Below, piece by piece: positions 1 to 64,000 of a stretch of DNA of 64,000 bases; position 1 is the stretch's first letter; each line of letters begins with the position of its first letter. Below the pieces are notes generated by a model that was not told the DNA's origin, made no database searches, and was given only the letters and a program-made list of their open reading frames with translations. The stretch covers positions 1 to 64,000 of the forward strand of contig JANWVR010000073.1 of NCBI GenBank assembly GCA_025056735.1, given 5' to 3'. Source of the DNA: Saprospiraceae bacterium (lineage in GTDB: Bacteria > Bacteroidota > Bacteroidia > Chitinophagales > Saprospiraceae). The translations under genes were made by a program, and so were the position numbers.

Positions 1-295
1 GCAGGTCGTAGGCCCGCAGCGCCTGCCCGACAACAGCCAGATACCGCACGAATGGGTGCACGATTTTCCCCCGATAACGCCCACTTATGCCCTGTGGAGC
101 CTGCAGATCACGCGCACCTGGCGGCGCATGGAGGTCTATGTGGGTGGCGAAAACCTGACAGGCTTCCAGCAACACCACGCCATCATCGCGGCCAACGAGC
201 CGACCAGCCCCTTCTTCAACGGCTCCCAAATCTGGGCGCCCATTATGGGGCAAGTGGCGTATGCAGGCGTGCGTTTCTCGCCCAGCGGGCTGTAG
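1..295 (+). CDS. TonB-dependent receptor, C-terminal end (partial)
   Basis: The reading frame is open from base 2 and ends with TAG at 293-295, so only about 97 C-terminal residues are present. They contain a YVGGENLTGFQQ stretch, then PIMGQVAYAGVRF near the end. This is the usual last-strand pattern of Bacteroidota TonB-dependent outer-membrane receptors (final barrel strands, 'GxENLTxF' then 'GPxxGRxxYAGLRF'). The family imports large substrates such as siderophores, vitamins or oligosaccharides using TonB energy. The substrate cannot be told from this fragment. A strong hairpin follows 27 bases after the stop. Confidence 0.72.
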   Translation, partial: QVVGPQRLPDNSQIPHEWVHDFPPITPTYALWSLQITRTWRRMEVYVGGENLTGFQQHHAIIAANEPTSPFFNGSQIWAPIMGQVAYAGVRFSPSGL

Positions 296-321
296 ATAGA
301 CGCCAAAAGAAGATAACCGAA

Positions 322-363
322 CCTTGAGGCGCCGAGCATCTGAGTGTGCTCGGCGCCTCAAGG
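322..363. terminator. Bidirectional hairpin terminator between receptor and ribH
   Basis: A perfect 17-bp inverted repeat (322-338 pairs with 347-363, arm beginning CCTTGAGGCGCC) closes an 8-base loop. It lies between two convergent genes, so it could stop transcription from both sides. There is no clean T run, so classical intrinsic termination is likely but not proven. Confidence 0.7.
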
Positions 364-381
364 CCTTTCAGGTAGCTGCTT

Positions 382-897
382 TCAAAACCCAATTTTCTTC
401 TTCGGCGCCGACAGGTCGCGTTTGAGGGCAGCCATGCGGATGGCGGCGATGGCGGCTTCTACGCCTTTGTTGCCGTGTTTTCCGCCGGCGCGGTCGAGGG
501 CTTGCTGTTCGGTGTCGGTGGTCAGCACGCCGAAGATGAACGCTTTGCCGGTGGCTAAGCTGAGGTTGACCAACCCGTGGGCTACGGCTTGGTTGATGTA
601 CTCGTTGTGGTTGGTTTCGCCCTTGATGACGCAGCCCAGACAGATAACGGCATCCGGGTTTTTCTGTCCGTGCACGATGCGAGCGCCGGCGGGGAGCTCG
701 AAGGAGCCAGGCACTTGCACGGTGTGGATGTTTTCAGGCCGCGCGCCATGTTTGAGCAGCGTCTCGTAGCAGCCTTCGTATAGAGCATGCGTGATGTGCG
801 CATTCCATTCAGCCACGACGATGCCAAAAATGATCTCCGACGCATCGGGCACGGTGGAGGCGTCGTATTGCGACAGGTTTTGCAAAGCAGAAGCCAT
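382..897 (-). CDS. ribH: 6,7-dimethyl-8-ribityllumazine synthase
   Basis: Lumazine synthase condenses 5-amino-6-ribitylamino-uracil with 3,4-dihydroxy-2-butanone 4-phosphate in the penultimate step of riboflavin synthesis. The 171-residue product has the family landmarks: W31-N32 in the N-terminal substrate loop, GSFELP near 64-69, GCVIKGETNH with the catalytic histidine at about 97, and GVLTTDTEQQALDRAGG at about 123-139, which holds the phosphate-binding residues. Length is normal apart from a short N-terminal and lysine-rich C-terminal extension. It lies 9 bases downstream of a lipoprotein gene on the same strand and is probably co-transcribed with it. No other rib gene is nearby. Confidence 0.95.
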   Translation of the reverse strand: MASALQNLSQYDASTVPDASEIIFGIVVAEWNAHITHALYEGCYETLLKHGARPENIHTVQVPGSFELPAGARIVHGQKNPDAVICLGCVIKGETNHNEYINQAVAHGLVNLSLATGKAFIFGVLTTDTEQQALDRAGGKHGNKGVEAAIAAIRMAALKRDLSAPKKKIGF

Positions 898-906
898 AGG
901 AGTCAG

Positions 907-1731
907 TTATTGCGCCTCTACCCGTCGGAAGCGGTAGGCCACGCCGCCGATGTCCTGGGCGGCCTTCTCGTCGGCGCGGTTCGGGAGGAGGTGGTACAGG
1001 GTCAGCGTGTCGTTGGTAGCGTTGTAGCGGAAGGCAAAGCGCTTCTCGACGTCGGGTTTGTCGGATTTGCCCAAAATGATGATATCGGTAGGTTCTTTCG
1101 CTACGAAGCAGTCGCCCGTTACGCAGACGCGATATCTGTCGTATTCTTTCCATTTCAAGATGCTGCCGCCGGGGGTGAAGAGCAGCGTATCGCGACTGGC
1201 GCCTTTGCCGATGGGCAACATAATGCCGCCGAAGAGGTTGCGGTGGAGCGCTACCATGAATGCACCGAAGGCATCTGGGGTGTTAGCGCCCGATTTAATG
1301 AAGCGATCCATGCGAGTGCGTCCCTTCGTGCCGTCGAAGACCGTCATATCCTTTTCGCCCTGGGAGTGGTAGATGGCAAAAATGGATTTGCCCTCGAAGG
1401 CGTTTTGGAATTCCAAGGTATCGCGGTTGTACTTGACGGGCAGTTTCCAGGATCGGGCGCCGTCGTAGCAGATGACACTATCGGCTAAGTCGGGCAAAAA
1501 CTCAAAAGCGAAGGCGTAGGGCACATGGGCGTTGTTCATGGCCCCCAGCACACTGCCGTACTGATTGGCGCGGGCGCAGAAGTCCATGGCGATCCATTGG
1601 CCAGCCAGGATCAACGGGCTGGCCTGGGTGGGCGAGCCGCCAGTCTGTTCGGTTTTAGCGCGGTTGTCGTCCTGCTTGCAGGCGCTCCAAAGGAAGAAGG
1701 ACAAAAAGGCAAACAAAAGAGCGTTTCTCAT
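907..1731 (-). CDS. Predicted lipoprotein of unknown function
   Basis: The 274-residue product starts with a hydrophobic signal (about 4-17) ending in a lipobox with the acylated cysteine at residue 18. The residues after it, KQDDN, resemble the acidic lipoprotein export signal described for surface lipoproteins in Bacteroidota. I recognise no domain in the mature part, which looks like a mixed beta-rich periplasmic or surface protein. It is upstream of ribH and has a good TACCTTTG promoter box 22 bases before its ATG. That it is a real gene is well supported by the signal peptide and context. Function is unknown. Confidence 0.75.
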   Translation of the reverse strand: MRNALLFAFLSFFLWSACKQDDNRAKTEQTGGSPTQASPLILAGQWIAMDFCARANQYGSVLGAMNNAHVPYAFAFEFLPDLADSVICYDGARSWKLPVKYNRDTLEFQNAFEGKSIFAIYHSQGEKDMTVFDGTKGRTRMDRFIKSGANTPDAFGAFMVALHRNLFGGIMLPIGKGASRDTLLFTPGGSILKWKEYDRYRVCVTGDCFVAKEPTDIIILGKSDKPDVEKRFAFRYNATNDTLTLYHLLPNRADEKAAQDIGGVAYRFRRVEAQ

Positions 1732-1753
1732 GCGTCAAAAGTGTTTAGCGGCG

Positions 1754-1761
1754 CAAAGGTA
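1754..1761 (-). promoter_or_regulatory. Bacteroidota-type -7 promoter box (TACCTTTG)
   Basis: On the minus strand the bases read TACCTTTG, matching the TAnnTTTG box used by the primary sigma factor of Bacteroidota. It lies 22 bases upstream of the lipoprotein ATG at 1731, so transcription would start near 1748 and cover the lipoprotein and ribH. A clear TTTG -33 element is not visible. Confidence 0.55.
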
Positions 1762-1885
1762 GCGCGCAGCATGCAGGCCAGAAGTATCCCAGAAAGAGGC
1801 CACACCTCATCGTCTCTATCCCCAGTACGGCGCAGCCATAAGCAATCAGCGGCTACAAGTATTCTTCTAAAAGAAAGGAGGCATC

Positions 1886-1934
1886 CCCCTCCTCAATTTT
1901 TCACTTTTCAATTTCCACTTTCCATTCTCTCCCC
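1886..1934. repeat. Degenerate purine-rich heptamer repeat, copy A
   Basis: Read on the minus strand, this stretch divides into 7-base units such as GGAAAGT, GGAAATT, GAAAAGT and GAAAAAT. Similar units recur at 6037-6127 and 39143-39207. It ends one base before the palindrome at 1936. It lies in the 381-base gap between the divergent lipoprotein and cytochrome genes (1732-2112). Besides this repeat, that gap holds two promoters, the palindrome and a leader hairpin. Confidence 0.5.
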
Positions 1935-1935
1935 A

Positions 1936-1949
1936 GTGACTTTTGTCAC
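1936..1949. promoter_or_regulatory. Crp-type operator upstream of the cytochrome gene
   Basis: GTGACTTTTGTCAC is a perfect inverted repeat. Written as GTGA-N6-TCAC it has exactly the spacing of a Crp-family site (TGTGA-N6-TCACA). A near-identical site with the same spacing to a downstream promoter box occurs at 6173-6186, and a Crp/Fnr-family regulator is encoded between them. Its centre (1942.5) would be at about -41.5 if transcription starts at 1984, the class II activator position. Confidence 0.65.
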
Positions 1950-1972
1950 GAAGCGGCAGATGCAGCATTTCG

Positions 1973-1983
1973 GACTTTTGCAC
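1973..1983 (+). promoter_or_regulatory. Predicted -7 box of the cytochrome/SoxB-like operon
   Basis: GACTTTTGCAC contains nnnnTTTG and differs from TAnnTTTG only at the first base. The identical 11-mer occurs at 6210-6220, in both cases 23 bases after the Crp-type palindrome. The predicted start near 1984 gives a 5' leader of about 129 bases. No TTTG -33 element is seen, consistent with an activator replacing it. Confidence 0.55.
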
Positions 1984-2007
1984 GGGTTCCGCTTATTTGG
2001 GTTCTCT

Positions 2008-2027
2008 AAGTCTGGGTAGCCAGACTT
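2008..2027 (+). other. Leader hairpin before the cytochrome gene
   Basis: AAGTCTGG and CCAGACTT form a perfect 8-bp stem closed by a GTAG tetraloop in the predicted 5' leader of the cytochrome mRNA. It is followed by TCTTTGG rather than a T run, so an mRNA-stability or regulatory role is as likely as attenuation. Role not demonstrated. Confidence 0.4.
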
Positions 2028-2112
2028 TCTTTGGCAGGAGAGGCGAAGATTAGAGCGTTTTATAGTGAGAGCCTGCGGCGGTATTGGGCATGCAATTAAG
2101 GGTTTTTTGTCT

Positions 2113-3300
2113 ATGGAAAATGGAATTTACTATCCGGTCATGTGGTTGGTTGTTGGGGCGTTAGTGGTGGGCGTTTTGGTCGTTACGGGTGCGATGAATT
2201 ATGCTCAGCAGCGCCTGAGCGAAGAAGCTTTGCTGACGTCGGGATATCACCGCCACTTAGCCTTTTTGAGGAATATGCGTTGGGTGTTGTGGTCGCTTTC
2301 GGCGATTCTAACCGTGTGTGGCATTGGCGCCTGGTATTGGGAGCATCTTCGGCAGGAGGAAGCCATTGAGACCCGGCGGGCGCAGTTGATGCCGGTTTAC
2401 GATCCTCAGAAGTTTTGGGAGGCGCCGGATTTGTTTTTAGCTCATACAGACGACGAAGCTGACTTGATTGCCTATGGCCGCGATTTGATTGCCAACACGC
2501 AAGATTATTTTGGTGAGAAAGGCATCCTTCGTCCTGGCGCCATCAATGGTTTGAACTGCCAGAATTGCCATCTGGAGGCCGGTTCGAAGCCGTATGGCAA
2601 CAACTATTTCGCTGTGGCCAGCACGTATCCCCAATTTCGGGCCCGTTCTGGCTCGTTAGAGACCATACCTAAGCGGGTAAACGACTGTTTCGAGCGCAGC
2701 CTGAACGGCGAGCCGTTGGATACCAACAGCCGCGAAATGAAGGCGATTGTAGCTTACATGCGCTGGCTGGGTACTGGCGTGCCCAAGGGTGAAAAGCCGC
2801 GTGGGTCGGGCTTAGTGCAGGTGCCGTTTTTAGACCGCCCGGCCGATCCGGCCAAGGGAAAAGTCGTTTATGCAGAAAAGTGCGCTTCCTGTCATGGCCC
2901 TGACGGGCAGGGGTTGCCCATGCCCAACAGTGAGCGCTACTATCCGCCCTTATGGGGCGACAAAAGTTACAACCAGGCTGCCGGTCTTTTCCGCCTGTCG
3001 CGTTTTGCCGGGTACGTCAAAGCCAACATGCCGCTGGGCGCCAGCTACCAGAACCCTCAACTGACCGACGAGGAAGCCTGGGATGTGGCCGCATTCGTCA
3101 ATTCTATGCCGCGCCCAGGGCATCCCTTCCTGAAGACGGACTGGCCCGATATCGCCGGAAAGCCCTTTGACCACCCGTTTGGACCCTACGCTGACCCGTT
3201 CTCAGAGGAACAGCATAAATACGGGCCCTTTCAGCCAATTGTGGATTTTTACAAACAAAAAAATGAGCAGAAGGAAAAAGGAAAGCTCACGGTGAAATAA
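2113..3300 (+). CDS. TsdA/SoxA-like dihaem cytochrome c, membrane-anchored
   Basis: The 395-residue product has two predicted membrane segments (about 8-28 and 54-74), then a periplasmic part with two c-type haem motifs, CQNCH at 149-153 and CASCH at 257-261. The first haem region reads NCQNCHLEAGSKP, followed by YPQFRARSG and NDCFERSLNGEPL. This is the signature of thiosulfate dehydrogenase TsdA and related SoxA-like cytochromes, which join two thiosulfates to tetrathionate or act on other thiosulfate-type substrates. The second haem domain is an ordinary class I fold. I chose ATG 2113 rather than an upstream alternative at 2065, because it gives a clean membrane anchor. It is followed 24 bases later by a SoxB-like gene, supporting a sulfur role. 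Substrate is inferred. Confidence 0.8.
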   Translation: MENGIYYPVMWLVVGALVVGVLVVTGAMNYAQQRLSEEALLTSGYHRHLAFLRNMRWVLWSLSAILTVCGIGAWYWEHLRQEEAIETRRAQLMPVYDPQKFWEAPDLFLAHTDDEADLIAYGRDLIANTQDYFGEKGILRPGAINGLNCQNCHLEAGSKPYGNNYFAVASTYPQFRARSGSLETIPKRVNDCFERSLNGEPLDTNSREMKAIVAYMRWLGTGVPKGEKPRGSGLVQVPFLDRPADPAKGKVVYAEKCASCHGPDGQGLPMPNSERYYPPLWGDKSYNQAAGLFRLSRFAGYVKANMPLGASYQNPQLTDEEAWDVAAFVNSMPRPGHPFLKTDWPDIAGKPFDHPFGPYADPFSEEQHKYGPFQPIVDFYKQKNEQKEKGKLTVK

Positions 3301-3324
3301 CGAAAACAAGCAACGGAGAGAGAC

Positions 3325-5079
3325 ATGAAACCTACACCTGATACTCCTGCCCAGGCTTCAGCATTGGGCGAGCATCCGCGGCGCAAATTTTTGCGCAACG
3401 CCCTGATGGCAGGCGCAGGCCTCGCCCTGCTGCCTAACTTTGGCCAGGGGCGTTCGTGGCGCCTGGCAGATGATGAGGCGCCTCTGGAAGGCGCTCTTCC
3501 GCCTGAGGAGCCGCCGGCGCCGACACAAGACGGCGTGCTGACGCTGCTCCAGACAACCGACGTACATTGCCAAATACATCCGCACGACGAAATGTTCTGG
3601 GAAAACAACCAGCCTGTGTTCCGAAAAGCAGGTGGGTACGCGCATTTGGCCACTTTTTTTAAAAAGGTGCGGAAAAGCAATCCGAACACGTTCATCGTGG
3701 ACACGGGCGACATGTTTCAGGGCAGCGCGTTATCGGTCAAGACAACGGGCCGCGCTATCTCGCCCATTCTAAACGCGCTGGGCTACGACCTTTACCTGCC
3801 CGGCAACTGGGAGGTGGTCTATTACAAAAAGGCCATGCAGCAGCTGCTCGGCGGTCTGGAGGCGCCCAAGGTGTGTGCCAACATGTACCACGACCTCGGC
3901 AACGGGCAGAAAGGCGAACTCATCTTCCCGCCGTATTACACCTGGTCGCGTCTGGGCGTGAAAATTGGCTTCCTGGGCTATACCGACCCGTTGGTGCCGT
4001 TGCGGCAATCGCCCAATTACTCCAAAGGCATTATCTACACCAAGCCCGAAGAAAACCTGGCGTACTACGTCAGCGTCTTGCGCGAACAAGAGCAGTGCGA
4101 TATGGTCATCATCCTGGCGCATCTGGGGCTTTCGCAGCAAATTGCGTTGGCCAATCTGCCAGCATGCGAAGGCGTGGACTACATTTTCGGCGGCGACACA
4201 CACGAGCGCGTGCGCAAGCCCATCGTTTGTAAGTACGCCAGGGTGGTGGAACCAGGCGCCTTCGGCTCTTTCGTAGGGCGCTTAGATGTAGAAGTGAAGA
4301 ATGGCAAGATCGTCAACCAGCGCTACCAGCTCGTCGAGATAAGTCCGAAACGCTATCCGGCCGATACTGAGATGTCGGCGCTCATCAAGCAGATAGAGGC
4401 GCCGTATCTGGCGCAAATTGAGAAAGTTGTTGGCTACAGCAAGGTTCCGCTGTATCGCTACTTTGTCGTGGAAAACACAATTGATACCCTCATTCTCGAC
4501 GCGCTGGCCTGGAAGGTGGGTACGGATATCGTGCTTTCCAACGGCTTCCGCTTCTGCCCGCCGCGCGTAACGCCAGACGCTACGGGCAACATTCCCATCA
4601 CGGAGGGCTATCTGTACGACATGCTGCCTGTGGATGCTACGGTGCGCACGGCTAAGGTGCGCGGCAGTGTGCTGCTCAAGTGGTTGGAAAAAGAACTGAA
4701 CAACGTCTTTGCCAAAGAAGCCGACAAACGCTTTGGTGGCTGGTTGGTGAAGTTCCGCGGCATGGAAGTGGCTTTTCATGCTTTCGGCGAGATGGGGCAG
4801 CGTGTCCAGCGCGTCCGGGTGGGTGGCCAGCCGCTTGACCCTGAGCGCATTTATACCGTTGCGGCCTGCGAACGCGACGGGGACCCGGAAACCATGCTCT
4901 GCCGCATACCAGAGGTGTTCGAGGGCAAAAACCTGCCCTATACCCTGCATACCGTACTGCGCGAGTATTTAGCCAAACACTCGCCCGTATCGCCCATGCC
5001 CCGCGGCGACGCCCAAATTTTAGACGCTCCCCCGACACTGCTGACTCAGGTAAGCGGGGTGGACTATGCCTTCCATTAA
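3325..5079 (+). CDS. SoxB-like Tat-exported metallophosphoesterase (5'-nucleotidase family)
   Basis: The 584-residue product has a twin-arginine signal (RRKFLRN at 19-25, then a hydrophobic stretch), a calcineurin-type metal domain and a 5'-nucleotidase C-terminal domain. Metal-site motifs are visible: TTDVH (D79, H81), DTGD (D129), GNWE (161-163), AHLG (H266) and GGDTH (H293). The histidine of the usual GNHE is tryptophan, a change I recall from SoxB thiosulfohydrolases, the periplasmic enzymes that release sulfate from SoxY-bound thiosulfate. No SoxYZ is in the window, so it may act on another carrier or on a nucleotide. It directly follows the TsdA-like cytochrome and precedes a small membrane protein, probably in one operon. 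A plain 5'-nucleotidase is the alternative. Confidence 0.8.
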   Translation: MKPTPDTPAQASALGEHPRRKFLRNALMAGAGLALLPNFGQGRSWRLADDEAPLEGALPPEEPPAPTQDGVLTLLQTTDVHCQIHPHDEMFWENNQPVFRKAGGYAHLATFFKKVRKSNPNTFIVDTGDMFQGSALSVKTTGRAISPILNALGYDLYLPGNWEVVYYKKAMQQLLGGLEAPKVCANMYHDLGNGQKGELIFPPYYTWSRLGVKIGFLGYTDPLVPLRQSPNYSKGIIYTKPEENLAYYVSVLREQEQCDMVIILAHLGLSQQIALANLPACEGVDYIFGGDTHERVRKPIVCKYARVVEPGAFGSFVGRLDVEVKNGKIVNQRYQLVEISPKRYPADTEMSALIKQIEAPYLAQIEKVVGYSKVPLYRYFVVENTIDTLILDALAWKVGTDIVLSNGFRFCPPRVTPDATGNIPITEGYLYDMLPVDATVRTAKVRGSVLLKWLEKELNNVFAKEADKRFGGWLVKFRGMEVAFHAFGEMGQRVQRVRVGGQPLDPERIYTVAACERDGDPETMLCRIPEVFEGKNLPYTLHTVLREYLAKHSPVSPMPRGDAQILDAPPTLLTQVSGVDYAFH

Positions 5080-5106
5080 ACGCACCTCATCCGCACCTTC
5101 GTTGTG

Positions 5107-5331
5107 ATGAAACCATGGAACGACTGGAAAATCGTGCTCATGCTCTGCCTGACGATTGGCTTAGCGCCTTTCGTGCCCGAACCACACCTCCTGGGCAAAA
5201 TTCGATGGGTCGCCGGCGGCGCCGTGGGCATGCAGCCCATGGATTGGTTTGATTTGCTGATGCACGGTTTTCCGTGGTTACTTTTGCTGCGGCTGTTAAT
5301 CCTCAAAAGCGCAGCGGCCCTGCGGCGCTAA
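5107..5331 (+). CDS. Small inner-membrane protein of unknown function
   Basis: A 74-residue protein with two hydrophobic segments (about 8-24 and 50-68) separated by a loop reading GKIRWVAGGAVGMQPMDWF. It starts at ATG 5107 (a GTG lies just upstream at 5104), 27 bases after the SoxB-like gene, and is followed by the Crp-like gene. I recognise no named domain. The balanced composition, two membrane segments and tight operon position argue that it is real. A role as membrane partner of the cytochrome/SoxB-like pair is inference from position only. Confidence 0.65.
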   Translation: MKPWNDWKIVLMLCLTIGLAPFVPEPHLLGKIRWVAGGAVGMQPMDWFDLLMHGFPWLLLLRLLILKSAAALRR

Positions 5332-5408
5332 GCGGTGTAGAAAGGACAGCATAGCCCGGCCTTTGCGCACAAGCGCCTGAAATTCAAGGCTATTTCAATT
5401 TGAAAAGT

Positions 5409-6038
5409 ATGGAAAACTACCGTCACTTACTTCGCGATTTTGAAGAAGGGCTGCTGGCCGAAATGTTGGAAAAAGGCCGGATTATGGACGTAGAAGCCGG
5501 CCAAACGCTCCTGCAAAGCGGTCAACCCATTCGGAACACAATGATCGTGCTGGAGGGCCTCGTCAAACTTTTTCGCGAAAACGATGAGGACGGCAGCGAG
5601 TTTTTCATGTACCACCTGCACCCGGGCGATGGCTGTGCGCTTTCCATGATCTGCGACAAGACCTTCCGCGCCAGCTCTGTAACCGCCCGCACCGTAACAG
5701 ACTCGAAACTCTTAGTCATCCCTGTGGAACACACGGAAAACTGGATGCGCAACTATCGAACGTGGTACTACTTCGTCGTGCGCACCTACCGCCGACGCTA
5801 CGAAGAACTCTTAGAAACCATTGACCACATCGCCTTTCAAAACATGGACGTGCGCTTAGAGTTTTATCTGCGCCGCCACAGCCAGGCCTTAGGCACAAAA
5901 GTCCTGGAAATAACCAACACCCAAATTGCCCAAGAACTCAACTCCTCGCGAGAGGTCATCTCAAGGCTGATGAAAAAACTCTCCGACGCCGGCAAAGTAC
6001 GGTTGCTCAAGAATGGGATAGAATTGCTGAAGCTATGA
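5409..6038 (+). CDS. Crp/Fnr-family transcriptional regulator
   Basis: The 209-residue product has an N-terminal cyclic-nucleotide-binding-type beta barrel (about 20-110), a dimer helix (about 115-140) and a winged helix-turn-helix. The recognition helix reads SSREVISRLMKKL (about 179-191) with R181, E182 and R186 placed like the R-E-R triad by which Crp reads GTGA. It lacks the N-terminal cysteine cluster of oxygen-sensing Fnr (only C76 and C82), so the signal is unknown. ATG 5409 is preferred over TTG 5400. The gene lies between two matching GTGA-N6-TCAC operators at 1936 and 6173 and is the likely regulator of both. It may be transcribed with the upstream operon. Confidence 0.88.
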   Translation: MENYRHLLRDFEEGLLAEMLEKGRIMDVEAGQTLLQSGQPIRNTMIVLEGLVKLFRENDEDGSEFFMYHLHPGDGCALSMICDKTFRASSVTARTVTDSKLLVIPVEHTENWMRNYRTWYYFVVRTYRRRYEELLETIDHIAFQNMDVRLEFYLRRHSQALGTKVLEITNTQIAQELNSSREVISRLMKKLSDAGKVRLLKNGIELLKL

Positions 6039-6127
6039 GAATGGGAAATGAAAAATTAAAAGTGGAAAATGAGAAGTGAAGAATGGAAAAATGAAGAGCA
6101 GGAGGAGAGGTGAAAAATGAAGCGGAA
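6037..6127. repeat. Degenerate purine-rich heptamer repeat, copy B
   Basis: Immediately after the regulator stop the plus strand divides into 7-base units: GAGAATG, GGAAATG, AAAAATT, AAAAGTG, GAAAATG, AGAAGTG, AAGAATG and further degenerate units. The same kind of array occurs at 1886-1934 (opposite strand) and 39143-39207. It occupies the first third of the 298-base gap before the carbonic anhydrase gene. Confidence 0.5.
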
Positions 6128-6172
6128 GGGAGATATGTGGTGTTTCAAAACCACAGGAGCATTGCGTATGTC

Positions 6173-6186
6173 GTGATAAATGTCAC
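6173..6186. promoter_or_regulatory. Crp-type operator upstream of carbonic anhydrase gene
   Basis: GTGATAAATGTCAC is a GTGA-N6-TCAC palindrome with one mismatch. It matches the site at 1936-1949 and is placed the same 23 bases before an identical GACTTTTGCAC box. The centre (6179.5) would lie at about -41.5 from a start at 6221. Confidence 0.62.
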
Positions 6187-6209
6187 TCCTATAATGTTTG
6201 CTTTGATTT

Positions 6210-6220
6210 GACTTTTGCAC
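6210..6220 (+). promoter_or_regulatory. Predicted -7 box of the carbonic anhydrase gene
   Basis: GACTTTTGCAC is identical to the box at 1973-1983. The predicted 5' leader is about 116 bases. Within it CAACGGCG (6247-6254) can pair with CGCCGTTG (6298-6305), a long-range 8-bp stem of unknown role. Confidence 0.52.
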
Positions 6221-6336
6221 CATTATCCGTTAGGGGAAGTCAAAAACAACGGCGGCAATCGGTCATAAAGCCACTTTTAGGTCTTGTTTCATAGGGACGC
6301 CGTTGGGCTGCGAGTGTTTTTTAAAGGTTTCTACTC

Positions 6337-7050
6337 ATGCTGCGTTTTTTCCTTTTTTCTATTGTTTTAGTGGCGTTTCATCTGTCGCTGGGATGTCGGT
6401 TTTCTGGGGATGAAGACAAGCGTCCGGGAACGCCAGAAGCGGCGCTGGCGGCTTTATTGGACGGGAACCAGCGTTTTCTATCGGGTGCGCTTCGACATCC
6501 GCATCAGACGCAACAGCGCGTTCACGAGACGGAGCATGCGCAGCACCCGTTTGCAGTGGTTGTCAGCTGCTCGGATAGCCGTGTTCCGCCCGAAATCATC
6601 TTCGATGAAGGCCTGGGCGACCTCTTCGTGATCCGCACAGCGGGCAACCTCATCGGCGATTTGGAGCTGGGCAGCATCGAATACGCCGTAGAACATCTAG
6701 GCGTTTCGTTGGTGGTGGTATTGGGCCACACCGAATGCGGCGCCGTGAAGGCTTTCTTAGCAGGCGGAGAGTGCCATGGGCATATTCGGCAGATCGTGGA
6801 AGCGCTTATGCAGGAGCAGGAAGAGCAGCAAATCCTTCAGCACGAGGGCAAAAACCTCATGGCCTGCATCGAGGGAAATGTTGTTCACGGCGTAGCGCAG
6901 ATCCGGCAACAGCCTATTATTGCCGAAAAAATGGCTCAAAAGCAGGTGAATGTAGTGCCGATGATTTACGACGTCCATTCGGGTAAGGTTACCGTGTTGA
7001 ATGAGACGGCATGGCTCGAGCAACACGCTTTCTCCATCACCAGACAATGA
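6337..7050 (+). CDS. Beta-class carbonic anhydrase, exported lipoprotein
   Basis: Beta-carbonic anhydrases interconvert CO2 and bicarbonate. The 237-residue product shows the zinc and catalytic residues: CSDSR (C78, D80, R82), then GHTECG (H131, C134). It also has IRTAGN, typical of the family. Unusually for a beta enzyme, it starts with a hydrophobic signal ending in a lipobox (LSLGC, Cys20), so it should be membrane-anchored outside the cytoplasm. It is the first gene after the second Crp-type promoter and is followed by a secreted DsrE-like protein and a porin. A role in periplasmic pH or bicarbonate supply during sulfur oxidation is possible but unproven. Confidence 0.9.
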   Translation: MLRFFLFSIVLVAFHLSLGCRFSGDEDKRPGTPEAALAALLDGNQRFLSGALRHPHQTQQRVHETEHAQHPFAVVVSCSDSRVPPEIIFDEGLGDLFVIRTAGNLIGDLELGSIEYAVEHLGVSLVVVLGHTECGAVKAFLAGGECHGHIRQIVEALMQEQEEQQILQHEGKNLMACIEGNVVHGVAQIRQQPIIAEKMAQKQVNVVPMIYDVHSGKVTVLNETAWLEQHAFSITRQ

Positions 7051-7064
7051 CATGCAGAAGAGCA

Positions 7065-7085
7065 GTGAGGCAGCGGTAGCCTCAC
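7065..7085 (+). other. Hairpin between carbonic anhydrase and DsrE-like genes
   Basis: GTGAGGC and GCCTCAC form a perfect 7-bp stem with a 7-base loop, 15 bases after the upstream stop. There is no T run after it, so it may only modulate read-through or stabilise the upstream mRNA. Confidence 0.35.
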
Positions 7086-7131
7086 CAAAATGTGCGCAAT
7101 ACGTTTACAACACATCAAAAGGACCAATACC

Positions 7132-7584
7132 ATGAACCGCTTCATGTATCATTTCGTCGGCGCCGTCATCGCCCTTATGGCTGTAGCTGTGTTTTCGTTT
7201 TCGAATGCTTTGCATACCGAGGGATCGCGAAAGAAGAAGACACACCGCATTGTTTTCCAGATCACGACGCCCGACACGAGCGCCTATCGCGCCCTGACGC
7301 GCCAGCTGAACAACGTCTTGGACCACTGGCCGGATGCGCGTGTCGAGGTGGTAGCGCATAACAAGGGCATCCACCTGTTAGTCAAGGATAAAACCAATGT
7401 GCCCGCCGAATTGAGCGCCCTCAAGAAGCGCGGCGTAGATTTTTACGCTTGCGAATTCACCCTCAAGCAGATGAACCTCGCCAAGGCCGACATCATAGCC
7501 GAGTCCGGCTACGTAGAGCGCGGCATCGTGCACATTGTTGAGCGCCAGGAAGAGGGCTGGGCCTACATCAAAGCGGGTTTCTAA
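7132..7584 (+). CDS. Secreted DsrE/DsrF-like family protein
   Basis: The 150-residue product starts at ATG 7132 with a membrane or signal segment (about 8-24). This is followed by a single DsrE/DsrF-type alpha/beta domain with HRIVFQIT, then a central part reading VEVVAHNKGIHLLV and a cysteine in the segment DFYACEFTLKQ. Cytoplasmic DsrE proteins carry sulfur on a cysteine. Secreted members of the superfamily are common in Bacteroidota, but their role is not established. It lies downstream of the carbonic anhydrase and upstream of a porin, within the sulfur-themed block. The family call is fairly sure. A sulfur-carrier role is inference. Confidence 0.72.
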   Translation: MNRFMYHFVGAVIALMAVAVFSFSNALHTEGSRKKKTHRIVFQITTPDTSAYRALTRQLNNVLDHWPDARVEVVAHNKGIHLLVKDKTNVPAELSALKKRGVDFYACEFTLKQMNLAKADIIAESGYVERGIVHIVERQEEGWAYIKAGF

Positions 7585-7648
7585 TTTTTTAAATTTCGGC
7601 TAATGAGACAGGAGGGAGGCCTCCTGTATTTACACGCACCTTTGCGGC

Positions 7649-9076
7649 ATGTTAGATTTTTTTGTTTTCAAACGCACGGTGCTGTGGCTGGGGCTGATTT
7701 TAGGGCCTTTGAATTTACCCGCGCGCCCGATGTTGCGCGATACGGCTGCTCAGCCCGAAGAACGATTGCCGGAGGTCAGGACTTTGCTCCAGGCCTTTCA
7801 GAAGGGCCAGCACGGCGGGCAGTTTCGGACGTTTGTCATGGTAACCGACAATACGGGCCAGTTGTCGGATTACTACGCTTGGGCGGCGGGTGGGTGGTTG
7901 CACTTTCAGTCGGCGCCCTGGCATGGCTTCAGCATGGGTGTGGGCGGCGCGTTCAATTTCAATTTGCTCTCTTCCGACCTGAGCCTGCGCGACTCCGCCA
8001 CAGGCGCCATAAATCGCTACGAAATTGGCCTGTTTGATGTGGAAAATCCGCGCAACCGCAGGGATTTAGACCGGCTGGAGGAGCTCTGGCTCCGTTACCA
8101 ATGGCGCAATTCCCGCATAACGGTAGGGCAGCAATTGCTCCAGACGCCTTTGATCAACCACCAGGATGGTCGCATGCGTCCTACTGCAGAGGCGGGCGCG
8201 TGGTTGGAATGGAACGAATGGCGCCGAGTCAAAATCGAAGGCGGCCTGCTGTGGCGCATGTCGCCGCGAAGCACCGTGCGCTGGTACACCATTGGCGAGT
8301 CCATCGGCCTGTATCCGCGCGGCATTAACCCCGATGGCTCGGCCAGCGGTTATTCGGGTAACCTTAAAAGCGGCGGTGTTGGCTTAGTGGGGATTACGTG
8401 GAGACCAGACGAGCGTCTGACGCTACAACTCTGGGATCAATACGTAGAGCGCATCTTCAATACGGCCCTTTTGCGCGCAGACTACCAACGGCCTGTTGGG
8501 GGAAAACACCGCCTTCTCGCAGGGCTTATGCTCATCCGACAGGATGCTGTTGCGCACGGCGGCAACGAAGACCCCGCGAAGGCGTATTTCCCTGCGAGCG
8601 GTCAATCGGTGGCCTTCAGCACCCAGATGGGCTGGCAACGCGGCCCCTGGCGAGCCTTAGCCGCTTACACACGCGTTACAGCGCATGGGCGCTTCCTCTC
8701 GCCGCGCGAATGGGGGCGCGAGCCGTTCTACACCTTCATGCCGCGCGAGCGCATCGAGGGAAGCGGCGACTCGCACTCGATCACCGGGCGCATCCTCTGG
8801 TCTTCGCCCAACAGCCGCTGGCAAATGGAAGGCGCTTATGGGCATTTTTACCTGCCCGACATCAAAAATACGGCGCTCAATAAATACGGCTTTCCGGCCT
8901 TTCGGCAGCTCAACTTAGACGTGCGCTATTCCTTTGGAGGCGCATTGGAGGGCCTGCGCGGGCAACTCCTGTACGTCTGGAAGGGCCGCATCGGGGAGTT
9001 TTACGGCAACTATCGCCACGTCATCAATAAAGTGGATATGACGCACGTCAGCCTTGTGCTGAACTACACCTTTTAA
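7649..9076 (+). CDS. Outer-membrane porin-like beta-barrel protein
   Basis: The 475-residue product has an N-terminal signal (about 8-25) and a long series of alternating strands rich in aromatic residues and glycine, ending in LVLNYTF with a terminal phenylalanine, as barrel proteins recognised by BamA do. The body resembles OprD-type or general porins (for example GRMRPTAEAGAWLEW and repeated 'aromatic-x-x-G' turns). It has no TonB plug. It is 64 bases after the DsrE-like gene. A CACCTTTGC box ends only 4 bases before the ATG, so either the start is slightly later or the box is not used. Substrate unknown. An anion or sulfur-compound channel would fit the neighbours. Confidence 0.72.
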   Translation: MLDFFVFKRTVLWLGLILGPLNLPARPMLRDTAAQPEERLPEVRTLLQAFQKGQHGGQFRTFVMVTDNTGQLSDYYAWAAGGWLHFQSAPWHGFSMGVGGAFNFNLLSSDLSLRDSATGAINRYEIGLFDVENPRNRRDLDRLEELWLRYQWRNSRITVGQQLLQTPLINHQDGRMRPTAEAGAWLEWNEWRRVKIEGGLLWRMSPRSTVRWYTIGESIGLYPRGINPDGSASGYSGNLKSGGVGLVGITWRPDERLTLQLWDQYVERIFNTALLRADYQRPVGGKHRLLAGLMLIRQDAVAHGGNEDPAKAYFPASGQSVAFSTQMGWQRGPWRALAAYTRVTAHGRFLSPREWGREPFYTFMPRERIEGSGDSHSITGRILWSSPNSRWQMEGAYGHFYLPDIKNTALNKYGFPAFRQLNLDVRYSFGGALEGLRGQLLYVWKGRIGEFYGNYRHVINKVDMTHVSLVLNYTF

Positions 9077-9124
9077 TCCGGACGACGTGCACGACAATAC
9101 GCGGGTAGAGCAGGCGAGTCCGGG

Positions 9125-10171
9125 TTATCGAAACGAGATGGCGCTTAGGGGCACGCTGTACTCTACGCGCTGATTGTTGCGGATGTCGTAGATTTCCATT
9201 TTGACCACCGGGTCGCGTTTGTTCCAGTCCACTGTAATCAGGCCGAAGTGGTTTTCCATGACGGGGCCTTCGATGCGGTTGTCGTTAGGCGTGGCGAAAT
9301 ACCACGTGGAAGTGATGCCGCTGGCCGTAACATCGTAGATAGGGTACAGGCCGTCTTCGCGCAGGACGGAAATTTCGCCGTAGTGCACATCGCCGCTGAT
9401 GAAGAGGACGCCGTTGGCGCGCGTCTTCTGGATGAGCTGGAGCATGCGTTTGCGCTCGTGTGGAAAGTTAGCCCAGGCTTCGTATCCATTAAACATGATA
9501 CTGAACTGGGTACTGGAGCCGATGATCCGGAGGTCGGCGGGCTTGCGAAGTTCGGCTTCCAGCCATTTCCACTGCACTTCGCCGAGGAGGGTAGAGTCGG
9601 TCGTTTCGTGCGGGTAGTAGTCGAGCGGATAGAAATAGCGGTCGTCCCAGTGCAGCTCGCCCCGGTAGGTGCGCAGGTTGTCGCGGAAGGTGCGCGTGTC
9701 GAGCAAAATGAGTTGCAAACGGCGCCCCTGGCCTTCAAACATATAGGATGTATAAATGCCTTCGCGCTGTCGCCTGGGCGAGTCGGCGGGTTCTTCCCAA
9801 AATTCTAAGAAAATTTCCTTAGACTCCTTTTTGAAAGGGTAGTGCCGCCCTGAGTCGTTCCAGCCGTAATCGTGGTCGTCCCAGGTAGCCAGCAGACGGG
9901 CGGCCTTTTTAAGGCGTTGAAATTCGGGTTTAGCGCCCAATTTGGCGTATTTATCCCGCAACACCTGCATGTCTTTAGTGTCGCCATAGATGTTGTCGCC
10001 CAGAAAGACAAAGACATCCGGGCGGTGGGTTACTGCCGTATCTAAGATGGGCTGGGGTCTGTCCTGATGCCCGCAGGACCCAAAAGCGATGCGAGAGATA
10101 AGCGGGCCCGACGACTGAGCGCTGACACAGGTCGAAAAAGCCCAAATAGCAAAGAGAAATAGCGTCCGCAT
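9125..10171 (-). CDS. PhoD-like metallophosphatase (alkaline phosphatase D family)
   Basis: The 348-residue product starts at ATG 10171 with a signal peptide ending near SAQSS. It then carries PhoD-like motifs: IAFGSCG, FLGDNIYGD, ATWDDHDYGWND, LLDTR and FISGDVHYGE. These aspartates, asparagine and histidines build the Ca/Fe or dimetal site that hydrolyses phosphodiesters and monoesters outside the cytoplasm. The frame stays open to 10558, but that extension overlaps the next gene and has no protein-like character. A TACCTTTA box (10196-10203) fits the chosen start. The gene is convergent with the porin. Confidence 0.88.
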   Translation of the reverse strand: MRTLFLFAIWAFSTCVSAQSSGPLISRIAFGSCGHQDRPQPILDTAVTHRPDVFVFLGDNIYGDTKDMQVLRDKYAKLGAKPEFQRLKKAARLLATWDDHDYGWNDSGRHYPFKKESKEIFLEFWEEPADSPRRQREGIYTSYMFEGQGRRLQLILLDTRTFRDNLRTYRGELHWDDRYFYPLDYYPHETTDSTLLGEVQWKWLEAELRKPADLRIIGSSTQFSIMFNGYEAWANFPHERKRMLQLIQKTRANGVLFISGDVHYGEISVLREDGLYPIYDVTASGITSTWYFATPNDNRIEGPVMENHFGLITVDWNKRDPVVKMEIYDIRNNQRVEYSVPLSAISFR

Positions 10172-10195
10172 AAAGAATATGCCTTTGAAACAGAA

Positions 10196-10203
10196 TAAAG
10201 GTA
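10196..10203 (-). promoter_or_regulatory. Probable -7 box of the PhoD-like gene
   Basis: On the minus strand it reads TACCTTTA, one base off TAnnTTTG, 24 bases upstream of ATG 10171, and a TTGC lies about 17 bases further upstream. The remaining gap to 10451 shows nothing else I can support. Confidence 0.4.
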
Positions 10204-10451
10204 CGGGTAGGTAGCGGCATGCAACCTGAACTCGTACTTTAAGTAATTGTGTTTTTTGAGCCAAATTCTGATCCACGCAATGTCCGCGAACACACTTGTA
10301 GTTGCCCGTACTCCAGGAGGTTGTGCCGAGGCGGATTTTAAAGGCAGCGCTACTTGGTGCCTCCCCATACCGAAGGTCTCTCAAGAGTAGGTATTCAGAG
10401 AAACGGGGCGCTTCCGGCGTGGTGGTTTGCGTGCGACTGAACGTCTGCTCT

Positions 10452-11477
10452 TTAACATGGTGCGGCTGTCTGCACCACCACTTTGCCCACGGTTTTGCCA
10501 CTTTGGAACAGCAGGATGGCCTCGCGTATCTGGCTGAAATCGAAAGTATGGCCGACATGTGGAGGTGTCAGGTGCATATGTTCAAGGTGTTCCAGAATGG
10601 GCGGAAGCATCTCGATGCGTTCGTACAGGTAGATGAGGTTGAAGCCCAGGATGCCGCGGTTTTGTTCGGGCAGGGCTTGCGGATCTATCTTAGGGCGCGT
10701 CAAGAAATGCCATAGCAGTCGGAAGAGGTTAGGCCTGTCACCTACGCTGGCGTAGCGCGAGGAGCCGGCCACAATCATGCGGCCCATGGGGGCCAGCATA
10801 TTCCAGGGTATGGTAAAATAGCGGCCGCCTATGGTGTCAAAGACGAGGTTGAGTGGCCGACCCTCTAAAGCCTGGCGGAGTTCCTGCTCGAATTTTGGCC
10901 CGCGCACCAGCACACGATCGCAGCCGTTAGCCTGAGCAATAGCCACCTTGTTGGCGCTGCCCACAGTGCCGATAACAAAGCAGTTGTGGGCTTTGGCAAT
11001 TTTGAGGGCCTGCAGACCCACGCCCCCGGCCACGCTGTGGAGCAGTACGTTTTGTCCGGGTTGTAATGCGCCTAAATTGAAGAGACCGTAATACGCGGTA
11101 ATAGTTTGCACTAAATACGCCGCGGCTGTGCTGCAGTTCCAAGTATCCGGAATGGGTACCACATATTTTTCTGAGATATTTAGGCCGGTAGTAAAGGCAC
11201 CAAAGCGTGTGATACCCATCACGCGGTCGCCTGGCCGAATACTTGTTACTTCCGGGCCCACGGCCATTACCACTCCGGCGTATTCCAAGCCAGGCGTAAA
11301 CGGCTCTTTCGGAGCAGCTTTGTATAAACCCCAGATGGCAAAAATGTCGGCAAAATTCAGTCCGATAGCACGCACGGCTACCTGCACTTCGTCTCCTTTA
11401 GGGGGAGGCAGGGTATCGTCTTGAAGTCGGAGGTGTTTCAAAGAGCCTGGTCGGACAACGTATCGCTGGATTTCCAT
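10452..11477 (-). CDS. Zinc-free medium-chain oxidoreductase (quinone reductase / VAT-1-like)
   Basis: The 341-residue product is a medium-chain dehydrogenase/reductase. It has PGLEYAGVV and GDRVMGI in the catalytic domain and the Rossmann motif HSVAGGVGLQALKIAK for NAD(P)H. The catalytic-zinc residues of alcohol dehydrogenases are missing, which puts it with the quinone oxidoreductase and VAT-1-like branch. ATG 11477 (MEIQRYV) is preferred over an upstream start at 11498. The perfect palindrome at 11515-11534 lies 38 bases upstream, so control by a repressor or activator is likely. Physiological substrate unknown. Confidence 0.85.
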   Translation of the reverse strand: MEIQRYVVRPGSLKHLRLQDDTLPPPKGDEVQVAVRAIGLNFADIFAIWGLYKAAPKEPFTPGLEYAGVVMAVGPEVTSIRPGDRVMGITRFGAFTTGLNISEKYVVPIPDTWNCSTAAAYLVQTITAYYGLFNLGALQPGQNVLLHSVAGGVGLQALKIAKAHNCFVIGTVGSANKVAIAQANGCDRVLVRGPKFEQELRQALEGRPLNLVFDTIGGRYFTIPWNMLAPMGRMIVAGSSRYASVGDRPNLFRLLWHFLTRPKIDPQALPEQNRGILGFNLIYLYERIEMLPPILEHLEHMHLTPPHVGHTFDFSQIREAILLFQSGKTVGKVVVQTAAPC

Positions 11478-11514
11478 GACCGCAAAATTAAGCGGCATTG
11501 CTTGCTCGCCGCTC

Positions 11515-11534
11515 TTAACTCTAATTAGAGTTAA
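11515..11534. promoter_or_regulatory. Perfect 20-bp palindrome, probable operator
   Basis: TTAACTCTAATTAGAGTTAA is its own reverse complement. It lies between the divergent oxidoreductase (ATG 11477) and Omp28-like gene (ATG 11670), centred 47 bases from the former. Size and symmetry fit a dimeric TetR- or MarR-type repressor. No such regulator gene is next to it. The remainder of the gap shows no other clear element. Confidence 0.55.
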
Positions 11535-11669
11535 AAGGAGGGAGACCCTTGTTCCGTTTTGTCTCTGTTTTTTTAACTAAAAATAGCAAAAGTTCGGAAA
11601 TTATTGTTGCAATTGCGACAGATGAGCTTACATTTGCTCCACTTTCATCCACTAAATTTTTCTATTATT

Positions 11670-13670
11670 ATGCCACACAAATTACTGCTCACGGGTTTCC
11701 TCGCAATACTTAACCTTGCCCTCTGGGCGCAAGGGACGGTCATCTGGTCGGAAAACTTCGACTCTGTAACTACTGCTTTGCCTCAGGGCTGGACACAACA
11801 AACTGCTGCCACAGATGGTGGCTGGAAAGTGGACGGCACTTCGGCGCATTCCTCGCAATACTTTACAGTACCTGCCCGGGCCGGCAAGGTGTTGGGAACG
11901 AACGACGACAAGTGCAATTGCAACAAAAGCAACGAAATTGTCTATCTGGCGCCCTTGGATTTGAGCGCCCAAAGTGGTCAGCTTCGCCTGCTGTTTGATC
12001 TGTTCTTCCTCAAAGGCTCCTACCAGAGCAAAGTAGAATCCCTCAAGTTGCTGGCTTCTACCGATGGCGGTACCACCTGGAAAGAGTTGCGTGACTTCAG
12101 CGGCACGGGCGGCTGGCGTCTGGTCATGGTTGACCTAACGGAGTATGCAGGACAGGCCAACGTGCGCCTGGCTTTTCGCTACGATGATGCCGCCGACTGG
12201 CTTTACGGCGCTATGATTGATAACATACGTGTTGTTATACCCGACAACGTCATCCGTGCTCGCTTGTCTGGTGTGTCGGCGGGTAAATACATCCCAGCCG
12301 TGCCCACCATCATAACAACCTACAATAAAGTGTTGCCAGGACATCAGGTGGCGCTCCGCGGTGTTGTGCAGAACAATGGCTTTCCAGCGATCACTTCTTA
12401 TGAAATCGAAGTGAAACTCCCGAATGGCGACACAGAAAAATACGCCTTCGAAAATCTGAACCTCAATCTATCTCAGACGCACACGTTTTTCATTCCATAT
12501 CCGACCCAACTGGGGGTGAATAACTTCGCTTTCAACGTGCGTCTGATTAATGTGAACAAAGTGGGCGACGACGACGATAGTGACAACACGGGTACCGCCT
12601 CGTACAGCATTCTGGGAGTGGAGCCTCAGCCCAACCGCAAAGTCGTTGTGGAAGAGGGCACGGGCACCTGGTGCGTGTGGTGTCCGCGCGGCGCCGTGAT
12701 GATGGATTACTTAGCTAAGGAGTACAAGGGCATGGTCATTCCCATCGCTGTGCACAACGGTAGTTCCAATCCGATGCGTCTGACTGCTTATGACAGCGAG
12801 TTTTCCAAGTTACTGGGCGGATATCCGGGTGGCTTGGTTGAGCGCGAGCAGGATATTGACCCCCTGCTGACCTCTGCAACAGAGCCGAACTTCGAGATGA
12901 GCTTGATAGAGCACTTGACCTGGCCTGCTCAGGTCATCATGACCCAAAATGTGGACTGGAACCCTACCATTCGTCGCGTCAGCATTCGCAGCTCGGTGCG
13001 GTTTTTGGATGAGATGAATGGCGACTACCGGCTGGCGGCGGTGCTCATTGAAGATGGCGTTCGTGGAACATCTTCGGGTTTCAACCAGGCGAACGCATAC
13101 GCCGGCGGTGGGCGCGGCCCGATGGGCGGCTACGAAAACCTGCCTAACCCAGTACCGGCGGCTCAGATGGTGTACAACCACGTTGCTCGCGCTTTAATGG
13201 GTGGATTCAAGGGCGCTGCAGGTAGCGTGCCTACCAGCAATCCTGCCGGTTCGGTGATGTCTCATGAGTTTTCGGCTGTCGTTCCGGCGACACAGAACAT
13301 CAACAATATGCACGCCGTTACCATGCTGATTGATCAGGCGACTGGCCGCATTATCAATGCGGAAATGACGCCTATACCGTTTGTGTCCACCTCATCGCCG
13401 GAGGTAAAAACAGAGCCTTTACGTCTGTCTATGGCGCCTAATCCAGTGGTGGAGGATGCCATCATCACCGTGCAATTAGAGGAGACGGCGGATGTGCACA
13501 TTCGCGTGTTCAACGCTATGGGCATCCAGGTGGCCGAGCGCATCTATGACAACGTTTCGGGGCGTCAGTTCTTGCCTTTCCAGGCGGGCTCATTGCCCAA
13601 TGGTATGTACACTTTGGTGGCTACAGCAAAGGGGCATGTAGTTTCCACACCGTTTGCTATTCAACGCTAA
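11670..13670 (+). CDS. Secreted Omp28-like protein with T9SS sorting domain
   Basis: The 666-residue product starts at ATG 11670 with a signal peptide. A choice-of-anchor/MAM-like beta-sandwich follows (about 25-185, WSENFDS to a YGAMIDNIRV motif). Next comes an Omp28-type thioredoxin-like domain with a WCVWCPRG active-site-like CxxC at about 330. The C-terminal 75 residues (APNPVVEDAIITV to STPFAIQR) match a type A T9SS sorting domain, so the protein should cross the outer membrane and be surface-attached. The CxxC suggests a redox or chaperone role outside the cell, but the substrate is unknown. It ends before a strong terminator. Confidence 0.85.
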   Translation: MPHKLLLTGFLAILNLALWAQGTVIWSENFDSVTTALPQGWTQQTAATDGGWKVDGTSAHSSQYFTVPARAGKVLGTNDDKCNCNKSNEIVYLAPLDLSAQSGQLRLLFDLFFLKGSYQSKVESLKLLASTDGGTTWKELRDFSGTGGWRLVMVDLTEYAGQANVRLAFRYDDAADWLYGAMIDNIRVVIPDNVIRARLSGVSAGKYIPAVPTIITTYNKVLPGHQVALRGVVQNNGFPAITSYEIEVKLPNGDTEKYAFENLNLNLSQTHTFFIPYPTQLGVNNFAFNVRLINVNKVGDDDDSDNTGTASYSILGVEPQPNRKVVVEEGTGTWCVWCPRGAVMMDYLAKEYKGMVIPIAVHNGSSNPMRLTAYDSEFSKLLGGYPGGLVEREQDIDPLLTSATEPNFEMSLIEHLTWPAQVIMTQNVDWNPTIRRVSIRSSVRFLDEMNGDYRLAAVLIEDGVRGTSSGFNQANAYAGGGRGPMGGYENLPNPVPAAQMVYNHVARALMGGFKGAAGSVPTSNPAGSVMSHEFSAVVPATQNINNMHAVTMLIDQATGRIINAEMTPIPFVSTSSPEVKTEPLRLSMAPNPVVEDAIITVQLEETADVHIRVFNAMGIQVAERIYDNVSGRQFLPFQAGSLPNGMYTLVATAKGHVVSTPFAIQR

Positions 13671-13701
13671 GGATATGCCAGGTGAATGCCTGAATAAGAG
13701 C

Positions 13702-13741
13702 AAAAGCGGCGGTAGGCTCCGGTTCCTGCCGCCGCTTTTTT
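13702..13741. terminator. Intrinsic terminator after the Omp28-like gene
   Basis: AAAAGCGGCGGTAGG (13702-13716) pairs with the segment 13725-13739 over 15 bp with one G-U pair and ends in a T run (13736-13741). The upstream A run makes it work in both directions, which suits the convergent folK gene. Confidence 0.88.
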
Positions 13742-13752
13742 CATCGTTGATG

Positions 13753-14271
13753 CTATCTCGGCTCTTCCTCCAGCATGACCACTTCAGACATGTCTGTGCA
13801 TTCCATGTACAGTTGGTCTATCGGTTTTTTGAGTATTGGATGTTGCAGGTCGGGCGCCAATTCTAACATGGGTGCCAGCACAAAAGCGCGTTTGTGGAGT
13901 TCAGGGTGGGGAATTTCCAAACCCTTGTCGCGGATAATGCGACGCCCGTAGAACAAGATGTCAATATCAATGGTGCGCGGCCCCCATTTTTCCTGGCGTT
14001 GACGGCCCAATTCGCGTTCGATTTTGTTGATAGCCTCCAGCAATTCGCGCGGCGAGAGCGTCGTATTTACCATGATCACCCGGTTTAGGAAGGGCTCCTG
14101 TTTGGGGTTCCCCCAAGGTTCCGTTTCATAGACGTGGCTTAGCCGGGCGATTTTGCCAATATAGCGCTGGATAAGTTCTTGCGCCTGGCGCAAGTTGGCC
14201 GCGCGGTCGCCTACGTTGCTGCCCAAGGCTAAATAAACGTTGATGTATTTGGCGTCTGGTCGTGCAGGCAT
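13753..14271 (-). CDS. folK: 2-amino-4-hydroxy-6-hydroxymethyldihydropteridine pyrophosphokinase
   Basis: HPPK transfers pyrophosphate from ATP to 6-hydroxymethyl-7,8-dihydropterin in folate synthesis. The 172-residue product has the family blocks: YLALGSNVGDR at the start, ETEPWGNPKQEPFLN (pterin site), ELGRQRQEKWGPRTIDIDILFY with the two magnesium-binding aspartates, and IPHPELHKRAFVLAPM. It is a free-standing domain, not fused to FolB or FolP. It shares the terminator at 13702 with the opposite-strand gene and lies 55 bases downstream of the ridA-like gene on the same strand. Confidence 0.95.
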   Translation of the reverse strand: MPARPDAKYINVYLALGSNVGDRAANLRQAQELIQRYIGKIARLSHVYETEPWGNPKQEPFLNRVIMVNTTLSPRELLEAINKIERELGRQRQEKWGPRTIDIDILFYGRRIIRDKGLEIPHPELHKRAFVLAPMLELAPDLQHPILKKPIDQLYMECTDMSEVVMLEEEPR

Positions 14272-14326
14272 AGGAAAAGACAGGTTAGGAAAGACTGAGA
14301 TGGCTTTTTTTAGGGATAAAGGGTTA

Positions 14327-14710
14327 CTACTCGGACGTATCTACGGCAGCAATGCAATCTATCTCGACAGCGCAACCATAATGTAATTCGCTGCAGGGTA
14401 TAACAGCGCGAGCAGGCTTATGTTCGCCCATGAAGGCAGCATAAGCAGCATTTACGCGCGGCCAGAGCGCTATATCGCTGACGTAGATGTTTACCTTAAG
14501 AATGAGATCAATCCGACTTCCGGCAGCAACCAGGATAGTCTCGATGTTTTGTAAGCACAACTGCACCTGCTCTTCCACACTACCCAGGCGCACCTCTCCA
14601 GCGGCATCTATGGGTAACTGGCCAGAGACGAAAACCAGCCCTCCGTGCACAACAGCGGGCGAGTAGTGGCCTTTGGGAATAGATAAAGCAGCGGGCTGGA
14701 TGTATTCCAT
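14327..14710 (-). CDS. ridA: RidA family enamine/imine deaminase
   Basis: RidA proteins are small trimeric enzymes that hydrolyse reactive 2-aminoacrylate and related enamines released by PLP enzymes. The 127-residue product has the standard length and motifs: an AVVHGGLVFVSGQLP strand pair, EQVQLCLQNIETIL, and KPARAVIPCSEL with the conserved arginine that binds the carboxylate. It has a perfect TACCTTTG promoter box 18 bases upstream. A threonine/serine dehydratase-like gene that could generate its substrate is encoded at 35.3 kb, but the two are not linked. Confidence 0.92.
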   Translation of the reverse strand: MEYIQPAALSIPKGHYSPAVVHGGLVFVSGQLPIDAAGEVRLGSVEEQVQLCLQNIETILVAAGSRIDLILKVNIYVSDIALWPRVNAAYAAFMGEHKPARAVIPCSELHYGCAVEIDCIAAVDTSE

Positions 14711-14727
14711 GATGAACGAATTTCATG

Positions 14728-14735
14728 CAAAGGTA
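14728..14735 (-). promoter_or_regulatory. -7 promoter box of ridA (TACCTTTG)
   Basis: On the minus strand it reads TACCTTTG, a full match to TAnnTTTG, 17 bases before the ATG at 14710. Confidence 0.6.
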
Positions 14736-14854
14736 GCCCGAAAGTGGCTTTCAAGCGGGCATTTATTGGTCAAAGGGCAGGCACACCATGCAAAGCCGCT
14801 GTTTCGTCCTATAAATGCTTCAAAAAAGCCAACAATACAGATATATACCCGGCC

Positions 14855-14862
14855 CATCTTTG
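14855..14862 (+). promoter_or_regulatory. -7 promoter box of the sulfide:quinone oxidoreductase gene
   Basis: CATCTTTG, one base off TAnnTTTG, lies 25 bases before ATG 14888. No Crp-type GTGA-N6-TCAC palindrome was found here, unlike the two promoters at 1.9 and 6.2 kb. Confidence 0.45.
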
Positions 14863-14887
14863 CCATAAACAAAAAAATAAAGGGAGT

Positions 14888-16102
14888 ATGAGTAAGAAAC
14901 AGCACTACCAAATCTTGATCATCGGCGGAGGAAATGCAGGCATATCACTCGCCGCCCAACTTTTGCGAAAGGATAAAAAGCTTGACATTGCCATCATGGA
15001 ACCGGCTGAGAGGCACTATTACCAACCAGCATGGACATTGGTAGGCGGGGGTGACTTCGATATTCGCGATACTGTACGAGCGGAGGCGGAAGTAATGCCT
15101 CGTCAGGTAACCTGGATCAAAGAAGCCGCGACCCAATTAGACCCAGGCCAAAATGCCGTGGGGAGCGAAACAGGAGCGCGGTATACCTACGATTACCTCG
15201 TCGTATGCCCAGGCATTCAGCTGGACTGGCATAAAATTAAAGGCTTGAATGGCCATTTGGGTAAAAACGGTATTACCTCCAACTACACCTTTGAGACAGC
15301 GCCATACACCTTTGAGTGCATCAAAAACCTCAAGCAAGGAAAAGCACTTTTTACCAACCCCAATACACCCATCAAATGTGGTGGCGCGCCGCAGAAAATT
15401 ATGTATCTGGCCTCAGATTATTGGCGCAAACACGGGGTGCTCAAGGATATCGAAGTACACTTTTATTCGGGCGGAAGCGTTATTTTCGGTGTAAAAAAAT
15501 ATGCGGAGACGCTTCTGCAAGTCATTCGCCGTTACGGGATAAAAACGCATTATCTCCATAACTTAGTGGAAATTGACGCTGAGAAGAAGCAAGCTACCTT
15601 TGACGTTTACAAGGACGGCCAGGTGGTGGATCGCGTTACCGATACCTACGACATGATCCACGTAACGCCGCCGCAAAGCGCGCCGGATTTCATCAAAAAT
15701 AGCCCGCTGGCCGTACCCGGCAACCCGCTGGGCTGGGTAGATGTGGATAAGTACACGTTCCAGCACGTGCGCTATCCTAACGTTTACTCCATTGGCGACG
15801 CTTCCAGCACACCCAATGCCAAAACCGGAGCGGCCATTCGCAAACAAGTGCCGGTGCTCGTCGAACATCTTCTTAGTCAGATCCGCCTCGGCAAGCCTGC
15901 GGCCGCTCAGTACACGGGTTATGGCTCTTGCCCGCTCATCACTGGATACGGCAAGCTCGTGCTCGCTGAGTTTGATTACAATAATGAGCCTATGGAAACT
16001 TTTCCCTTTGACCAATCGAAGGAGCGCTGGACAATGTATCAACTCAAGCGGCGCATCCTGCCGTGGCTGTATTGGAACAGAATCCTCAAAGGCACCGCTT
16101 GA
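14888..16102 (+). CDS. sqr: Type II sulfide:quinone oxidoreductase
   Basis: SQR oxidises sulfide and passes electrons through FAD to the quinone pool, leaving polysulfide or a sulfane sulfur on an acceptor. The 404-residue product has the FAD motif GGGNAG (13-18), a second nucleotide-binding half with VVCPGIQLDW, the SIGDASS motif near 301-307, and two well-placed cysteines. These are C164 in TPIKCGGAPQK and C348 in GYGSCPLITGYG, the active-site pair of the type II (mitochondrial-like) group. It ends with an amphipathic segment (about 385-404) suited to membrane attachment. I use ATG 14888, as upstream in-frame codons give no extra homology. It is the strongest sulfur-oxidation gene in the window. 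Confidence 0.92.
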   Translation: MSKKQHYQILIIGGGNAGISLAAQLLRKDKKLDIAIMEPAERHYYQPAWTLVGGGDFDIRDTVRAEAEVMPRQVTWIKEAATQLDPGQNAVGSETGARYTYDYLVVCPGIQLDWHKIKGLNGHLGKNGITSNYTFETAPYTFECIKNLKQGKALFTNPNTPIKCGGAPQKIMYLASDYWRKHGVLKDIEVHFYSGGSVIFGVKKYAETLLQVIRRYGIKTHYLHNLVEIDAEKKQATFDVYKDGQVVDRVTDTYDMIHVTPPQSAPDFIKNSPLAVPGNPLGWVDVDKYTFQHVRYPNVYSIGDASSTPNAKTGAAIRKQVPVLVEHLLSQIRLGKPAAAQYTGYGSCPLITGYGKLVLAEFDYNNEPMETFPFDQSKERWTMYQLKRRILPWLYWNRILKGTA

Positions 16103-16144
16103 TAAGACGGTAGCAGTACGTTTGTTTTCAAAGTTGGAAGTTGT

Positions 16145-16181
16145 GCGCGGGCGCGCTGTAAAGGCTCGCCTGCGCTTTTTT
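16145..16181. terminator. Intrinsic terminator after sqr
   Basis: GCGCGGGCG (16145-16153) pairs with CGCCTGCGC (16167-16175, one G-U pair) and is followed by six T residues. It separates two convergent genes. Confidence 0.78.
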
Positions 16182-16183
16182 CA

Positions 16184-19100
16184 TTAAAACTTACGCCCGC
16201 TGCGCACGCGGTTGACAAACGCATCCGCCAGCGCGGGATTGGCGGCAATGATTTCATATACCTCGCCGTTGGGCATTTTCAGCTGCGTGTCTTTAGGCTT
16301 CAGAGCCAGCAGTGCTTCATTGAAACGCACACTGCTCGATACTACATTCAGCGCACCAGCCTGATAGCCAAAGAAATACCACAAGTCGGGGGAGGCTTTG
16401 ATATACAGATAAAAACGGTCGTCGCGGTTGCCGGGCATCTTGTATTCTACGTAGGCTGTAAGCGCCTTCTGAATGGGCTCCCCAGCAATAGATACAATCG
16501 GGATGCGGTCCTCTAAGCTGAGAAATGACTGGTACTCCGGGTTCCAGATCACCGGATGGCGCCCTAAGAGGAAGGTGTACTTGTTATCCTTGCGCGGCAG
16601 CTGCAGGAAGTTGCTGTTCAGGTTGTTAAACGCCTCGGCCAGATCTGTGGAGTCTGTTACAAACTCACTTAGTGCCTGGCGATAGAACGCCTGCTGCGAG
16701 TTGAAGGGAGGCACGGGCGCATCGAAGCTGGAGGCCTGAATGTCGTTGAGCATCAGGTCTAATAGCACCTTTGGAATGGTTATCTCGATGCCAGTCATCA
16801 GCTCACCCGTGATGATATGAGCGGTCGTGTCTGGGATATTAAACTCCGTTTTCAGGCGACCAGCGCCTTTTATTTTCATGAATTCCAATCCGTGTCCCAG
16901 CTGGATAGGACCTTCAGCGGAGAAGGTGCCCGTTCGGTTATCGTAAGTGAGCTTTGACCCGCGCAGTTGAGCGGCAGAAACGATCCGGGCCGAGTCGCCG
17001 AACACAAAGCGGTCGTTCTGCTGATCGTAACGAAAGTAACCTTCGCCGTTGAAAACCACTCGGTCGAGCGCAGAGGTAGGGGGCTGTAGCAACGAAGGAT
17101 ACATCTGACCCGTTTCACGCGACTGGAAGAAGCCCAGAAACAGCGGCTCGCCGTTGCCGTCTTTAGGTTTGGTTACGCGAATGATGGGATTGTTTTTGTC
17201 CACCTCTGAGTAAACGGAAAACCAGGGAACCTCGGTAAAGTTGGTCTGGATTTGCGCCAGCCCTTCGAAGCGCAAGTTTTGCTGGCTGGCCTTCAGGATC
17301 ACCGTGCCCGCAAAGCGCGTTTTGGCGTCAATGTAGAAGCTGTCGCTGGCGCGCACTTCGCCGCTGGCCGTGGTCAGCACCTTCTTTGTGGCGGGCGTGC
17401 CCGGGCCATAGCGCTCGCCCACGATATTGTTGAAGAAGACCTCTTGCTGGCGACCGGGCAGGTTATATTCGTAATAGCCGGTGGCCTTGTATTCTTTGCG
17501 GCCCAGGATGTTCACTGTAGCGCGGTTGATGGTGTGGTACTTGTTGGAGGTGTCGGCCACAATGCGCGCCTCCTGCAGAGGGCGCATGACGCCGCCAGGG
17601 TCAATATCCACATTGCCGTCGGAAGGATAGATGAATGCGTCGGCGGATTTGATGACCTCCACGCCGCCCACTTTGAGGCGGCTGTTGCGCATGTCGTAGA
17701 GCGCCGTCTTGCCGCGGAAGTTGAGTGTGTCCTGCTTAGGGTCGGTCGAGACGAAGTAGCCCGGCTCGCGCTCGTCGCTCTTGAACGTTACTGTCTGGCC
17801 TTTCATGTCCCAGGTAAATTCGTTCATCGAAGTGCGATAGCGGTTGAGCGGCAGATCGGTGTTGGCATCGGCCGTGTTGGCCTTGAAGTCGCCCAATTGG
17901 CGGTCGAAATCCAGCTCGCCGCGCACATTGCGCGAGTCGAACACGATGCCCTGGCCGTCTAATGCCTTGATTTGCAGGTCTGCCGTGTCGGAGCTGGCCT
18001 GGAACGGCCCATACGAGATCACGCGCGCCGTGAGCCGCCCGCCAAACCAGTCAAACTCACCGCGCCCTTTCAGACCAGAAGGCGTCAACACCAGCACGCC
18101 CTTGTGGTAGTAGCCCGGCTGCCGGAATAGTTCAAAGGCCTTCGCCCGACTCTCGACGTACATCGAGTCGCGGTAGGGCAGCCAGTTCACACTCACATCT
18201 TCGCCTTTTGCCTGTGGCACTTTCACCTCGCTTTTTCGGTCTTCTTCCATGAAAAAGCGGCGCGCCGTGCAGGTCATTTGTTTGGGCCGGAACACAATGT
18301 CTTCCGACTCAATGTCAGCCGTAAGGTATTCTACCGTCCCAACGCCGAGAAAACCTTTGTTGCTCAAATCAATCTTGCCCGTGTAATTGCCGCGCCGCTG
18401 ATATACCGGGTAGCCCTTCGGCGGCGTTTGGTGGATGAAGCCAAATGAACGGTCGTGCTCGCGCACAATGATTGTCTCGCGGAAGGGCTCAAAAATCTCC
18501 GCCGACGTCATCTCGCCCTTGAAGCGCAGGCGGTCGGGCGTATAGCTGTCTAAGCCGTTGAAGGTGAAAGGGTCTAATTTGAAATAGAACGAGTCTCGTT
18601 TGTACACGCCGCCTTGAATGGTAGGGGCGTCATAGAACACAAACGAGTGCTTTTTAGACTCTAACGAAGGGAAGATGTCAATATCCACCTTGCCGGATTT
18701 GTTGTTGGGCGCGTCTACTAACAGAAAACCCGATACCTTCTCTATGCGCGAGTTCATCCCTTCGGCGCTGGGTTGCCCTTTGCCGTCCACTCTGCCCGTG
18801 GGCAGAAAAAAGTGCAGACTATCTACGAAATCAAACTGAACGTGAAACTTTTCGTAATTGAAGTACATGTTCTTGCCCTCAAAGACAGCAAAACCGGCGA
18901 ATAAGCGCCCACCCATGCGCATGTCACGGTTCTCGAGCAACGTGATTTCCCGGGTGGGCACAATACCTACGCGCTGGCGTTCGCTCAATTCTACGCTGGA
19001 TACCCCTCTTATAGATGTTTCTTTGGTTTTCAAATCCAGCGTAGCGCCCGGCCCGGAGGCTTCATTTGCCTGGATTTTAATGGCGTCGTAATCGCGTTTG

Positions 19101-20704
19101 CCCTGGCTGGCCAAGGCGTAGAGCGCCAGTTTGGGGCGCGGCTCTATCTCGTGGCGCTGGAAGTTGTAGTTGATAAACCCTTTGGCCACCATTTCGGCCA
19201 GCAGCGTCTGAATGCTGGAGTAATCGAATTTAGGGTCGAGCGCGCGTGCGAAAGCGTCGTCCGAAATAATTTTGGTCATGTACGTGCTATCCCAGGGTGT
19301 CTCTTCTACTAAGCGATGCAGCACAGAAATGGGATTCACACTTGTGATGTTTTGCATCCGCACGTACTCGGCAGGATCAAAGCGATTACTGCTCTCGAAC
19401 TCTATTTTTTGCACACCGCTTTTGGCGCCTGCAATGCTGGAAGAAATCTCCAGCGAGTCTTTGAGCACGTGCCAGGACACCCGCTCTGCACTGAGGTTCA
19501 TGTTGTAAAACGACGAGAAGAATGGGTTGCGCTCCGGTCCTTTCTGCCCGCGCGTCAGGGTGATGATCTGGTTCGGAATGTCCAATCGGAAGTTGACCGC
19601 TGGGTGATAGATGCTGTCTTTGTCCATGAAAAGGCGTGCCGTTATGCCCTCGGCGATGATGCTCTCCTCTCGCCGGATAATGAACAGATCGCCCACGCCA
19701 AAGAAGATTTTCTGGCGCTTGTTGTTGTAAACCGTCAGGCGCGCCGGCTGCTCGCCTGAGCCGTAGCCGTATACCGACCGGCCCTCCATGCGAAAGCCAC
19801 CCTCGTACTCGATGCCTTGGCCAATGCGCGTGATCTTGAGCGTGCGCTCAAACGACTCGAACTTTGGGTATTCCACCGTCATGCCCTTGGTCAGGACGAC
19901 CACATTCTCCTCCAACTTGCCCCACAGGCTGCGGTTCGGGAAAAGCACCGGATAGAAAAACTCTGCTGAGTCGCATGTAAACATAGGCTTTTTAGCTTCT
20001 ACCGTGTAGTTCGTCAGCCGAGCATAAACGGTAGAGTCTAAGCCCGTGCGCGTCCAGCCCAACTTGCCACCCACACCACGCCAGGTTTCTTCGTAAGGAT
20101 AATAGACCCCTGATGTGTTCAGGATAATCGTGGAGTCGTTTTTGCGCAGGCCCACCAGATCAATGTTCTGACAGCGCAGCACAGGTGTTTGATTTTCAAA
20201 AACAAAATCGGTCTTCCCACCGCGTACTTTCCATACAATAAGTCCCGCCTCGCGCGCCCAAAAGGCGCGTTGGCTGAAAAAGTCGGCCGAAAAGTCCAAA
20301 AGCTGACCAATAGGCTTGGTGCGCCCTTGCTCAATGGCAGCAATGGCCGTCTCTAAATACCCATGCCACTGGCGAAACAGGGTAGAGTCGCCCTCCGCTT
20401 TGGCGGCCGTCAGTGCGTTAATATAGCTTTTGTAATACGGAAAAGCGCTCAAACGCTGCCCGGCCAGCAGGTTACACAATCGAATCACGCCAGCCATCTC
20501 GTCGGCGGAATACAGGCCACTTCGGTATTGTTTTTTGAATACCGCAAACGCCTCAGCCATGTCGGGCCGCTTGGAGGCGTTCATAAACTGGTCCAACTTC
20601 TCCACAAACTCGTTTGGATTTTCGGGAAATGCCGTTACCTGCGCATACAGGCGCCAGCCAGAGCAGATGAGCAGCAGGAAAGCGGTCAGTACGGATTTTT
20701 TCAT
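16184..20704 (-). CDS. Very large secreted protein of unknown function (1506 residues)
   Basis: ATG 20704 gives a signal peptide (MKKSVLTAFLLLICSGW...), a helical N-terminal region (about 25-150) and then more than 1200 residues of short beta-strand repeats rich in F, Y, G and D. Typical segments are AEGITARLFMDKDSIY, and GGVEVIKSADAFIYPSDGNV later on. The texture resembles OstA/LptA-type beta-taco or beta-helix repeats. No known domain, anchor or T9SS tail is evident. Single-copy proteins of this size and style occur in Bacteroidota with no assigned role. An envelope-assembly or lipid-bridge function is speculation. It lies between sqr (convergent) and prmA. Confidence 0.82.
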   Translation of the reverse strand: MKKSVLTAFLLLICSGWRLYAQVTAFPENPNEFVEKLDQFMNASKRPDMAEAFAVFKKQYRSGLYSADEMAGVIRLCNLLAGQRLSAFPYYKSYINALTAAKAEGDSTLFRQWHGYLETAIAAIEQGRTKPIGQLLDFSADFFSQRAFWAREAGLIVWKVRGGKTDFVFENQTPVLRCQNIDLVGLRKNDSTIILNTSGVYYPYEETWRGVGGKLGWTRTGLDSTVYARLTNYTVEAKKPMFTCDSAEFFYPVLFPNRSLWGKLEENVVVLTKGMTVEYPKFESFERTLKITRIGQGIEYEGGFRMEGRSVYGYGSGEQPARLTVYNNKRQKIFFGVGDLFIIRREESIIAEGITARLFMDKDSIYHPAVNFRLDIPNQIITLTRGQKGPERNPFFSSFYNMNLSAERVSWHVLKDSLEISSSIAGAKSGVQKIEFESSNRFDPAEYVRMQNITSVNPISVLHRLVEETPWDSTYMTKIISDDAFARALDPKFDYSSIQTLLAEMVAKGFINYNFQRHEIEPRPKLALYALASQGKRDYDAIKIQANEASGPGATLDLKTKETSIRGVSSVELSERQRVGIVPTREITLLENRDMRMGGRLFAGFAVFEGKNMYFNYEKFHVQFDFVDSLHFFLPTGRVDGKGQPSAEGMNSRIEKVSGFLLVDAPNNKSGKVDIDIFPSLESKKHSFVFYDAPTIQGGVYKRDSFYFKLDPFTFNGLDSYTPDRLRFKGEMTSAEIFEPFRETIIVREHDRSFGFIHQTPPKGYPVYQRRGNYTGKIDLSNKGFLGVGTVEYLTADIESEDIVFRPKQMTCTARRFFMEEDRKSEVKVPQAKGEDVSVNWLPYRDSMYVESRAKAFELFRQPGYYHKGVLVLTPSGLKGRGEFDWFGGRLTARVISYGPFQASSDTADLQIKALDGQGIVFDSRNVRGELDFDRQLGDFKANTADANTDLPLNRYRTSMNEFTWDMKGQTVTFKSDEREPGYFVSTDPKQDTLNFRGKTALYDMRNSRLKVGGVEVIKSADAFIYPSDGNVDIDPGGVMRPLQEARIVADTSNKYHTINRATVNILGRKEYKATGYYEYNLPGRQQEVFFNNIVGERYGPGTPATKKVLTTASGEVRASDSFYIDAKTRFAGTVILKASQQNLRFEGLAQIQTNFTEVPWFSVYSEVDKNNPIIRVTKPKDGNGEPLFLGFFQSRETGQMYPSLLQPPTSALDRVVFNGEGYFRYDQQNDRFVFGDSARIVSAAQLRGSKLTYDNRTGTFSAEGPIQLGHGLEFMKIKGAGRLKTEFNIPDTTAHIITGELMTGIEITIPKVLLDLMLNDIQASSFDAPVPPFNSQQAFYRQALSEFVTDSTDLAEAFNNLNSNFLQLPRKDNKYTFLLGRHPVIWNPEYQSFLSLEDRIPIVSIAGEPIQKALTAYVEYKMPGNRDDRFYLYIKASPDLWYFFGYQAGALNVVSSSVRFNEALLALKPKDTQLKMPNGEVYEIIAANPALADAFVNRVRSGRKF

Positions 20705-20840
20705 GGTAAAAACCGGATGAGTGAAGTAAGCAAAAACGGCATGAAAAACGGAAATCATCGGCTCGAAAGTACGCACAAAGGGGCTGGCAGCGCTGCTAAG
20801 AGCGGCGAAATGCCAGAGCCGGATAGCGTTTCGGCGCGCG

Positions 20841-21671
20841 TTATGCTTTTTGAAAAAGCAGGCAAAGCCATGTGCCGCGTTCATCGCGTCTTTTTAGCAA
20901 AAAGCCCGCCTGTCTGGCGGTTGCACCCACGATGTCGGCGTCCGACAGGAGAATGCCGGAGATTAAGAGCCATCCGCCTGCGCGCAGTCGTTGGTGCAGA
21001 TCGGGCAGCGATGCCAGAATGACGTTGCGGTTGATGTTGGCCAGTATACCGTCAAAAACGCCCTCGGGTACGGCGCTCAAATCGCCCCAATAAACGCGTA
21101 CCTGTTCGGCTACGCCGTTGGCGGCGCTGTTCTCGGCGGTGCTTCGGAAGGACTCTTCTTCGATGTCCACCGCTACTACCTCTGCTGCGCCCAGCCGGGC
21201 TGCTAAGATGGCCAGCACGCCGGAGCCACAGCCGAAGTCCAGCAGGCGAGCGCCAGCGCAGGGCAAATCGCGCAGAGCGCGCAGACACATCCACGTCGTC
21301 TCGTGGTGCCCGGTGCCAAAGGCCATTTTGGGCTCGATGACCAGATCGTACACCACGCCTGCAATGGGCGCATGGAAAGGTGCGCGGACGGCACAAAAGT
21401 CTTCAATGACCACCGGTGGGAAGTTGGCTTCCCAGATGGCGTTCCAGTTTTGGGCGGGCAAAAACTGCGCCTCCCAGTCGAAAGAAAATTCTTGCTGCAG
21501 GTCGCCTAAGAGGGCTTCGGCGATTTCCCTATTGCCCTGGGCGTCAGGCAAATAAGCGTCTAAGCCCTCGTCGGTCTCCTGAAAGCTGTCAAAAGGCGCC
21601 TCCGCTAAGTAAGCGAGCAACACTTCTGCTGTGGTGCTGTCCGTGCAAAGGCGATATTTCCAGTAGTTCAT
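20841..21671 (-). CDS. prmA: Ribosomal protein L11 methyltransferase
   Basis: PrmA methylates ribosomal protein L11 using S-adenosylmethionine. The 276-residue product has an N-terminal L11-recognition domain (about 1-95), then PKMAFGTGHHETT. The SAM motif I, LLDFGCGSGVLAILAARLGA, follows, with VVAVDIEEES next and LANINRNVI as the NPPY-like block. Length is standard for Bacteroidota. It overlaps nothing and starts 7 bases after the stop of a thioredoxin-like gene on the same strand, so the two are probably co-transcribed with purL upstream. Confidence 0.94.
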   Translation of the reverse strand: MNYWKYRLCTDSTTAEVLLAYLAEAPFDSFQETDEGLDAYLPDAQGNREIAEALLGDLQQEFSFDWEAQFLPAQNWNAIWEANFPPVVIEDFCAVRAPFHAPIAGVVYDLVIEPKMAFGTGHHETTWMCLRALRDLPCAGARLLDFGCGSGVLAILAARLGAAEVVAVDIEEESFRSTAENSAANGVAEQVRVYWGDLSAVPEGVFDGILANINRNVILASLPDLHQRLRAGGWLLISGILLSDADIVGATARQAGFLLKRRDERGTWLCLLFQKA

Positions 21672-21678
21672 CGGTGCC

Positions 21679-22755
21679 TTAGAGCAGCTTGCGCACCTCT
21701 TCCTCTAAGTTAGCGCGGGGGTTGATGGCGGCGATGTTGCCTTTTCGATCCACTAAGAACGTGGCCGGTATGGCATTGACGCCGTACAGGCGCGCTGGCG
21801 CCGAGTTCCAGAATTGCAGGTCGCTGACGTGATTGTCCCACACCAAGCCGTCCTGCTGGATGGCAGCCACCCAAGCATCCTTCTGACCGGGCCGATCAAG
21901 CGAAACGCTGTACACATCGAAGCCCTTGTCCTTGTATTTGTGGTAAATCTCCACTACGTGCGGGTTGGCCATGCGGCAGGGGCGGCACCAGCTGGCCCAA
22001 AAGTCAATGAGCACCACTTTGCCGCGCAGCGACGACAGCGAACGCACCTTGCCATCCGGCCCGGGCAGGCTGATTTCAGGCGCGGGCTGGCCAATTTTGA
22101 TAGGTCCGGCGGCCTGGGCGGCCTGCATCTGTTGCAGTTGCTGCTCGATGTTGGCGGTGATCTGAGCAAACTGGGTAGCATACGTGTTGCCCGGCATCGC
22201 GCTGGCGAGCGCCTCGCTGGCAGATTTGAAATCGGCTAAATACTCACCCGCGTTGCGGCCCATCAGCTGCAGGGTGAAGAAAGCCTTCATCAACGGCGTA
22301 CACCCCCGCTGCACAAACTCCTTAGCCATCGGCGGCGTAATCTGCCCAGCTCGCACCATGTCCTGCACCAATCGGGCATAGCAAGCCATCTCCTCAGAGC
22401 CTTCTACCGTTATTTGTAAACGGTCTATGGTCTCTAAGTCGCCCTTGAATGACACGGTTTTCTCCTTGCCGTCCAGCATGAAGAACATGCGGCGAGCACC
22501 CACCGTGAGGCGATAAATGCCTGGTGCAAACGCCTCCTTGCGCTCGATAGTGAAGCGACCCTCTGCATCGCACGAGACGCGCCCCAGCGCTATAGGTGGC
22601 GTGTTCTGGTCGAAAAAGACCTGCTCCAACAGCACTTGCATGTTGCCGGCCTTGGCAATGGAACCTTTAAACGTGTAGGCATTGTTGCCAGCGCATAGGC
22701 TGAGCAAAAAGGCTGGAATAACGAGCCAAACAGTGGTTTTAAACAACGCTTTCAT
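21679..22755 (-). CDS. TlpA-like thiol:disulfide interchange protein with DUF4369-like N-terminus
   Basis: The 358-residue product begins at ATG 22755 with a signal segment. It has a beta-sandwich N-terminal part of the DUF4369 type (YTFKGSIAKAG..., about 25-120) and a helical linker. The C-terminal thioredoxin fold has the active site WASWCRPCR and the cis-proline region INAIPATFLVDRKG. Such TlpA-like proteins reduce periplasmic disulfides, for example in cytochrome c maturation, which would suit the two dihaem cytochromes in this window. A direct partner is not identified. It is co-oriented with purL (75 bases upstream) and prmA (7 bases downstream). Confidence 0.9.
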   Translation of the reverse strand: MKALFKTTVWLVIPAFLLSLCAGNNAYTFKGSIAKAGNMQVLLEQVFFDQNTPPIALGRVSCDAEGRFTIERKEAFAPGIYRLTVGARRMFFMLDGKEKTVSFKGDLETIDRLQITVEGSEEMACYARLVQDMVRAGQITPPMAKEFVQRGCTPLMKAFFTLQLMGRNAGEYLADFKSASEALASAMPGNTYATQFAQITANIEQQLQQMQAAQAAGPIKIGQPAPEISLPGPDGKVRSLSSLRGKVVLIDFWASWCRPCRMANPHVVEIYHKYKDKGFDVYSVSLDRPGQKDAWVAAIQQDGLVWDNHVSDLQFWNSAPARLYGVNAIPATFLVDRKGNIAAINPRANLEEEVRKLL

Positions 22756-22830
22756 CGTTTGTTGCAAAATTTTTATTCTAAAAAATGCCCATTCATCAAA
22801 TGGCTTTAAGGCCCCTGGTGAGAGGTTAAG

Positions 22831-25062
22831 TTAAGCCATAATCTCTGCCAGACGCTGTTCGTAGACGTCTTGCCACTCGCGTATGGCACCCCAGTCTTCA
22901 CCGTCTATACGAACGCGGTTGCCCTGTACCTGTCCGAGCCGCTCGAAGGGTTGCTTGTGCTCGTCTAAGAAACGCTCGAAGGCTTCCGCCTGTTTAGGCG
23001 CTACGCTGACGACGACGCGGCTTTGTGCTTCGCCAAAGAGCCAGGCATCGCGGCGGATGCCAGACGGGCTGCTGACGACAAAGCCCAGCCCACGCGGCAT
23101 GGCGCTTTCCATAAGGGCTACAAACAGCCCGCCGTCCGAAACGTCGTGAGCGCTCTGCACTAAGCGCTCTCGGATGAGCCGGCGCAACACCGACAGCAGG
23201 TGGTATTCCTCCTCTATTTCAAAATGAGGGCAAGGGCTATAATCCACCCGGTGCACTTCGCGCAGGTATTCGCTGCTGCCCAGGTCATTGCGGCTGACCC
23301 CCAGCAGGTAAATGCGGTCGCCTTCGGCCTTGAAGTCTAAGGTCATCAGCTGCTCCCAGTCATCCAGAATGCCCAGCATGCCGATGGTAGGCGTAGGGTA
23401 CACGGGAATCACCTTGCCGTTTTCGGTATACTGGTTGTAGAAACTGACGTTGCCGCCCGTGACGGGTGTGTTCAACTTTCGACAGGCGTCGCCCATGCCT
23501 CGAATGGCCTGGGCGAACTGGTAATAGACCTCCGGGTTGTACGGGTTTCCGAAATTCAGGCAGTTGGTGATGGCCACAGGTTCGCCGCCGGCGCAAGTAA
23601 TGTTGCGCGCGGCTTCGCATACAGCGATCATGGCGCCGCGGTACGGGTCAGCGTACACGTAAGCGGAGTTGCAGTCCGTCGTCATGGCTAACGCTTTGCG
23701 CGTCCCTTTTACGTAGACTACTGCCGCGTCGGCGGGCCGGTTGGTCGTCATTGTGCCGGTGCGTACCATTGAGTCGTATTGGCGCGTGATCCAGCGCTTA
23801 GAGGCGATGTTGGGCGAAGCCCAGAGCGTTTGCGCTGCCTGGCGCAGGTCAGCGGGTTCAGGAACGTCTTCTAATCGAAAACGGGCGATATCCATCAAAT
23901 ACTCTGGTTCGCGCTGTTCGCGCACATACACGGGCGCTCCGCCGCCCAACACCAGCGATTGGGCCGGCACTTCGGCCACTTTTTCACCGTGCCAGAAGTA
24001 CTCCAGCAGACCGCCGGCTGTCGTTTCGCCGATGCGTTCGCAGGGCAGGTCCCACTTGTCAAAAACAGCTTTCAAGACGTCCTCCTGTCCGGGTTTGCAC
24101 ACGATAAGCATGCGTTCCTGGCTTTCGGAGAGCAGGATTTCCCATGCTTTCATGTTGGCCTGGCGCTGCGGCACTTTATCTAAGTCAATGCGCATGCCGC
24201 ATCCGGCGCGGGCACTCATTTCGGAGGTAGAGCAGGCGATGCCGGCTGCGCCCATGTCTTGCATGCCGACGATGGCACCGGTTTTTATCGCCTCCAGTGT
24301 GGCCTCCAGCAAGAGCTTTTCCTGGAAAGGATCGCCCACCTGCACGGCAGGCAGGTCTTCGTGGCTGTCTTCGGTCAAGTCAGCAGAAGCGAAAGTGGCG
24401 CCGTGAATTCCATCTTTGCCCGTAGCGGAGCCGACGATGAAGACGGGATTGCCCGGGCCGCCGGCGGTGGCACTCACTGTTTCGCCGACGCGCACGATGC
24501 CAATGGACATGGCGTTGACCAAGATATCGTGGTGGTAGCAGTCGTAAAAATAGACTTCGCCGCCCACTGTGGGCACGCCGAAGCAGTTGCCGTAGTCGCC
24601 AATACCCTTGACTACACCCGCAATGAGGCGCTTCATGCGCGGATTGTCGGGCTTGCCAAAGCGCAAGCTGTTGAGGGCGGCTATGGGCCGCGCGCCCATC
24701 GTGAAAATATCGCGGTGGATACCACCTACTCCCGTGGCTGCTCCCTGGTAAGGCTCGATAGCAGAGGGGTGATTGTGGCTTTCGATTTTGAACGCACAGG
24801 CCAAACCGTCACCGATGTCCACCAGGCCGGCATTCTCTTCGCCCGCGCTGACCAACAGGCGCCCGCCACTTCGAGGCAAGGTCTTGAGCTGCAGGATGGA
24901 ATTTTTGTATGAACAGTGCTCGCTCCACATCACGGAATAGAGCGACAGCTCCGTAAAATTGGGCACACGGCCCAGAATCTGACCAATCTTTTCAAATTCT
25001 TCGGGGAGGAGGCCCAGACTCCTGGCGGTGTCCACCGTGGGCAACGGCTCTGCTGTAACCAT
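22831..25062 (-). CDS. purL: Phosphoribosylformylglycinamidine synthase subunit PurL
   Basis: PurL uses ATP and ammonia supplied by PurQ to convert FGAR to FGAM in purine synthesis. The 743-residue product is the short form that needs separate PurS and PurQ, neither of which is in the window. Visible landmarks are [11 protein letters not shown] with the catalytic histidine, [30 protein letters not shown], a [13 protein letters not shown] block, [16 protein letters not shown] and a second AIR-synthase-like half ending with [18 protein letters not shown] full TACCTTTG promoter box lies 38 bases upstream. Confidence 0.96.
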
Positions 25063-25100
25063 GAAGGATAGGTGCTATTGTGGTGTGCTGAGAAGCGCTG

Positions 25101-25108
25101 CAAAGGTA
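25101..25108 (-). promoter_or_regulatory. -7 promoter box of purL (TACCTTTG)
   Basis: A full match to TAnnTTTG on the minus strand, 38 bases before ATG 25062. I see no purine riboswitch or PurR-like palindrome in the roughly 160-base gap up to 25224. Confidence 0.58.
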
Positions 25109-25224
25109 GTGAATCTCGCAGGGCATTTGCCGTTTCTGATGGAATGAGGGCGGCTTTTCACCGGGCAGCTGGAGGTATAGCGTTATTTTGCAAGCAGATT
25201 ATGGCGCCCAATGGGGCTTATTTT

Positions 25225-26463
25225 TTAAATTAAATCGCGCAAGACGATGGTTTTTTTTAGCCGCTCTTCGCCGCGTTGGATGGTCAAGCGGATTTTTTTG
25301 CCGGGTTTTCGCTGGAAGATGTTCATCACATCGCTCAGCGTGTAGAAATGGGCAGGCGTGCTTCCGATGCGTACAATCTGGTCGCCGGGGCGGATGTCGG
25401 CTTCGGCGGCAGGCGAGTTGTCCAGCACGTGTTGCACGATGAAGTCGCTCAAGCGCGGGCCATGTGCCAGCACGACCATGCCGCTGCGGTCATAGACGTA
25501 GGTGTCGCGGAAATAGCGAGCGGGTTTGAGCCAAATCTGGCCGCCATAGTAATCCAAGATGAGGTGAAAGCGATGGAGCAGTGCGTTTCCAATCAGGCCA
25601 TCGCGTTGGTTGAGGTACTCTAAGTTTCGAGTAGTATCCAGCTCTTGAAAGTAGGTAATAACCCCCGTTTGGGTGAGTTCTCCCAAGCTGAGTTGATGAA
25701 TGCGCCCGGTGAAGCCGTGTAAATAGCCGCCCAATCCGTGGCCGATGCTGGTGGGAATTACCCTCTCTGGAGGGCGCACCAGGGGGTGTGCATTGCTGAA
25801 CATCAGCAGAGGCATGCCTGCTCCGGTATCTACAAGGAGTTTAACTGACGCGGCCACATCGGGGGTGGGACGTAGGGTGGTGCGCAGGTACATTTTATTG
25901 CGCGCGATTTCGACGGGTATAGAGATATAGCCGCGCTCCTTCAGCTGAAACGACTCGCGTTCGTGCAGCGTGAGCACCTGCCGGTCGTAGTTGATTTGGA
26001 TGATAAAACGCGAGAAAGCGTGAGCAGAAAGAATGCCGTGGACGGGAATGCCAGTAAATTCCTCGAAGCGCAAGTAATCTTCCTGGAGTACTAAGACGTC
26101 TTCGCTTTCAGAATAGGCTTTTCCTGGAATGTCGAAGCGTACGCGCCGCACTAAGTGAGCGATGAGTACCGAGTGCAAGTCAGAGCCTGCAATCCTGAAT
26201 TCGCGTTCGTAGCGCATTCCGAGCAAGTCGGTTATTTCACGCTTGGTGATAATGGTGTGTTCAGCGCCAGTATCGAAAATAAATTTGAGCGGTAACACTC
26301 CACCAAAGCGCACTGACAGGATGATGAAGTTGTTAGCGTACTCGAAGGGAATTTCAACACTCTTGCTGTTGCCCACTAAAACGTAACCGAACTGCGCCTG
26401 AGCGCGGTCGGCCATGGCAAGCCAAAGGCATACAGCCCCCCCAATGAGCAGAGCGCGCGACAT
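25225..26463 (-). CDS. Secreted retropepsin-like aspartyl protease with PDZ domain
   Basis: The 412-residue product has a signal peptide (about 1-23), two clan AA aspartyl-protease half-sites (FDTGAEHTII near 65 and LVDTGAGMPLL near 212), and a C-terminal PDZ domain (about 330-410, DNSPAAEADIRPGDQIVRI). Two D-T-G motifs in one chain let a single molecule form the active site that retroviral proteases make by dimerising. The family is common in Bacteroidota, where substrates are mostly unknown. It starts 12 bases after the phytanoyl dioxygenase-like gene, suggesting one transcript. Confidence 0.88.
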   Translation of the reverse strand: MSRALLIGGAVCLWLAMADRAQAQFGYVLVGNSKSVEIPFEYANNFIILSVRFGGVLPLKFIFDTGAEHTIITKREITDLLGMRYEREFRIAGSDLHSVLIAHLVRRVRFDIPGKAYSESEDVLVLQEDYLRFEEFTGIPVHGILSAHAFSRFIIQINYDRQVLTLHERESFQLKERGYISIPVEIARNKMYLRTTLRPTPDVAASVKLLVDTGAGMPLLMFSNAHPLVRPPERVIPTSIGHGLGGYLHGFTGRIHQLSLGELTQTGVITYFQELDTTRNLEYLNQRDGLIGNALLHRFHLILDYYGGQIWLKPARYFRDTYVYDRSGMVVLAHGPRLSDFIVQHVLDNSPAAEADIRPGDQIVRIGSTPAHFYTLSDVMNIFQRKPGKKIRLTIQRGEERLKKTIVLRDLI

Positions 26464-26475
26464 GGTAGCTAAAAT

Positions 26476-27453
26476 TCAGGCTTTGATGATTGCAGGGCGT
26501 TGCGAGATCTCGTGGTAGCAGAATACGCCTTGGGCGTAGTAGTGGCAGACGATGCTGCGGCGCGTAGCACCGGGTCGAGTGATGGGGCTACCGCCGTGCA
26601 GAAGATTCGCGTGCCAGATGAGCACGTCGCCTCGTCGAGCCAAATGGAGTTTTTTGCGCAAGCCGTGTTTTTGAATGAGGGACTCAACGTAGTCCTCGTA
26701 GCGGCGGTTACTCTGGCTGCCTATGGTGAAGCGCGTGTTGCCCGAAGGATAATCTTGAGTGGTAACATACGGCAGGCGATGGCTGCCAGGGTAATAAAAC
26801 AGCGGCCCACTGTCTTCGTTGCAATCTTCTAAGGCTGTCCAGGTGGCAATGAGATAGCCCGGCGGCTCGGTAGTCATGTGGATAGAGTCCGAGTGTGCAC
26901 GCTGCTCGCTGCCCTGTACAAAGCTAAGCGACTGGAAGGGTAGGGCAGGCTTCCCCAACAGGAAGGACAGCAGCTGCAACAGCTCCGAGTTTCGGAAGAA
27001 ACGTTCGTTAGCCAAAGCGCTTTTTTCGTGGATATTAAAAATTTTGCGTCCGGTGTAGTTGAAGCCTATCCGGCCGGCGCTTAACAGGCGGTCTACCTCT
27101 GCGTTAAGGGCATCAGTCTCCTCGGCTGTGTAAAAGCCTTCCAAAATACAATAGCCCTCGCGCACAAACCGACGCGCTTGCTCTTGCCAAGCACTGGGCA
27201 TGCGCCCGAAGTCCGGGTGACTCTCCAACAGTATCAGTGCGTCAGGGCGGTCGAGCCAGGGAAGGTCGGCCCTATCGGCATTCCGAAAGTCAGCGCTGCC
27301 AATAGGCGCCAGTATGCTCTTATGCACGCCCAGTCGCCGGTAATGCTGACGGTTTTGCTTCAAATAGCGGTAATTTAAGACATTATTCAATACATAGACC
27401 GCCTTCAAACTGCGCAAAAAACCGCGGTATCGCTCAAAAAGTCGCTGAAGCAT
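26476..27453 (-). CDS. Phytanoyl-CoA dioxygenase family protein
   Basis: These are Fe(II)/2-oxoglutarate-dependent oxygenases. The 325-residue product has the double-stranded beta-helix with the metal triad visible as HSDSIHM (the H-x-D pair) and the distal histidine in LIWHANLLHGG, followed by the 2-oxoglutarate arginine in the RRSIVCHYY segment. About 75 extra N-terminal residues (MLQRLFERYRGFLRSLK...) are basic and helical, perhaps peripheral to the membrane. Substrate is unknown: the family includes hydroxylases of lipids, amino acids and natural products. A terminator hairpin lies upstream at 27495. Confidence 0.85.
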   Translation of the reverse strand: MLQRLFERYRGFLRSLKAVYVLNNVLNYRYLKQNRQHYRRLGVHKSILAPIGSADFRNADRADLPWLDRPDALILLESHPDFGRMPSAWQEQARRFVREGYCILEGFYTAEETDALNAEVDRLLSAGRIGFNYTGRKIFNIHEKSALANERFFRNSELLQLLSFLLGKPALPFQSLSFVQGSEQRAHSDSIHMTTEPPGYLIATWTALEDCNEDSGPLFYYPGSHRLPYVTTQDYPSGNTRFTIGSQSNRRYEDYVESLIQKHGLRKKLHLARRGDVLIWHANLLHGGSPITRPGATRRSIVCHYYAQGVFCYHEISQRPAIIKA

Positions 27454-27494
27454 GGGACGATGTAGGAAGATCGGTTTTCCTTTGCTAAAACAAA

Positions 27495-27533
27495 GCCGGA
27501 ATGTAAAGGTATGCTTATCCTCTACATTCCGGC
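27495..27533 (-). terminator. Hairpin terminator after the response regulator
   Basis: GCCGGAATGTA (27495-27505) pairs perfectly with TACATTCCGGC (27523-27533) over 11 bp with a 17-base loop. On the minus strand it is followed by TTTGTTTTA, so it fits a terminator for the response regulator gene ending at 27561. Confidence 0.68.
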
Positions 27534-27560
27534 GAAAGGTTGTGCGCGGGCTTTTTGGGT

Positions 27561-28286
27561 TTACGCCATGTCGCGCACTAATAACTGAAAGCCGTTGCCA
27601 TGGATGTTTATAATTTCAATGGCTGGGTCTTTTGACAAGTATTTGCGTAGTTTAGTTACAAATACGTCCATGGAGCGAGCCGTAAAATAGTTGTCTTCGC
27701 GCCAGATTTTCAGGAGTGCTTCCGAGCGCGGCATGACATCGTTGAGGTATTTGCAAAACAGGCGCAGCAATTCCGACTCCTTTGGGCTGAGCTTCCACTG
27801 ATTCTCCTCGCCCGGCAGAGCATCGGTGTAGGTCAGGATGCGGAGCGGGTAATTAAAGTGGTATTTGCCGATGATGAATTCCTTTTGCTCATCGCGCGGG
27901 TCAGGTGCTTTGCGCGTGCGCTTGAGCACAGCCTGGATGCGCAGGAGCAACTCCTCTGAGTTGAATGGCTTAACGATGTAGTCGTCGGCGCCGATTTTGA
28001 AGCCGTGCAGTACATCCTCTTTGAGCGCCTTAGCCGTCAAGAAAATGATGGGCGTTTCGCGATTGCGTCCGCGGATTTCCTGTGCTAGCGTGAAGCCGTC
28101 CTTGCGCGGCATCATCACATCCAACACACATAGGTCGTAATCGTCTTTTTTGAAGCGTTCCCATCCGACCATGCCGTCCACGGCTAAGTGTACCTCGTAG
28201 CCGTTCATTTCTAAGTAAGACCGAAGGACGTCGCCAAAGTTCAGGTCGTCTTCCACGAGCAGGATTTTGTACTTTACGTCTGACAT
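27561..28286 (-). CDS. OmpR/PhoB-family response regulator
   Basis: The 241-residue product has a receiver domain (about 6-120) with the acidic pair EDD near 16-18, the phospho-acceptor aspartate in CVLDVMMPRKDG and the conserved lysine in YIVKPFNSEEL. It ends in an OmpR-type winged helix (about 140-238, LSPKESELLRLFCKYLNDVMPRSEAL). No histidine kinase is encoded beside it, so it is an orphan here, as RprY-like regulators of Bacteroidota often are. Promoter elements upstream are not clear. Targets are unknown. Confidence 0.93.
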   Translation of the reverse strand: MSDVKYKILLVEDDLNFGDVLRSYLEMNGYEVHLAVDGMVGWERFKKDDYDLCVLDVMMPRKDGFTLAQEIRGRNRETPIIFLTAKALKEDVLHGFKIGADDYIVKPFNSEELLLRIQAVLKRTRKAPDPRDEQKEFIIGKYHFNYPLRILTYTDALPGEENQWKLSPKESELLRLFCKYLNDVMPRSEALLKIWREDNYFTARSMDVFVTKLRKYLSKDPAIEIINIHGNGFQLLVRDMA

Positions 28287-28464
28287 AGAGAACCGGTTTG
28301 TTGCTTGTTATTGGCGTTTTTAAATAGGTGAAAGGCGATTAAAATTCAACATTGCAACGTTCAGGCGCTATAACGCACGTCCTTTTGGATACAGTATCTG
28401 TAACAAGCGCTTCCTTCGCACATCTTTAGCAAAGCCGCGGAGTCGTCGTACTTTAGCGCCCACT

Positions 28465-30450
28465 ATGGCAAAACCTCCGCGCAAATCCACGGCCCGTTCG
28501 AGGGCCGCCTCAATGGCGGCAAACGTTTCGCCGCCCCCTACGGCCGCGCCTATCCCGGCTTTTTTCCAGAATACAACCCTGCAGAGCTTTCTGCTTTTTG
28601 TCTTTGCTCTATTGCTATATGCTAACACGCTGACACACGGCTTCGTTCAAGACGACGCCATTGTTATCACCGATAACATGTTTACAACGCAGGGCGTCGA
28701 AGGCATTCGAGGCATCTTGACGAAAGACACGTTTTTTGGTTTTTTTAAAGTAGAGGGCAAAGAGACGTTGGTTTCGGGTGGCCGCTATCGTCCGCTGACG
28801 TTGGTGGTGTTTGCGCTCATATATGAATTCTTTGGTGCGCAACCGTTTGTCTATCATTTGCTGACGGTGCTGCTGTATGCGGCCACGTGTGTGCTGTTGT
28901 ACCGGGTGCTGCTGTTGTTGCTGCGTGGCTGGGAGGCCGGGCGCGCGCAGGCGTCTTTGGTTGCCTGGATAGCGGCCCTGTTGTTTGCGGCGCACCCCAT
29001 TCACACAGAGGTAGTGGCCAACATCAAAGGCTGCGACGAGATTGTGGCCTTGTTAGGCAGCCTGGGGGCACTCTGGCTGACGGTGCGATACGCCGATACA
29101 GGCCATTTTCTATGGGCTTCTTTAGCAGGTATCGTGTTTTTCCTTGCCTGTCTTTCCAAGGAAAATTCTGCCACCTTTGTTGCTGTCATTCCGCTGGCGC
29201 TGTGGTACTTCCGTAGGCTGAGTCTGGGGGCAGCCGCGCGGGCAACGCTGCCAGTATGGGTAGGTTTTGCTGTGTTTTTCGTCTTGCGCGGGGCTATTCT
29301 GAACTGGAAGTTTGGCGGCACGCCCTTAGAGCTGATGAACAACCCGTTCCTCAAGATTGAGGGCGACCGCTGGGTGCCGTTTACGGCGGCGGAGAAATTA
29401 GCCACCATTTTATTCACGTTGGGCAAATACGTGCAGCTGCTTGTGTGGCCGCATCCGCTGACGCACGACTACTACCCGCGTTTTATCGGTATCAAAACGT
29501 TTGCCAATGCGGGCGTTTTAGGCAGTGGACTGCTGTATGGCCTGCTGGTTGTTCTGGCCATTCGAGGTCTGCGCCAACGCGAGCCGGCGAGTTTCGGCAT
29601 TTGGTTTTATTTGTTGACCATCAGCATTGTATCCAATTTGGTGTTCCCTATCGGCACTAACATGGGCGAGCGCTTCGCCTTCATGCCGTCGGTGGGCTTT
29701 TGCCTGTCGGCTGCCGTCTTGCTGACGCACTTGCCGGGCTGGAAAGCGACTTTGGGCGTGGCGCTTGGGGGAGCGGCTGTTTTTTCTGTGCTTACGCTGT
29801 TGCGCAATCCGGTGTGGGAAAGCAACGAACGGCTGTTTTTCACTGATGCCAAAACGTCAGTCAACAGCGCCAAAATCAACAATGCCTGCAGCGGCGTATT
29901 GTTTGAAAAAGCACAAGCCGAAAAGGATTCACTCCGGCGCGAGGCGCTGTTCCGTCAGTCGCTTGAGTACGCCAATCGGGCGCTAAGCATTTACCCCAAC
30001 TACAAAGACGCCGTCATGACGCGAGCTGGCTGCCGGTTTTATCTGAAGGATTACGATGGCGCAGTGGAGGACTACCGCTTAGCCGTGATGCTATCCAATC
30101 AGGACGAACGTGTGCGCACCAATTTAGCGCTGGCGCTGCGCGAAACGGGAAAATACTACGGCGAAAAGCGCGGCGATCTGGCCAAGGCGGAGCGGTGCCT
30201 GCGCGAGTCCTGGCAAATTAATCCGAAAGACCCTGAAACTGCGCGGTTGCTGGGTGTGGCCTATGGCGTACAGGAGCGGGCGCAAGAAGCGCTCCCATGG
30301 TTTCAGAAAGCGGTGGAAATGGCGCCTGATAATCCCAGCTACCTGTTCGATTTGGGCACGGCTTATTATCTTGCTGGTGATAAGGTGAAGGGCGAAGCCT
30401 ATCGGAAACGCGCCGTGGAACTTGATCCGAGTGTGGTCAAGCAAAAGTGA
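28465..30450 (+). CDS. GT-C fold membrane glycosyltransferase-like protein with C-terminal TPRs (TMTC-like)
   Basis: The 661-residue product has a charged N-terminus (about 1-35), about ten membrane segments (about 45-450) and a C-terminal tetratricopeptide region (about 470-655). After the first membrane helix is TLTHGFVQDDAIVITDN. The D-D pair in the first periplasmic loop is the acceptor/metal motif of GT-C enzymes such as protein O-mannosyltransferases. The layout matches TMTC-type O-mannosyltransferases. Together with the DUF2723 protein 0.7 kb downstream, this may be part of the general protein O-glycosylation of Bacteroidota. Specific donor and acceptor are unknown. Confidence 0.82.
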   Translation: MAKPPRKSTARSRAASMAANVSPPPTAAPIPAFFQNTTLQSFLLFVFALLLYANTLTHGFVQDDAIVITDNMFTTQGVEGIRGILTKDTFFGFFKVEGKETLVSGGRYRPLTLVVFALIYEFFGAQPFVYHLLTVLLYAATCVLLYRVLLLLLRGWEAGRAQASLVAWIAALLFAAHPIHTEVVANIKGCDEIVALLGSLGALWLTVRYADTGHFLWASLAGIVFFLACLSKENSATFVAVIPLALWYFRRLSLGAAARATLPVWVGFAVFFVLRGAILNWKFGGTPLELMNNPFLKIEGDRWVPFTAAEKLATILFTLGKYVQLLVWPHPLTHDYYPRFIGIKTFANAGVLGSGLLYGLLVVLAIRGLRQREPASFGIWFYLLTISIVSNLVFPIGTNMGERFAFMPSVGFCLSAAVLLTHLPGWKATLGVALGGAAVFSVLTLLRNPVWESNERLFFTDAKTSVNSAKINNACSGVLFEKAQAEKDSLRREALFRQSLEYANRALSIYPNYKDAVMTRAGCRFYLKDYDGAVEDYRLAVMLSNQDERVRTNLALALRETGKYYGEKRGDLAKAERCLRESWQINPKDPETARLLGVAYGVQERAQEALPWFQKAVEMAPDNPSYLFDLGTAYYLAGDKVKGEAYRKRAVELDPSVVKQK

Positions 30451-30495
30451 CCGTCTATTCGCAAGCCGTATAGAATTGCCGCAGCAGCATTTTTT

Positions 30496-30503
30496 TACCT
30501 TTG
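30496..30503 (+). promoter_or_regulatory. -7 promoter box of the OmpH-like gene (TACCTTTG)
   Basis: A full TAnnTTTG match 79 bases before ATG 30583, preceded by a T run. Confidence 0.58.
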
Positions 30504-30582
30504 CCGCGCCAAAAAATGCCCTGCCTTCGTTTCATAGGCCATTTAACTGACTTTTATGTTTTTCTTTCAAGCAACTGCACAC

Positions 30583-31098
30583 ATGTATCGTTTCACTTTT
30601 TTGCTCCTTTTTTCCATGTTGCTGTCGGCCGTACCAGCCGATGCCCAAACTTACAAGTACGGTCATATCAACTTAGGAAACCTGTTGGAAGAACTGCCCC
30701 AAACGGCTGAAGCAGAGGCAAAACTGCGCATTATTGCCGATAGTCTCAACCGCAGGGACAGCCTTATGACGGCGGCATTTCAGGCCGCTTATCTGAAACT
30801 CAAGAAGGAATACGACGAGGGCATGCTCACGCCCATCCAGGTGCAGCAGCGCCAGTCAGAGCTGGAGAAGCAGCGCGATGAAATCCAGAACTTCGAGGAG
30901 GAGGCGCAGCGCTTGATAGAGGCTAAGCGCGCTGAGCTGTTGGAGCCAATTGTCAAGCGCGTCAACGAGGCCATTCAGGCCGTAGCCAAGCGCGAAGGTT
31001 ATGCCATGATCTTTGATATCGGCTCGGGCGCCTTGCTATTTGCCATCGAAACCATTGATATTACAGCCTTAGTGCGCAAAGAACTAGGGCTGCAGTAG
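30583..31098 (+). CDS. OmpH/Skp family periplasmic chaperone
   Basis: Skp-type chaperones hold unfolded outer-membrane proteins in the periplasm. The 171-residue product starts at ATG 30583 with a signal peptide ending near VPADAQ. It then has the family pattern KYGHINLGNLLEELP, a long charged coiled-coil helix region (about 45-135, rich in K, E, Q and R) and the closing strand EGYAMIFDIGSGALLFA. An upstream in-frame start at 30556 would only add nine residues before the signal and is less likely. It stands alone between two GT-C membrane proteins rather than next to bamA as in many relatives. Confidence 0.88.
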   Translation: MYRFTFLLLFSMLLSAVPADAQTYKYGHINLGNLLEELPQTAEAEAKLRIIADSLNRRDSLMTAAFQAAYLKLKKEYDEGMLTPIQVQQRQSELEKQRDEIQNFEEEAQRLIEAKRAELLEPIVKRVNEAIQAVAKREGYAMIFDIGSGALLFAIETIDITALVRKELGLQ

Positions 31099-31205
31099 AC
31101 GCATTTGAACATTAGCAGGCCATTTTTTAAAAATAAAAGCAAAAAACGGCGCGAGGCGTCTCTTGCGCAGACCCAAGTAGGGTGAGATAATCTTCCTTTT
31201 TTCGC

Positions 31206-34200
31206 ATGAGTATTTCATATCAAACGCTGAATAATTGGACGGGCTGGTTGGTGTTTGCTGCCACAGCCTTAGTGTTGGGCGCGTCGGTAGAGCCCACGGG
31301 CAGCCTATGGGATTGCGGTGAGTTCATTGCTGGGGCCTATAAATTGCAAGTAGTGCATCCGCCAGGGGCACCCATTTTCTTGCTCGTCGGGCGACTGTTT
31401 GCCTGGGTGGCCGATACGCTGTCGGACAATCCGTCGGACATTGCCTATGCGGTCAACCTGCTGTCGGCGTTGTGCACGGCTTTTGCTGCCATGTTTATCG
31501 CCTGGAGCACGACCATCCTGGCGCGTCTGGCGTTGGTAGGACGCGAGAGCCAACCTACGGGCGCGCAGACGGTGGCCATTTTGGGTTCGGGCATTGTAGC
31601 AGGGCTTTGCACGGCCTTCGCTACCTCTGTGTGGTTTTCCGCAGTGGAAGGGGAGGTATATGCCATGTCCACGTTTTTTACGTGCCTGACGCTTTGGGCC
31701 ACGCTGAAGTGGTATCAGCTGCCCGATACAGTGGAGGCCGATCGGTGGTTGGTGTTTGCTTTTTACAGCATTGCGCTCTCGATTGGAGTGCACTTGCTTA
31801 GCTTGCTGACTTTGCCGGCGCTGGCGCTGTTTTATTATTTTAAAAAGACTGTCCGTCCAACTTTTTGGGGAGCTGTTGGAGCTGCTTTTGTAGGCGTGAT
31901 TTTTATCTATGCCATTCAAAAATTCATCATTGCCGGCATTCCAGCGCTTTGGGCGACGTTCGACCGGGTGTTTGTCAACGGTTTTGGCCTGCCGTTCCAC
32001 AGCGGCTTAGTAATGGTGGCGATAGTATTTGGCGGGTTGATTTATCTGGGTTTGCGTTATGCGCGACAGACCCAAAACAGCTTGTTGCAGCGACTTACGG
32101 TCATGATTGGCGTCGTGGTAATTGCTTACATGGCCTATGGCATGGTGGTACTGCGCGCCAATGCTAACCCGCCTATCAATATGAATGACCCATCGGACGC
32201 CATGCGCTTGCTGCCATACCTCAACCGCGAGCAGTACGGTGAGCGTCCATTGCTGCGTGGGCCACACTTCGACGCCAAACCTATTGGCATCAAAAGTGTG
32301 CCGCGCTACGGCCGCGTGGGCGACCGCTACGAGATCGTGGACGAGAAGATGGACTATGAGTACGCGCCAGGAAGCCAGACATTCTTCCCACGCATGGGCG
32401 ATTACTCGCAAGGGCGCCCACAGCTGTACCGCCAGTGGATCAACAAGCCCTCTGGAGAGCCGGGCTTCGTGGATAACCTCAAGTTCTTCTTCCGCTATCA
32501 GCTCAACTGGATGTATCTGCGCTACTTCTTGTGGAATTTTGTCGGACGGCAAAACGGAGAGCAAGGTTTGTACTCGTGGGACCCGACTTCGGGCAATTGG
32601 ATTAGCGGTATTGACTTTTTAGACAAAAATCGCATCGGGAGTGTGCGCGACATGCCCGATCACATGAGAAACAATCCTGCGCGAAACACCTATTATTTCA
32701 TACCGCTTTTATTGGGACTGATTGGACTCTTCTTCCACTACAAACGCCGTCCGCGTGATTTCGCTGCGCTCATGATGTTGTTTCTCATCACAGGCGTGGG
32801 TATTATTGTGTATTCTAATCAGCCGCCCAACGAGCCGCGCGAACGCGATTACGTGTTGGTAGGCTCCATCTTTACCTTCGCTATCTGGATTGGGCTGGCC
32901 GTAGCCGCCCTTTACGAACGCCTTACGGAGACGCTGAAGTTGCCCGGCGTTCCTGCGGCAACACTGGCTTTGGGAGTATCCCTGTCAGCGCCTTTGCTGA
33001 TGGTTACGCAAAATTGGGACGACCACAGCCGCGCCAACCACTACGCTGCACGCGACTACGCCAGCAACTTCCTCAACTCCTGCGCGCCCAACGCTATTAT
33101 CTTCACATATGGCGACAACGACACCTATCCGCTGTGGTATTGCCAGGAAGTGGAGGGCATCCGCACCGACGTGCGCGTAGTCAACCTCTCGCTGATTGCT
33201 GTGGATTGGTACATCGAGCAACTTCGCCGCAAGGTCAACGACTCGCCTCCGATTGACATGATCATTCCGCAAGAGCAACTGCGCGGCTACAAGCGCGTGC
33301 AAGTGCCATTCTTTAATCCGCGTGGCGACAATCCTGAAATGACGCTGATCGACCTGCTCAAGTTCATCGGCGAAGACCACCCGGTGCCGGCACAAGGCGG
33401 GCGCGATTTCGACTCTTATGTGCCCACGAATCGCGTCGTCATACCGATAGACAAGCAGGCCATGATTGCCAATGGCTTGCTCGATCCTAACGAGCCTAAC
33501 GTGGTGGACACTATTCGCTTTAGCCTCGGTGATCGCTCTTATCTCATCAAGGACGACCTGGCCATCCTCAACGTCATTGCGGCTAATCTGCACAAACGCC
33601 CCATCTACTGGGCCGTTACCGTGCGTGATGATAAAATCCTGGGTCTCAACAATTTCCTTCAGTTGGAAGGTTTGGCATTGCGCTTAGTGCCCATCGCGTC
33701 GCGCGGCGAAGGCGGCGCTTTTGGCAGCATTATTGGCAGTGGGCGCGTGGCTACCGATATCGCCTACGATAACGTGATGAACAAATGGCGCTGGGGCAAC
33801 TTCGATAAGGAGTGCACCTACGTCAACCGCGCCTATATGCCCAGCCTGCAGACTATGCGCGTTGCTATGATTCGACTGGCACGCAACCTGGTGCTCGAAG
33901 GCAAAAAGGATAAGGCTGAAGCGCTGGCCGACCGCTACTTCGAGGTCTTCCCGGAATGCAACTTCCCTTACGACCAGCTTGCCGCTTACATGGCCGACAT
34001 TTATGCGCGCGTGGGCAACAAAGAAAAAGCCACCGAAAAAATACGCGCCATCGCTCAAACACAGGAAGGCATCTTGCGCTTCATCAACGCCCAACCCGAG
34101 CACATTAAAAATGGTTACGAGCAAGACTTCCGCTTTGCTGCCAGCACGGGTCAGACGCTGATGACCATCGCGCAATCCATGCAGGACACAGCGCTTGTGG

Positions 34201-34274
34201 GAGAACTGTCCAAAAAGTTCGAGTCATATTTACCGGGACTTTCGGAGTTTATGACACCGCCCCCCACGGAGTAA
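31206..34274 (+). CDS. DUF2723 membrane protein, probable GT-C protein glycosyltransferase
   Basis: The 1022-residue product begins with the DUF2723 block (about 8-170). This has SVEPTGSLWDCGEFIAGAYKL and VHPPGAPIFLLVGR, followed by about twelve membrane helices (to about 600) and a large soluble C-terminal part (about 600-1020) that starts near WDDHSRANHYAARDYA and includes helical repeat-like segments. DUF2723 proteins are widespread in Bacteroidota and have been linked to protein O-mannosylation through GT-C similarity. The acidic residues in the first loop (E and D of EPTGSLWDCGE) fit that. It is 107 bases after the OmpH-like gene and 8 bases before ruvX, suggesting read-through. Confidence 0.88.
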   Translation: MSISYQTLNNWTGWLVFAATALVLGASVEPTGSLWDCGEFIAGAYKLQVVHPPGAPIFLLVGRLFAWVADTLSDNPSDIAYAVNLLSALCTAFAAMFIAWSTTILARLALVGRESQPTGAQTVAILGSGIVAGLCTAFATSVWFSAVEGEVYAMSTFFTCLTLWATLKWYQLPDTVEADRWLVFAFYSIALSIGVHLLSLLTLPALALFYYFKKTVRPTFWGAVGAAFVGVIFIYAIQKFIIAGIPALWATFDRVFVNGFGLPFHSGLVMVAIVFGGLIYLGLRYARQTQNSLLQRLTVMIGVVVIAYMAYGMVVLRANANPPINMNDPSDAMRLLPYLNREQYGERPLLRGPHFDAKPIGIKSVPRYGRVGDRYEIVDEKMDYEYAPGSQTFFPRMGDYSQGRPQLYRQWINKPSGEPGFVDNLKFFFRYQLNWMYLRYFLWNFVGRQNGEQGLYSWDPTSGNWISGIDFLDKNRIGSVRDMPDHMRNNPARNTYYFIPLLLGLIGLFFHYKRRPRDFAALMMLFLITGVGIIVYSNQPPNEPRERDYVLVGSIFTFAIWIGLAVAALYERLTETLKLPGVPAATLALGVSLSAPLLMVTQNWDDHSRANHYAARDYASNFLNSCAPNAIIFTYGDNDTYPLWYCQEVEGIRTDVRVVNLSLIAVDWYIEQLRRKVNDSPPIDMIIPQEQLRGYKRVQVPFFNPRGDNPEMTLIDLLKFIGEDHPVPAQGGRDFDSYVPTNRVVIPIDKQAMIANGLLDPNEPNVVDTIRFSLGDRSYLIKDDLAILNVIAANLHKRPIYWAVTVRDDKILGLNNFLQLEGLALRLVPIASRGEGGAFGSIIGSGRVATDIAYDNVMNKWRWGNFDKECTYVNRAYMPSLQTMRVAMIRLARNLVLEGKKDKAEALADRYFEVFPECNFPYDQLAAYMADIYARVGNKEKATEKIRAIAQTQEGILRFINAQPEHIKNGYEQDFRFAASTGQTLMTIAQSMQDTALVGELSKKFESYLPGLSEFMTPPPTE

Positions 34275-34282
34275 AAGAGGCT

Positions 34283-34708
34283 ATGGGCCGCGTTGTTGCT
34301 ATTGATTTTGGGCTGAAGCGCACGGGGATCGCTGTTACGGACCCGTTGAAAATCATTGCCAGCGCACTGACGACTGTGCCTACTGCGGAGGTACTGCCTT
34401 TTTTGAAAAAATACTGTGCCGAAGAACCCGTAGAGTGTTTTGTCGTCGGCCTTCCCCTATACCCGGACGGAAACCCCGCGCAAATTGCCGCGCAGGCCGA
34501 TGCGTTTGCCCAACAATTGCGCAAACAATTCCCAGACAAGCCCGTTTTTCGACAGGACGAGCGTTACACCTCCAAAGAGGCTAAGCAAGTCATCCTGCAA
34601 AGCGGCGCCAAAAAGCAGAAAAGACGCGATAAAACGCTTGTGGACAAAGTAGCCGCAGCGCTTATTCTTGAACAATTCATGCAAGAGCATTACTGGAAGA
34701 CGTTATGA
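34283..34708 (+). CDS. ruvX: RuvX/YqgF pre-16S rRNA nuclease-like protein
   Basis: YqgF/RuvX is an RNase H-fold nuclease that matures the 5' end of 16S rRNA. The 141-residue product has the start GRVVAIDFGLKRTGIAVTDP with the first catalytic aspartate, VVGLPLYPDGNPAQ, then QDERYTSKEA and the final DKVAAALILEQFM with the last catalytic aspartate. Its stop overlaps the start of def by the ATGA arrangement (34705-34708), so the two are translationally coupled. The DUF2723 gene ends 8 bases upstream. Confidence 0.94.
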   Translation: MGRVVAIDFGLKRTGIAVTDPLKIIASALTTVPTAEVLPFLKKYCAEEPVECFVVGLPLYPDGNPAQIAAQADAFAQQLRKQFPDKPVFRQDERYTSKEAKQVILQSGAKKQKRRDKTLVDKVAAALILEQFMQEHYWKTL

Positions 34709-35280
34709 TCTTACCCATATACGCCTATGGCCAGCCCGTGCTGAAAAGGGTGGCTGCGCCCATCGGCCCCGATTACCCTGACCTGTCTGAACTTATCGCG
34801 AACATGTGGGAAACCATGTACCACGCAGAAGGCGTTGGTCTGGCCGCTCCACAAATTGGCCTGTCTATTCGGCTCTTCGTGGTAGATACCACTGGCTACA
34901 AGAAATCCGACAAAGCGGGCGAACCACAAGAGCCCGGTATTAAGAAGGTGTTCATCAACGCCCAGATGCTTTCCGAAGAAGGGCCGGTGTGGTCCTTTGA
35001 AGAGGGCTGTCTAAGCATTCCGTATGTCCGCGGCGAAGTGGAGCGCCCGCCCATTATTCGTATCCGGTATCAGGATGAAAATTTTAAAGAGTTTGAAGAA
35101 ACCTACACGGGCGTCAATGCGCGCGTCATTCAGCACGAATACGACCACATTCAAGGCATTTTATTCGTAGAGCGCCTCAAACCGCTTAAAAAGCGCATGA
35201 TAAAGCGCAAGTTAGAAGATATTCGCTGCGGTCGCATACAGGCTGACTATAAGATGCGTTTTGTTCCTTTACGCTTATGA
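34705..35280 (+). CDS. def: Peptide deformylase
   Basis: Peptide deformylase removes the formyl group from the initiator methionine of new proteins. The 191-residue product has all three family motifs: GVGLAAPQIG, EEGCLSIP with the metal-binding cysteine, and QHEYDHIQG with the HExxH-type metal ligands (here HEYDH). Start and stop both overlap neighbours as ATGA, with ruvX upstream and the PLP lyase gene downstream, giving a tight three-gene operon. No formyltransferase gene lies nearby. Confidence 0.96.
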   Translation: MILPIYAYGQPVLKRVAAPIGPDYPDLSELIANMWETMYHAEGVGLAAPQIGLSIRLFVVDTTGYKKSDKAGEPQEPGIKKVFINAQMLSEEGPVWSFEEGCLSIPYVRGEVERPPIIRIRYQDENFKEFEETYTGVNARVIQHEYDHIQGILFVERLKPLKKRMIKRKLEDIRCGRIQADYKMRFVPLRL

Positions 35281-36242
35281 GCGCTTATACAGACATCCGC
35301 TGGGCTGACATTGAAGCGGCACACGCGCGCGTTGCTCCGCACATCCATCGCACGCCCATCCTGACCTGCCGCAGCATAGATGCGCTGGCGGGTTGTTCGC
35401 TGTTTTTTAAGTGCGAAAACTTCCAAAAGATCGGCGCTTTCAAAATTCGTGGCGGCATGAATGCTGCTCTGACCTTGCCCGCTGATGAGGCACAACGCGG
35501 ACTAGCTACGCACTCGTCGGGCAACCACGCACAGGCCGTAGCATACGCAGCGCGCCAACTGGGCGTGAAGGCCTACATCGTTATGCCCGAAAACTCGCCC
35601 GCTGTTAAGGTGAACGCCGTACGCGGCTACGGGGCAGAGGTCATTTTTTGCGCGCCCAACCAGGCGGCTCGCGAGGCAACTCTGCAAGAAATCGTTGCAC
35701 GTACCGGGGCGGCGTTCATTCACCCTTACGACGATGACCGCGTCATCTGTGGGCAGGCCACGTGCGCCAAGGAGCTGCTTGAAGACGTGCCCGGGCTGGA
35801 GGCAGTCATTGCGCCCGTGGGCGGTGGCGGACTGCTCTCGGGTACCTGCCTAAGCGCACATCATCTGGCGCCCAACCTGTTAGTCTACGCCGGAGAACCC
35901 GAAGGCGCTGCTGATGCTGTGCTGAGCCTGCGCTCTGGGCGCGTGGAAAAAGCACCCTACATCAATACGATTGCTGACGGTCTGCTTACTACCCTGAGTG
36001 AGCGTACCTTGCGCATCCTCTCCCGGCACGTGCGCGAGATATTTACCGTTAGCGATGCCGAAATTCTGGCCGCGCTTCGCTTGGTATACGAGCGAATGAA
36101 AATTGTCATAGAGCCCAGCTGTGCTGTACCGCTGGCAGCTGTGCTCAAACATCCGGAAGCCTTTGCCGGAAAACGGGTGGGCATTATTCTGACGGGCGGC
36201 AATGTGGACTTGAGCCGTCTGGGCGCCTGGTTTGGCCCATAA
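35277..36242 (+). CDS. Threonine/serine dehydratase-like PLP enzyme (serine racemase type)
   Basis: The 321-residue product is a fold-type II PLP enzyme. The PLP lysine is in ENFQKIGAFKIRGG, the substrate-binding loop is SSGNHAQA, and the phosphate-binding glycine loop is VGGGGLLSG. It has no C-terminal ACT regulatory domain, so it matches catabolic threonine dehydratase or serine racemase rather than the long feedback-inhibited IlvA. Its reaction would release 2-aminoacrylate or an enamine from serine or threonine, the substrate type of RidA (encoded at 14.3 kb). It overlaps def by four bases and is followed by rodA. Confidence 0.9.
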   Translation: MSAYTDIRWADIEAAHARVAPHIHRTPILTCRSIDALAGCSLFFKCENFQKIGAFKIRGGMNAALTLPADEAQRGLATHSSGNHAQAVAYAARQLGVKAYIVMPENSPAVKVNAVRGYGAEVIFCAPNQAAREATLQEIVARTGAAFIHPYDDDRVICGQATCAKELLEDVPGLEAVIAPVGGGGLLSGTCLSAHHLAPNLLVYAGEPEGAADAVLSLRSGRVEKAPYINTIADGLLTTLSERTLRILSRHVREIFTVSDAEILAALRLVYERMKIVIEPSCAVPLAAVLKHPEAFAGKRVGIILTGGNVDLSRLGAWFGP

Positions 36243-36246
36243 CCGC

Positions 36247-36254
36247 TATCTTTG
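36247..36254 (+). promoter_or_regulatory. -7 promoter box of rodA (TATCTTTG)
   Basis: A full TATCTTTG match just after the stop of the PLP enzyme gene, 27 bases before ATG 36282. It shows that rodA can be transcribed separately from the ruvX-def operon. It also argues against the in-frame TTG at 36252 as start, because that would lie inside the promoter. Confidence 0.62.
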
Positions 36255-36281
36255 TTGGCGGTTTTATTTCTTGCAATATCC

Positions 36282-37775
36282 ATGGGCAACCTACGACGGA
36301 ACTTCCGAAGCACAGCAACCTCGATTAGCGAGTTAGACTACGTCTTGTTGGTGTGTTACTTGGCCTTAGTGGCTATTGGCTGGTTGATGATTTACTCGGC
36401 TGGCGCTGCCTACAACACATCGCTTTTCGATTTAAGCAATAATGCTGGCAAACAGTCGCTATTTATCATCGCCTGCATGGTGCTGATGTTTTTCATTCAG
36501 ATGTCGGACTGGGTGTTTTGGCGGGCGCTGGCGTTTCCGATTTATCTGCTGTCGTTGGTGTTGCTGGCAGGTACCTTGGTTTTTGGGCGCGAGGTCAACG
36601 GTGCCATTGCTTGGTATCAGTTTGGGGGATTTTCCTTTCAGCCCTCTGAGATTGTCAAATTCAGCACATGTCTGGCCATAGCCAGTTACTTAAGCGGTAC
36701 GGGCGTTCACCTGCGCGATACGCGGACGCGCTTGATTGCTTTTGGGCTTTTTCTCGTGCCGGCCTTGATCATCTTATTGCAAAAAGACACAGGCTCGGCA
36801 CTGGTATTCTTCTCGTTTTTAATGGTGCTTTATCGCGAAGGTTTGCCGGGTAGTTGGTATATGCTGGCGTTTGGCTCTGCACTAATGGGTATTTTGGGGC
36901 TTATGTATCCACCGCTAAGCGTTTCCGCTGTTGTTCTGCTAATAAGTGCAGGGCGTATAACTTGGCTCCACGAGATGTCGCGTCCGTGGTGGATAGCGTT
37001 GTTTGCGTTAGCAGCTTTAGCCTATTGGGGCGACGATCTGATCCTCTGGCTCTGGGAGCAGCCGTGGTTTGGAGAGGTTCGGAGCGAATTGCCCGCGGAA
37101 AATATGACGAAATGGATAGCGCCGGCAGTACTGCTGGCGTTTTGGTTAGTCGTCTTTTTCAAAAATTATTGGAACAAAAACCTGATCATCCAGCGCCGGT
37201 TGCAGCTAATTGCTTTACTTACTTTTCTGGCATGTGGAGTTGCTTTCGCTGCCGGCTATGCGTACAGTGTCCTTCCCGTGCACCAGCAGCAGCGCATTCG
37301 GCTTTGGCTCAACCCTGCGGAGGCGGCAGCAGATACCAAAGGCTCGGCGTATAATTTACTGCACTCCAAAATGGCTATTGGCTCAGGTGGCTTCTGGGGC
37401 AAGGGTCTCTTTGAGGGCAACATGACCAAATTGAAATATGTACCCGAACAGACCACTGATTTCATCTTCTGCACGGTAGGCGAGGAGCATGGGTTCGTGG
37501 GCGTGGTGGGTGTGGTTGGACTTTTCTTCCTGATGCTCTTCCGCATCACGCAAATAGCGGAACGACAGCGCTCCAACTTCTCGCGGATTTATGCCTATGG
37601 CGTGGCAGGTATTATTTTTATTCACGTGGTGATTAACTTAGGCATGACGATGGGCCTGTTTCCAATTATTGGCATTCCCTTGCCGTTCATTAGTGCGGGT
37701 GGTTCTTCGCTCATAGGTTTTACGCTTATGGTGGGCGTGTTGTTAAAGTTGGATAGCCGCCGCAATCTGGCCTAA
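36282..37775 (+). CDS. rodA: Rod shape-determining peptidoglycan polymerase RodA
   Basis: RodA is a SEDS-family glycosyltransferase that polymerises lipid II during elongation, partnered with a class B penicillin-binding protein. The 497-residue product has about ten membrane helices. SEDS landmarks are visible: FQPSEIVKFS, LQKDTGSALVF, the catalytic-loop region reading TDFIFCTVGEEHGFVG with its aspartate, and IPLPFISAGGSSL near the C-terminus. The middle is longer than in E. coli RodA, as usual for Bacteroidota. It ends 10 bases before an ABC permease gene. Confidence 0.93.
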   Translation: MGNLRRNFRSTATSISELDYVLLVCYLALVAIGWLMIYSAGAAYNTSLFDLSNNAGKQSLFIIACMVLMFFIQMSDWVFWRALAFPIYLLSLVLLAGTLVFGREVNGAIAWYQFGGFSFQPSEIVKFSTCLAIASYLSGTGVHLRDTRTRLIAFGLFLVPALIILLQKDTGSALVFFSFLMVLYREGLPGSWYMLAFGSALMGILGLMYPPLSVSAVVLLISAGRITWLHEMSRPWWIALFALAALAYWGDDLILWLWEQPWFGEVRSELPAENMTKWIAPAVLLAFWLVVFFKNYWNKNLIIQRRLQLIALLTFLACGVAFAAGYAYSVLPVHQQQRIRLWLNPAEAAADTKGSAYNLLHSKMAIGSGGFWGKGLFEGNMTKLKYVPEQTTDFIFCTVGEEHGFVGVVGVVGLFFLMLFRITQIAERQRSNFSRIYAYGVAGIIFIHVVINLGMTMGLFPIIGIPLPFISAGGSSLIGFTLMVGVLLKLDSRRNLA

Positions 37776-37785
37776 GGCACCTTGT

Positions 37786-39168
37786 ATGCTGCTTTACTTG
37801 CTGCGACGTCTACTATTTGCTGTGCCAACGCTGCTCGTCGTTTCGCTGGCGACGTTTGCTCTAAGCCATTGCACTGACAGTGATCCCATTCCCTATGAAT
37901 ATGAGGCACAACCAGCAGCTTACATAGCGCGAGCGCAACAGCTGGAGCTCCACAAACCGCTGTTCTACTTCTCGCTGCGCAGTGCGGCCCTGCCCGATAC
38001 TCTACACCGAATCTTGCCCGTAGAGACGCGCAGGCACTTAGCTGATTTGGCTCAAAAATGGGGTAACTGGACCGCGGTGGATCGCTATTGGAAGGCCTTA
38101 GTTGCTGCAGAGGCGTCGTTGCGCCCGCATGCCGTTGGGAACGCTTCAGCAGCCCTGACTGCGATGCGCCTGGCTCGTTCGCCGCAGGAGGCTGCTATGC
38201 CGATGGGCGTTTTGCAAAACTGGGCTGACACCCTATCCGATGCTACGCTACGTGCGCAGGCAAAGGAACACCTGGCTGCCTTGGAGCAAGCCCGAACATA
38301 CTGGGCCCGATATCCGCAGCGCTGGAAAGCACTTGGGCCAGTGGTACACTGGCACGGTACCGACAATCGCTATCACCGCTGGCTAACAGGCTTCGTGAGC
38401 GGTCAGCCAGGTATTTCTGTGGTTACAGGGAATCCGCTGCTTAACGAATTACGCCCGCGCCTCTATGCCACACTGCTCATCAATGGCATGGCCCTGCTGT
38501 TGGCTTACGCGCTGGGCGTACCGTTGGGCATGTTTATGGCCCGCTGGCGAGATCGCTGGTTCGACAGCAGCCTGCGCTTTGGCATCCTGTTTCTGTATTC
38601 CATGCCCGTCATTTGGTTGGGCAGCGTACTTATGCTGTTGCTAGCTCGCCCTGATCTCGGTCTGGGCTGGCTGCGCGGCGGTTCTGCCGAGCCCTGGCTT
38701 CTCAGCGGCAAACCCTTCTTGCGTTGGGCATGGGACAACGCCGATCGCTTTTTGCTGCCTGCACTCACGCTGGCGCTACACCATGGCGCTGTCATCGCTT
38801 TGCAGGTGCGAACGGGCATGGTGGAGGCCCTGCAAAAGGATTTCATCCTTACTGCGCGTGCCAAAGGGCTGAGCGAACGGGCGGTCTTCTGGCGACACGC
38901 TTTCCGCGACGGGCTTTTCCCCGTCATCACTACCTTTGGCTACCTCTTCCCCGTGCTGTTCAGCGGCTCTTTGGTCGTCGAGTATCTGTTTGACTTCCCT
39001 GGTATGGGCGTCAAAATGCAGACCTCCTTCGCCCAACACGACCACCCCGTGCTGTTCGCCATGGTGATGTTTACCGCCGTCATCACCCTGCTGGGTATGC
39101 TTATCGCCGACGCGCTCTATGCCTGGGCCGATCCAAGGGTGAGATTGGGAATGGAAAATGGGAGGTGA
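37786..39168 (+). CDS. DppB-type ABC transporter permease with long periplasmic insert
   Basis: The 460-residue product has a first membrane helix (about 8-28) and then a large soluble insert (about 40-215). The remaining permease domain carries the coupling segment KDFILTARAKGLSERAVFWRHAFRDG and a PVITTFGYLFPVLFSGSLVVEYLFDFPGMG block. These are typical of peptide/nickel importer permeases of the DppB/OppB type, but those have a much shorter first loop. No DppC partner, ATPase or binding protein is encoded next to it. The last codons (MENGR) lie inside a heptamer repeat. Substrate unknown. Confidence 0.88.
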   Translation: MLLYLLRRLLFAVPTLLVVSLATFALSHCTDSDPIPYEYEAQPAAYIARAQQLELHKPLFYFSLRSAALPDTLHRILPVETRRHLADLAQKWGNWTAVDRYWKALVAAEASLRPHAVGNASAALTAMRLARSPQEAAMPMGVLQNWADTLSDATLRAQAKEHLAALEQARTYWARYPQRWKALGPVVHWHGTDNRYHRWLTGFVSGQPGISVVTGNPLLNELRPRLYATLLINGMALLLAYALGVPLGMFMARWRDRWFDSSLRFGILFLYSMPVIWLGSVLMLLLARPDLGLGWLRGGSAEPWLLSGKPFLRWAWDNADRFLLPALTLALHHGAVIALQVRTGMVEALQKDFILTARAKGLSERAVFWRHAFRDGLFPVITTFGYLFPVLFSGSLVVEYLFDFPGMGVKMQTSFAQHDHPVLFAMVMFTAVITLLGMLIADALYAWADPRVRLGMENGR

Positions 39169-39207
39169 AAAATGGAAAGTTATAAATGAAAAATAGGGGG
39201 AGGTGGG
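39143..39207. repeat. Degenerate purine-rich heptamer repeat, copy C
   Basis: The plus strand divides into 7-base units AATGGAA, AATGGGA, GGTGAAA, AATGGAA, AGTTATA, AATGAAA and AATAGGG from 39150. The array covers the last codons of the ABC permease and fills the short gap to the convergent M28 peptidase gene. Related arrays are at 1886-1934 and 6037-6127. Confidence 0.5.
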
Positions 39208-40710
39208 TTAGAGCCCGTATTTGTCAATGAGATAAATGAGTGCAGCCATGCTGGCAGCGCCGAGTTGCAGTTCGCGTGGGTGCACGGCCTCGAACACGTC
39301 TGCTGCGGTGTGGTGGAAGTCGAAGTAGCGCTGCGAGTCGGGCCGCAGGCCAGCGAGAAGGCCTTTTTGTCCGCGTAGGGGGCTGATGTCGGCTCCCGAT
39401 CCGCCGCGCCAGAGCGCGAGGCCAAAAGGGCGCAGGACTTCCTCAAATTGCAAGACTTGCTCAAAGTAGGAGTCTATCATCTCTGGATCGGCGTCAAAGC
39501 TGAAGCCGCGCGGGGTGAACCCGCCGGCGTCGCTCTCTAAGGCAAAGAGGTGCATTTCCTCTTTTTCTTCGGCTGCGGCTGCATAGGTGAGGCCTCCGCG
39601 CAGGCCGTTTTCTTCATTCATGAACAGCACGCAGCGCAGGGTATGGCGCGGGCGATAGCCCAGTTGACGCAGCAGATAAAGGACTTCCATGCTTTGCACA
39701 CAGCCAGCACCGTCGTCGTGCGCACCGTGGCCTACGTCCCAGCTATCTAAGTGGCCGCCGACCAGAATGATTTTGTCGGGCATCAGCGAGCCGCGAATCT
39801 CGCCAATGACGTTGTATGAAAGTACGTCGGGTAATGTGCGGCAATTCAGCGCGATGGACACGCGTGCATTCGGCTCTTCGCGGAGTAAGGCACTAAGGCG
39901 CTCAGCGGCATTAGTACTGATCGCTGCCGCTGGAATAAGCGCATAGGCAGAGTCGTAACGCAGCATACCCGTGTGCGGATAATCGTCGAGTGCTAACCCC
40001 ATGGAGCGTACTAACACAGCTACGGCGCCGTACTTTGCAGCGCGAGATGGGCCACTCACGCGCTGATCTACTGCGCCACCATAGGCCTCGAATGTATTGA
40101 TGTGGCGGCATTCCATAGGACGGTTGTAAAATACAATCTTACCCGCTATGCCTTGCCGGCCAAGCGAGTCCAGGGCCTCCCAGCTACGCACTTCGACTAC
40201 TTCGCCCACCACGGGCTTACCGCCCGTACCTACCGAGCCGCCTAACGCCAGAGCTGGCAGCGGGATGGATTTGCGCTTAGCCGTGCCCAACACCTCCACC
40301 TTCTCGGGAGCACCGCGTTCCCATCGGGGCACCATGACGGGCTGAAGCCAGACACTATCCAATCGGCAGGTGTCCAGCACTGCTTTTGTCCACTGAACAG
40401 CCTTCTCTGCACCCAGGCTACCACTCAGGCGGTGCCCAGCAGTGTAACATAGATCGCGTAGCCACGGGTATGACCGGCCCTCTGAGAGCGAGTGGCTAAA
40501 AATTTTTTGAATGAAAGCCCGGTCCGCTGCCCACGGATCTTTTTGCGAAAAAATCGAACCCGGCAGTGTAAGGTGTACAATAACAAGCACCAAATAAGCG
40601 CTCCAGGCGTGCCTTGTCGCCCTTGAAACGATTTTTACTTTGCTAAGGTTGTTCTCCGTGGCTACATGAAAAAAGGTGATACCAAAAGACTTGATGTCTA
40701 ATTTAGCCAT
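39208..40710 (-). CDS. Secreted M28-family zinc metallopeptidase with PA domain
   Basis: The 500-residue product has an N-terminal hydrophobic segment (about 36-54) that serves as a signal or anchor, a protease-associated domain (about 165-290) and an M28 aminopeptidase-type catalytic domain. The dizinc ligands are visible: GGHLDSWD (H320), HDDGAG (D332), MNEENG (E366/E367), LESDAGG (D394) and the late FHHTAADV histidine. Such enzymes act as aminopeptidases or carboxypeptidases outside the cytoplasm. The start is the only ATG before the signal. The upstream region is very AT-rich. Confidence 0.88.
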   Translation of the reverse strand: MAKLDIKSFGITFFHVATENNLSKVKIVSRATRHAWSAYLVLVIVHLTLPGSIFSQKDPWAADRAFIQKIFSHSLSEGRSYPWLRDLCYTAGHRLSGSLGAEKAVQWTKAVLDTCRLDSVWLQPVMVPRWERGAPEKVEVLGTAKRKSIPLPALALGGSVGTGGKPVVGEVVEVRSWEALDSLGRQGIAGKIVFYNRPMECRHINTFEAYGGAVDQRVSGPSRAAKYGAVAVLVRSMGLALDDYPHTGMLRYDSAYALIPAAAISTNAAERLSALLREEPNARVSIALNCRTLPDVLSYNVIGEIRGSLMPDKIILVGGHLDSWDVGHGAHDDGAGCVQSMEVLYLLRQLGYRPRHTLRCVLFMNEENGLRGGLTYAAAAEEKEEMHLFALESDAGGFTPRGFSFDADPEMIDSYFEQVLQFEEVLRPFGLALWRGGSGADISPLRGQKGLLAGLRPDSQRYFDFHHTAADVFEAVHPRELQLGAASMAALIYLIDKYGL

Positions 40711-40817
40711 AAAATCATAATTTTATTTTTAAATTTATTTTTATTCGGAACTTTGTTTTTGATATTGATGTGTGCGGATGCGTTCGTCGAAAAAACGCAA
40801 AAAAAGCGTACGTGTTC

Positions 40818-40834
40818 TTGTGTAAATTACACAA
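40818..40834. promoter_or_regulatory. Perfect 17-bp palindrome overlapping a promoter
   Basis: TTGTGTAAATTACACAA is an inverted repeat with 8-base arms around a central A. It lies just upstream of the -7 box at 40842, in the -33 to -15 region, where a bound repressor would block polymerase. Confidence 0.5.
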
Positions 40835-40841
40835 AGCCTCT

Positions 40842-40849
40842 TATCTTTG
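40842..40849 (+). promoter_or_regulatory. -7 promoter box TATCTTTG without a following ORF
   Basis: A full TAnnTTTG match with a TGTG about 19 bases upstream, close to the ideal -33 spacing. No credible coding sequence follows on this strand before 41147, so it probably drives a non-coding RNA. Confidence 0.6.
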
Positions 40850-40850
40850 T

Positions 40851-40941
40851 GCTGCAAAAAGCCGAGTACTTCGAAGAGCAATAATTTGGTTTTATTTGGT
40901 TAGGGCTGAGGTAGTGCTGTGGTGGCGCTACCTCATTTTGT
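40851..40941 (+). ncRNA. Candidate small RNA of about 85-90 nt
   Basis: It runs from a predicted start just after the TATCTTTG box to a strong hairpin followed by TTTTGTT. The segment before the hairpin is A/T-rich (AATAATTTGGTTTTATTTGG) and has no start codon with a convincing ORF. It could be a trans-acting small RNA or a short leader. I do not recognise it as tmRNA, RNase P RNA, SRP RNA or tRNA. It lies between the divergently oriented M28 gene and the stop of an OLD-like gene on the opposite strand. Confidence 0.42.
40907..40941. terminator. Strong hairpin terminator of the candidate small RNA
   Basis: TGAGGTAGTGC (40907-40917) pairs with GCGCTACCTCA (40925-40935) over 11 bp with one G-U pair and a 7-base loop, then TTTTGTT. 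Read on the opposite strand, it is also followed by several T-poor bases, so it mainly suits plus-strand termination. Confidence 0.62.
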
Positions 40942-41147
40942 TCCAGCGAACGTGCAAAGAAAGAACGGCCCTGGCGAATGTCGTAGGCCCCGGGTGGTTT
41001 GGCAGTCTTTTGCGATGGGACACACCTTTTGCCTTCCGAGTTTACTCTTTGGCGAGACGCTCACGCTAAGACAAGTGTTGTCCTAACGAAAAAAGAGGCG
41101 GCACTTTTAGATGGATAAGTGTTGGTGTTCAAGGGAAACATGCTCCA
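40942..41147. other. Intergenic region without a supported gene
   Basis: The part of the 437-base gap between the small RNA terminator and the OLD-like stop holds no credible ORF. GCGGCAC at 41098-41104 could pair with GTGCTGC at 40849-40855, so a longer structured RNA up to about 41110 is possible but weakly supported. Confidence 0.3.
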
Positions 41148-42710
41148 TTAGCGCGCCTGCCAGCGGCGAATTTGGCTTTCCAACTGGTCAGCAAAGATCT
41201 GGATATCGCCTTCGCCGCATTGGACTTCCTGGCGTGCCAGCGTACGCATTAGATCTAAGTGATTGAATTTGAGTTGCTCGCAGAAGGAGAAGTACTTGTT
41301 TTTGACGATATTATTCGGGTGGTCGGTGGCATTGCTGAAAAGACGGTCAGCGACGTCAAGTTGCTCCAGCAAATGCCTGCTCTGCAAGCCAAGTATTGGT
41401 GCGTAGTCTTCGGGACGTTGACGGAGCGTTTCCCAGGCCCATTCTTCTGGAACATTACCCGGCAAAAACAGCGGTTCGAGATTAGAGCCATACTGCTCGG
41501 CTATTTTAACAAGCTTCTCTTTCAGATGGCGTCCGTCACCGTCGAGGACAAACACAAAACTGCTCAGCTGTTTAAATTTTCCCAGTGCTTCGATATGCTG
41601 GCTGAACTGGTCTTTGCCAGTATCGCGCCCTATGACGATGTCGTCTGGCCGCAGGCCGATCTTAGGGTTGAGCGCGTCGAGTACACCAACGATAACACTT
41701 TCAGAAATCTCGTCTTCGCACAGGATAGATAGTTTCTCAATAGACTGACCGTAGAGCGCCTTCTGAATGACGTCGCGATAGGCTGGTAGGACGACGACGT
41801 TGTCTGCTGTTCGCTCCAGAAAAATACGCCCTTCCACAGGCACACATTCCAGCACCACTGGGCTGTGCGTGGTAACGATAATTTGCAAGTCGTTGCGCAT
41901 GGCTAACCGGAGCAGTTCTAACATGAGCATTTGCTGAGTGAAAGGGTGTAAACCGGCCTCAATTTCATCAATGAGCACCAGTGCGTTCTTAAGGCGCGAT
42001 AGGTCTTTAGATAGGCGCAAGATAGCGCGCTCACCCGCAGACATGTGGAATTCCGAGTAGTTGCTGGGGGTTTCCTGGCCCTGCCTCAAGGCAAAGAGGA
42101 GGTTTTTGGCCTTGGAGCGGATTTCTACCATCTGATCATAGCGGAGCGGCAAAATCAAATGGGCAAAGGCGATCAAGTCGGAGGTAAGTTCCTCTACGGT
42201 GTAATGGCCCTTCTGACCGATCTGGAGCACACTCCTGACCTCGGCTGGGTTGGTTAGGTTAGCTAATGTGCGCAAGTAAACGTCACGCTCAGGCTGTTCA
42301 CCCCCAGATTGACCCATGTAACTCTTTGACCAAGCGGCACCTTTGGCCCAACGCATGGCTGTCGGCCTTTTTTGGCTGATATACAGAAATTCAAAAGCAG
42401 GATTGCCCGGAGCGTCCGAATATTGCATATGCTTTCTTAGGGTCAGACTCGGGAATAATGTAGCCGGGCTGTACGAGTCACGCGAACTCTGACTTCCAGG
42501 TTTTCTGTAAGCGCAGGCACAAGCGAGCAGCACCGTCGTTTTGCCGCTGGCATTTGGGCCAGCCAGAACAGATACCGGAAAACGGAACATCACTGAAAGA
42601 TCGCGAATCTCTCTGAAATTCGCAATAGCGACATTCGTCAAGAAGTCGCTGTAGACATTCCCTTTGGCGCGCAACTGATCCCAGACCTGTTTGAAATTCC
42701 TCTGTATCAT
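41148..42710 (-). CDS. OLD-like AAA ATPase with TOPRIM nuclease domain
   Basis: The 520-residue product has an ABC-type ATPase: Walker A GPNASGKT (51-58), signature SAGE (224-227), Walker B LVLIDEIEAGLHP (244-256) and H-loop THSP (281-284). A TOPRIM-like domain follows, with the acidic motif CEDE (331-334) and FVLDGDG (D390, D392). This order defines overcoming-lysogenisation-defect (OLD) family nucleases, several of which act in phage defence (class 1 OLD, or GajA in Gabija with a helicase). No helicase, reverse transcriptase or methylase gene adjoins it, so it would be a stand-alone class 1 type. A defence role is inference. Confidence 0.8.
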   Translation of the reverse strand: MIQRNFKQVWDQLRAKGNVYSDFLTNVAIANFREIRDLSVMFRFPVSVLAGPNASGKTTVLLACACAYRKPGSQSSRDSYSPATLFPSLTLRKHMQYSDAPGNPAFEFLYISQKRPTAMRWAKGAAWSKSYMGQSGGEQPERDVYLRTLANLTNPAEVRSVLQIGQKGHYTVEELTSDLIAFAHLILPLRYDQMVEIRSKAKNLLFALRQGQETPSNYSEFHMSAGERAILRLSKDLSRLKNALVLIDEIEAGLHPFTQQMLMLELLRLAMRNDLQIIVTTHSPVVLECVPVEGRIFLERTADNVVVLPAYRDVIQKALYGQSIEKLSILCEDEISESVIVGVLDALNPKIGLRPDDIVIGRDTGKDQFSQHIEALGKFKQLSSFVFVLDGDGRHLKEKLVKIAEQYGSNLEPLFLPGNVPEEWAWETLRQRPEDYAPILGLQSRHLLEQLDVADRLFSNATDHPNNIVKNKYFSFCEQLKFNHLDLMRTLARQEVQCGEGDIQIFADQLESQIRRWQAR

Positions 42711-42893
42711 GCTATTGGAAATAACCCATCGCCTTCTTTAGAAAGATACGGCAGGGACTCGTGAAAATCTATGAGCAAAAATAGCAGACTTCATTTCTTT
42801 GGGGCAGTTGTATTGAGCTATTACCCCCACAGACAATGAGTGGATGAAAAGGGACAAAGCATATTTGTGCAAACATTCCGAAAACACGTTTTT

Positions 42894-43865
42894 ATGCGAT
42901 GGCGACCCTTTCTCATCTGGAGCCCGGTTCTTCTTCTGTTATCCTGCTACGAACCAAGGGAAGGCACGCATCCTCTCGCCTTCTTCCATTGGAAAAACCG
43001 CCTCGCCCTTTCGCCCGCAGAAGTTGCTTTACTGGATAGCCTCGATTGCCAAACGCTGTACGTCAAGTTTTTAGACGTAGCGCGCGAGGCCGGCGGCCCC
43101 ATTCGCCCCTATGCACTGCTGCAGGTGGCCGACACAACCGGACTCAGCGGGCGCGATGTCGTGCCCTGTGTGTTTCTGACGAACTCCGTTTTTTACGACC
43201 TCTCGGATGCTGAGACGGAAGCGCTGGCTCGAAAAGTGGCGCTGGCTTTAGCGGACATCGGGCAGCAATTTCCGCAGCCCGCCTTTTCTGAGGTGCAGCT
43301 GGACTGCGACTGGACCGACCGCACTCGTCAGGTATTTTTTCTTTTTTTAAAAAAATTAAAGCCACTGCTACCGCCTCAAACGCGCCTGAGCGCCACGATA
43401 CGCCTACACCAATATAAATTTCCCAACCGCACGGGCGTGCCGCCGGTAGAGCGCGGGCTGCTAATGTTGTACAACACAGGCGATATTCAGAACCCTGACG
43501 AAGAGAACTCCATTTTTTCGCTCGACGCTGCACTGCGCTATCTCGAAGGAACGCCGGCGCATTACCCGCTTCCATTGGATGTGGCGCTGCCCGCCTTTGG
43601 CTGGACACTGGTTTATCGCGATGGGCGTCTGTGGAAGATTGGCCCGGAAGGCTACAAACCGCCCCCTTACGACGGCGAGCAGGGCGTACGCACCGAGGTA
43701 GCTGACACGGCCCTGCTGCGGCAGGCGGCGCAAGCAGCAGCCCGCGTGTCGCTGGCGCCGGACGGACGGGTGGCATTCTTTCGGTTAGACAGCGCGGCGG
43801 TCAGGCGATACAGTGCTGATTTTCTGAGAGAAGTAGCAAGGATGGCAGCTGGCAGTTCCAATTAA
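42894..43865 (+). CDS. Predicted lipoprotein, possibly with a glycosidase-like TIM barrel
   Basis: ATG 42894 gives a signal ending in the lipobox LLSC with Cys18. An in-frame start at 42840 would bury that signal and is rejected. The 324-residue product contains SEVQLDCDWTDRTRQVFFLFLKKL, RLSATIRLHQYKF and RGLLMLYNTGDI. This strand-helix pattern and the D-x-D-W motif look like a (beta/alpha)8 barrel related to GH18-like or uncharacterised glycoside hydrolase families. I cannot name the family. It lies between the divergent OLD-like gene and the PhoX-like gene. Confidence 0.68.
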   Translation: MRWRPFLIWSPVLLLLSCYEPREGTHPLAFFHWKNRLALSPAEVALLDSLDCQTLYVKFLDVAREAGGPIRPYALLQVADTTGLSGRDVVPCVFLTNSVFYDLSDAETEALARKVALALADIGQQFPQPAFSEVQLDCDWTDRTRQVFFLFLKKLKPLLPPQTRLSATIRLHQYKFPNRTGVPPVERGLLMLYNTGDIQNPDEENSIFSLDAALRYLEGTPAHYPLPLDVALPAFGWTLVYRDGRLWKIGPEGYKPPPYDGEQGVRTEVADTALLRQAAQAAARVSLAPDGRVAFFRLDSAAVRRYSADFLREVARMAAGSSN

Positions 43866-43959
43866 CCGCAACTTAACACCCGCCGCGCCTAAACTTAATA
43901 CAGGGCCAAAATGGGCTTAACTCGGCGCAAATTCCTTTGCACCCAAAAGACGTATTGTC

Positions 43960-45864
43960 ATGAAAAACAGCTACTTTCTCTCCGTTGTTGCGCTGCTGCT
44001 GGCAGCTTCTCTGAGCGCTCAGGCGCCCTTTACCACCTTCGATACCGCCTATGTAGCCGGCTCCACAGTGATCCGCGTATCTCCTTCGCTGAAGGCTAAT
44101 GTTGTATTCCGCGAAGGAAGTAACTGGGTGCGCCTGGAGCGTCAAGACGGCTTCAAGGCCGTTGTTCCCGCTCCGCGTGAGCACGACTTCCTCACGTATC
44201 TGCCCAATCCGACCAATCCGAACGGTAAGGGTCTGCTCGCCGTCAATCACGAGCGCTCGACGATCCGCAGCGAGCGCCCGGCGCTGGGCATGGGCGGCGC
44301 TATGTCCATCGTCCCGGTCGTCCGCGTGGGCGATACCTGGAGAATTGACAACTCCATTGCCATCGGTGACACTTGCTTTGCCGTAGACTTCTCACCGGTA
44401 GGTTTTACAACCACCAACTGCGGCGGCGCGCTACTCTCGACAGGCAACGTACTGACGGGCGAGGAAATCTTCGCCAACTTCAACTCCAACCAGCAAATCT
44501 CGAACAACTTCGATACCCTGCTCAACCAGTTCGGCTACGATGGCCAGGGCAATTACACCATCCCGGCTTCGGTACCCGAATTTGGCGGTCGCAAAATCAA
44601 GATGTTCCAAAACTTTGGCTGGCTGACGGAGGTAGATCCAAACACGCGCCGCGCTGTGCGCAAGCTATATCACGCGGGCCGCATGTCGTTTGAAGGCACT
44701 GTCGAACTCGGCGATCGTCGCACGCTCGTGCATGGAAATGACTTTGTGCCCAATTCGGCGCTGCCACACGGTTCGTTTATTTACAAGTATGTGGCCGACA
44801 AACCTGGCGACTTCACGACGGGTAATCTTTACGTATTCAAGCAAAATCCAGGCTCTTACGAAGGCGTATGGCTGCAAATCCCGCGTAATCTGGACTCTTT
44901 GTTGATTGCTCCGGCTATTGCTACGCGTATGGGTGCCACGTTCTTCCAGCGCATTGAATGGACGCGCCTCGACCCGGTAACTGGCCGCGTTTATTTAGCC
45001 GAGACAGGCCGCGACAACCAGTCCATGGCCCTCTCGATGCGCAACGGCGCTACGGTACCCCAGCACTGGCGGGATGGCAACCTTTTCAATCCGGCGGACT
45101 CCGTTTGCCGCCACCCATACGGCGCTGTGCTGGTGCTCGAAAATGCGCTGACCGATAAGCCCTCTGTGCGCGTACACCTGTGGGGCGGCCCCGAAGTCCC
45201 CAACAATCCAGCGGCATCTAAGTTCGTGTTCAACAGCGTGGATGGCATCGCGCTGGCTACGTATGGCAACAAGCGCTTCCTCGTGCTGCAGGAAGACAAC
45301 ATCGGCACTTCGCTGGGGCGTATCGTGCCCAGCTTTGTTGGTGCTTTCCCGTACGAAGTGCCCAAAGCCTTCATGCTTGACCTGGACATTCCGAATCCGA
45401 CGCCTGCCAACCTGCACCTCTTCCTCACAGGTACGCGCGACGCCGAATTGACGGGCGCTGTCATGACGCCCGACGGCAGCACTTGCTTTGTCAACAACCA
45501 GCATCCCAATGGCACGGGCGAAAGCTTTGCCTCTGACACCGTCGGTAATGTGTCCAGCCTTGGTAACGTCTATCCCTTCCAGCGCGCCCTTACCGTCGCC
45601 ATCACGGGCTTCGATCCGAAATTGATCAGCAGCATTCCGAAGATTGACCAAGATGCTGAGGAATTAGTACTCTTCCCGAACCCGACCTTCCGTGCCGTGC
45701 ACTTCAATAAGATCGTGGACATCGAGCTCTACAACGCTCAGGGCCAACTGCTGCGCGTGCGCGAGCAGGTAGCCCATGTCAACGTGGACGACTTAGAGCC
45801 GGGTACGTACTTCCTGCGCACCCAGCACGACCAGAAGACGTACCGCATTGTGGTAACGCGCTAA
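43960..45864 (+). CDS. PhoX-like (DUF839) secreted phosphatase with T9SS sorting domain
   Basis: The 634-residue product has a signal peptide (about 1-20) and a PhoX/DUF839 body. Visible motifs are LLAVNHE, GGALLSTGNVLTGEE, RMSFEGTV and GNDFVPNSALPHGSFIYKYV, followed by FFQRIEWTRLDPVTGRVYLAETGRD and CFVNNQHP near 480. PhoX enzymes are Ca/Fe-dependent alkaline phosphatases. The C-terminal 70 residues (LFPNPTFRAVHF to KTYRIVVTR) form a type A T9SS sorting domain, so the protein should reach the cell surface. There is no twin-arginine signal, unlike classical PhoX. Phosphatase activity is plausible, not certain. A hairpin follows. Confidence 0.84.
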   Translation: MKNSYFLSVVALLLAASLSAQAPFTTFDTAYVAGSTVIRVSPSLKANVVFREGSNWVRLERQDGFKAVVPAPREHDFLTYLPNPTNPNGKGLLAVNHERSTIRSERPALGMGGAMSIVPVVRVGDTWRIDNSIAIGDTCFAVDFSPVGFTTTNCGGALLSTGNVLTGEEIFANFNSNQQISNNFDTLLNQFGYDGQGNYTIPASVPEFGGRKIKMFQNFGWLTEVDPNTRRAVRKLYHAGRMSFEGTVELGDRRTLVHGNDFVPNSALPHGSFIYKYVADKPGDFTTGNLYVFKQNPGSYEGVWLQIPRNLDSLLIAPAIATRMGATFFQRIEWTRLDPVTGRVYLAETGRDNQSMALSMRNGATVPQHWRDGNLFNPADSVCRHPYGAVLVLENALTDKPSVRVHLWGGPEVPNNPAASKFVFNSVDGIALATYGNKRFLVLQEDNIGTSLGRIVPSFVGAFPYEVPKAFMLDLDIPNPTPANLHLFLTGTRDAELTGAVMTPDGSTCFVNNQHPNGTGESFASDTVGNVSSLGNVYPFQRALTVAITGFDPKLISSIPKIDQDAEELVLFPNPTFRAVHFNKIVDIELYNAQGQLLRVREQVAHVNVDDLEPGTYFLRTQHDQKTYRIVVTR

Positions 45865-45908
45865 TAGCCTGTTAGCCAGGCGGTTGCCATGACGCGCCGC
45901 ACAAAATT

Positions 45909-45949
45909 GCAGCAGCATGAAACCCTATTTACGGGCTTCATGCTGCTGC
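45909..45949. terminator. Hairpin terminator after the PhoX-like gene
   Basis: GCAGCAGCATGAA (45909-45921) pairs perfectly with TTCATGCTGCTGC (45937-45949), extended inside by CCC/GGG past one mismatch. It is followed only by GCATTTAA, so the T run is poor. Confidence 0.65.
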
Positions 45950-46038
45950 GCATTTAATGACACCCAGGCCGAAGCACCTGAAAATCAGAGAAAACACTCG
46001 AGGTTCTCACCTTTTTAAGACAGTAAACTATTCCGGAT

Positions 46039-47979
46039 ATGAAGCGAGTTCTCTGGGTCGGCTTATGCGCCGCCGCATCTCTTCTTTTGTTAAGCCACAT
46101 TTCCGAAGAAAAAGCGACCTACACCTCGCGCCTGATTGAACAACCGCTCCGGCAGCATTTTGAAGCGCAAAATGCACACTTCCGCAAGGCGCTTCTCGCG
46201 TTCAAAAGCCAGATTCAAAACACCAAAACGCCCAAGAAGGGCATGGAAAAGAAATGGTTAGATGCGTTCCGACAAATGCGTCTCGCTTACAAACGCATTG
46301 AACTTATCACTGCCTATTTCGATCCCTACAACACTGTCCAGCTGAATGGCCCGGCCATACCTAAGGCCGAATACGAGGGCCATCTGGCCACTTCGCGCCC
46401 CTCGTACAGCCTTCAGGTGATAGAAGAATTGCTCTGCGACGAAAACCCGGTGCAGCATCGGCAAGAATTGCTAAGCCTGACAGATAAAGCGCTGGCCTAC
46501 CACGAGGACATGACCCAGGTGGTGCAGAAGTATCCATTAGAAGACTGGATGCTCTTCGACGCTATGCGCCAGCACTTGGTGCGCATTTGCGCGCTGGGTT
46601 TGGTGGGCTTCGACTCGCCAGTCTTGCTCCATTCGCTGCCAGAGACTGTCGTAGCACTGGAGGAAATGCTCTACGTAGTCCAACTATACGAGCCACATCT
46701 GTTGGATGATAAAGAACCTTTACAGCAGCTACGTGCCCATCTACATCGGGCTATAGAAGCTGTAAATGCTGCCTCGTCCTTCGACGAATTTGACCGGGTG
46801 GCACTCATCCGCAATCATCTGTCGCCCTGCTGGCCCTGGCTGTACCGGCTTCAACAGGAACTGGGCATCGAACTGGTGGAGCAGCGCTATCCGTTCCACA
46901 CGGCTTACAACCCACAGGCGAATGGCCTGTTTGCCTCCGATTTCCTCAAGCGCGGCTTTTTCAGCCGCGTGAAAACCCAAGCGCTCTCGCCAAAGGTAGT
47001 GGCTCTAGGGCGTTTGCTCTTTTTCGACCCAATTCTGTCCGGTAATGGAGAGCGCGCCTGTGCATCGTGTCACTTGCCCGAGCACGCCTTTGCCGAGCCA
47101 ACGCGCTTCAGCCGGGCCTTTGAGCCGCAAGAACACTTAGAGCGCAACGCTCCTACACTTGTCAACGCCATTTACTCGCGGCTGTTCCAGACAGACGGGC
47201 GCGCTTCCAGCATTGAGGAGCAGTTTCATCAGGTCATCATCAATGAGCGCGAAATGAACATTCGCGAAAACGAGGCCATCCAGCGCATAGCCGCCTCTGC
47301 CGAGTACCGTCGCCTCTTTCAGGAGGCCTTCGGCTTGCCTGAAGGCCAGCACCCTGATTTTGTTTTAATAAAAGCGGCCTTGAGTGCTTACGTGGAGTCG
47401 TTGACAGCCCTGAATTCGCCCATAGACCGCTACATGCGCGGCGAAACCGACCAGATAGACCCCGACGCCTACCGAGGCTTTAATCTGTTTTTGGGTAAGG
47501 CTAAATGCGCTACCTGTCATTTTATACCCTTGACCAATGGAACGGTGCCGCCTACGTTTCAGGAGACTGAAGTTGAAGTACTGGGCACGCCTGCTGAGAA
47601 AAACACGCCCAAAGTAAGCCCTGACCTGGGGCGGTTTAATATTGCCCATTTGGAGCAGCACCGCCATGCGTTTAAGACACCCACGGTGCGCAACGCCGCG
47701 CTGACGGCGCCTTACATGCACAACGGGGTGTTTAGTACATTGGAAGAACTCGTCCTCTTCTACAATCACGGCGGAGGCGCTGGCATGGGCATCGAATTGG
47801 AGAACCAGACGCTGCCGCCAGACTCGCTGCACCTGAACGCCAGAGAGGTGCGTGCGTTGGTGCGTTTTATGGAAGCGCTGACCGATACTGCGGGCCTGAC
47901 GCAGCGCCCTGTGCGCTTACCTGCCTTCGAGGGGGAACATGCGCACTGGAACAACCGGCCCATCGGCGGACGCTACTGA
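46039..47979 (+). CDS. MauG/CcpA-type dihaem peroxidase fused to an imelysin-like helical domain
   Basis: The 646-residue product has a signal segment (about 1-20) and a helical region (about 25-290) reminiscent of imelysin-like domains. A dihaem cytochrome c peroxidase part follows, with haem motifs CASCH (341-345) and CATCH (490-494). The usual peroxidase landmarks FDPILSGNGERACASCH, then FKTPTVRNAALTAPYMHNG are present. The family reduces hydrogen peroxide with electrons from small cytochromes or oxidises protein or other substrates. The N-terminal fusion makes it about 300 residues longer than CcpA. Its 3' end overlaps the end of the convergent LanB-like gene by 7 bases. Confidence 0.86.
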   Translation: MKRVLWVGLCAAASLLLLSHISEEKATYTSRLIEQPLRQHFEAQNAHFRKALLAFKSQIQNTKTPKKGMEKKWLDAFRQMRLAYKRIELITAYFDPYNTVQLNGPAIPKAEYEGHLATSRPSYSLQVIEELLCDENPVQHRQELLSLTDKALAYHEDMTQVVQKYPLEDWMLFDAMRQHLVRICALGLVGFDSPVLLHSLPETVVALEEMLYVVQLYEPHLLDDKEPLQQLRAHLHRAIEAVNAASSFDEFDRVALIRNHLSPCWPWLYRLQQELGIELVEQRYPFHTAYNPQANGLFASDFLKRGFFSRVKTQALSPKVVALGRLLFFDPILSGNGERACASCHLPEHAFAEPTRFSRAFEPQEHLERNAPTLVNAIYSRLFQTDGRASSIEEQFHQVIINEREMNIRENEAIQRIAASAEYRRLFQEAFGLPEGQHPDFVLIKAALSAYVESLTALNSPIDRYMRGETDQIDPDAYRGFNLFLGKAKCATCHFIPLTNGTVPPTFQETEVEVLGTPAEKNTPKVSPDLGRFNIAHLEQHRHAFKTPTVRNAALTAPYMHNGVFSTLEELVLFYNHGGGAGMGIELENQTLPPDSLHLNAREVRALVRFMEALTDTAGLTQRPVRLPAFEGEHAHWNNRPIGGRY

Positions 47980-50321
47980 GGCTCATCTACCGAGAATTCT
48001 ACGGCCCATTCCTGCGCCTGCTGCTCAGGGATGGGCCAATATTCTCGGAGGGATAGTGCTCCCTTGTGCTGTCGGAGTTTGCGAACAAACAGCTGCAGAC
48101 TTAGCGGGCTATCGGCATCAAAAAACAGCGGCTCTTCGTCGCGCGCCCAGACGGCAGTGAAGTGGCGCGGAATGTTCAGGCGCGCCAGACGGGCTCGGAT
48201 GGCTCGAAAGGTGGTGCTTTCAGAGGTGCGGATGGGGGGTATCCAGTCCATCCATATTGCCGGCTCGATGAGCCATCGGGCGCGGTCTAGCACCCATCGG
48301 CCCTGGCGATGTCGCGGCCAATGCCATACACCCGTTTCGAGGGGAGTAGCCTGACGTTGAGGCGGCAGCAGAGCCTGTCGCGAGACGTAAGGCACGCCTA
48401 TGTGCCACAGCAGGCGCAGGACTGGCGGGCGCAATTCGGGCGCTTCTAACCCCAGGTCTGTGAGCGAAATGTGTTGCCCGCTGGGCGCATCGTATAAAAA
48501 GGCTTCTCTGTTTTTGAAGCCTACGGCTAAGTGGCTGAGCAGGAAAATTTGCCCGTCGGGCAACGGTCGCGTGCGTCCGCCAGGCACGGCTAAGGCATCC
48601 TTCGCTAAAGGCGGCTGTAGGTTGGCGTTAGAATAGCCCTGCCACGGGAAGGCAATCTCGGCGATGTCATCCGCCTCTGCTTTCAGCCATTCCCGTAGCG
48701 TTTCGGTGAGCGCAGATGGAAACAGGTGTAGCCAGCGAGCGAGAAGCTTGCCCCCGCCCGGGTAAAGGGCATTGAGCACGGCGCCGGGTTGCCCGTCCTC
48801 CTCGAACACCTGAAACAGTGCGCCAATGCGTCGCGGATGGGGCGGTCGAATGTCGAGCGAAGGCTGTGGCCCGGCATCCGGTCTGCGCAGGAAGGCTTCG
48901 GCCAGCTCCAGAAAGTGCCCCGAGTGGCCTTCAACGATGCAGTTGTATGCAAAGGCCAGAAAATCCCGCCGCTCCGGCGGTAACTGAGCAGCAGGGCGTT
49001 TCTCCCAAATCAGCGCCAGTTCTGCCACGTACTCGTTAAAGGCAGGGAAGGGCGCCGATGCGCTGGCTACGTCTTCGTAAAAAAGTCGTTCGGCAGGCAG
49101 GGTAGGAGGGGCAACACCCCAGCGATGACAGTAAAGGCGCACGTTTACTGTCGTCTGCTGCTGGGTCTGCGCGGCTTCTGCCAACGGCTGATAGGGCAAC
49201 GTACGCGCGGCCGTTCGCAGCCATTGCAGTAGTTCGAGCGTTGCCATTATACAGGGGGTCGAGGGCAAAAAGGCCAGGTAGCGGTACAGTTCGTCGCACC
49301 AGTGAGGTGAAAGGCCCAACACGGGCAGTTCCCATTCTAAAAAACCAGCGTCGAGGAGGTCGAGCACATAGCGCTCGGCGCGCTCCGGCGGCTGCTCGCT
49401 GGCCTCAGCCAATTGGGCGCAGAGCGCTTCGAATGCAGCCGAGCGCCCAGCGCTCAACAGCGCCTTTGCCACGAAAGACAAGGCCTCGTCAGCAGCCGCG
49501 CGCTGAAGGCGTTCGGCTTCGCCGTCGAAAAATAACCAGACATACTCTCGGGACGCGGGCTCGACAATACACGGATTGAGCCGCACGGATAACAAGCGAT
49601 AGAAGGCTGGGTCTTGCAGGAGTGCGTCGTAGAGCAGAGGCAGCAGCGCGCTTTCGGGCGTGACAGCAATTTTTTCCATTAAAAACGGCGACTCCTGTTC
49701 AGCTGGAAGCGCCACAGTGGCCAACCGGCTTAGCGGGGTGGAGCGCGTGGCCATGCGCGTCAGGTATTGCAATACTGAAAAGGCCGTCTGGCGGTCCTTT
49801 TTGGTAAACTCCGACGTCGCACGGGCACTCCACGCGGGTAAGCAAGACAGCAGTTGGTGCGAACAAAAGAGTAGGGCGCGCTGGAAGTCCGGCAGCTGGG
49901 CCCATTCTTGCAGGCGCCGAAAGCTGTCTGGAACGACTCGCTCGTATTGCGCTGCAAAAGACTTTTGGGCTTCCTCTTGCGCGTGCCGTGCGCGGTTGAA
50001 GGCCTCAGCGGCGGCAGCGATATCTGCTGTTTCGGCGTGACTTTGCCATGCTGCCAGCGTGGCCTTCTCGGGTAGCCGCTGCTGTTGGTAGAAGGCTTTG
50101 CGCGCATTATAAACCGCCGTGCGCAGAGACGACTCAGGCAGGGCGGCCAGCGCTGCGTCGAAGGCATTTTGAAGCGTTTTACGTTGCGCTTCTACTGCTT
50201 CCTCTGTGGCCCGAATAGCCTCCTCCCATGCCGCCCAACATCCACCTAGCGGCGCTAATGCTGAAAAGGGCAGCCTGGCCTGTCGAGCCACAGGGTATGG
50301 AAATATTCTGGAAAGAGCCAT
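47973..50321 (-). CDS. LanB-like lantibiotic dehydratase, glutamylation domain only
   Basis: The 782-residue product resembles the N-terminal glutamylation domain of class I lanthipeptide dehydratases. FSVLQYLTRMATRSTPLSRLATV near 190-215 matches the LanB pattern 'RxxxRxTPFGLFAGV', and the C-terminal stretch RHFTAVWARDEEPLFFDADSP is the domain's usual end. Full LanB proteins are about 1000 residues with a C-terminal elimination domain, which is missing here. Such single-domain forms act in split dehydratases or as peptide aminoacyl-tRNA ligases that add an amino acid to a carrier peptide. No precursor peptide, cyclase or transporter is visible. A THEP1-like NTPase gene lies 13 bases upstream in the same operon. 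Confidence 0.72.
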   Translation of the reverse strand: MALSRIFPYPVARQARLPFSALAPLGGCWAAWEEAIRATEEAVEAQRKTLQNAFDAALAALPESSLRTAVYNARKAFYQQQRLPEKATLAAWQSHAETADIAAAAEAFNRARHAQEEAQKSFAAQYERVVPDSFRRLQEWAQLPDFQRALLFCSHQLLSCLPAWSARATSEFTKKDRQTAFSVLQYLTRMATRSTPLSRLATVALPAEQESPFLMEKIAVTPESALLPLLYDALLQDPAFYRLLSVRLNPCIVEPASREYVWLFFDGEAERLQRAAADEALSFVAKALLSAGRSAAFEALCAQLAEASEQPPERAERYVLDLLDAGFLEWELPVLGLSPHWCDELYRYLAFLPSTPCIMATLELLQWLRTAARTLPYQPLAEAAQTQQQTTVNVRLYCHRWGVAPPTLPAERLFYEDVASASAPFPAFNEYVAELALIWEKRPAAQLPPERRDFLAFAYNCIVEGHSGHFLELAEAFLRRPDAGPQPSLDIRPPHPRRIGALFQVFEEDGQPGAVLNALYPGGGKLLARWLHLFPSALTETLREWLKAEADDIAEIAFPWQGYSNANLQPPLAKDALAVPGGRTRPLPDGQIFLLSHLAVGFKNREAFLYDAPSGQHISLTDLGLEAPELRPPVLRLLWHIGVPYVSRQALLPPQRQATPLETGVWHWPRHRQGRWVLDRARWLIEPAIWMDWIPPIRTSESTTFRAIRARLARLNIPRHFTAVWARDEEPLFFDADSPLSLQLFVRKLRQHKGALSLREYWPIPEQQAQEWAVEFSVDEPQ

Positions 50322-50334
50322 CTTAAGCGCAAGT

Positions 50335-50838
50335 TCAGGCGATAGCTGCTAGTTCCTCCAGGCTACTTAGTACTCGCGCGCCGTGCAGCCCGTATTTTTC
50401 CACCACATCGAAGAGCAATTCGCTGCGCACTACCAGCAGCAGACGACCAGGGTATTCGCCCGATTTCCACATGTGCACCACCTGACTCAAAGCAGGCTCA
50501 TGGCCCAAACCTTGAAGTTCTAATTTGCCCACTTCATCCACCACCAACCAGGGTGTTGGCAGGCGCGCGTCGCTCAGGAGCGTCTGATGTGCCAGAGCGA
50601 AGGCCGACGCTTTGAATTGGTATCGGCAAATGGTGACCACGGCTTCATCGGCAGACTCCTTCACTTGAAACGGATGCCATTGACGGTCGCGCAGGGTGAG
50701 CAGGTAGCGCAAGCCATCGTCGAGGTCGGGCGCCAGAAAGCCGCCCAGGTCTGTGCGGCCTTTAGCCCAGGCCATCAGGGCCGTCGTTTTTCCGGAGTGT
50801 ACCGGTGCGCTATACAGGTAGAGGTTGGGCAAAGTCAT
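50335..50838 (-). CDS. THEP1-like P-loop nucleoside triphosphatase
   Basis: The 167-residue product has a Walker A motif SAPVHSGKT (10-18), GGFLAPDL shortly after, and the Walker B-like WLVVDEVGKLELQG (about 98-111). These features match the THEP1/DUF265 nucleoside-triphosphatase family, which hydrolyses ATP and GTP with unclear biological role. Its start overlaps the HsdR-N-like gene by four bases (ATGA type) and its stop lies 13 bases before the LanB-like start, so it sits in the middle of a minus-strand operon. Whether it serves the LanB-like enzyme is unknown. Confidence 0.75.
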   Translation of the reverse strand: MTLPNLYLYSAPVHSGKTTALMAWAKGRTDLGGFLAPDLDDGLRYLLTLRDRQWHPFQVKESADEAVVTICRYQFKASAFALAHQTLLSDARLPTPWLVVDEVGKLELQGLGHEPALSQVVHMWKSGEYPGRLLLVVRSELLFDVVEKYGLHGARVLSSLEELAAIA

Positions 50839-51329
50839 GGCAAGTCTTTCGCACGGGTAGGTTTCTGAGCGTTTTGCAACGGATATTCTGGGAAATCGTT
50901 TAAGAAGGCAAAGGCGCCGTGTTCAGAGTCTAACTGTGCACAGAAAGTTGCTTCTCCGTTAGTTATGGCCAGAAAAGGCGCCCGAAAGGTCAGGTTGTAA
51001 CGAGCCACTTGTTCGAAGGTGGTCTGGGTGAGCGGCACCTTGGGTGATTTACACTCGACGAGAAGCCAGGGTTGAAGATGAGGATCGAACACAGCGATGT
51101 CGCAGCGGCGGGGCATTCCATTGAGAAGCAGGCCGATTTCAACTCGTATATGGCTGGGCGGATATTGCTTGGTGTGCAACAGATATTGCACGACGAGCTG
51201 GCGCAAGCCCTCTTCGGGCGTAAGGGTTACGTGTTTTCGGCGAATGGGGTCAAAGACAAACACCTGGCCGTCTTTTTCGGAGCGGCGCAGCCGGGAGTGG
51301 TATGTCCAGAAGTCGAGTTGGAGGAGCAT
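50835..51329 (-). CDS. Type I restriction HsdR N-terminal-domain-like protein (PD-(D/E)xK fold)
   Basis: The 164-residue product has the nuclease-fold motif of HsdR N-terminal domains: E64, RRCDIAVFD (D77) and VECKSPKVPL (E92 and K94). It is far too short for a restriction subunit and has no helicase, HsdM or HsdS neighbour. Short proteins of this kind are common single-copy genes in Bacteroidota, so I do not read it as part of a restriction system. It overlaps the THEP1-like gene and is 11 bases downstream of accD. Role unknown. Confidence 0.78.
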   Translation of the reverse strand: MLLQLDFWTYHSRLRRSEKDGQVFVFDPIRRKHVTLTPEEGLRQLVVQYLLHTKQYPPSHIRVEIGLLLNGMPRRCDIAVFDPHLQPWLLVECKSPKVPLTQTTFEQVARYNLTFRAPFLAITNGEATFCAQLDSEHGAFAFLNDFPEYPLQNAQKPTRAKDLP

Positions 51330-51340
51330 GACCTAAGTTG

Positions 51341-52198
51341 TCAGGCGCGATGAGCCTGGGCGAACATATCGAGCAGGTCTTTGAGCGTGTCGCGCAGGTC
51401 TTTGCGGTTAACGACGAGGTCTACGAAGCCGTGTTCGAGCAAGAATTCGGCGGTTTGGAATCCTTCGGGCAGGTCGCGTTTGATGGTTTCGCGGATAACG
51501 CGCGGCCCTGCAAAGCCAATGAGTGCGCCTGGTTCGGCTAAGTTCACATCGCCCAGCATGGCATAGGAGGCAGTTACACCTCCGGTAGTGGGGTCAGTCA
51601 TGAGCGAGATGTAGGGCAGGCGGGCTCTGGCCAGCAGGGTTAGTTTGGCGCTGGTTTTGGCCATTTGCATCAGCGAGAAGGCGCTTTCCATCATGCGTGC
51701 GCCGCCTGATTTGGAAATAATTAGCAGTGCCGCACGCTTTTCGATGGCGCGGTCAATGGCGCGAGCAATTTTTTCACCCACCACCGAACCCATCGAACCA
51801 CCGATGAAGCGGAAGTCCATAGCAGCGATGATGACGGGATTGCCACCGATGTTGCCCTCAGCCACTGCAATTGCTTCCGTCAGGCCTGTTTTAGCCATGC
51901 TCTCCTCCAAACGCTTGCTGTAAGGCTTTAAATCCACAAAATTGAGCGCGTCCACTGAGGCCAATTCGTCAAAAAGGCGCGTGTATTGCTTACTATCGAA
52001 GAGCATGTCGAAGTATTCCCTCGACCCGATGGCTGTGTGGTAGTCGCATTTCGGGCATTTAAAGAAGTTCTCGCGCAGCGCCTTGGTGGTGCTGGTTTCC
52101 TTACATTTTTTGCATTGAAACCATAGACCCTCGGGAACGTCTTTTTTGGCTTTTGTGGCGGTGGAGATGCCTTCTTTAAGTCGTTTAAACCAGCTCAT
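51341..52198 (-). CDS. accD: Acetyl-CoA carboxylase carboxyltransferase subunit beta
   Basis: AccD with AccA transfers the carboxyl from biotin to acetyl-CoA in the first step of fatty acid synthesis. The 285-residue product (ATG 52198, MSWFKRLKEG) has the N-terminal zinc ribbon with CKKC and CPKC, then the crotonase-type core with a GGSMGSVVGEKI segment, SGGARMMES, MTDPTTGGVTASYA and GFAGPRVI. An upstream in-frame start at 52300 is rejected, because a perfect promoter box lies at 52253. It leads a minus-strand operon with the HsdR-N-like, THEP1-like and LanB-like genes. Confidence 0.95.
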   Translation of the reverse strand: MSWFKRLKEGISTATKAKKDVPEGLWFQCKKCKETSTTKALRENFFKCPKCDYHTAIGSREYFDMLFDSKQYTRLFDELASVDALNFVDLKPYSKRLEESMAKTGLTEAIAVAEGNIGGNPVIIAAMDFRFIGGSMGSVVGEKIARAIDRAIEKRAALLIISKSGGARMMESAFSLMQMAKTSAKLTLLARARLPYISLMTDPTTGGVTASYAMLGDVNLAEPGALIGFAGPRVIRETIKRDLPEGFQTAEFLLEHGFVDLVVNRKDLRDTLKDLLDMFAQAHRA

Positions 52199-52252
52199 AC
52201 AACTACAGTTCGTGAAAGGAAACAGGGTGGGTGCTTTCTTAGATACGGCCTG

Positions 52253-52260
52253 CAAAGATA
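52253..52260 (-). promoter_or_regulatory. -7 promoter box of the accD operon (TATCTTTG)
   Basis: A full TAnnTTTG match on the minus strand, giving a start near 52246 and a leader of about 48 bases. It stands back to back with the box at 52284 for the divergent gene. Confidence 0.62.
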
Positions 52261-52283
52261 CATTAAACATAGGCCTGTGGCAG

Positions 52284-52291
52284 CATCTTTG
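52284..52291 (+). promoter_or_regulatory. -7 promoter box of the polyprenyl synthetase gene (CATCTTTG)
   Basis: It matches all but the first base of TAnnTTTG. It lies only 23 bases from the divergent accD box, so the two promoters probably share control. A 34-codon ORF (ATG 52295 to TGA about 52399) follows at once and may be spurious. Confidence 0.45.
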
Positions 52292-52377
52292 CTTATGCAA
52301 CGCCTGTTTCGGCTCCCGATGCGCTGTGCTCTGCCAACCTTACTTACCTTCGCGCTGTTTACTCCGCAAAATGCGGT

Positions 52378-53508
52378 GTGGTCAAGTCCGCGTCGCTGAA
52401 ACTTGTGATAAAGAAAACGCTGCTCATATCTTCATCGCCCATCTCTGCGCCTCGTGCTGCCTTAGACAACGGCGCGAATACCTACGCCCACCACGTGCAT
52501 GCTTTGCCGATTGCTTTTGCTGAGCCGCCTGCTAACCTGCGCTTAGAAGACATTAAACAACCTATCCTGACCGAGCTCGCCACCTTTGAAAAGCGCTTCC
52601 GAGACTCTATGCGCAGCGATGTTCCGCTTCTGGATAGAATCACCTGGTACATCGTCCGTAGCAAAGGCAAACAGGTGCGGCCTATGCTTGTTCTTTTGAG
52701 CGCGCGCCTTTTTGGCGCCATCAACGAGGCCTCCTACACGGCCGCCGCATTGGTCGAACTGCTTCATACGGCCACCTTAGTGCACGATGATGTCGTAGAC
52801 GACGCTCACCAGCGCCGCGGCTTTTTCTCCATCAATGCCCTCTGGAAGAACAAAATCGCTGTCCTTGTAGGGGATTTTTTGCTATCCAAAGGCCTATTGC
52901 TCAGTATCCAACAACAGCAATTTCAACTCTTAGAAATCGTCAGCCGTGCCGTCAAGGAAATGGCCGAAGGAGAGCTGTTGCAAATGGAAAAAGCGCGGCG
53001 CTTAGACATTGAGGAGGATATTTATTACGACATCATTCGCCAAAAAACAGCCTCCCTCATCGCCGCTGCGTGTAGTGCCGGCGCGGCCAGCACCACTGCT
53101 GACGCCGATATGATCGAGCGCCTCCGCCTCTTCGGCGAAAAAATGGGCATGGCCTTCCAAATTCGCGACGACCTGTTCGATTTTGGCGAAGACGTAGACA
53201 TTGGCAAACCCACCGGTATAGACATCAAGGAGAAAAAAATGACTCTGCCACTTATCTATGCTTTGCACACTGCCGATCGCTCTGTGCGCCGACGCATCAT
53301 CAATATCGTGCGCAACGAAAGCGAAAAGGCCGAAAAAGTGGCCGAAGTCATCCAGTTCGTCCGCCAAAGCGGCGGCCTGGCGTATGCTCAGGAGGCCATG
53401 CGGCGCTTCCGCCGCGAAGCGTTGGAAATCCTGCATGGAACCCCCGACAACGACGCCCGTACCGCCCTGCGCGACCTGCTGTTCTTCGCTACCGAGCGAA
53501 ATCGGTAG
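52378..53508 (+). CDS. Polyprenyl diphosphate synthase
   Basis: Trans-polyprenyl synthases extend farnesyl or geranyl diphosphate with isopentenyl diphosphate, giving the side chain of quinones. The product shows both aspartate-rich motifs: HDDVVDDAHQRRG (first DDxxD) and FQIRDDLFDFGED (second DDxxD), plus GKQVRPMLVLL and the KPTGIDIKEKKMTLP lysine region. No in-frame ATG precedes the domain. GTG 52378 gives 376 residues, while GTG 52495 gives about 338, the usual length, and may be the true start. It is divergent from accD. Chain length cannot be read by eye, though an octaprenyl or similar enzyme (ispB type) is likely. Confidence 0.9.
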   Translation: MVKSASLKLVIKKTLLISSSPISAPRAALDNGANTYAHHVHALPIAFAEPPANLRLEDIKQPILTELATFEKRFRDSMRSDVPLLDRITWYIVRSKGKQVRPMLVLLSARLFGAINEASYTAAALVELLHTATLVHDDVVDDAHQRRGFFSINALWKNKIAVLVGDFLLSKGLLLSIQQQQFQLLEIVSRAVKEMAEGELLQMEKARRLDIEEDIYYDIIRQKTASLIAAACSAGAASTTADADMIERLRLFGEKMGMAFQIRDDLFDFGEDVDIGKPTGIDIKEKKMTLPLIYALHTADRSVRRRIINIVRNESEKAEKVAEVIQFVRQSGGLAYAQEAMRRFRREALEILHGTPDNDARTALRDLLFFATERNR

Positions 53509-53509
53509 C

Positions 53510-54025
53510 CTACAGCTCCATGACCGCTCCGCACTTTTTGCAGGTGCGCGCTTCGAGGTTGTTTTTGAAGGCCTCAATAGCGGCTTTTATCTGCGTGCCG
53601 ATGTCGGTCAATGGGAAGCCGGCCTCGTGCAGCAGGTTGCCGCAACCCTCACAAAACCACATCAGTTTGTCAATTTCGCCCGGCCGGCGCGTGCGCTCCA
53701 TCACCAACCCAATGGTGTCAGCCGGGCGCTGCGGCGAGTGCGGAACGCGCGCAGGCAGGAGGAACATCTCACCCTCGCGGATATCAATCGTCTCGGGCTT
53801 GCCCTCTTCGTTGATGATTTTGACCTGGATGTCGCCTTTTAGTTGATAAAACCACTCTTCGCCCTCTTCCCAGTGGTAGTCTTTGCGCCCGTTGGGGCCG
53901 CCGACAATCATAACAATAAAATCTTTGTTGCCCACATAGAGCTGTTTGTTGCCCACTGGCGGCTGCAAAAGGTGGCGGTTTTCGTCAATCCAGCGTTGCA
54001 AGTTGAACGGTTTTGCGATAGCCAT
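53510..54025 (-). CDS. 3-hydroxyanthranilate 3,4-dioxygenase
   Basis: HAAO opens the ring of 3-hydroxyanthranilate, giving the precursor of quinolinate in NAD synthesis from tryptophan. The 171-residue cupin has the iron ligands in DYHWEEGEEWFYQ (H51, E57) and VPHSPQRP (H96), and a rubredoxin-like C-terminal metal site with CEGC (125-128) and CKKC (162-165). This is the bacterial form with the extra site. No other kynurenine-pathway gene is in the window, so whether the pathway is complete is unknown. It converges with the polyprenyl synthase gene with one base between stops. Confidence 0.93.
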   Translation of the reverse strand: MAIAKPFNLQRWIDENRHLLQPPVGNKQLYVGNKDFIVMIVGGPNGRKDYHWEEGEEWFYQLKGDIQVKIINEEGKPETIDIREGEMFLLPARVPHSPQRPADTIGLVMERTRRPGEIDKLMWFCEGCGNLLHEAGFPLTDIGTQIKAAIEAFKNNLEARTCKKCGAVMEL

Positions 54026-54110
54026 AGCACAGTGTTCGTTTGAGCCAAAGTATAAAGTGCAATTTCGCGAGCAAACTTACGCCAAAGCCGTCTCTTAAGG
54101 GGGAGAGAGG

Positions 54111-54725
54111 CTAATTGCATTTTTCGGCAGGCGGTTGAAAGAGCCCTTTCTCCAACACTTCACACCAGATATGCCCGATGAGAATATGGCACTCTTGAAT
54201 GCGCGGCGTATCGGAAGAAGGGACCTGAAGGCAAAGGGGGCAACATGTAGCCAGTTTTCCGCCTGAAGCGCCGGTAAGGCCTATGACGCTCATGCCTACT
54301 TCCACAGCTTTCTGCACAGCGCGCAATACAGAGGGCGAATTGCCTGAGGTACTGATGGCTATTAGAACGTCGCCTGGGCGTCCAGCGGCCTCTACCATGC
54401 GGGCGAATACCTCGTTGTAGCCGTAGTCGTTGGCCACGGCGGTCAGGTATGAAGTGTTGACGTGCAGGGCCTCGGCATACAACGGCGGTCGGTCGAAATA
54501 AAAGCGGCCCGAAAGCTCAGCGGCGATGTGTTGCGCGTCGGCAGCGCTGCCTCCATTGCCGCATAGGAGTACTTTGCCGCCGCTCTGGTAGGTTTGCAAA
54601 AGCATTTGGGCCGCCTGTTCAATCTTAGAAAGCAGGACGGCATCTTCTAAGAGGGCTTGCTTGGCGGCTATGCTGGCCTGGATGGCCTGCCGGGCGGTGT
54701 GGCTGGCATCAGAGATGGATGGCAT
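54111..54725 (-). CDS. gmhA: Phosphoheptose isomerase GmhA-like SIS protein
   Basis: GmhA converts sedoheptulose 7-phosphate to D-glycero-D-manno-heptose 7-phosphate for LPS core synthesis. The 204-residue product (ATG 54725; an upstream in-frame start at 54806 overlaps the next gene) has the SIS fold with CGNGGSAADAQHIAAELSGR, then AISTSGNSPSVLRAV, QECHILIGHIWCEVLE near the C-terminus and the zinc-binding histidine/glutamine region. It is 20 bases after the stop of the isoprenoid enzyme-like gene, so co-transcription with the genes starting at 58489 is possible. Confidence 0.92.
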   Translation of the reverse strand: MPSISDASHTARQAIQASIAAKQALLEDAVLLSKIEQAAQMLLQTYQSGGKVLLCGNGGSAADAQHIAAELSGRFYFDRPPLYAEALHVNTSYLTAVANDYGYNEVFARMVEAAGRPGDVLIAISTSGNSPSVLRAVQKAVEVGMSVIGLTGASGGKLATCCPLCLQVPSSDTPRIQECHILIGHIWCEVLEKGLFQPPAEKCN

Positions 54726-54745
54726 GAACAATAGAAAGGGTGTGG

Positions 54746-55780
54746 TTACTCCAGAAAAAAGCGGTTTTTGCAAGCAAACATCACTGCGCGGAGGCGTGTG
54801 CTCCAACGAGCCATATCGAGCACCATGGTGCGGCGGTCATGCCAGGGCAAAGTTCCGTGCTTTTGGGCCAAACGGCCATAATGATGTAGGCAAAAGCGGG
54901 TTAGCATCGTTAGCAGCCCAACCAGGATGAGTGCCGTGCGGCGTGCACGTGCGGAGGCAGCCGGAGCGGCATTTATCGCCTGGGCTAAGTGTTTCCATCG
55001 CTCTTTGAAGTGGCGTTCGGCCAAGTCGAGGCGATTTGCTTCGGCCCAGTAGCGCGCTGGAGTAATTATCTGCTTTTGCGCGTCGTGCCACAGGTCGAAC
55101 AGGTCGTCGCTGGACTGCACTAAGGCGCCCAGAGCGAGCGCTGTGTGGCTTTCGCCCGGGGAGGGCGGCGGTTGCATGAGCAAACGGAAAAGCAAAGCGG
55201 AGTTGCCCCCCTTTTCATTCGCCAAGGCTATTAGGGCCTCCACGGAGATTAGTCTCTGGTCTAGCAACATTGCCTGCGTTTCCAAATCGAAGACTTTTAG
55301 CAATTTTTCTTTAAAGAGGGCTGCGGTTTCGGCGGGCGGACTTATATTTTTCCATAAAAACAACAGGGTGCCGTCAGGGTCAGTTTGTCGGGCAAAGGCA
55401 AACAGGGATGCCGGAAGGGTGATGGTTGATATTGAAGGGGAGAGCGTTTCATGCACCTTTGCCGCTGTCTTGACGTTGTGGGTGGTGAGATAGTTGAGAG
55501 TTTCGGCCTTGTCGTCAAACAGAGCGGCTAAGGCGGCGAGTCGGGCAAATTGGCGCATTTCGCGCGAGCGCAGCGCCTGTCCGCGTTGAGCGGCGAAAAC
55601 GGCGCCGAGAAAGAGCGCGCCGCGGAAGTAGTGGCGACATCGCTTTAGTTGGCGCGGGGCGATGCCTTTTCCCCAGAGCTCGGTGCTGCGAAGCTGTATC
55701 CAGTATTCGCCGCGCAGTTGGAGCAGCGTTAGTTGCCACAAGGCTGCTATTAGGGCGAGGAAGTTTTGGGTCTGACTCAT
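54746..55780 (-). CDS. Class I isoprenoid synthase-like protein
   Basis: The 344-residue product is almost all alpha-helical and carries two aspartate-rich motifs in the right places for a class I terpenoid-synthase fold: ALFDDKAETL (DDxxE, about 88-97) and LVQSSDDLFDLWHD (DDxxD, about 224-237). It lacks the motifs of polyprenyl, squalene or phytoene synthases that I can recognise. I think it belongs to the group named only 'class 1 isoprenoid biosynthesis enzyme' in Bacteroidota. Product and partner are unknown. Its start overlaps the MBL hydrolase gene stop by ATGA (55777-55780), so the two are coupled. Confidence 0.62.
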   Translation of the reverse strand: MSQTQNFLALIAALWQLTLLQLRGEYWIQLRSTELWGKGIAPRQLKRCRHYFRGALFLGAVFAAQRGQALRSREMRQFARLAALAALFDDKAETLNYLTTHNVKTAAKVHETLSPSISTITLPASLFAFARQTDPDGTLLFLWKNISPPAETAALFKEKLLKVFDLETQAMLLDQRLISVEALIALANEKGGNSALLFRLLMQPPPSPGESHTALALGALVQSSDDLFDLWHDAQKQIITPARYWAEANRLDLAERHFKERWKHLAQAINAAPAASARARRTALILVGLLTMLTRFCLHHYGRLAQKHGTLPWHDRRTMVLDMARWSTRLRAVMFACKNRFFLE

Positions 55781-56562
55781 GGGCAGACGATTTCGAGCCC
55801 ATCGTAGCCCAGCGACACGTTGGGTGGCAGTTGGGCGCTTACCTCGCGGGCTAGGCCAAGTTCGTGGCTAATGTGAGTGAGCCAGGCGTGTTCAGGGCCG
55901 ATTTCCTCGATGAGGGCCAGGGCCTCTTCTAAGGTCAGGTGCGTAGGATGCTCGCGTCGGCGCAGGGCGTTGATGACTAAGAAGCGCGTACCCTTGACTT
56001 TTTGTAGCTGGTCGGGCGGTATGGTTTTCACATCGGTCAGGTAGGTCAAGTCGCCAAATCGGAAGCCCAAAATGGGTAGGCTTCCGTGCCAGATGCCGAT
56101 AGGTTGGACGCGCAAGCCATTGAGAGAGAGAGGAGTATCGGCGTCAATAGTGTGTAATTCAATGCGGGGGAGCCCTGGGCCAGGGTTGTCGAAGACGTAG
56201 GCGAAGCGGAAGCGTACAATCTCGGCCACGCGCGGCTGGGCATAGACGGCCATAGGTCGGCCGGTGCTGAAGTTGAAAGGGCGCACGTCGTCTAAGCCGA
56301 TAACGTGGTCGTTGTGTTCGTGCGTGATTAAAATAGCGTCCAAATGCCGCACGCGAGCGCGCAGCATTTGGAGGCGCAAGTCGGGGCCAGCATCAATAAG
56401 AATATTGGTGGGGCCATAGGTCAGCAGTGCTGCCGAGCGCAGGCGCTGGTCGCGCGGGTCGGTGGAGGTGCACACAGGGCACTCGCATCCGATGACGGGC
56501 ACGCCCTGGGAGGTGCCAGTGCCGAGGAGCGTTAGTTTTAGCTTATCCGCCTGGATTTGCAT
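55777..56562 (-). CDS. MBL-fold metal-dependent hydrolase (PhnP-like)
   Basis: The 261-residue product has the metallo-beta-lactamase motif ITHEHNDHVIGLDD with four metal ligands, LIDAGPDLRLQ before it, and LLGTGTSQGVPVIGCECPVCTS at the start. That start is the pattern of PhnP-type phosphoribosyl cyclic phosphodiesterases, including the cysteine pair. Outside the phn operon, the function of these PhnP-like proteins is unsettled. Its first 20 bases overlap the end of the upstream protease gene, and its stop overlaps the isoprenoid-like gene start. Confidence 0.88.
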   Translation of the reverse strand: MQIQADKLKLTLLGTGTSQGVPVIGCECPVCTSTDPRDQRLRSAALLTYGPTNILIDAGPDLRLQMLRARVRHLDAILITHEHNDHVIGLDDVRPFNFSTGRPMAVYAQPRVAEIVRFRFAYVFDNPGPGLPRIELHTIDADTPLSLNGLRVQPIGIWHGSLPILGFRFGDLTYLTDVKTIPPDQLQKVKGTRFLVINALRRREHPTHLTLEEALALIEEIGPEHAWLTHISHELGLAREVSAQLPPNVSLGYDGLEIVCP

Positions 56563-58489
56563 TGTTATTCACGTCGCCTACCTTGACGCCGATGAAGTCG
56601 GCGTCCGTAACGTTCTGCTGCAGATTCGAGAACTGCAGCAGGCCTGCCGGCAAGCCACCCGTAAATGGTTGAGTCGGGTTAGCGAAGGAAGTTGTTGCCG
56701 GAAAAAAGCGCCACGAAGGTACGACGGGAAAGTCCGTGCTTAGGGCCAAGATAATTTTTCGCGTATCGAGCAGGTCGAGCGTGGTTACTGTGTTGCTGCC
56801 ATTAGCGTCGGCGGCAATGATTTTCCAAGGCGAGTCCAAGGGCTCTAAGCCGAGGATATGTTTGTTGGCGATGCTCAGGTCAAAGGTAGTTACCCCGTTG
56901 ACGGGATTAGTGTCGCGCGAGGGAGTTACAATATAATTCAGCCCGGGCGTCAGGTTGTTGAAGGTGTAGCGTCCAGCAGCGTCAGTGCGCGTGGTGGCAC
57001 TGGCGCCGCCGCTGATTTGTACGGTTACGTTAGGCATAGGCGTACCCCAGTGCGTGCGTATGACACCGCTGATGCTTCGCTGGGTAGGCGGTGCGTATCC
57101 ATTTTGGGTCAGTGGGTTTGTGCCGACTGGGTCGAGCCATTCGCGCAGGCGTGCGCTAGGCGTGGAGCCCTGGTCCCAGGAGAGGTCAAAGCGACCAAAC
57201 CAGCTGCCGCTTACAGTGCAGGTATTGGGGTCTAAGTTGCCGCCGTGGAGTTGGCCTACGATGCGCTTGTTTTGGTCAAAAAGCACGCAACCGGAAGAGC
57301 CGGGTTGATAGATGCCTTGGTCTGGGATGACCAACCAGTGGCTGTTGGGCGGTGAGACGCCGAAGGCACCGCCCCAGTTGATGGATTGAGGAAAGATGGT
57401 GGCCGGGTCGTTATCGCGCGAGATTTTCTGAATATCGCCGCTAGGGTGGTGAATAAATGTGCTGTTTTGCACTAAATTATTGGTCGCAGGCGTGCGATTC
57501 CAGCCATTAAAATATACAGTGTAATTCTGAGGCAGGCCATTGAGTTTAAGCAGCATGAAGTCAGTCTCCTCGCGGAAGGCGATGCGTTGGCAACCTAAGA
57601 CGGAGATCGGTTGTGGTTCAGTAGAGGGGTTTGGGCAGCCCGGCGCTTCATAGCCAAAATCAAAGCGCCATACGCCGAAGTTGGGATTGGATCCAATAAT
57701 CTGGCAGTGGTGTGCGGTCAGGAAATAAGGTTCTGCCGTGCCGGCTGTATTGGCCACAAGCGAGCCGGAGCACCAGCCCGCACCGTTGGAAAATACCATG
57801 AGAATGCGGGCCACACCGCGTTTTTCGGTCTGCCAGTTTTGACCAAGCGGGCAATTAACGTTGATGTTGCAGGCCAGCGAACCGCCGAAGTTTTCCGGCG
57901 CGCCTTCTGGCCAGAGGCCGGCAGGGTCATAGACGTAATCTATACGGTTGAGATGCAATTGGGCCATCTGGCGGCTACGGGCCTCCACTACTAACTCCAG
58001 CACGGCCGTATGGCCTGGCACGATGCCGATGAGAAATTCGCCCGTGGGCAGGCAACTTTTTTCCGTGTAGGCTCCCACGACGAACGATCGGTCGGGCGAA
58101 TAGGCAAAAAGACGACAGCCGGGCGATAACACGAGTCGGTCAAAAAGCAACAGCAACCCTAAGGCGTCGGGTACACGCACTGCGCAACGCCACACGCGGT
58201 CGCCGTTGGGCAGGGTCAGCCATTGACCTGCATTCTCAGGTGAAACGTCCACAACGTCACGCACAGGTACAGCAAAACGGCTTTGCTCGAAATTGGTGAC
58301 ATCATCAGCCAACAGCTGCTTGAGGCTGAGCCCTGACCAGCTCAGGGGTTCTGGGATGCCTGCTGCGGCAAAAATAGTTGCGTTTTCAGGCAAAAAACTT
58401 GGTGGAAGGCCGCCCTCGCTTACTTGCGCAGTAACCCTCAGCGCTAACAACAGACCTAATGCGGGAAAAAACCGGTAAAACTTGACCAT
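56543..58489 (-). CDS. Secreted trypsin-like serine protease with CnaB-like and dockerin-like C-terminus
   Basis: ATG 58489 (MVKFYRFFP) gives a signal peptide ending near VTAQ. The 648-residue product has a lysyl-endopeptidase-like S1 domain with catalytic H in FLTAHHC, D in EETDFMLLKL and S in QPGSSGCVLFD. It also has a carboxypeptidase-regulatory/CnaB-like domain (RSISGVIRTHWGTPMPNVTV, about 475-550) and a dockerin-like segment (DANGSNTVTTLDLLDTRKIIL, then IGVKVGDVN). It ends there without a T9SS sorting domain, although this architecture usually has one in Saprospiria. It may be secreted by T2SS or be truncated. It heads the MBL/isoprenoid/gmhA cluster. Confidence 0.84.
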   Translation of the reverse strand: MVKFYRFFPALGLLLALRVTAQVSEGGLPPSFLPENATIFAAAGIPEPLSWSGLSLKQLLADDVTNFEQSRFAVPVRDVVDVSPENAGQWLTLPNGDRVWRCAVRVPDALGLLLLFDRLVLSPGCRLFAYSPDRSFVVGAYTEKSCLPTGEFLIGIVPGHTAVLELVVEARSRQMAQLHLNRIDYVYDPAGLWPEGAPENFGGSLACNINVNCPLGQNWQTEKRGVARILMVFSNGAGWCSGSLVANTAGTAEPYFLTAHHCQIIGSNPNFGVWRFDFGYEAPGCPNPSTEPQPISVLGCQRIAFREETDFMLLKLNGLPQNYTVYFNGWNRTPATNNLVQNSTFIHHPSGDIQKISRDNDPATIFPQSINWGGAFGVSPPNSHWLVIPDQGIYQPGSSGCVLFDQNKRIVGQLHGGNLDPNTCTVSGSWFGRFDLSWDQGSTPSARLREWLDPVGTNPLTQNGYAPPTQRSISGVIRTHWGTPMPNVTVQISGGASATTRTDAAGRYTFNNLTPGLNYIVTPSRDTNPVNGVTTFDLSIANKHILGLEPLDSPWKIIAADANGSNTVTTLDLLDTRKIILALSTDFPVVPSWRFFPATTSFANPTQPFTGGLPAGLLQFSNLQQNVTDADFIGVKVGDVNNNANPGG

Positions 58490-58665
58490 GGGATGATAAA
58501 ATGTATAGGTGAGGAGAACCGAATGCAACGGGTCAGATTACAGGTAAAATATACGCCAACGGCGCGAAAAAATCAGGCCAAAAATGACAAAAAGTCGGTT
58601 TAGCAATAGTTAAAAAATTGGGCTTAGCCCCCAAGCTCATATGACGCTTCGGAGTACTTGTAATA

Positions 58666-58698
58666 AAGCCCTCTCCCTGAAGTACAGAGAGAGGGCTT
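58666..58698 (-). terminator. Intrinsic terminator after rpoC
   Basis: AAGCCCTCTC (58666-58675) pairs perfectly with GAGAGGGCTT (58689-58698). On the minus strand the stem is followed by TATTACAAG. It lies 36 bases past the rpoC stop. The rest of the 58490-58734 gap shows nothing else clear. Confidence 0.75.
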
Positions 58699-58734
58699 GT
58701 ATCTGCCCGGAAAACCTGCGTTAGTTTATCGCAA

Positions 58735-63024
<4,290 letters not shown>

Positions 63025-63066
63025 ATTCGATACAGTTGAGTGGTGTTTAAGAAAAAGAAGCGCCTT

Positions 63067-63891
63067 TTAGTTTTTTTGTAAGACGTAAAAAACGCTTTGA
63101 GGAGCAATGCGCTGCCACAGGTTTTGAGGGTGGTAATGCAGGTTGAAGGCCGTCAGGCGCGAAAGCGCCATGTCTAAATAAACGTAGGTGTAATACTCTG
63201 TGAGCGGTCGGCGGAGCCATTTGCCAAGCATTCGCTGGAGGAAAGAATTCATTGCCAGGCATAAGCTTTCGCGTACGACAGTGAAGCCCAACTCGGCAAT
63301 GCGGCGTCGGAAGAACGTCAACGGAATGCCGCGCTCGTGTTTGGTCAGCATAGGTCGAGGGTAGCGCCAGTCGCCCATAGAGTGTACTGGCTCTCGAATG
63401 AGCAAAAAGCCGCCCGGTGCCAAGCATCGGTGCAGCTCCCTCATCACGTGGGAAACGTTCGGAATGTGGTGTAAGGTGCTAAAGCAGGTCTGTAGATGAA
63501 AATAAGCGTCCGGGAAAGGCATGTCGCCCTCTATGGAGGGTTTATGGTAGCGCAGGCGCACGCCATTCAGTTCGGTACGCTTTAGTTTTTCGGAGGGTTC
63601 CAGGATGTCAATTGACCCAATGCGAGAGAGAATCGGCAAAAACTCATTACCCGTTGCCGAGCCCAAGCCTAAGGCGCGCTCAAAAAAGGCGTTTTTGGGC
63701 AGGTACCGATAGCCATACAGCACGTTAACGGGGTGATACGCATAGCCACCTTCGGACTCCGCCCAGCCATAGCGTTCTACCAGCTGAGCATACCCCTCCC
63801 GCTCGTCCTCGTACCACGAGGCGATTTGTGCTGGCGACAGGTCATCGCCATATAAGCGCTCGCCAGAGAGGTATGCTTCGATGCTGGTCAT
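63067..63891 (-). CDS. Class I SAM-dependent methyltransferase of unknown target
   Basis: The 274-residue product has a degenerate SAM motif I (RALGLGSATGNEFLPIL), an acidic motif II (SIDILEPSEK) and the post-I block PDAYFHLQTCFSTLHHIPN, followed by GGFLLIREPVHSMG. This is the methyltransferase 11/25 style seen in small-molecule, lipid or sugar methylation. About 75 extra N-terminal residues precede the fold. It lies 42 bases upstream of rpoC on the same strand, where rpoB is normally found. Whether they are co-transcribed is unclear. Substrate unknown. Confidence 0.8.
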   Translation of the reverse strand: MTSIEAYLSGERLYGDDLSPAQIASWYEDEREGYAQLVERYGWAESEGGYAYHPVNVLYGYRYLPKNAFFERALGLGSATGNEFLPILSRIGSIDILEPSEKLKRTELNGVRLRYHKPSIEGDMPFPDAYFHLQTCFSTLHHIPNVSHVMRELHRCLAPGGFLLIREPVHSMGDWRYPRPMLTKHERGIPLTFFRRRIAELGFTVVRESLCLAMNSFLQRMLGKWLRRPLTEYYTYVYLDMALSRLTAFNLHYHPQNLWQRIAPQSVFYVLQKN

Positions 63892-63934
63892 GTCGGATGG
63901 TTGCGGCGGTTATAGACTATTGTCCTTCGCGTCG

Positions 63935-64000
63935 TTATCGGCGCTCCTTCTCTTTTGCTTTTTCCTTTTTATCCTTTTCCTTTTCTCGCTCTTCGTCTCT
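63935..64000 (-). CDS. C-terminal end of an unidentified protein with K/E-rich tail (partial)
   Basis: A minus-strand frame is open from the window edge to TAA at 63935-63937 and encodes 21 residues rich in K, E, R and D (ending KAKEKERR). Low-complexity charged tails occur on many proteins, so the product cannot be named. It ends 43 bases before the methyltransferase start. It is not the conserved RpoB C-terminus. That it is coding is only moderately supported. Confidence 0.35.
   Translation of the reverse strand, partial: RDEEREKEKDKKEKAKEKERR

Follow-up and report, generated by a model that had tools for sequence, protein, structure and literature searches.

The Crp/Fnr-family gene at 5409–6038 of the window (the whole 64,000-nucleotide stretch of Saprospiraceae DNA analysed here) probably encodes a thiol-sensing class II activator of reactive-sulfur oxidation, as judged from sequence. 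A dimer of this transcription activator would bind GTGAY-N4-RTCAC. The downstream edge of the site would take the place of the −33 box of a housekeeping promoter and, because it sits there, RNA polymerase would be helped to initiate transcription from the weak −7 box, AnnTTTG. The predicted targets are the regulator's own operon, through site 1, and the operon of the carbonic anhydrase, DsrE and porin genes, through site 2, with four further promoters of the genome as probable additions. This regulon would serve to oxidise and move sulfur in the form of thiosulfate, persulfide and sulfite. In place of cAMP, the regulator most likely responds to a reactive sulfur species that acts on its cysteines C76 and C82. 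We put the probability of this explanation as a whole at roughly 85%. The site architecture, its conservation, the content of the regulon and the pairing of regulator with site are read directly from the sequences.

The two operons and their promoters

The features of the window are as follows.

1936–1949, forward strand: predicted activator site 1, GTGACTTTTGTCAC; 0 mismatches to GTGAY-N4-RTCAC, in the same place in 3/3 nearest relatives
1973–1980, forward strand: −7 box of promoter 1, nAnnTTTG form, GACTTTTG; spacing conserved genus-wide
2113–3300, forward strand: dihaem cytochrome c of SoxA/TsdA type, probably membrane-anchored; PF21342 (42.3 bits), PF00034 (56.5 bits)
3325–5079, forward strand: SoxB-like 5'-nucleotidase-fold protein with a twin-arginine-like leader; PF02872, PF00149
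5107–5331, forward strand: small, probably membrane, protein; present in 3/3 nearest relatives
5409–6038, forward strand: Crp/Fnr-family regulator; PF00027, PF13545 and alignments
6173–6186, forward strand: predicted activator site 2, GTGATAAATGTCAC; exact motif match, kept in nearest relatives
6210–6217, forward strand: −7 box of promoter 2, GACTTTTG; exact match, kept in relatives
6337–7050, forward strand: beta-carbonic anhydrase with a lipoprotein-like leader; PF00484
7132–7584, forward strand: DsrE/DsrF-like protein, probably secreted; PF02635
7649–9076, forward strand: OprD-like porin; PF03573

The start of the dihaem cytochrome c (ATG at 2113) was picked by alignment to relatives, and two CxxCH motifs can be read from its sequence. 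It has the Pfam SoxA-TsdA domain and scores 39.5 bits against the NCBIfam SoxA profile, under the equivalog cut-off of 110. The product of 3325–5079 is called SoxB-like because its 248.8 bits against NCBIfam SoxB lie under the cut-off of 550. The small protein at 5107–5331 has no family match among the Pfam and NCBIfam profiles.

The promoters share the form GTGAY-N4-RTCAC, 27 nucleotides, TTTG. The motif GTGAN6TCAC is present three times in the window, where 0.64 are expected by shuffling. The longer pattern GTGAN6TCAC-N{10,40}-ACTTTTG is found only at promoters 1 and 2 in the 3.74 Mb genome, with equal spacing, and not at all in the reversed control. The initial annotation had given exactly the coordinates of both palindromes and the gap of 23 bases that separates each from an identical 11-mer, GACTTTTGCAC (1973–1983 and 6210–6220). 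The 11-mer is indeed present at both places, but its identity is partly coincidence. Relatives keep only AnnTTTG, and a meaning for the 11-mer as a whole was rejected.

Class II activators bind at about −41.5, and both palindromes had been described as centred there, a claim that depends on the assumed start. The two sites are centred at −42.5 when TAnnTTTG is placed at −12 to −5, as is reported for Flavobacterium psychrophilum (PMC9723704). With the same placement the 26-nucleotide spacing that prevails beyond the window's genus puts the centre at −41.5. In either version the palindrome stands at a fixed distance before TTTG (26 or 27 nucleotides) and would overlap the upstream promoter element, the arrangement expected of a class II promoter.

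Conservation and gene content of the proposed regulon

Conservation of the palindromes in related genomes had been named as a test of the regulon. Both promoters are kept in 3/3 nearest relatives, with diverged flanks, and the form recurs through the genus, where two of the 21 spacings account for 105 of 141 matches (binomial p about 1e-75, an overstatement because the genomes are related). An A at −11 is present in 100 of these 105 sites and was not required by the search pattern. At the genus sites there is no conserved T at −12, the first base of TAnnTTTG, which was counted against the main reading, and the nAnnTTTGY counts of vegetative promoters at the genus loci did not show this T either. 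There is also no TTTG conserved directly after the palindrome. The cluster of the OprD-like porin comes first after 13 of the 105 sites.

Within the genus, the median number of sites is 3.5 in the 22 genomes that encode a regulator relative of at least 43% identity and 1 in the 15 that do not (p=0.0009), and off-spacing matches do not differ between the two groups (p=0.78). Two genomes have several sites, 8 in G021 and 4 in G030, though without a close orthologue, and another regulator may therefore use the site there. In G021 a paralogue and the sites are on different contigs.

The genome scan that the initial annotation had called for returns a set larger than the two promoters it claimed. 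There are six perfect (0-mismatch) sites of the promoter form in the window's genome, and a reversed-control scan gives one match at up to one mismatch. The genes behind the six sites encode the TsdA-like/SoxB-like pair, the carbonic anhydrase, an MBL-rhodanese protein, a rhodanese, a SulP permease and a Zn-ribbon protein. This Zn-ribbon protein, which follows the perfect site C106, is without an assigned role and was counted against a sulfur regulon. Behind two one-mismatch matches, C144 and C132, there is no evident sulfur gene, and these were likewise counted against it.

The promoter form recurs in many Bacteroidota by sequence. Among 80 regulator loci of wider relatives, 58 have a site no more than 350 bp beyond the 3' end of the gene, and 24 other spacings give 3/80. 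The soil strain Pedobacter nyackensis DSM 19625 (L207) is one of those with the site there. The 22 loci without such a site were counted against, although at several of them (for example L198, L201 and L202) the palindrome is present and the box is altered. The wider set contains 137 sites, of which 56 precede MBL-rhodanese genes and 50 precede TauE/SafE genes (106/137 together), where genes were called by a crude longest-ORF method and the 8 sites without a same-strand gene were kept in the total. By sequence likeness these fit a reactive-sulfur regulon, in which genes of persulfide dioxygenase, TauE and YeeE type stand under one regulator.

Predicted DNA recognition by the regulator

The regulator belongs to the Crp/Fnr superfamily, with matches to PF00027 (45.8 bits, cut-off 27.5) and PF13545 (33.2 bits, cut-off 27). 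Its recognition helix is S180-R-E-V-I-S-R186. The residues R181, E182 and R186, which were correctly numbered in the initial annotation for a start at 5409, align with R180, E181 and R185 of E. coli CRP. The proposal that the gene between the two promoters drives both of them is supported by this helix, together with the genome scan and the conservation.

The residue at position 182 varies together with the nearby sites. In a set of 199 loci, including 6 duplicates between collections whose removal reduced the E182 sites from 93 to 88, the half-site is GTAAC, not GTGAC, in 5/5 V182 cases and in 0/88 E182 cases (Fisher p=1.9e-8 with the duplicates removed). With a matching site beside the gene at only 5 of the 58 V182 loci, the covariation rests on five cases. 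A looser V182 match that retains the G (L292, CTGAT..ATCAG) was counted against it. A specificity change was reportedly obtained by Ebright in 1984 in laboratory CRP mutants, of which the E182/V182 pairing would be a naturally evolved counterpart.

Probable signal and mode of action

The only cysteines of the regulator are C76 and C82. Both are kept in 80/80 relatives and in 29/29 sequences of alignment A1. Among 193 wider relatives (duplicates removed), 39 have another residue in place of C82, a point against the reading. The label Crp-type, which the initial annotation had used, is sound for the reading of DNA and fails for the signal. In CRP, E72 and R82 contact cAMP; when E. coli CRP is aligned with the regulator, E72 is opposite a gap, and the relatives shown do not conserve R82. 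This loss, with the sulfur-specific gene content, argues against an ordinary cAMP receptor that makes the sulfur genes follow carbon supply, even though the recognition residues are those of E. coli CRP and genes for class III nucleotide cyclases are present in the genome (6 Pfam matches on 5 contigs). Such a regulon is very improbable, and cAMP was rejected as the likely signal. It is also quite unlikely that the protein senses oxygen or nitric oxide and couples the sulfur genes to respiration. FNR proper has four cysteines for a 4Fe-4S cluster, and HcpR is an NO-responsive, haem-binding Crp/Fnr protein with hcp as a target. Membership of the same family, and S185-R186, which resemble the reading residues of Fnr, would suit such a sensor. 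However, the genes near the sites are of types that handle sulfane sulfur, and there is no Fnr-type four-cysteine cluster because C76 and C82 are the only two cysteines.

The site may also be an operator for repression, at which the bound regulator keeps the promoter closed and is released by reactive sulfur; a repressor would work from the −33 region too, and the site overlaps this region. We consider this unlikely, since the near-fixed spacing of 26 or 27 to the −7 box, and the lack of both a TTTG conserved directly after the palindrome and a T at −12, are what an activator-dependent promoter would show. A different Crp/Fnr paralogue is a highly improbable owner of the two sites. Four more Crp-type proteins exceed Pfam's cut-off in the genome, and G007 and G009, which lack a close orthologue, have a 35–36% paralogue about 5 kb from a site. 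However, the regulator is alone among the five in having an R-E-x-x-x-R helix, and the residue–base covariation tracks its own family. Among the 35% paralogues the helix is SPREAISR in some and TARAVASR in others.

Relation to known systems

The arrangement resembles the class II promoters of E. coli CRP, in that the site would lie over the upstream promoter element, centred near −41.5. It differs in the cAMP contacts, in the Bacteroidota −7 box, in the sulfur-handling genes and in the half-site, which is GTGAY here and TGTGA for CRP. Promoters of this type seem to depend on an activator.

BigR is an ArsR-type protein, and SqrR and SoxR also belong to families other than Crp/Fnr. In Acinetobacter baumannii, FisR and BigR control regulons that include persulfide dioxygenase, TauE and YeeE/YedE (PMC7315123); FisR is a sigma-54 activator, and BigR is a repressor that uses a cysteine pair. 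The kinds of genes are thus alike, and the regulator here is of another family. SqrR and SoxR are thiol-based regulators of sulfide or sulfur oxidation that reportedly respond to sulfane sulfur or polysulfide (PMC9995734, PMC10451225), SoxR being a repressor by the title of its paper. They too place sulfur genes under such a response, which is predicted for the present regulator. Among the literature matches listed, no Crp/Fnr reactive-sulfur regulator was named for Bacteroidota in titles or abstract starts, and no account was found of how Bacteroidota sense sulfide and persulfide.

We lean, at somewhat better than even odds, towards the view that Bacteroidota have a reactive-sulfur sensor of their own. 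This would be a Crp/Fnr subfamily with a Cx5C thiol pair in place of cAMP binding. As a class II activator it would govern, throughout the phylum, a regulon that oxidises persulfide, thiosulfate and sulfite, and paralogous regulators would differ in specificity by a natural switch from E182 to V paired with one from GTGAC to GTAAC. The analysis provides a regulator, a base-exact predicted site, a candidate regulon and, in C76 and C82, a pair of candidate residues for sensing, all of them testable in soil or freshwater strains. The closest solved sequence is the Crp/Fnr-family protein 3DV8 (E 2.3e-30 with the family profile), presumably from a Firmicute. Its record names no function, and the protein has cysteines at the positions of C76 and C82 and R-E in its helix.

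Two promoters and their operons

The palindromes GTGACTTTTGTCAC (1936-1949, site 1) and GTGATAAATGTCAC (6173-6186, site 2) are each followed, after 23 bases, by the same 11-mer, GACTTTTGCAC, as the initial annotation had described. They precede the following genes.

2113-3300, SoxA/TsdA-type dihaem cytochrome, downstream of site 1
3325-5079, SoxB-like protein, downstream of site 1
5107-5331, small protein, downstream of site 1
5409-6038, forward strand, Crp/Fnr regulator, last listed gene of operon 1
6337-7050, beta-carbonic anhydrase, downstream of site 2
7132-7584, DsrE-like protein, downstream of site 2
7649-9076, OprD-like porin, downstream of site 2

At 248.8 bits the SoxB-like protein stays below the cut-off of 550, and its name therefore denotes likeness only. 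A third palindrome in the window, GTGATACCCATCAC (11209-11222), is absent from the genome-scan matches that place a -7 box at the conserved distance, and is probably due to chance.

Conservation of the promoters and extent of the probable regulon

Among 60 genomes the most similar regulators (93, 91 and 89% identity) are found in G035, G002 and G011. Conservation in related genomes had been proposed as a check on the palindromes; in all three of these relatives both promoters precede the orthologous operons with no mismatches. The palindrome and AnnTTTG are kept, the flanks and spacer sequence have diverged, and the spacer is 27 nt in five of the six promoters and 26 nt in one (site 1 of G035). 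In G002 (locus L188) promoter 1 lies directly upstream of the small-protein/regulator pair; the SoxB-like protein has no match in that whole genome, and no tsdA-like gene occurs on the promoter-1 contig.

In the 3.74 Mb genome of the window the bare GTGAN6TCAC is found at 31 places and the reversed pattern at 23, only a mild enrichment. The palindrome followed by the box after a free spacer of 10-40 nt returns just the two window promoters, with identical spacers, the reversed control returning none. The pattern was refined from the relatives (GTGAY-N4-RTCAC, 24 nt, A, 2 nt, TTTG; at most one mismatch). This genome scan, also suggested initially, gives eight matches, six of them exact, against one for the reversed control. 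The small regulon proposed around the two window promoters is supported, and it probably has more promoters than these. Further sites are as follows.

Contig C49, exact, upstream of MBL-rhodanese
Contig C52, exact, upstream of a SulP permease with a STAS domain
Contig C82, exact, upstream of two consecutive rhodanese-domain proteins
Contig C106, exact, upstream of a small Zn-ribbon (TFIIB-type) protein (L279:1816-2088), sulfur role not evident
Contig C56, one mismatch (TTTA for TTTG), upstream of an iron-sulfur/NrfD fusion, a molybdopterin oxidoreductase and another SulP permease

By content the C56 gene set resembles a sulfur-oxyanion enzyme; no NCBIfam model matches these genes above its cut-off. 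Downstream of the one-mismatch site on C144, and of that on C132, the sole such match with a 26-nt spacer in the genome, there is no evident sulfur gene. On C49, DNA-methyltransferase-like reading frames (L277:2134-3551) lie between the MBL-rhodanese and Sulf_transp (YeeE-type) genes, as if inserted.

With 21 spacings allowed, the 41 genomes scanned in the genus gave 141 matches. Spacers of 26 or 27 nt account for 105 (27 and 78, respectively) and the remaining 19 spacings together for 36; the reversed control totals 16. Base -11, unconstrained in the pattern, is A in 100 of the 105. The downstream genes include MBL-rhodanese, TauE/SafE, YeeE-type sulfur transporters, DUF6691, OprD-like porins, TsdA-like cytochromes, SulP, DsrE, thioredoxin and a pyridine-nucleotide oxidoreductase, and at some of these sites genes without an evident sulfur link (DUF983 proteins, unmatched frames).

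A regulator-alignment scan of named genomes found at least 586 encoding stretches, of which the best 80 loci (Saprospiraceae, Chitinophagaceae, Pedobacter, Flavobacterium, Aquirufa and others) were taken. Counted over both strands, these contain 168 exact palindromes, whereas the reversed pattern occurs twice. TTTG is placed 26 or 27 nt from an exact palindrome 67 times, and 13 times at the 24 other distances. With one mismatch allowed, a site lies within 350 bp 3' of the regulator gene in 58 of the 80 loci, compared with 3 of 80 for any of the 24 other spacings. A common form in Flavobacterium is GTGATAAATGTTAC. A same-strand gene follows 129 of 137 sites in these loci, MBL-rhodanese at 56 and TauE/SafE at 50, counts in which regulator-adjacent genes are over-represented because the loci were selected by regulator.

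The regulator that probably reads the site

Five proteins of the window's genome pass the Pfam Crp helix-turn-helix cut-off. The helix S-R-E-V-I-S-R occurs in the window's regulator only, the other four having SRQTVTS, AKETLIR, SRQTVTA and SRQMVTA. It aligns with R180, E181 and R185 of E. coli CRP, which agrees with the initial reading of R181, E182 and R186 as the Crp residues that recognise GTGA.

Natural variation at residue 182 is stronger evidence for the pairing than this comparison within one genome. Of 193 distinct regulator loci, 135 encode E at this residue and 58 encode V. Near E182 genes the third half-site base is G in both halves at 53 of 88 sites, G in one half at 35 and A in both at none. 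Near V182 genes all five sites are GTAAC-N4-GTTAC (Fisher p=1.9e-8, a value that overstates independence, many E182 sites being related by descent). These five come from five genera and four families by genome labels; at the other 53 of the 58 V182 loci no such site lies near the gene. Under a less strict pattern, 16 palindromes stand at the working spacing close to V182 genes; 10 of them start with GTAAC, and one (L292) retains G in both halves. One genome, G264, has both kinds of regulator (L327, L343), each beside its own kind of site. In CRP, the substitution E181V changes the preference at the corresponding base pair from G:C to A:T.

Probable mode of action and signal

Promoter mapping in F. 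psychrophilum places TAnnTTTG at -12 to -5 (PMC9723704), so the palindrome would end near the -33 region. Counted from this placement its centre would be at -41.5 with the 26-nt spacer and at -42.5 with the 27-nt spacer; the two window promoters, initially placed at -41.5, have the latter. In Bacteroides the -33 element reads TTTG, whereas F. johnsoniae was not found to have it (PMC7366714); the genus sites have no conserved TTTG just after the palindrome. The T at -12 is not kept among sites with A at -11 (17 of 100 in the genus, 42 of 133 in the wider set). These features are best explained by a class II activator that makes up for a weak promoter; a repression operator is less likely. With class II activation, positive autoregulation would be expected, since the regulator gene sits in operon 1.

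Alignment with CRP leaves a gap opposite E72, and R82 is not a conserved residue. The regulator's two cysteines, C76 and C82, both lie in the segment that aligns with the phosphate-binding cassette of CRP. The pair is retained without exception in a set of 29 relatives and in all of the best 80 loci, which were selected with a pattern concerning the helix, not the cysteines. It also occurs in 3DV8, the nearest sequence with a solved structure; of the 193 wider relatives, all have C76 and 154 have C82. Persulfide-responsive regulators elsewhere control similar kinds of genes (PMC7315123). From the cysteines and the likeness of the regulon to theirs, the regulator most likely senses reactive sulfur through a thiol switch.

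Class II activation by Crp/Fnr proteins is already known, as are regulons for reactive sulfur; among the matches listed in a literature search, none names the two together in a Cx5C Crp/Fnr subfamily of Bacteroidota. A Crp/Fnr regulon scan of a wastewater microbiome (PMC8510549) covers motifs of FNR, DNR, NnrR, MalR and CRP; 'Bacteroidetes' and 'Bacteroidota' are both absent from its main text.

Variation in spacer and regulator

The spacer preference shifts by one base, from 27 nt in the window's genus to 26 nt in wider relatives. It is 26 nt in 120 and 27 nt in 17 of the 137 wider sites, and 27 nt in 8 of 11 sites at the five loci nearest the window's regulator (L190-L194). At locus L165 (G062:C192:9602-9678) a single palindrome is flanked by TTTGC in both directions, at 26 nt in one and 27 nt in the other, as though it served two divergent promoters, of ferritin-like and porin genes; six other palindromes have boxes on two sides, but not at 26/27 nt on both.

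In 37 genus genomes searched for both regulator and sites, the median number of sites at 26 or 27 nt is 3.5 with a regulator (a relative of at least 43% identity; n=22) and 1 without (n=15; p=0.0009); off-spacing matches do not differ (p=0.78). The exceptions are G021 (8 sites) and G030 (4 sites), both without a close regulator orthologue. G007 and G009 (L173, L174) also lack the close orthologue. They have a Crp/Fnr paralogue of 35-36% identity with an SPREAISR helix, about 5 kb from a site, which suggests a regulator swap over one regulon.
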